In this document: one piece after another, positions 1 to 6,240 of the stretch
How positions within the stretch are numbered: the stretch's first letter is position 1
Layout: each line of letters opens with the position of its first letter
Origin: Chloroflexota bacterium
GTDB lineage: Bacteria > Chloroflexota > Dehalococcoidia > JACQGW01
DNA: 6,240 bases
Assembly (NCBI GenBank): GCA_016199325.1
Contig: JACQGW010000283.1
Span: forward strand, 1-6,240
Reading direction: 5' to 3'
Translations under genes and position numbers: made by a program
Notes under the pieces: generated by a model
Seen by the model: only the letters and a program-made list of their open reading frames with translations
The model's database searches: none
What the model was told of the DNA's origin: nothing

Positions 1-13
1 CTGTCACCTCACA

Positions 14-140
14 CCGGGGAGATGCTTCGCTGCGGCTCAGCATGACGGAGGTTCCGCGCGTTCCTCCGAGCCCCCGGTGCGCGCCGGGGAGATGCTTCGC
101 TGCGGCTCAGCATGACGGAGGTTCCGCGCGTTCCTCCGAG
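14..140. repeat. Two 57-bp perfect direct repeats (period 70 bp), each predicted to form two hairpins
   Basis: Positions 14-70 and 84-140 are identical over 57 bp and are separated by 13 bp. Each copy contains hairpin A with arms ATGCT/AGCAT (22-26 with 39-43; 92-96 with 109-113), a TC/TC internal mismatch that reads GA/GA on the minus strand, a 2-bp inner stem GC/GC, and a 4-nt loop. Hairpin B follows two bases later, with arms CGGAGG/CCTCCG (46-51 with 63-68; 116-121 with 133-138) and an 11-nt loop. No gene is visible here. The core resembles a dispersed intergenic repeat that I recall from Chloroflexota-like genomes (inference). It lies upstream of the first gene and could affect transcription or RNA stability, but nothing in the window proves a role. 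Confidence 0.93.
72..89. other. GC-only perfect hairpin between the two direct repeats
   Basis: CCCCGG (72-77) is the exact reverse complement of CCGGGG (84-89), giving a 6-bp all-GC stem with a 6-nt loop. The right arm is the first 6 bp of the second 57-bp copy. It could stall polymerase or act as a weak terminator for upstream transcription, but no T-run follows, so I do not call it a terminator. Confidence 0.6.
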
Positions 141-154
141 TTCCTCCGAGTTCC
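131..154. repeat. Tandem decamer TTCCTCCGAG (2.4 units)
   Basis: TTCCTCCGAG occurs at 131-140 and 141-150, followed by TTCC at 151-154. A single copy also ends the first 57-bp repeat at 61-70. The reverse complement of the decamers at the other end of the cassette (6083-6112) is TTCCTACGAG, which differs by one base, so related decamers border the gene block in opposite orientation. Confidence 0.85.
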
Positions 155-178
155 CATCAGGACGAGTGTTCCCGAACG

Positions 179-784
179 ATGGATGCGCTGTCTAAACGAT
201 TCTTCGATGCCGCCGTCGCCGCGGTCGGTCTGGTGCTCCTGTCGCCGCTGTTCCTGGCGCTGAGCGTCGCCATCAAGGCCCACGACGGTGGGCCGGTGTT
301 CCACCGAGCGACGCGCGTCGGCCGGCACGGCCGGCTGTTTCGTCTGTACAAGTTCCGCAGCATGGTGGTCGACGCCGACCGGATCGGCCCGGCCTTGACC
401 GCCGCCGGCGACACCCGCATCACGCCGGTGGGCCGCTGGTTGCGGCAGACGAAGCTCGACGAGCTGCCGCAGTTGGTGAACGTCCTGGTCGGGGACATGA
501 GCCTGGTGGGCCCACGGCCGGAAGACCCCCGCTACGTTGCGCTCTACACGCCCGAGCAGCGCCGGGTGCTCCAGATGCGCCCGGGCATCACCAGTGCGGC
601 CTCGCTGGCGTTTCGGCACGAGGAGGCGATGCTGGCCGGCCCGGATTGGGAAACCGTCTACCGCACCAGGGTGTTGCCGGCGAAGCTCGCCATCGACCTG
701 GAGTATCTCGCGCGGCGTAGCCTCCGGTCCGACATCGATCTCATCCTGCGAACTGTCGCCGCGCTGGTACGGAATGACGCATGA
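179..784 (+). CDS. Polyprenyl-phosphate sugar-1-phosphate transferase (minimal monotopic phosphoglycosyl transferase)
   Basis: This 201-aa protein belongs to the bacterial sugar transferase family (PF02397; PglC/EpsL-like). Such enzymes move a sugar-1-phosphate from a UDP-sugar to undecaprenyl phosphate at the cytoplasmic membrane face, the first step of glycan assembly. Residues about 5-33 form a hydrophobic segment broken by Ser22-Pro23, as in the re-entrant helix of PglC. Then come KFRSM (58-62), LDELPQL with the probable catalytic pair Asp94-Glu95, LVGPRPED (109-116) and RPGIT (134-138). Length matches the minimal catalytic core; the four-helix N-terminal domain of WcaJ/WbaP-type enzymes is absent. 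ATG179 is chosen because the family's usual KR-F-D start falls at residues 6-10 and no in-frame start lies close upstream. No convincing Shine-Dalgarno is seen (AGGA at 159-162 is 16 nt away). The sugar cannot be told from sequence, though the neighbouring dehydratase suggests a 6-deoxy-HexNAc. Confidence 0.95.
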   Translation: MDALSKRFFDAAVAAVGLVLLSPLFLALSVAIKAHDGGPVFHRATRVGRHGRLFRLYKFRSMVVDADRIGPALTAAGDTRITPVGRWLRQTKLDELPQLVNVLVGDMSLVGPRPEDPRYVALYTPEQRRVLQMRPGITSAASLAFRHEEAMLAGPDWETVYRTRVLPAKLAIDLEYLARRSLRSDIDLILRTVAALVRNDA

Positions 785-863
785 CGCATGCTATCGGCAA
801 GCCGCATCCATCTGCGTGAGTGTGGCATGGCACCAGCCGCCCGGCCATCTGCTGATCAGACTA

Positions 864-892
864 TTGACCTGCGGTGGTCGCTTGTGTACAAT
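864..892 (+). promoter_or_regulatory. Sigma70/sigmaA-type promoter upstream of the dehydratase gene
   Basis: TTGACC (864-869, 5/6 to TTGACA) is followed by exactly 17 bp and then TACAAT (887-892, 5/6 to TATAAT). This AT-rich patch stands out in a GC-rich non-coding spacer. Transcription would start near 899-900, giving the downstream genes their own transcript independent of the first gene. An 8-bp palindrome, CTGATCAG (852-859), lies just upstream of the -35 and could be an operator, though palindromes this short also arise by chance. Confidence 0.7.
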
Positions 893-898
893 CTGCTT

Positions 899-992
899 CG
901 TGAGGCCGGCCAGCCGCTCCATCGCCGGTCTGTCTCAAGAGATTGCACGGCCTCGACCGCCCACGTGGCGTGCTCTATTGGTGGCGTTCTGC
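899..992 (+). other. Predicted 5' leader (about 93 nt) with a possible long-range stem
   Basis: If transcription starts near 899, the leader to ATG993 is about 93 nt. GAGGCCG (902-908) pairs perfectly with CGGCCTC (948-954), enclosing a 39-nt loop that also contains CCGGC/GCCGG arms (906-910 with 924-928), which would compete with the outer stem. No known riboswitch or T-box is recognised and no terminator hairpin plus T-run is present. The 208-bp spacer 785-992 shows no credible gene; its open frames give Cys/Arg-rich, non-protein-like translations. Confidence 0.35.
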
Positions 993-2918
993 ATGAAGGA
1001 TCGACTCGCTACCCTTGTCCGGCGGTACGTCCCGTGGATGGCCATCGATGCGCTGATCGTCGTCGTCGGCTTCTACGCCGCGCTCATCTTCCGCTTCTTC
1101 GCGGTGCCTGCCCAGGCGCTCGCCGAGTACCTGGCGCCGCTCAACCGGTTCATCCTCCCGATCATCCTCCTCTACGTCACCACCAACGTGCTCTGGCAGC
1201 TCGACCGGCGCGTGTGGCGGTATGCGAGCGCGCAGGAGGTGATCTCGATTTTCCTGGCCACGAGCTCGAGCACCGTCGTCGCGATCATCGTCGACCTCCT
1301 GCTCGGCGCTGAACGTCCACGTCCGTTGCCGCTGAGCGTCATCATGCTGGGCGGCTTCTTCACGTTCAGCGGCTTTGTCATGATCCGCTATCGCTCGCGG
1401 CTGATCAGCGGGTTCCGCTGGCGCTGGCGGGCGCTTCAGGGAGAGTTTCCCGGGGCACGGACGCGCACGTTGATCTACGGGGCCGGCGAGGCCGGGCAGA
1501 TCCTGGCGTGGCGACTGTTGCACCAGAAGGAAGGCAAGGCGTACGAAGTCGTCGGGTTCGTTGACGACAATCCGGCTATTCGCGGCCTGCGCGTTCATGG
1601 GATCAAGGTGCTGGGCAGCCGCCGGGAGCTGGCGATGATCGTCAAGCGAGAGGAGGTCGCACTGATCATCCTGGCGATGTCGAGCGTGACCGGCGAGGAG
1701 CGTCGAGCGATCGTCTCCGCCTGCCAGGAGACCCCGGCGAAGATCAAGATCATTCCAAACGTGTTCGATTGGATGGCCCATTCGAATGGTGCGCCGCTGC
1801 TGCGTGAGGTGAACGTCGAGGACCTGCTGGGCCGCAAGCCGGCCACCGTCGACCAGGCGGCCTGTGCGCGCGTCATCGCCGACAAGTCGGTCCTCATCAC
1901 GGGCGGCTGTGGCTCCATCGGCTCCGAGCTCTGTCGGCGGATCGCCATGTTGCGGCCGCGCCTCCTCCTGGTGCTCGACAACAACGAGAGCGGGCTGTAC
2001 GATCTGGAGATCGAGCTGCGGGCCCGCTTCCCCGGGCTGAACCTGCGGGCCGTGGTCGGCGACGTCACCGACGAGCGCAAGATGGCGCTTCTCTTCGCGG
2101 CCGAGAGACCGCAGGTCATCTTCCACGTCGCCGCCTACAAGCACGTGCCGCTCATGGAGCAATATCCCGAGGAGGCGATTCGCGTCAACATCCGGGGCTC
2201 GCAGGTCACGGTGGAGACGGCGCTGCGCTACGGCGCCGAACGGTTTGTCCTGGTCTCGACCGACAAGGCGATCAATCCTCGCTCGGTCATGGGCGCGACG
2301 AAGCGCGTCGCCGAGATGGTGGTGCTCCACGCGGCGCGCAGCTCGAACTGTCGATGCACCGTCGTGCGCTTCGGCAATGTCCTGGGCAGTCGAGGGAGTG
2401 TGGTCCCGACATTCGCCAAGCAGATCGAGCTGGGCGGGCCGGTCACGGTCACCCATCCCGAAGCGACGCGCTTTTTCATGGAGATCTCGGAAGCGGCCAG
2501 CCTGATCGTGCAGGCCGCCAGCCTGACCACAGGCGGTGACGCCTTTATGCTCGACATGGGGGAGCGGATCCGGGTGGACGACCTGGCCCGCCGGATGATC
2601 CGGATGCGCGGCCTTCGACCGGGGATCGACATCCCGATTGTCTACACCGGCATGCGCCCGGGGGAGAAGCTCCACGAGGAGCTGTACGGCAACGGTGAGC
2701 AGAAGGAGCCGACGCCCCATCCGCTGGTCTTCCGTATCCGGGCCAATGGCCACGGCATCCCGTCCGGACTGCTCGAACAGGTCGACCGGCTCATGGCGCT
2801 GGCGCGGGAGGGGCGGCAGGAAGACGCGCGATGGGAGCTGCTCTCCCTCGCCTGGGCCGACCGGGCCAGCGAGTCCGTTCGTCAAGCGGACACTGAGCGG
2901 ATCGCCGTCGAGATGTGA
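993..2918 (+). CDS. Membrane-anchored nucleotide-sugar 4,6-dehydratase/epimerase, CapD/FlaA1/WbpM family
   Basis: This 641-aa protein is the long form of the polysaccharide-biosynthesis SDR family (Polysacc_synt_2). Four likely membrane helices (about 15-36, 53-70, 82-104, 113-131) precede a CoA-binding-like Rossmann domain with GAGEAG (163-168). The catalytic extended-SDR domain follows, with NAD(P)-binding GGCGSIG (304-310), STDKAINP (422-429), VMGATKR (432-438) and a conserved GMRPGEKLHEELYG near the C-terminus. Met433 occupies the usual catalytic Tyr position, giving Ser422-Met433-Lys437, as known for WbpM-type UDP-GlcNAc 4,6-dehydratases. The likely product is UDP-4-keto-6-deoxy-GlcNAc, a precursor of QuiNAc, FucNAc or bacillosamine-type sugars; the exact substrate is inferred. 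ATG993 is chosen because the translation becomes family-like there. The frame stays open 456 bp further upstream, but that part overlaps the preceding gene and the promoter. GGTGG at 980-984 is a weak ribosome-binding candidate. The gene overlaps its downstream neighbour. Confidence 0.93.
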   Translation: MKDRLATLVRRYVPWMAIDALIVVVGFYAALIFRFFAVPAQALAEYLAPLNRFILPIILLYVTTNVLWQLDRRVWRYASAQEVISIFLATSSSTVVAIIVDLLLGAERPRPLPLSVIMLGGFFTFSGFVMIRYRSRLISGFRWRWRALQGEFPGARTRTLIYGAGEAGQILAWRLLHQKEGKAYEVVGFVDDNPAIRGLRVHGIKVLGSRRELAMIVKREEVALIILAMSSVTGEERRAIVSACQETPAKIKIIPNVFDWMAHSNGAPLLREVNVEDLLGRKPATVDQAACARVIADKSVLITGGCGSIGSELCRRIAMLRPRLLLVLDNNESGLYDLEIELRARFPGLNLRAVVGDVTDERKMALLFAAERPQVIFHVAAYKHVPLMEQYPEEAIRVNIRGSQVTVETALRYGAERFVLVSTDKAINPRSVMGATKRVAEMVVLHAARSSNCRCTVVRFGNVLGSRGSVVPTFAKQIELGGPVTVTHPEATRFFMEISEAASLIVQAASLTTGGDAFMLDMGERIRVDDLARRMIRMRGLRPGIDIPIVYTGMRPGEKLHEELYGNGEQKEPTPHPLVFRIRANGHGIPSGLLEQVDRLMALAREGRQEDARWELLSLAWADRASESVRQADTERIAVEM

Positions 2919-4372
2919 AGATCTCCACCGACCCGGGACTCATGCTCGTCTGGTTCTTCGTCTCATGGTGGGCGATCGTGCTCACCGGAGCCAGTTCGTT
3001 TCTCGGGGTGGCGCTCGCCGTTCTGGGGGGCCTGCTCACCGGAGCCGTCGGTCTGGCTGGTCGGCCGCCGGCGGACGCTGTTGGGCCGTCGAGCAGCGCG
3101 GGGGGCGCTGCGCATTCAAACTGGATCAGGCGCCAGTGGCTCATCCTGTTGCTGCTGGCGCCGCTGTTTCTCTTTCCCGGCGGCTGGCGGACGCTCGCTC
3201 TGTTGTCGCTGCCGATCCTGTGGGGCGTGCGGTGGGCGATGCTCGGCTCGCCCGTGCCGACGACGCCACTGGACAGGCCGGTGTTGCTGGTGCTCGTGAT
3301 GGTTCTGGTCGGCGAGTGGGCGACCTACGATCTGGCTCAGAGCTTGCCTAAGATCGCGGGGCTCCTCTGGGGTGTGGGGGTCTACTATGCCGCAGTCGAC
3401 GCGATGGGTGACCGGGCTGGCTGGGGGCAGGGAGTGGTTGCGCTCCTCCTGGCCGGGCTTGGCGTCGCCGGCCTGGGTCTTCTCGGCACCCAGTGGCCGA
3501 TGAAGATCCCGGGGCTGGCGCCAGTCACCGATCAGTTGCCGCTGCTCATCAGGGGGCTGCCCGGTGCGGAGGGGGGCTTCAATCCCAACGAGGTCGGCGG
3601 CGCCCTGATCTGGACCATCCCGCCCGGTTTCGCGCTGGCCCTCGGCGGCTGGCGGACGCGCCGGCTTGGCTGGTTGGCCGGTGGCGGCGCTGCGCTCTTC
3701 ATGCTGGCGGTCGTCCTGCTAGCCCAGTCACGCGGCGCGCTGGTCGGCCTGGCCGCCGGGATGCTTGGCGTTGGACTGGTGGTTGGCGGGCGGCGCCTGC
3801 GCCTTGCCGCCATTGGCGCGGTCGTCGTGGTCGCGCTGGCCATCGCCTGGGTCGGGCCTCGGCAGGTGGGCGAACGCTTTCTCGATCATCCCGAGCGGCT
3901 GGCCGCCGGCCAGAGCATCGGCCTGACCGGGCGCGTCGAGCTCTGGTCGCGGGCTCTCGTCGCCATCGGCGACTTCCCGATCACGGGCCTCGGGCTGAAC
4001 ACGTTTCGCGTGGTGATGCCCGTGATCTATCCGGCGCCGTGGAGCTCGACCGACCGGGACATCGGGCACGCCCACAACGAGCTCTTGCAGGCGGCACTCG
4101 ACCTGGGGCTGCCCGGACTGGTCGCGTTCGTGTCGCTGCACACCGTCGCCGGCGCCGTGCTCTACCGGGCCTGTCAGCAGACTGAGGACCGATTTCATCG
4201 CTATGCGCTTGCCGGGGTCGGCGCCGGGCTGGCCGGACACCTGGTCTACGGGCTCACCGACGCCATCGCGCTCGGCGCCAAGCCGGGCTTCATCTTCTGG
4301 CTGCTGTTGGCGCTGGCGGTAGCGCCGGGGCGGTGGACCAGGCAGCTTGGTAATCAGGGGCAATTGTGCTAG
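2915..4372 (+). CDS. Wzy_C / O-antigen ligase-like polytopic membrane protein (probable polysaccharide polymerase)
   Basis: This 485-aa protein is very hydrophobic, with roughly a dozen membrane segments. The second half carries the O-antigen ligase/Wzy_C pattern (PF04932): QSRGALVGL (271-279, Arg273 likely functional) at the start of a helix, then a loop of about 80 residues outside the membrane containing GRVELW (339-344), a GLGLNTF segment and HAHNELLQ (385-392), followed by LGLPGLVAF and closing helices. Members polymerise lipid-linked repeat units (Wzy), ligate glycans to lipid A core (WaaL) or transfer them to protein. Next to a Wzz-kinase and a priming enzyme, polymerase is the best guess, but sequence alone does not separate these roles. 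The GTG start at 2915 overlaps the upstream TGA (GTGA, 4 bp), implying translational coupling. ATG2942 is an in-frame alternative that keeps the first helix. The last codons contain the promoter of the next gene. Confidence 0.88.
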   Translation: MKISTDPGLMLVWFFVSWWAIVLTGASSFLGVALAVLGGLLTGAVGLAGRPPADAVGPSSSAGGAAHSNWIRRQWLILLLLAPLFLFPGGWRTLALLSLPILWGVRWAMLGSPVPTTPLDRPVLLVLVMVLVGEWATYDLAQSLPKIAGLLWGVGVYYAAVDAMGDRAGWGQGVVALLLAGLGVAGLGLLGTQWPMKIPGLAPVTDQLPLLIRGLPGAEGGFNPNEVGGALIWTIPPGFALALGGWRTRRLGWLAGGGAALFMLAVVLLAQSRGALVGLAAGMLGVGLVVGGRRLRLAAIGAVVVVALAIAWVGPRQVGERFLDHPERLAAGQSIGLTGRVELWSRALVAIGDFPITGLGLNTFRVVMPVIYPAPWSSTDRDIGHAHNELLQAALDLGLPGLVAFVSLHTVAGAVLYRACQQTEDRFHRYALAGVGAGLAGHLVYGLTDAIALGAKPGFIFWLLLALAVAPGRWTRQLGNQGQLC

Positions 4373-4375
4373 AAT
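4347..4375 (+). promoter_or_regulatory. Extended -10 promoter for the Wzz-kinase gene, overlapping the upstream stop codon
   Basis: TTGGTA (4347-4352, 4/6 to the -35 consensus), 17 bp, then TAGAAT (4370-4375, 5/6) preceded by TGC (4367-4369), which is an extended -10 TGn element. The TAG stop of the polymerase-like gene (4370-4372) forms the first half of the -10. The start would lie near 4382, giving a leader of about 24 nt with a good ribosome site. This would let the chain-length/kinase gene be expressed apart from the genes before it. Confidence 0.6.
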
Positions 4376-4396
4376 GCGGTGAGTGGCCCGCACCGC

Positions 4397-4401
4397 GGAG
4401 G
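4397..4401 (+). promoter_or_regulatory. Shine-Dalgarno GGAGG that decides the ATG4406 start
   Basis: GGAGG at 4397-4401 stands 4 nt before ATG4406. It is the only strong ribosome-binding site in front of a gene in this window. It argues against the in-frame GTG at 4379, which precedes this site and would add nine residues not expected at a Wzz N-terminus. Confidence 0.85.
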
Positions 4402-4405
4402 ACAT

Positions 4406-6088
4406 ATGGAACTGCGTCAATATGCTGCTATTCTCTGGCGCTGGCTCTGGCTGATCGTCCTCGGGGCCGCTGTGGCCGCCGGCGTCGCCTATCTCGTCAA
4501 TACCCGCACCATCCCGGTCTACGAGGCATCGGCCACCCTGTACATCAACGCGGCCAAGGGCGTGGTGGGCGAGGGCAACGCCACGCCCGGCGACCTCATG
4601 CTGGGGCGCACATACGTCGAGCTGATGCGCAAGCGGCCGGTGCTGGATGAGGTGGTCAAGCGCCTCCAGATCGACCTGAGCGCGGGCCAGTTGGCGGCCG
4701 GGATCCGGGTCCAGCCCATTCGGGATACCCAGCTCCTGATCATCACCGTTTCGGACGTCGACCCGACCCGGGCCGCCCTCGTCGCCAATGAGGTGCCCAA
4801 GGTCTTCATCCAGCAGAACGAGGACATCCAGACGCGCCGGTTCCAGGAATCCAAAGCCGCGCTCTCCAAGCAGCTCGACCGGATCTCGTCGGACATCGCC
4901 AGGTCCCAGCAGGCCGTCGCCGACCTCAGGAGCCTGAAGAACCCTGACCTGGCAGAGATGGATCGGCTGCAGCGAGACCTGCAGGTCAGCCAGACCATGT
5001 ACGCCACGTTGCTCAAGAGCTACGAGGAGATTCGGCTGGCCGAGGCCAGGCAGGTCGATACGCTGGTCATGGTCGAGCCGGCAGAGCCGCCGACCAGGCC
5101 CGTCCGCCCCCAGACGATCCAGAACACCCTGCTGGCCGGCGTCGTGGGCGCCATGATCGCCCTGGGCCTGGCCTTCCTCAAGGAGTACCTGGACGACACC
5201 GTCAAGACCCCGGACGACATCGAGCGGATCTGCGGCTTTTCGACCCTGGGCGCCATTGCCCGCATCCCCGGCAAGGCCAGGGAAAGCCGCTATCTCCTGC
5301 GGCTGGAGTCCCGCTCGCCGGTCGCCGAGGCCTACCGCTCGCTCCGCACGAGCATCAGCTTCTCCGGCATCGACCGCCCTGTTCGGACGCTGCTGGTGAC
5401 GAGCCCCCGCCCCGGCGAAGGGAAGACGACGACGGCCATCAACGTCTCCTCGGTGATGGCGCAGGCGGGCATGAAGGTTGTGCTCGTCGACACCGACCTG
5501 CGGCGGCCGTCGTTGCATCGGGCCTTCGGACTGTCCAACGAGGCGGGGCTGACCACGCTGCTGCTGAACCGTGCAGCGCCGAGCGATGGCGTGCTCCAGG
5601 CCACGCCGGTCGAGAACCTGCGCATCGTCACCAGCGGCCCCATTCCCCCGAATCCGTCTGAGCTGCTGGCGAGCCACCGGATGAGCGATCTCGTCACGCA
5701 GCTTGCGGCCGAAGCCGACGTCGTCGTCTTCGACTCGCCACCACTGCTCGCGGTGACCGACGCGATGGTGCTGGCGCCACAGGTGGATGGGACGATGCTG
5801 GTGCTAGAAGCCGGCACCACCCGCGAGCCGGCCCTCCGCCAGGCGGCGGCCGAGCTAGCCAAGGTGGGCGCCCGCGTGCTCGGCGTCGTCTTCAACAAGG
5901 TGCCGACCTCGGGCGGCCACGGCTACTACTACTATTACTACTACTACCGCGGCTACTACCACTCGGAGAACGGCAAGAACGGCAGCGGGGGCCAGAAGCC
6001 TTCAGGCAAAAGCGACACGGCCGGCCCGCTCGTGCAAACCGCCCGCCGTGTCCTGGGCCTGGGCCGCAACGGCGCGAAGCCATCGTAG
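4406..6088 (+). CDS. Wzz-type chain-length regulator fused to a tyrosine autokinase (BY-kinase)
   Basis: This 560-aa Wzc-like protein starts MELRQY, typical of Wzz domains. Membrane helices lie at about 12-32 and 242-261 and enclose an external region with a coiled-coil-rich part (about 130-225) and a Pro-rich stretch before helix 2. The cytoplasmic kinase has the EX2RX2R oligomerisation motif (Glu308, Arg311, Arg314), Walker A GEGKT (337-341), Walker A' LVDTD (360-364) and Walker B VVVFDSPP (439-446). The C-terminal tyrosine cluster is Tyr507-514 plus Tyr517-518, followed by a 42-residue Gly/Ser/Lys/Asn-rich tail. In this family, cycles of autophosphorylation on the cluster control polymer length and export together with Wzy. 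Modulator and kinase are on one chain, as in proteobacterial Wzc rather than the split Firmicutes CapA/CapB. No cognate tyrosine phosphatase is in the window. The gene has its own promoter and Shine-Dalgarno, and its TAG stop lies inside the downstream decamer repeat. Confidence 0.95.
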   Translation: MELRQYAAILWRWLWLIVLGAAVAAGVAYLVNTRTIPVYEASATLYINAAKGVVGEGNATPGDLMLGRTYVELMRKRPVLDEVVKRLQIDLSAGQLAAGIRVQPIRDTQLLIITVSDVDPTRAALVANEVPKVFIQQNEDIQTRRFQESKAALSKQLDRISSDIARSQQAVADLRSLKNPDLAEMDRLQRDLQVSQTMYATLLKSYEEIRLAEARQVDTLVMVEPAEPPTRPVRPQTIQNTLLAGVVGAMIALGLAFLKEYLDDTVKTPDDIERICGFSTLGAIARIPGKARESRYLLRLESRSPVAEAYRSLRTSISFSGIDRPVRTLLVTSPRPGEGKTTTAINVSSVMAQAGMKVVLVDTDLRRPSLHRAFGLSNEAGLTTLLLNRAAPSDGVLQATPVENLRIVTSGPIPPNPSELLASHRMSDLVTQLAAEADVVVFDSPPLLAVTDAMVLAPQVDGTMLVLEAGTTREPALRQAAAELAKVGARVLGVVFNKVPTSGGHGYYYYYYYYRGYYHSENGKNGSGGQKPSGKSDTAGPLVQTARRVLGLGRNGAKPS

Positions 6089-6121
6089 GAACTCGTAGGA
6101 GCTCGTAGGAACTCGTGGGGA
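6083..6121. repeat. Tandem decamer TCGTAGGAAC (three units plus a degenerate fourth)
   Basis: Units are 6083-6092, 6093-6102 (one change, AAC to AGC), 6103-6112, and a partial degenerate copy at 6113-6121. The first unit contains the last serine codon and the TAG stop (6086-6088) of the kinase gene. Read on the minus strand the unit gives the GTTCCTACGA pattern, related to the decamers at 131-154. Confidence 0.85.
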
Positions 6122-6135
6122 TCGACGGCGATCCC
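6118..6135 (+). terminator. Perfect 7-bp hairpin 29 nt after the kinase stop, possible terminator without a T-run
   Basis: GGGATCG (6118-6124) and CGATCCC (6129-6135) are exact reverse complements around a 4-nt ACGG loop. The position fits a 3'-end hairpin of the operon transcript, but no T-run follows, so an RNA-stabilising or factor-assisted role is as likely as intrinsic termination. Confidence 0.35.
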
Positions 6136-6240
6136 GCCCATCCGAGCCGCGACCGTGAGGGAGCGGTTCCGCCCATCCGAGCCGCGACCGTGAGGGAGCG
6201 GTTCCGCCCATCCGAGCCGCGACCGTGAGGGAGCGGTTCC
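6136..6240. repeat. 35-bp perfect tandem repeat, three copies, reaching the window edge
   Basis: Copies are 6136-6170, 6171-6205 and 6206-6240, identical and with no spacer; the array may continue past the window. Each contains a hairpin (6144-6169 in the first copy): outer arms GAGCCGC/GCGGTTC (7 bp including one G-T), then GA opposite GA, then CC/GG, closed by the loop GTGA, a GNRA-type tetraloop if transcribed. No protein-coding gene is visible. The core 'accgtgagggagcgg' resembles dispersed intergenic repeats that I recall from several GC-rich environmental phyla. Confidence 0.95.

Follow-up and report, generated by a model that had tools for sequence, protein, structure and literature searches.

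The window analysed here, i.e. the whole stretch of DNA, is an entire contig of 6240 bases that carries an array of imperfect palindromes at either end. The left array (14..140) consists of two identical 57-nt copies whose starts lie 70 apart; on the minus strand each contains the hairpin ATGCT-GA-GC-CGCA-GC-GA-AGCAT (22..43 and 92..113), with a CGTC tag immediately 5' of it (44..47 and 114..117, same strand). The right array (6134..6240, plus strand) comes just after the last gene (stop at 6088), and holds 3.1 head-to-tail copies with a period of 35. Its hairpins, all on the plus strand, are found at 6144..6169, 6179..6204 and, at the contig end, 6214..6239. The first reads GAG-CCGC-GA-CC-GTGA-GG-GA-GCGG-TTC, with its core hairpin at 6147-6166, and each has a foot CCGA (6142-6145, 6177-6180 and 6212-6215). 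None of the four window proteins that were scanned is a transposase, an Rfam search of the window gave no family at the gathering threshold, and among the papers listed by a literature search by repeat sequence, no title concerned either repeat.

Both hairpins are composed of an outer stem, a tandem GA/GA mismatch, an inner stem and a loop, and a window-wide hairpin scan recovered this geometry at the three plus-strand and two minus-strand copies above, and nowhere else in the window. In 300 dinucleotide shuffles, the number of such hairpins per shuffled window was 0.007 when the outer stem had to consist of 5 Watson-Crick pairs, and 0.02 when 4 sufficed; with G-T allowed, it was 0.08 for a stem of 5 bp and 0.013 for one of 7 bp. 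As such, the common geometry that a sequence-only reading had pointed out is real in the window. That reading did pick its features post hoc, and the two palindromes in this GC-rich contig might simply happen to look alike; given rates of 0.007-0.08, and since each repeat belongs to a dispersed family whose stems covary, so that coincidence is contradicted for each family taken singly, this is extremely unlikely. Some details of the geometry need adjustment. The right outer stem of 7 bp does have seven pairs, but one of these is a G-T, which means that the Watson-Crick stem adjoining GA/GA is the 4-bp CCGC/GCGG. All window copies have an inner stem of exactly 2 bp and a loop of 4 nt, but the left family as a whole is less uniform, and a 3-nt GNA loop on 2 bp is often found there, or an inner stem of 3 bp (e.g. 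GCC-GAA-GGC). The GA form indeed points outward at both sides, but this orientation carries no weight as evidence, since each array sits at an end of the contig, and assemblies often break off at repeats.

To which kind of repeat does the right array belong? Quentin et al. (2018, PMC6006769) described class 3 TnpA-Y1 with atypical REPs whose 5' foot is CnGA, and the CCGA at all three right copies fits this foot. We rejected an assignment as GTAG REP of a class 2 RAYT, which needs a 5' GT[AG]G foot where the actual sequence is CCGA, followed by G. GTAG REPs, found with group 2 TnpAREP in e.g. E. coli, and for which an internal mismatch matters for recognition (Corneloup et al. 2021, PMC8266576), resemble the present repeats in their imperfect stem with internal mismatch, a foot at the hairpin and strand specificity, but differ in the foot itself (GTAG), the mismatch (AA-GC) and the class of transposase. 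GTAG-type perfect hairpins do occur at three loci (L285, L286 and L338), where they accompany Y...NP proteins.

A relaxed right pattern has matches in 34/34 genomes, up to 514 times (G001), whereas the reversed pattern gave 0-4 matches on each strand; these genomes were picked from loci with the exact right repeat, and are 34 of the assemblies in which that repeat was hit. Like class 3 REPs (PMC6006769), the right relatives occur in Planctomycetes and Acidobacteria, reach a high copy number and are found beside genes whose products have the motifs HxH, W[TA] and Y----Q. In Planctomycetota and Acidobacteriota the right-type repeat brackets class 3 genes as inverted pairs (among others at L276, L277, L278, L282, L283, L348, L364, L385 and L390), and on one contig (G108:C221) right copies lie on both sides of a single class 3 gene. 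The head-to-tail copies in the window are unlike this usual inverted pair. Examples of a stand-alone class 3 TnpA are those of L364 and L387. Of the class 3 proteins, 17/17 have HxH, 17/17 W[TA].HGST and 16/17 Y----Q, the HxH core being NHVH in 12 of the 17 and RHLH, RHVH, SHVH or THVH in the rest; against solved structures, the class 3 profile gave weak matches only (2f4f, E 0.003; 2ec2, E 0.007). While class 3 was reported as 'relatively rare (<0.3% of all species)' (PMC6006769), we found its genes in 31/294 Planctomycetota and 13/149 Acidobacteriota genomes sampled. Among the latter 149, class 3 genes are present in 3/4 right-bearing genomes versus 10/145 others (p 0.002). Y1_Tnp neighbours in general were rejected as partner, only 5/30 PF01797 loci having a right-type match (<=4 mismatches), and the association concentrates on class 3 rather than on Y1_Tnp generally. 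Automatic class calling of 123 loci, which is imperfect, placed a G·A hairpin at 7/11 class 3, 1/2 doubtful, 3/56 class 2, 2/6 class 1 and 4/48 unclassified loci. When the frames are read, the G·A loci called class 1 (two) or left unclassified (four) look class 3; several of these have an altered residue before the first H, and L294 has a stop. The matches at the three class 2 loci turn out to be dissimilar hairpins. Feet are more diverse here than the CnGA of PMC6006769: right relatives also carry ACGAG, CAGAG, CTGAG, ACAAG, ACTAG and others, foot frequencies of exact copies being biased by the search patterns, and non-CnGA feet near class 3 genes comprise ACAAG, ACTAG, AGGAG, TCAG, CAGTA and AGGTA. 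The right repeat most probably belongs with the REPs of class 3 TnpA-Y1, an HUH transposase, which are known but have hardly been characterised; the REP-type hairpin and HUH Y1 link suggested earlier are borne out for this family.

In the surroundings of 96 distinct class 3 genes, one unpaired 2x2 internal loop alone recurs, namely GA/GA (22 loci) with its complement TC/TC (20 loci, 19 shared with GA/GA), four other types being found once each. The 22 loci comprise 12/29 loci of right-bearing genomes and 10/67 that were found by protein alone. Nine further acidobacterial class 3 loci, previously unused, have GA/GA in four, on the outer stems CCGC, ACAC, GCCC and CCGG. Strict inverted pairs are present at 44/96 loci, with a paired middle at 27, GA/GA at 14, TC/TC at 6 and five other types at 1 each; the other 52 lack such a pair. 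Of the loci found by protein alone, 26 have a paired middle versus 6 with GA/GA, and in right-bearing genomes these numbers are 1 and 8. G-A is thus not obligatory for class 3 REPs, fully paired siblings being common, and the GA/GA that was expected to be invariant is kept in the GA hairpins of the right family, but not throughout the class. The stems of 24 GA hairpins do covary around it (0.663 versus 0.166 shuffled and <=0.169 slid, with 33 double-change cells), the 100% of paired cells in this test resulting from how the hairpins were selected. Furthermore, GA and paired types cluster on a tree of 49 class 3 proteins, requiring 6 changes versus 16.3 when shuffled (0/500 as low), where it should be noted that GA types are enriched, tree included, because of the A1 profile and the 12/22 GA loci from right-bearing genomes. 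One locus scan covered loci of at least 100 bits other than the GA loci.

We propose that the right repeat is a non-autonomous element that would serve as single-stranded-DNA substrate for class 3 TnpA-Y1 (HUH/tyrosine). The foot-bearing strand, with its short outer stem, tandem G-A, 2-bp inner stem and GNNA loop, would fold when single-stranded, upon which the HUH protein may recognise foot and hairpin, cut, and rejoin at another place. Since REPs of this class have in the middle of the stem either a pair of G-A mismatches or two ordinary base pairs, the tandem G-A would substitute for two base pairs, and because the opposite strand has T-C mismatches, it may in addition serve to tell the REP strand apart. 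Against this, the difference between strands is small with DNA parameters (mean 0.7 kcal/mol for GA types and 0.4 for paired ones); with RNA parameters it is 3.6 versus 1.1. Could the hairpins instead be mainly RNA elements, i.e. transcription ends, mRNA stabilisers or sites for RNA-binding proteins, with G-A as an RNA motif? Free-energy z-scores of single hairpins are modest (DNA: right -1.9, left -0.8; RNA: left -1.7), with one exception: the right repeat folds far better as RNA (-4.5) than as DNA. The right array also directly follows the stop of the last gene. However, HUH transposase genes have inverted copies on both sides, these copies go with the transposase phylogeny, and no Rfam family reached threshold in the window. 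A mainly RNA role is accordingly quite improbable, while a secondary one would be compatible with mobilisation by class 3.

The left repeat is a dispersed family as well, with 114 copies in one genome (G112) and 39 in another (G070). It recalls the CGTC-tagged REPs of Di Nocera et al. (2013, PMC3733652), listed there from five phyla and, in the available text, with no transposase found. Both window copies carry the superfamily tag (CGTC, or TGTC/CCTC), which is TGTC in many relatives (base preceding GTC in 68 pattern matches: T 37, C 22, G 8, A 1), and both have A-T and T-A as first two pairs (AT...AT); the 4-nt loop in the window is a further likeness. No transposase was found for CGTC REPs, nor linked to the left repeat in the genomes and loci searched here. 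Neisseria dRS3 and Rickettsia RPE (CGTC-1/-4), CGTC-tagged dispersed palindromes in the same source, are similar to it by description. Unlike the 8-9 bp stem of CGTC REPs, the left stem has 5 bp, GA/GA and then 2-3 bp; its tail is CTC in the window, and CTC (28) or CCC (15) among the 68 matches, instead of the usual CCA; 3-nt loops are common in relatives; the family occurs in Acidobacteriota, outside the five listed phyla; and the window copies are head-to-tail. The third pair of the stem was C-G in 40 of the 68 matches, T-A in 11 and G-C in 4, and pairing is maintained, so the covariation proposed for both families was seen in the left one at this pair, the only one free to vary as loci were chosen by pattern. 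Going by tag and stem, the left repeat looks like a separate, G·A-interrupted relative of CGTC-tagged REPs.

The sequence-only reading went further, and suggested that both repeats are shaped for one recogniser, for example an HUH transposase; a class 3 or similar enzyme would then mobilise left and right repeats via their common G-A blueprint. Some class 3 REPs, e.g. at L334 (G014) and L279 (G024), do have the very inner module of the left repeat, GA-GC-GNNA-GC-GA, and there is a weak co-occurrence of left with right (2/4 right-bearing versus 12/145 other genomes, one-sided Fisher p 0.044). However, class 3 genes are no more frequent in genomes with the left repeat than in those without it (1/14 versus 12/135 among the 149 Acidobacteriota genomes, p 0.74), and the left-rich G112 and G070, genomes whose completeness is not established, gave neither a Y1_Tnp nor a class 3 match. 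Moreover, the feet are unlike (CGTC-AT versus CNGA-G), and in the available text of PMC3733652, CGTC repeats are not reported on either side of a transposase gene. Y1_Tnp genes are present in 8/10 left-bearing genomes searched. The left pattern is absent from 30 Y1_Tnp loci of right-bearing genomes, and 30 such loci of left-bearing genomes showed two G-A hairpins (L267 and L271), neither of the left type, that of L267 having the left inner core on a different outer stem. Six viral records with the left repeat, which are fragments, gave 0/6 for Y1_Tnp. A protein cross-match of neighbours at 30 left loci, which takes in other types of transposase too, gave 17 matches and no recurrent candidate, as 14 of these are between L236 and L244, overlapping places in one genome. 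Because the left repeat shows no link to class 3, and two left-rich genomes gave no Y1 match, a single shared recogniser is not supported and must be considered very unlikely; a recogniser is supported for the right repeat alone.

Most probably, then, these are two separate REP families with one hairpin design, the right one a class 3 TnpA-Y1 substrate and the left one a CGTC-REP relative, whose likeness would have arisen by convergence. Descent of CGTC REPs and class 3 REPs from one ancestral hairpin would account for the identical order of modules, and for the 12-nt inner module that is identical in some families, but feet and outer stems are unlike, a 12-nt hairpin core can arise repeatedly, and the GA label requires 6 changes on the class 3 tree, so we regard such an origin as unlikely. 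We are similarly doubtful that tandem G-A is a strand label reused by single-strand-DNA elements, CGTC-type included, whereby folding of one strand would let an HUH enzyme act there. CGTC-type repeats would then have converged on the label, or inherited it from a common ancestor, the reason being that an HUH enzyme, as yet unrecognised, mobilises them in trans as well.

With two separate families as the preferred reading, the left one becomes a sharp case of the question of who moves CGTC REPs, having abundant copies in genomes that gave no Y1 match. For class 3 REPs, the text of PMC6006769 speaks of atypical structures with a CnGA foot, and in its available part tandem G-A, the interchange of G-A with base pairs and the GNNA loop are not named. 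Many of these REPs now have an explicit, covarying anatomy of foot, outer stem, paired or tandem-G·A middle, inner stem and GNNA loop, which tracks the transposase tree, and which makes recognition by the class 3 enzyme testable with short oligonucleotides. As a side observation, several other genes, those of ValRS and AlaRS among them, contain class 3 genes together with their REPs in frame.

The window is a complete metagenome contig of 6240 bases, with an exopolysaccharide cassette of a sugar transferase (179-784), an epimerase/dehydratase (993-2918), a Wzy-type ligase (2915-4372) and a chain-length/tyrosine-kinase protein (4406-6088). Among the best 120 relatives of the epimerase, the few named ones that indicate a phylum are from Dormibacteraeota and Anaerolineae, which makes a host within or close to Chloroflexota probable. 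The left array (14-140) holds two 57-nt units, and the right array (6134-6240) three 35-nt units. As the sequence-only reading had claimed, hairpins with a tandem G·A mismatch are present in both, at 22-43 and 92-113 (- strand) and at 6144-6169, 6179-6204 and 6214-6239 (+ strand), and a hairpin scan finds this geometry at no other place in the window. The same reading saw the GA forms as pointing outward from the cassette, an orientation that carries no biological information, because both arrays sit at contig ends. In 300 dinucleotide-preserving shuffles, the frequency of the geometry per window is 0.007 when the outer stem has 5 Watson-Crick pairs, 0.02 when it has 4 and 0.08 when it has 5 with G·T allowed; since the features were picked post hoc, it is not these figures but the relatives of the repeats that carry weight. 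As far as the accessible text of PMC3733652 goes, GTAG-1 arrays flank exopolysaccharide genes in another organism, a parallel of uncertain relevance to this cassette. Each contig end also carries a decanucleotide tandem repeat, GTTCCTCCGA at 118-149 and TCGTAGGAAC at 6083-6114, in opposite orientation and complementary at 75% across 32 nt, and the left unit has a possible second hairpin, CGGAGG ... CCTCCG around TTCCGCGCGTT (46-68 and 116-138).

The exact 26-nt right repeat was found in at least 119 stretches in a scan of genome contigs, the hosts among the matches listed being Acidobacteria (Bryobacterales and others), Planctomycetota (Phycisphaerae and others), one record from Nitrosomonadales and an assembly labelled just 'bacterium'. 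In all 34 genomes searched, which were chosen from loci with the exact repeat, the pattern GCCGCGA-N8-GAGCGG occurs, with 1 to 265+249 matches each, and its reversed control gives 0-4 per strand. All 34 also have Y1_Tnp (PF01797) matches, which alone is weak evidence, given how widespread Y1 genes are. An inverted flanking repeat of any kind was seen at 82 of 109 Y1 loci scanned, and a right-repeat copy with at most 4 mismatches at 5 of 30 fetched, two of them (L206 and L208) with several. The Y1 loci flanked by the right repeat encode a distinct protein, with HxH in 17/17 cores (NHVH in 12), W[TA].HGST in 17/17 and Y----Q in 16/17. These proteins thereby carry the class 3 TnpA-Y1 signature (HxH, W[TA], Y----Q), as given in the portion of Quentin et al. 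2018 (PMC6006769) at hand. A profile built from the 17 cores (A1, cut-off E <= 1e-25) detects class 3 in 31 of 294 Planctomycetota and 13 of 149 Acidobacteriota genomes. Of the latter 149, four carry the exact right repeat and three carry both (one-sided Fisher p 0.002); in one, G108, the class 3 gene is bracketed by its two right copies. This gives good support to a recogniser for the right repeat.

How typical is the G·A form of class 3 REPs? We searched the flanks of 96 distinct class 3 genes, 29 of them in right-bearing genomes and 67 in the Planctomycetota sample, for any unpaired 2x2 internal loop that recurs near the gene. GA/GA recurs at 22 loci (12/29 and 10/67, respectively) and TC/TC at 20, of which 19 are shared with GA/GA and one (L393) lacks it, while GA/AA, TT/TC, GT/CA and CC/AC recur at one locus each. 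A stricter rule called for inverted pairs of 4 outer, 2 middle and 2 inner positions around a tetraloop, and such pairs are present at 44 of the 96 loci. Their middle positions are paired at 27, GA/GA at 14, TC/TC at 6 and of five further types at one each; among the other 52 are GAA/GA forms and loci at which no repeat was detected. Paired versus GA/GA stands at 1 to 8 in right-bearing genomes and at 26 to 6 in the protein-only sample, and this split by origin makes G·A a minority form among class 3 REPs as a whole. Nine acidobacterial class 3 loci outside this set show GA/GA (4), paired (1), GC/AA-type (1) or no (3) repeats. The foot of the right copies in the window is CCGA, in line with the CnGA given for class 3 by Quentin et al. 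2018. Class 3 feet are not uniformly CnGA, since CAGTA and AGGTA occur among these nine.

Outer stems combined with GA/GA include CCGC, CCAC, CCCC, CCCT, CCCG, CCGG, ACAC and GCCC, and inner stems include CC/GG, GC/GC, AT/AT and AC/GT. The stem covariation expected from the sequence-only reading is borne out for the right/class 3 type: in a set of 24 different GA hairpins taken from beside class 3 genes, 4 of 6 pairs changed on both sides (33 cells), and the covariation score is 0.663 compared to 0.166 when shuffled and at most 0.169 when slid, although all cells are paired because the hairpins were selected that way. In a tree built from 49 class 3 proteins (22 GA, 27 paired), the label needs 6 changes, whereas shuffled labels need 16.3 on average and 0/500 are as low; right-bearing genomes supplied 12 of the 22 GA proteins, which will contribute to this clustering. 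G·A types thus were gained or lost several times yet follow the enzyme, which is what recognition would predict. Base-paired siblings are common around class 3 genes, such as the pair CGCGAGC-GCAA-GCTCGCG flanking a Y1 gene at L287 (G016:C165), which resembles the right repeat with its G-A positions perfectly paired. Beside a Y1 gene, L340 (G031:C38) has a long REP, CACGGCC...GGCCGTG, preceded by GGTGC and containing the inner module C-GA-GC-GCTA-GC-GA-G.

Tandem G·A pairs can adopt a stable, sheared arrangement in DNA. G·A/G·A can substitute for two base pairs, and it could mark the strand, because the complement then carries T·C mismatches. In the nearest-neighbour DNA model, the mean strand difference amounts to 0.7 kcal/mol over 24 GA hairpins, 0.4 over 18 paired ones and 0.5 over 5 left ones; for RNA, the values are 3.6, 1.1 and 2.3 kcal/mol. 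Strand marking by G·A is weakly supported by these energies for DNA, and more so for RNA. TnpAREP enzymes are active on the folded REP strand and inactive on its complement, a discrimination carried by stem irregularities or the foot, according to the available part of PMC8266576. By analogy, a class 3 enzyme would read foot and hairpin.

The left repeat reads CGTC-ATGCT-GA-GC-CGCA-GC-GA-AGCAT-CTC on its GA strand, and its relatives (T/C)GTC-AT(N)CT-GA-GC-loop-GC-GA-AG(N)AT. In 68 matches the third pair, the one left free by the pattern, varies with pairing kept (C-G 40, T-A 11, G-C 4); loops are often GNA or GNNA, and a 3-bp inner stem is also seen. Fourteen of the 149 Acidobacteriota genomes carry the pattern, in up to 114 copies, and its reverse has no matches. 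Judging from the sections of Di Nocera et al. 2013 (PMC3733652) that describe the CGTC superfamily, the tag and first two pairs are common to both, but stem length and tail differ. The left repeat therefore fits a G·A-interrupted relative of the CGTC REPs better than a member of one of the four named families. A left-type inner core with another outer stem (CCCTT-GA-GC-GAA-GC-GA-AGGGG) lies at L267:2431-2451, a locus fetched on a weak Y1_Tnp match.

That one recogniser would serve both repeats is unsupported, even though some class 3 REPs (e.g. at L334) have exactly the inner module of the left repeat. Only 1 of the 14 left-bearing Acidobacteriota genomes has class 3 (p 0.74), in contrast to the co-occurrence seen for the right repeat. 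In G112 (114 left copies) and G070 (39), genomes that are possibly incomplete, searches matched neither Y1_Tnp nor class 3. Y1_Tnp genes are present in 8 of 10 left-bearing genomes searched, and no left-type hairpins were seen at 30 Y1_Tnp loci fetched from such genomes. Two genomes have both left and right repeats (p 0.044), and in one of these the left repeat is present as a single copy.

Several Y1 genes and their REPs are placed in frame within other genes. Frames that read as ValRS-type class I tRNA synthetases have a Y1_Tnp domain in the middle at L275, L276 (162-4001, +), L277 (287-3952, +), L278 (265-3657, +), L282, L283, L284, L286 and L453, each a single open frame of 1100 to 1301 aa (some are truncated where the locus ends), and REP-type hairpins flank the insert at the loci examined. 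The domain is clearly class 3 in six of the nine (L276, L277, L278, L282, L283 and L453/L390), and L286 has a class 2-type protein. In-frame Y1_Tnp is also present in frames that read as an alanyl-tRNA synthetase (L291), PurH (L289, L292, L293), Ham1 (L288) and a restriction-modification protein (Eco57I/DUF7008; L452). At the level of titles, no literature on in-frame Y1 genes inside other genes was found. The accessible text of PMC3733652 places REPs, not REPtrons, within tRNA synthetase genes of three species, and that of PMC6006769 has unexpectedly long proteins discarded as fusions or annotation errors. A search limited to long proteins yielded 98 with a class 3 domain, query included, which Pfam labels as class I tRNA synthetase (ValRS-type; 51), AlaRS (31), PF06634 methylase-like (11) and other (5).
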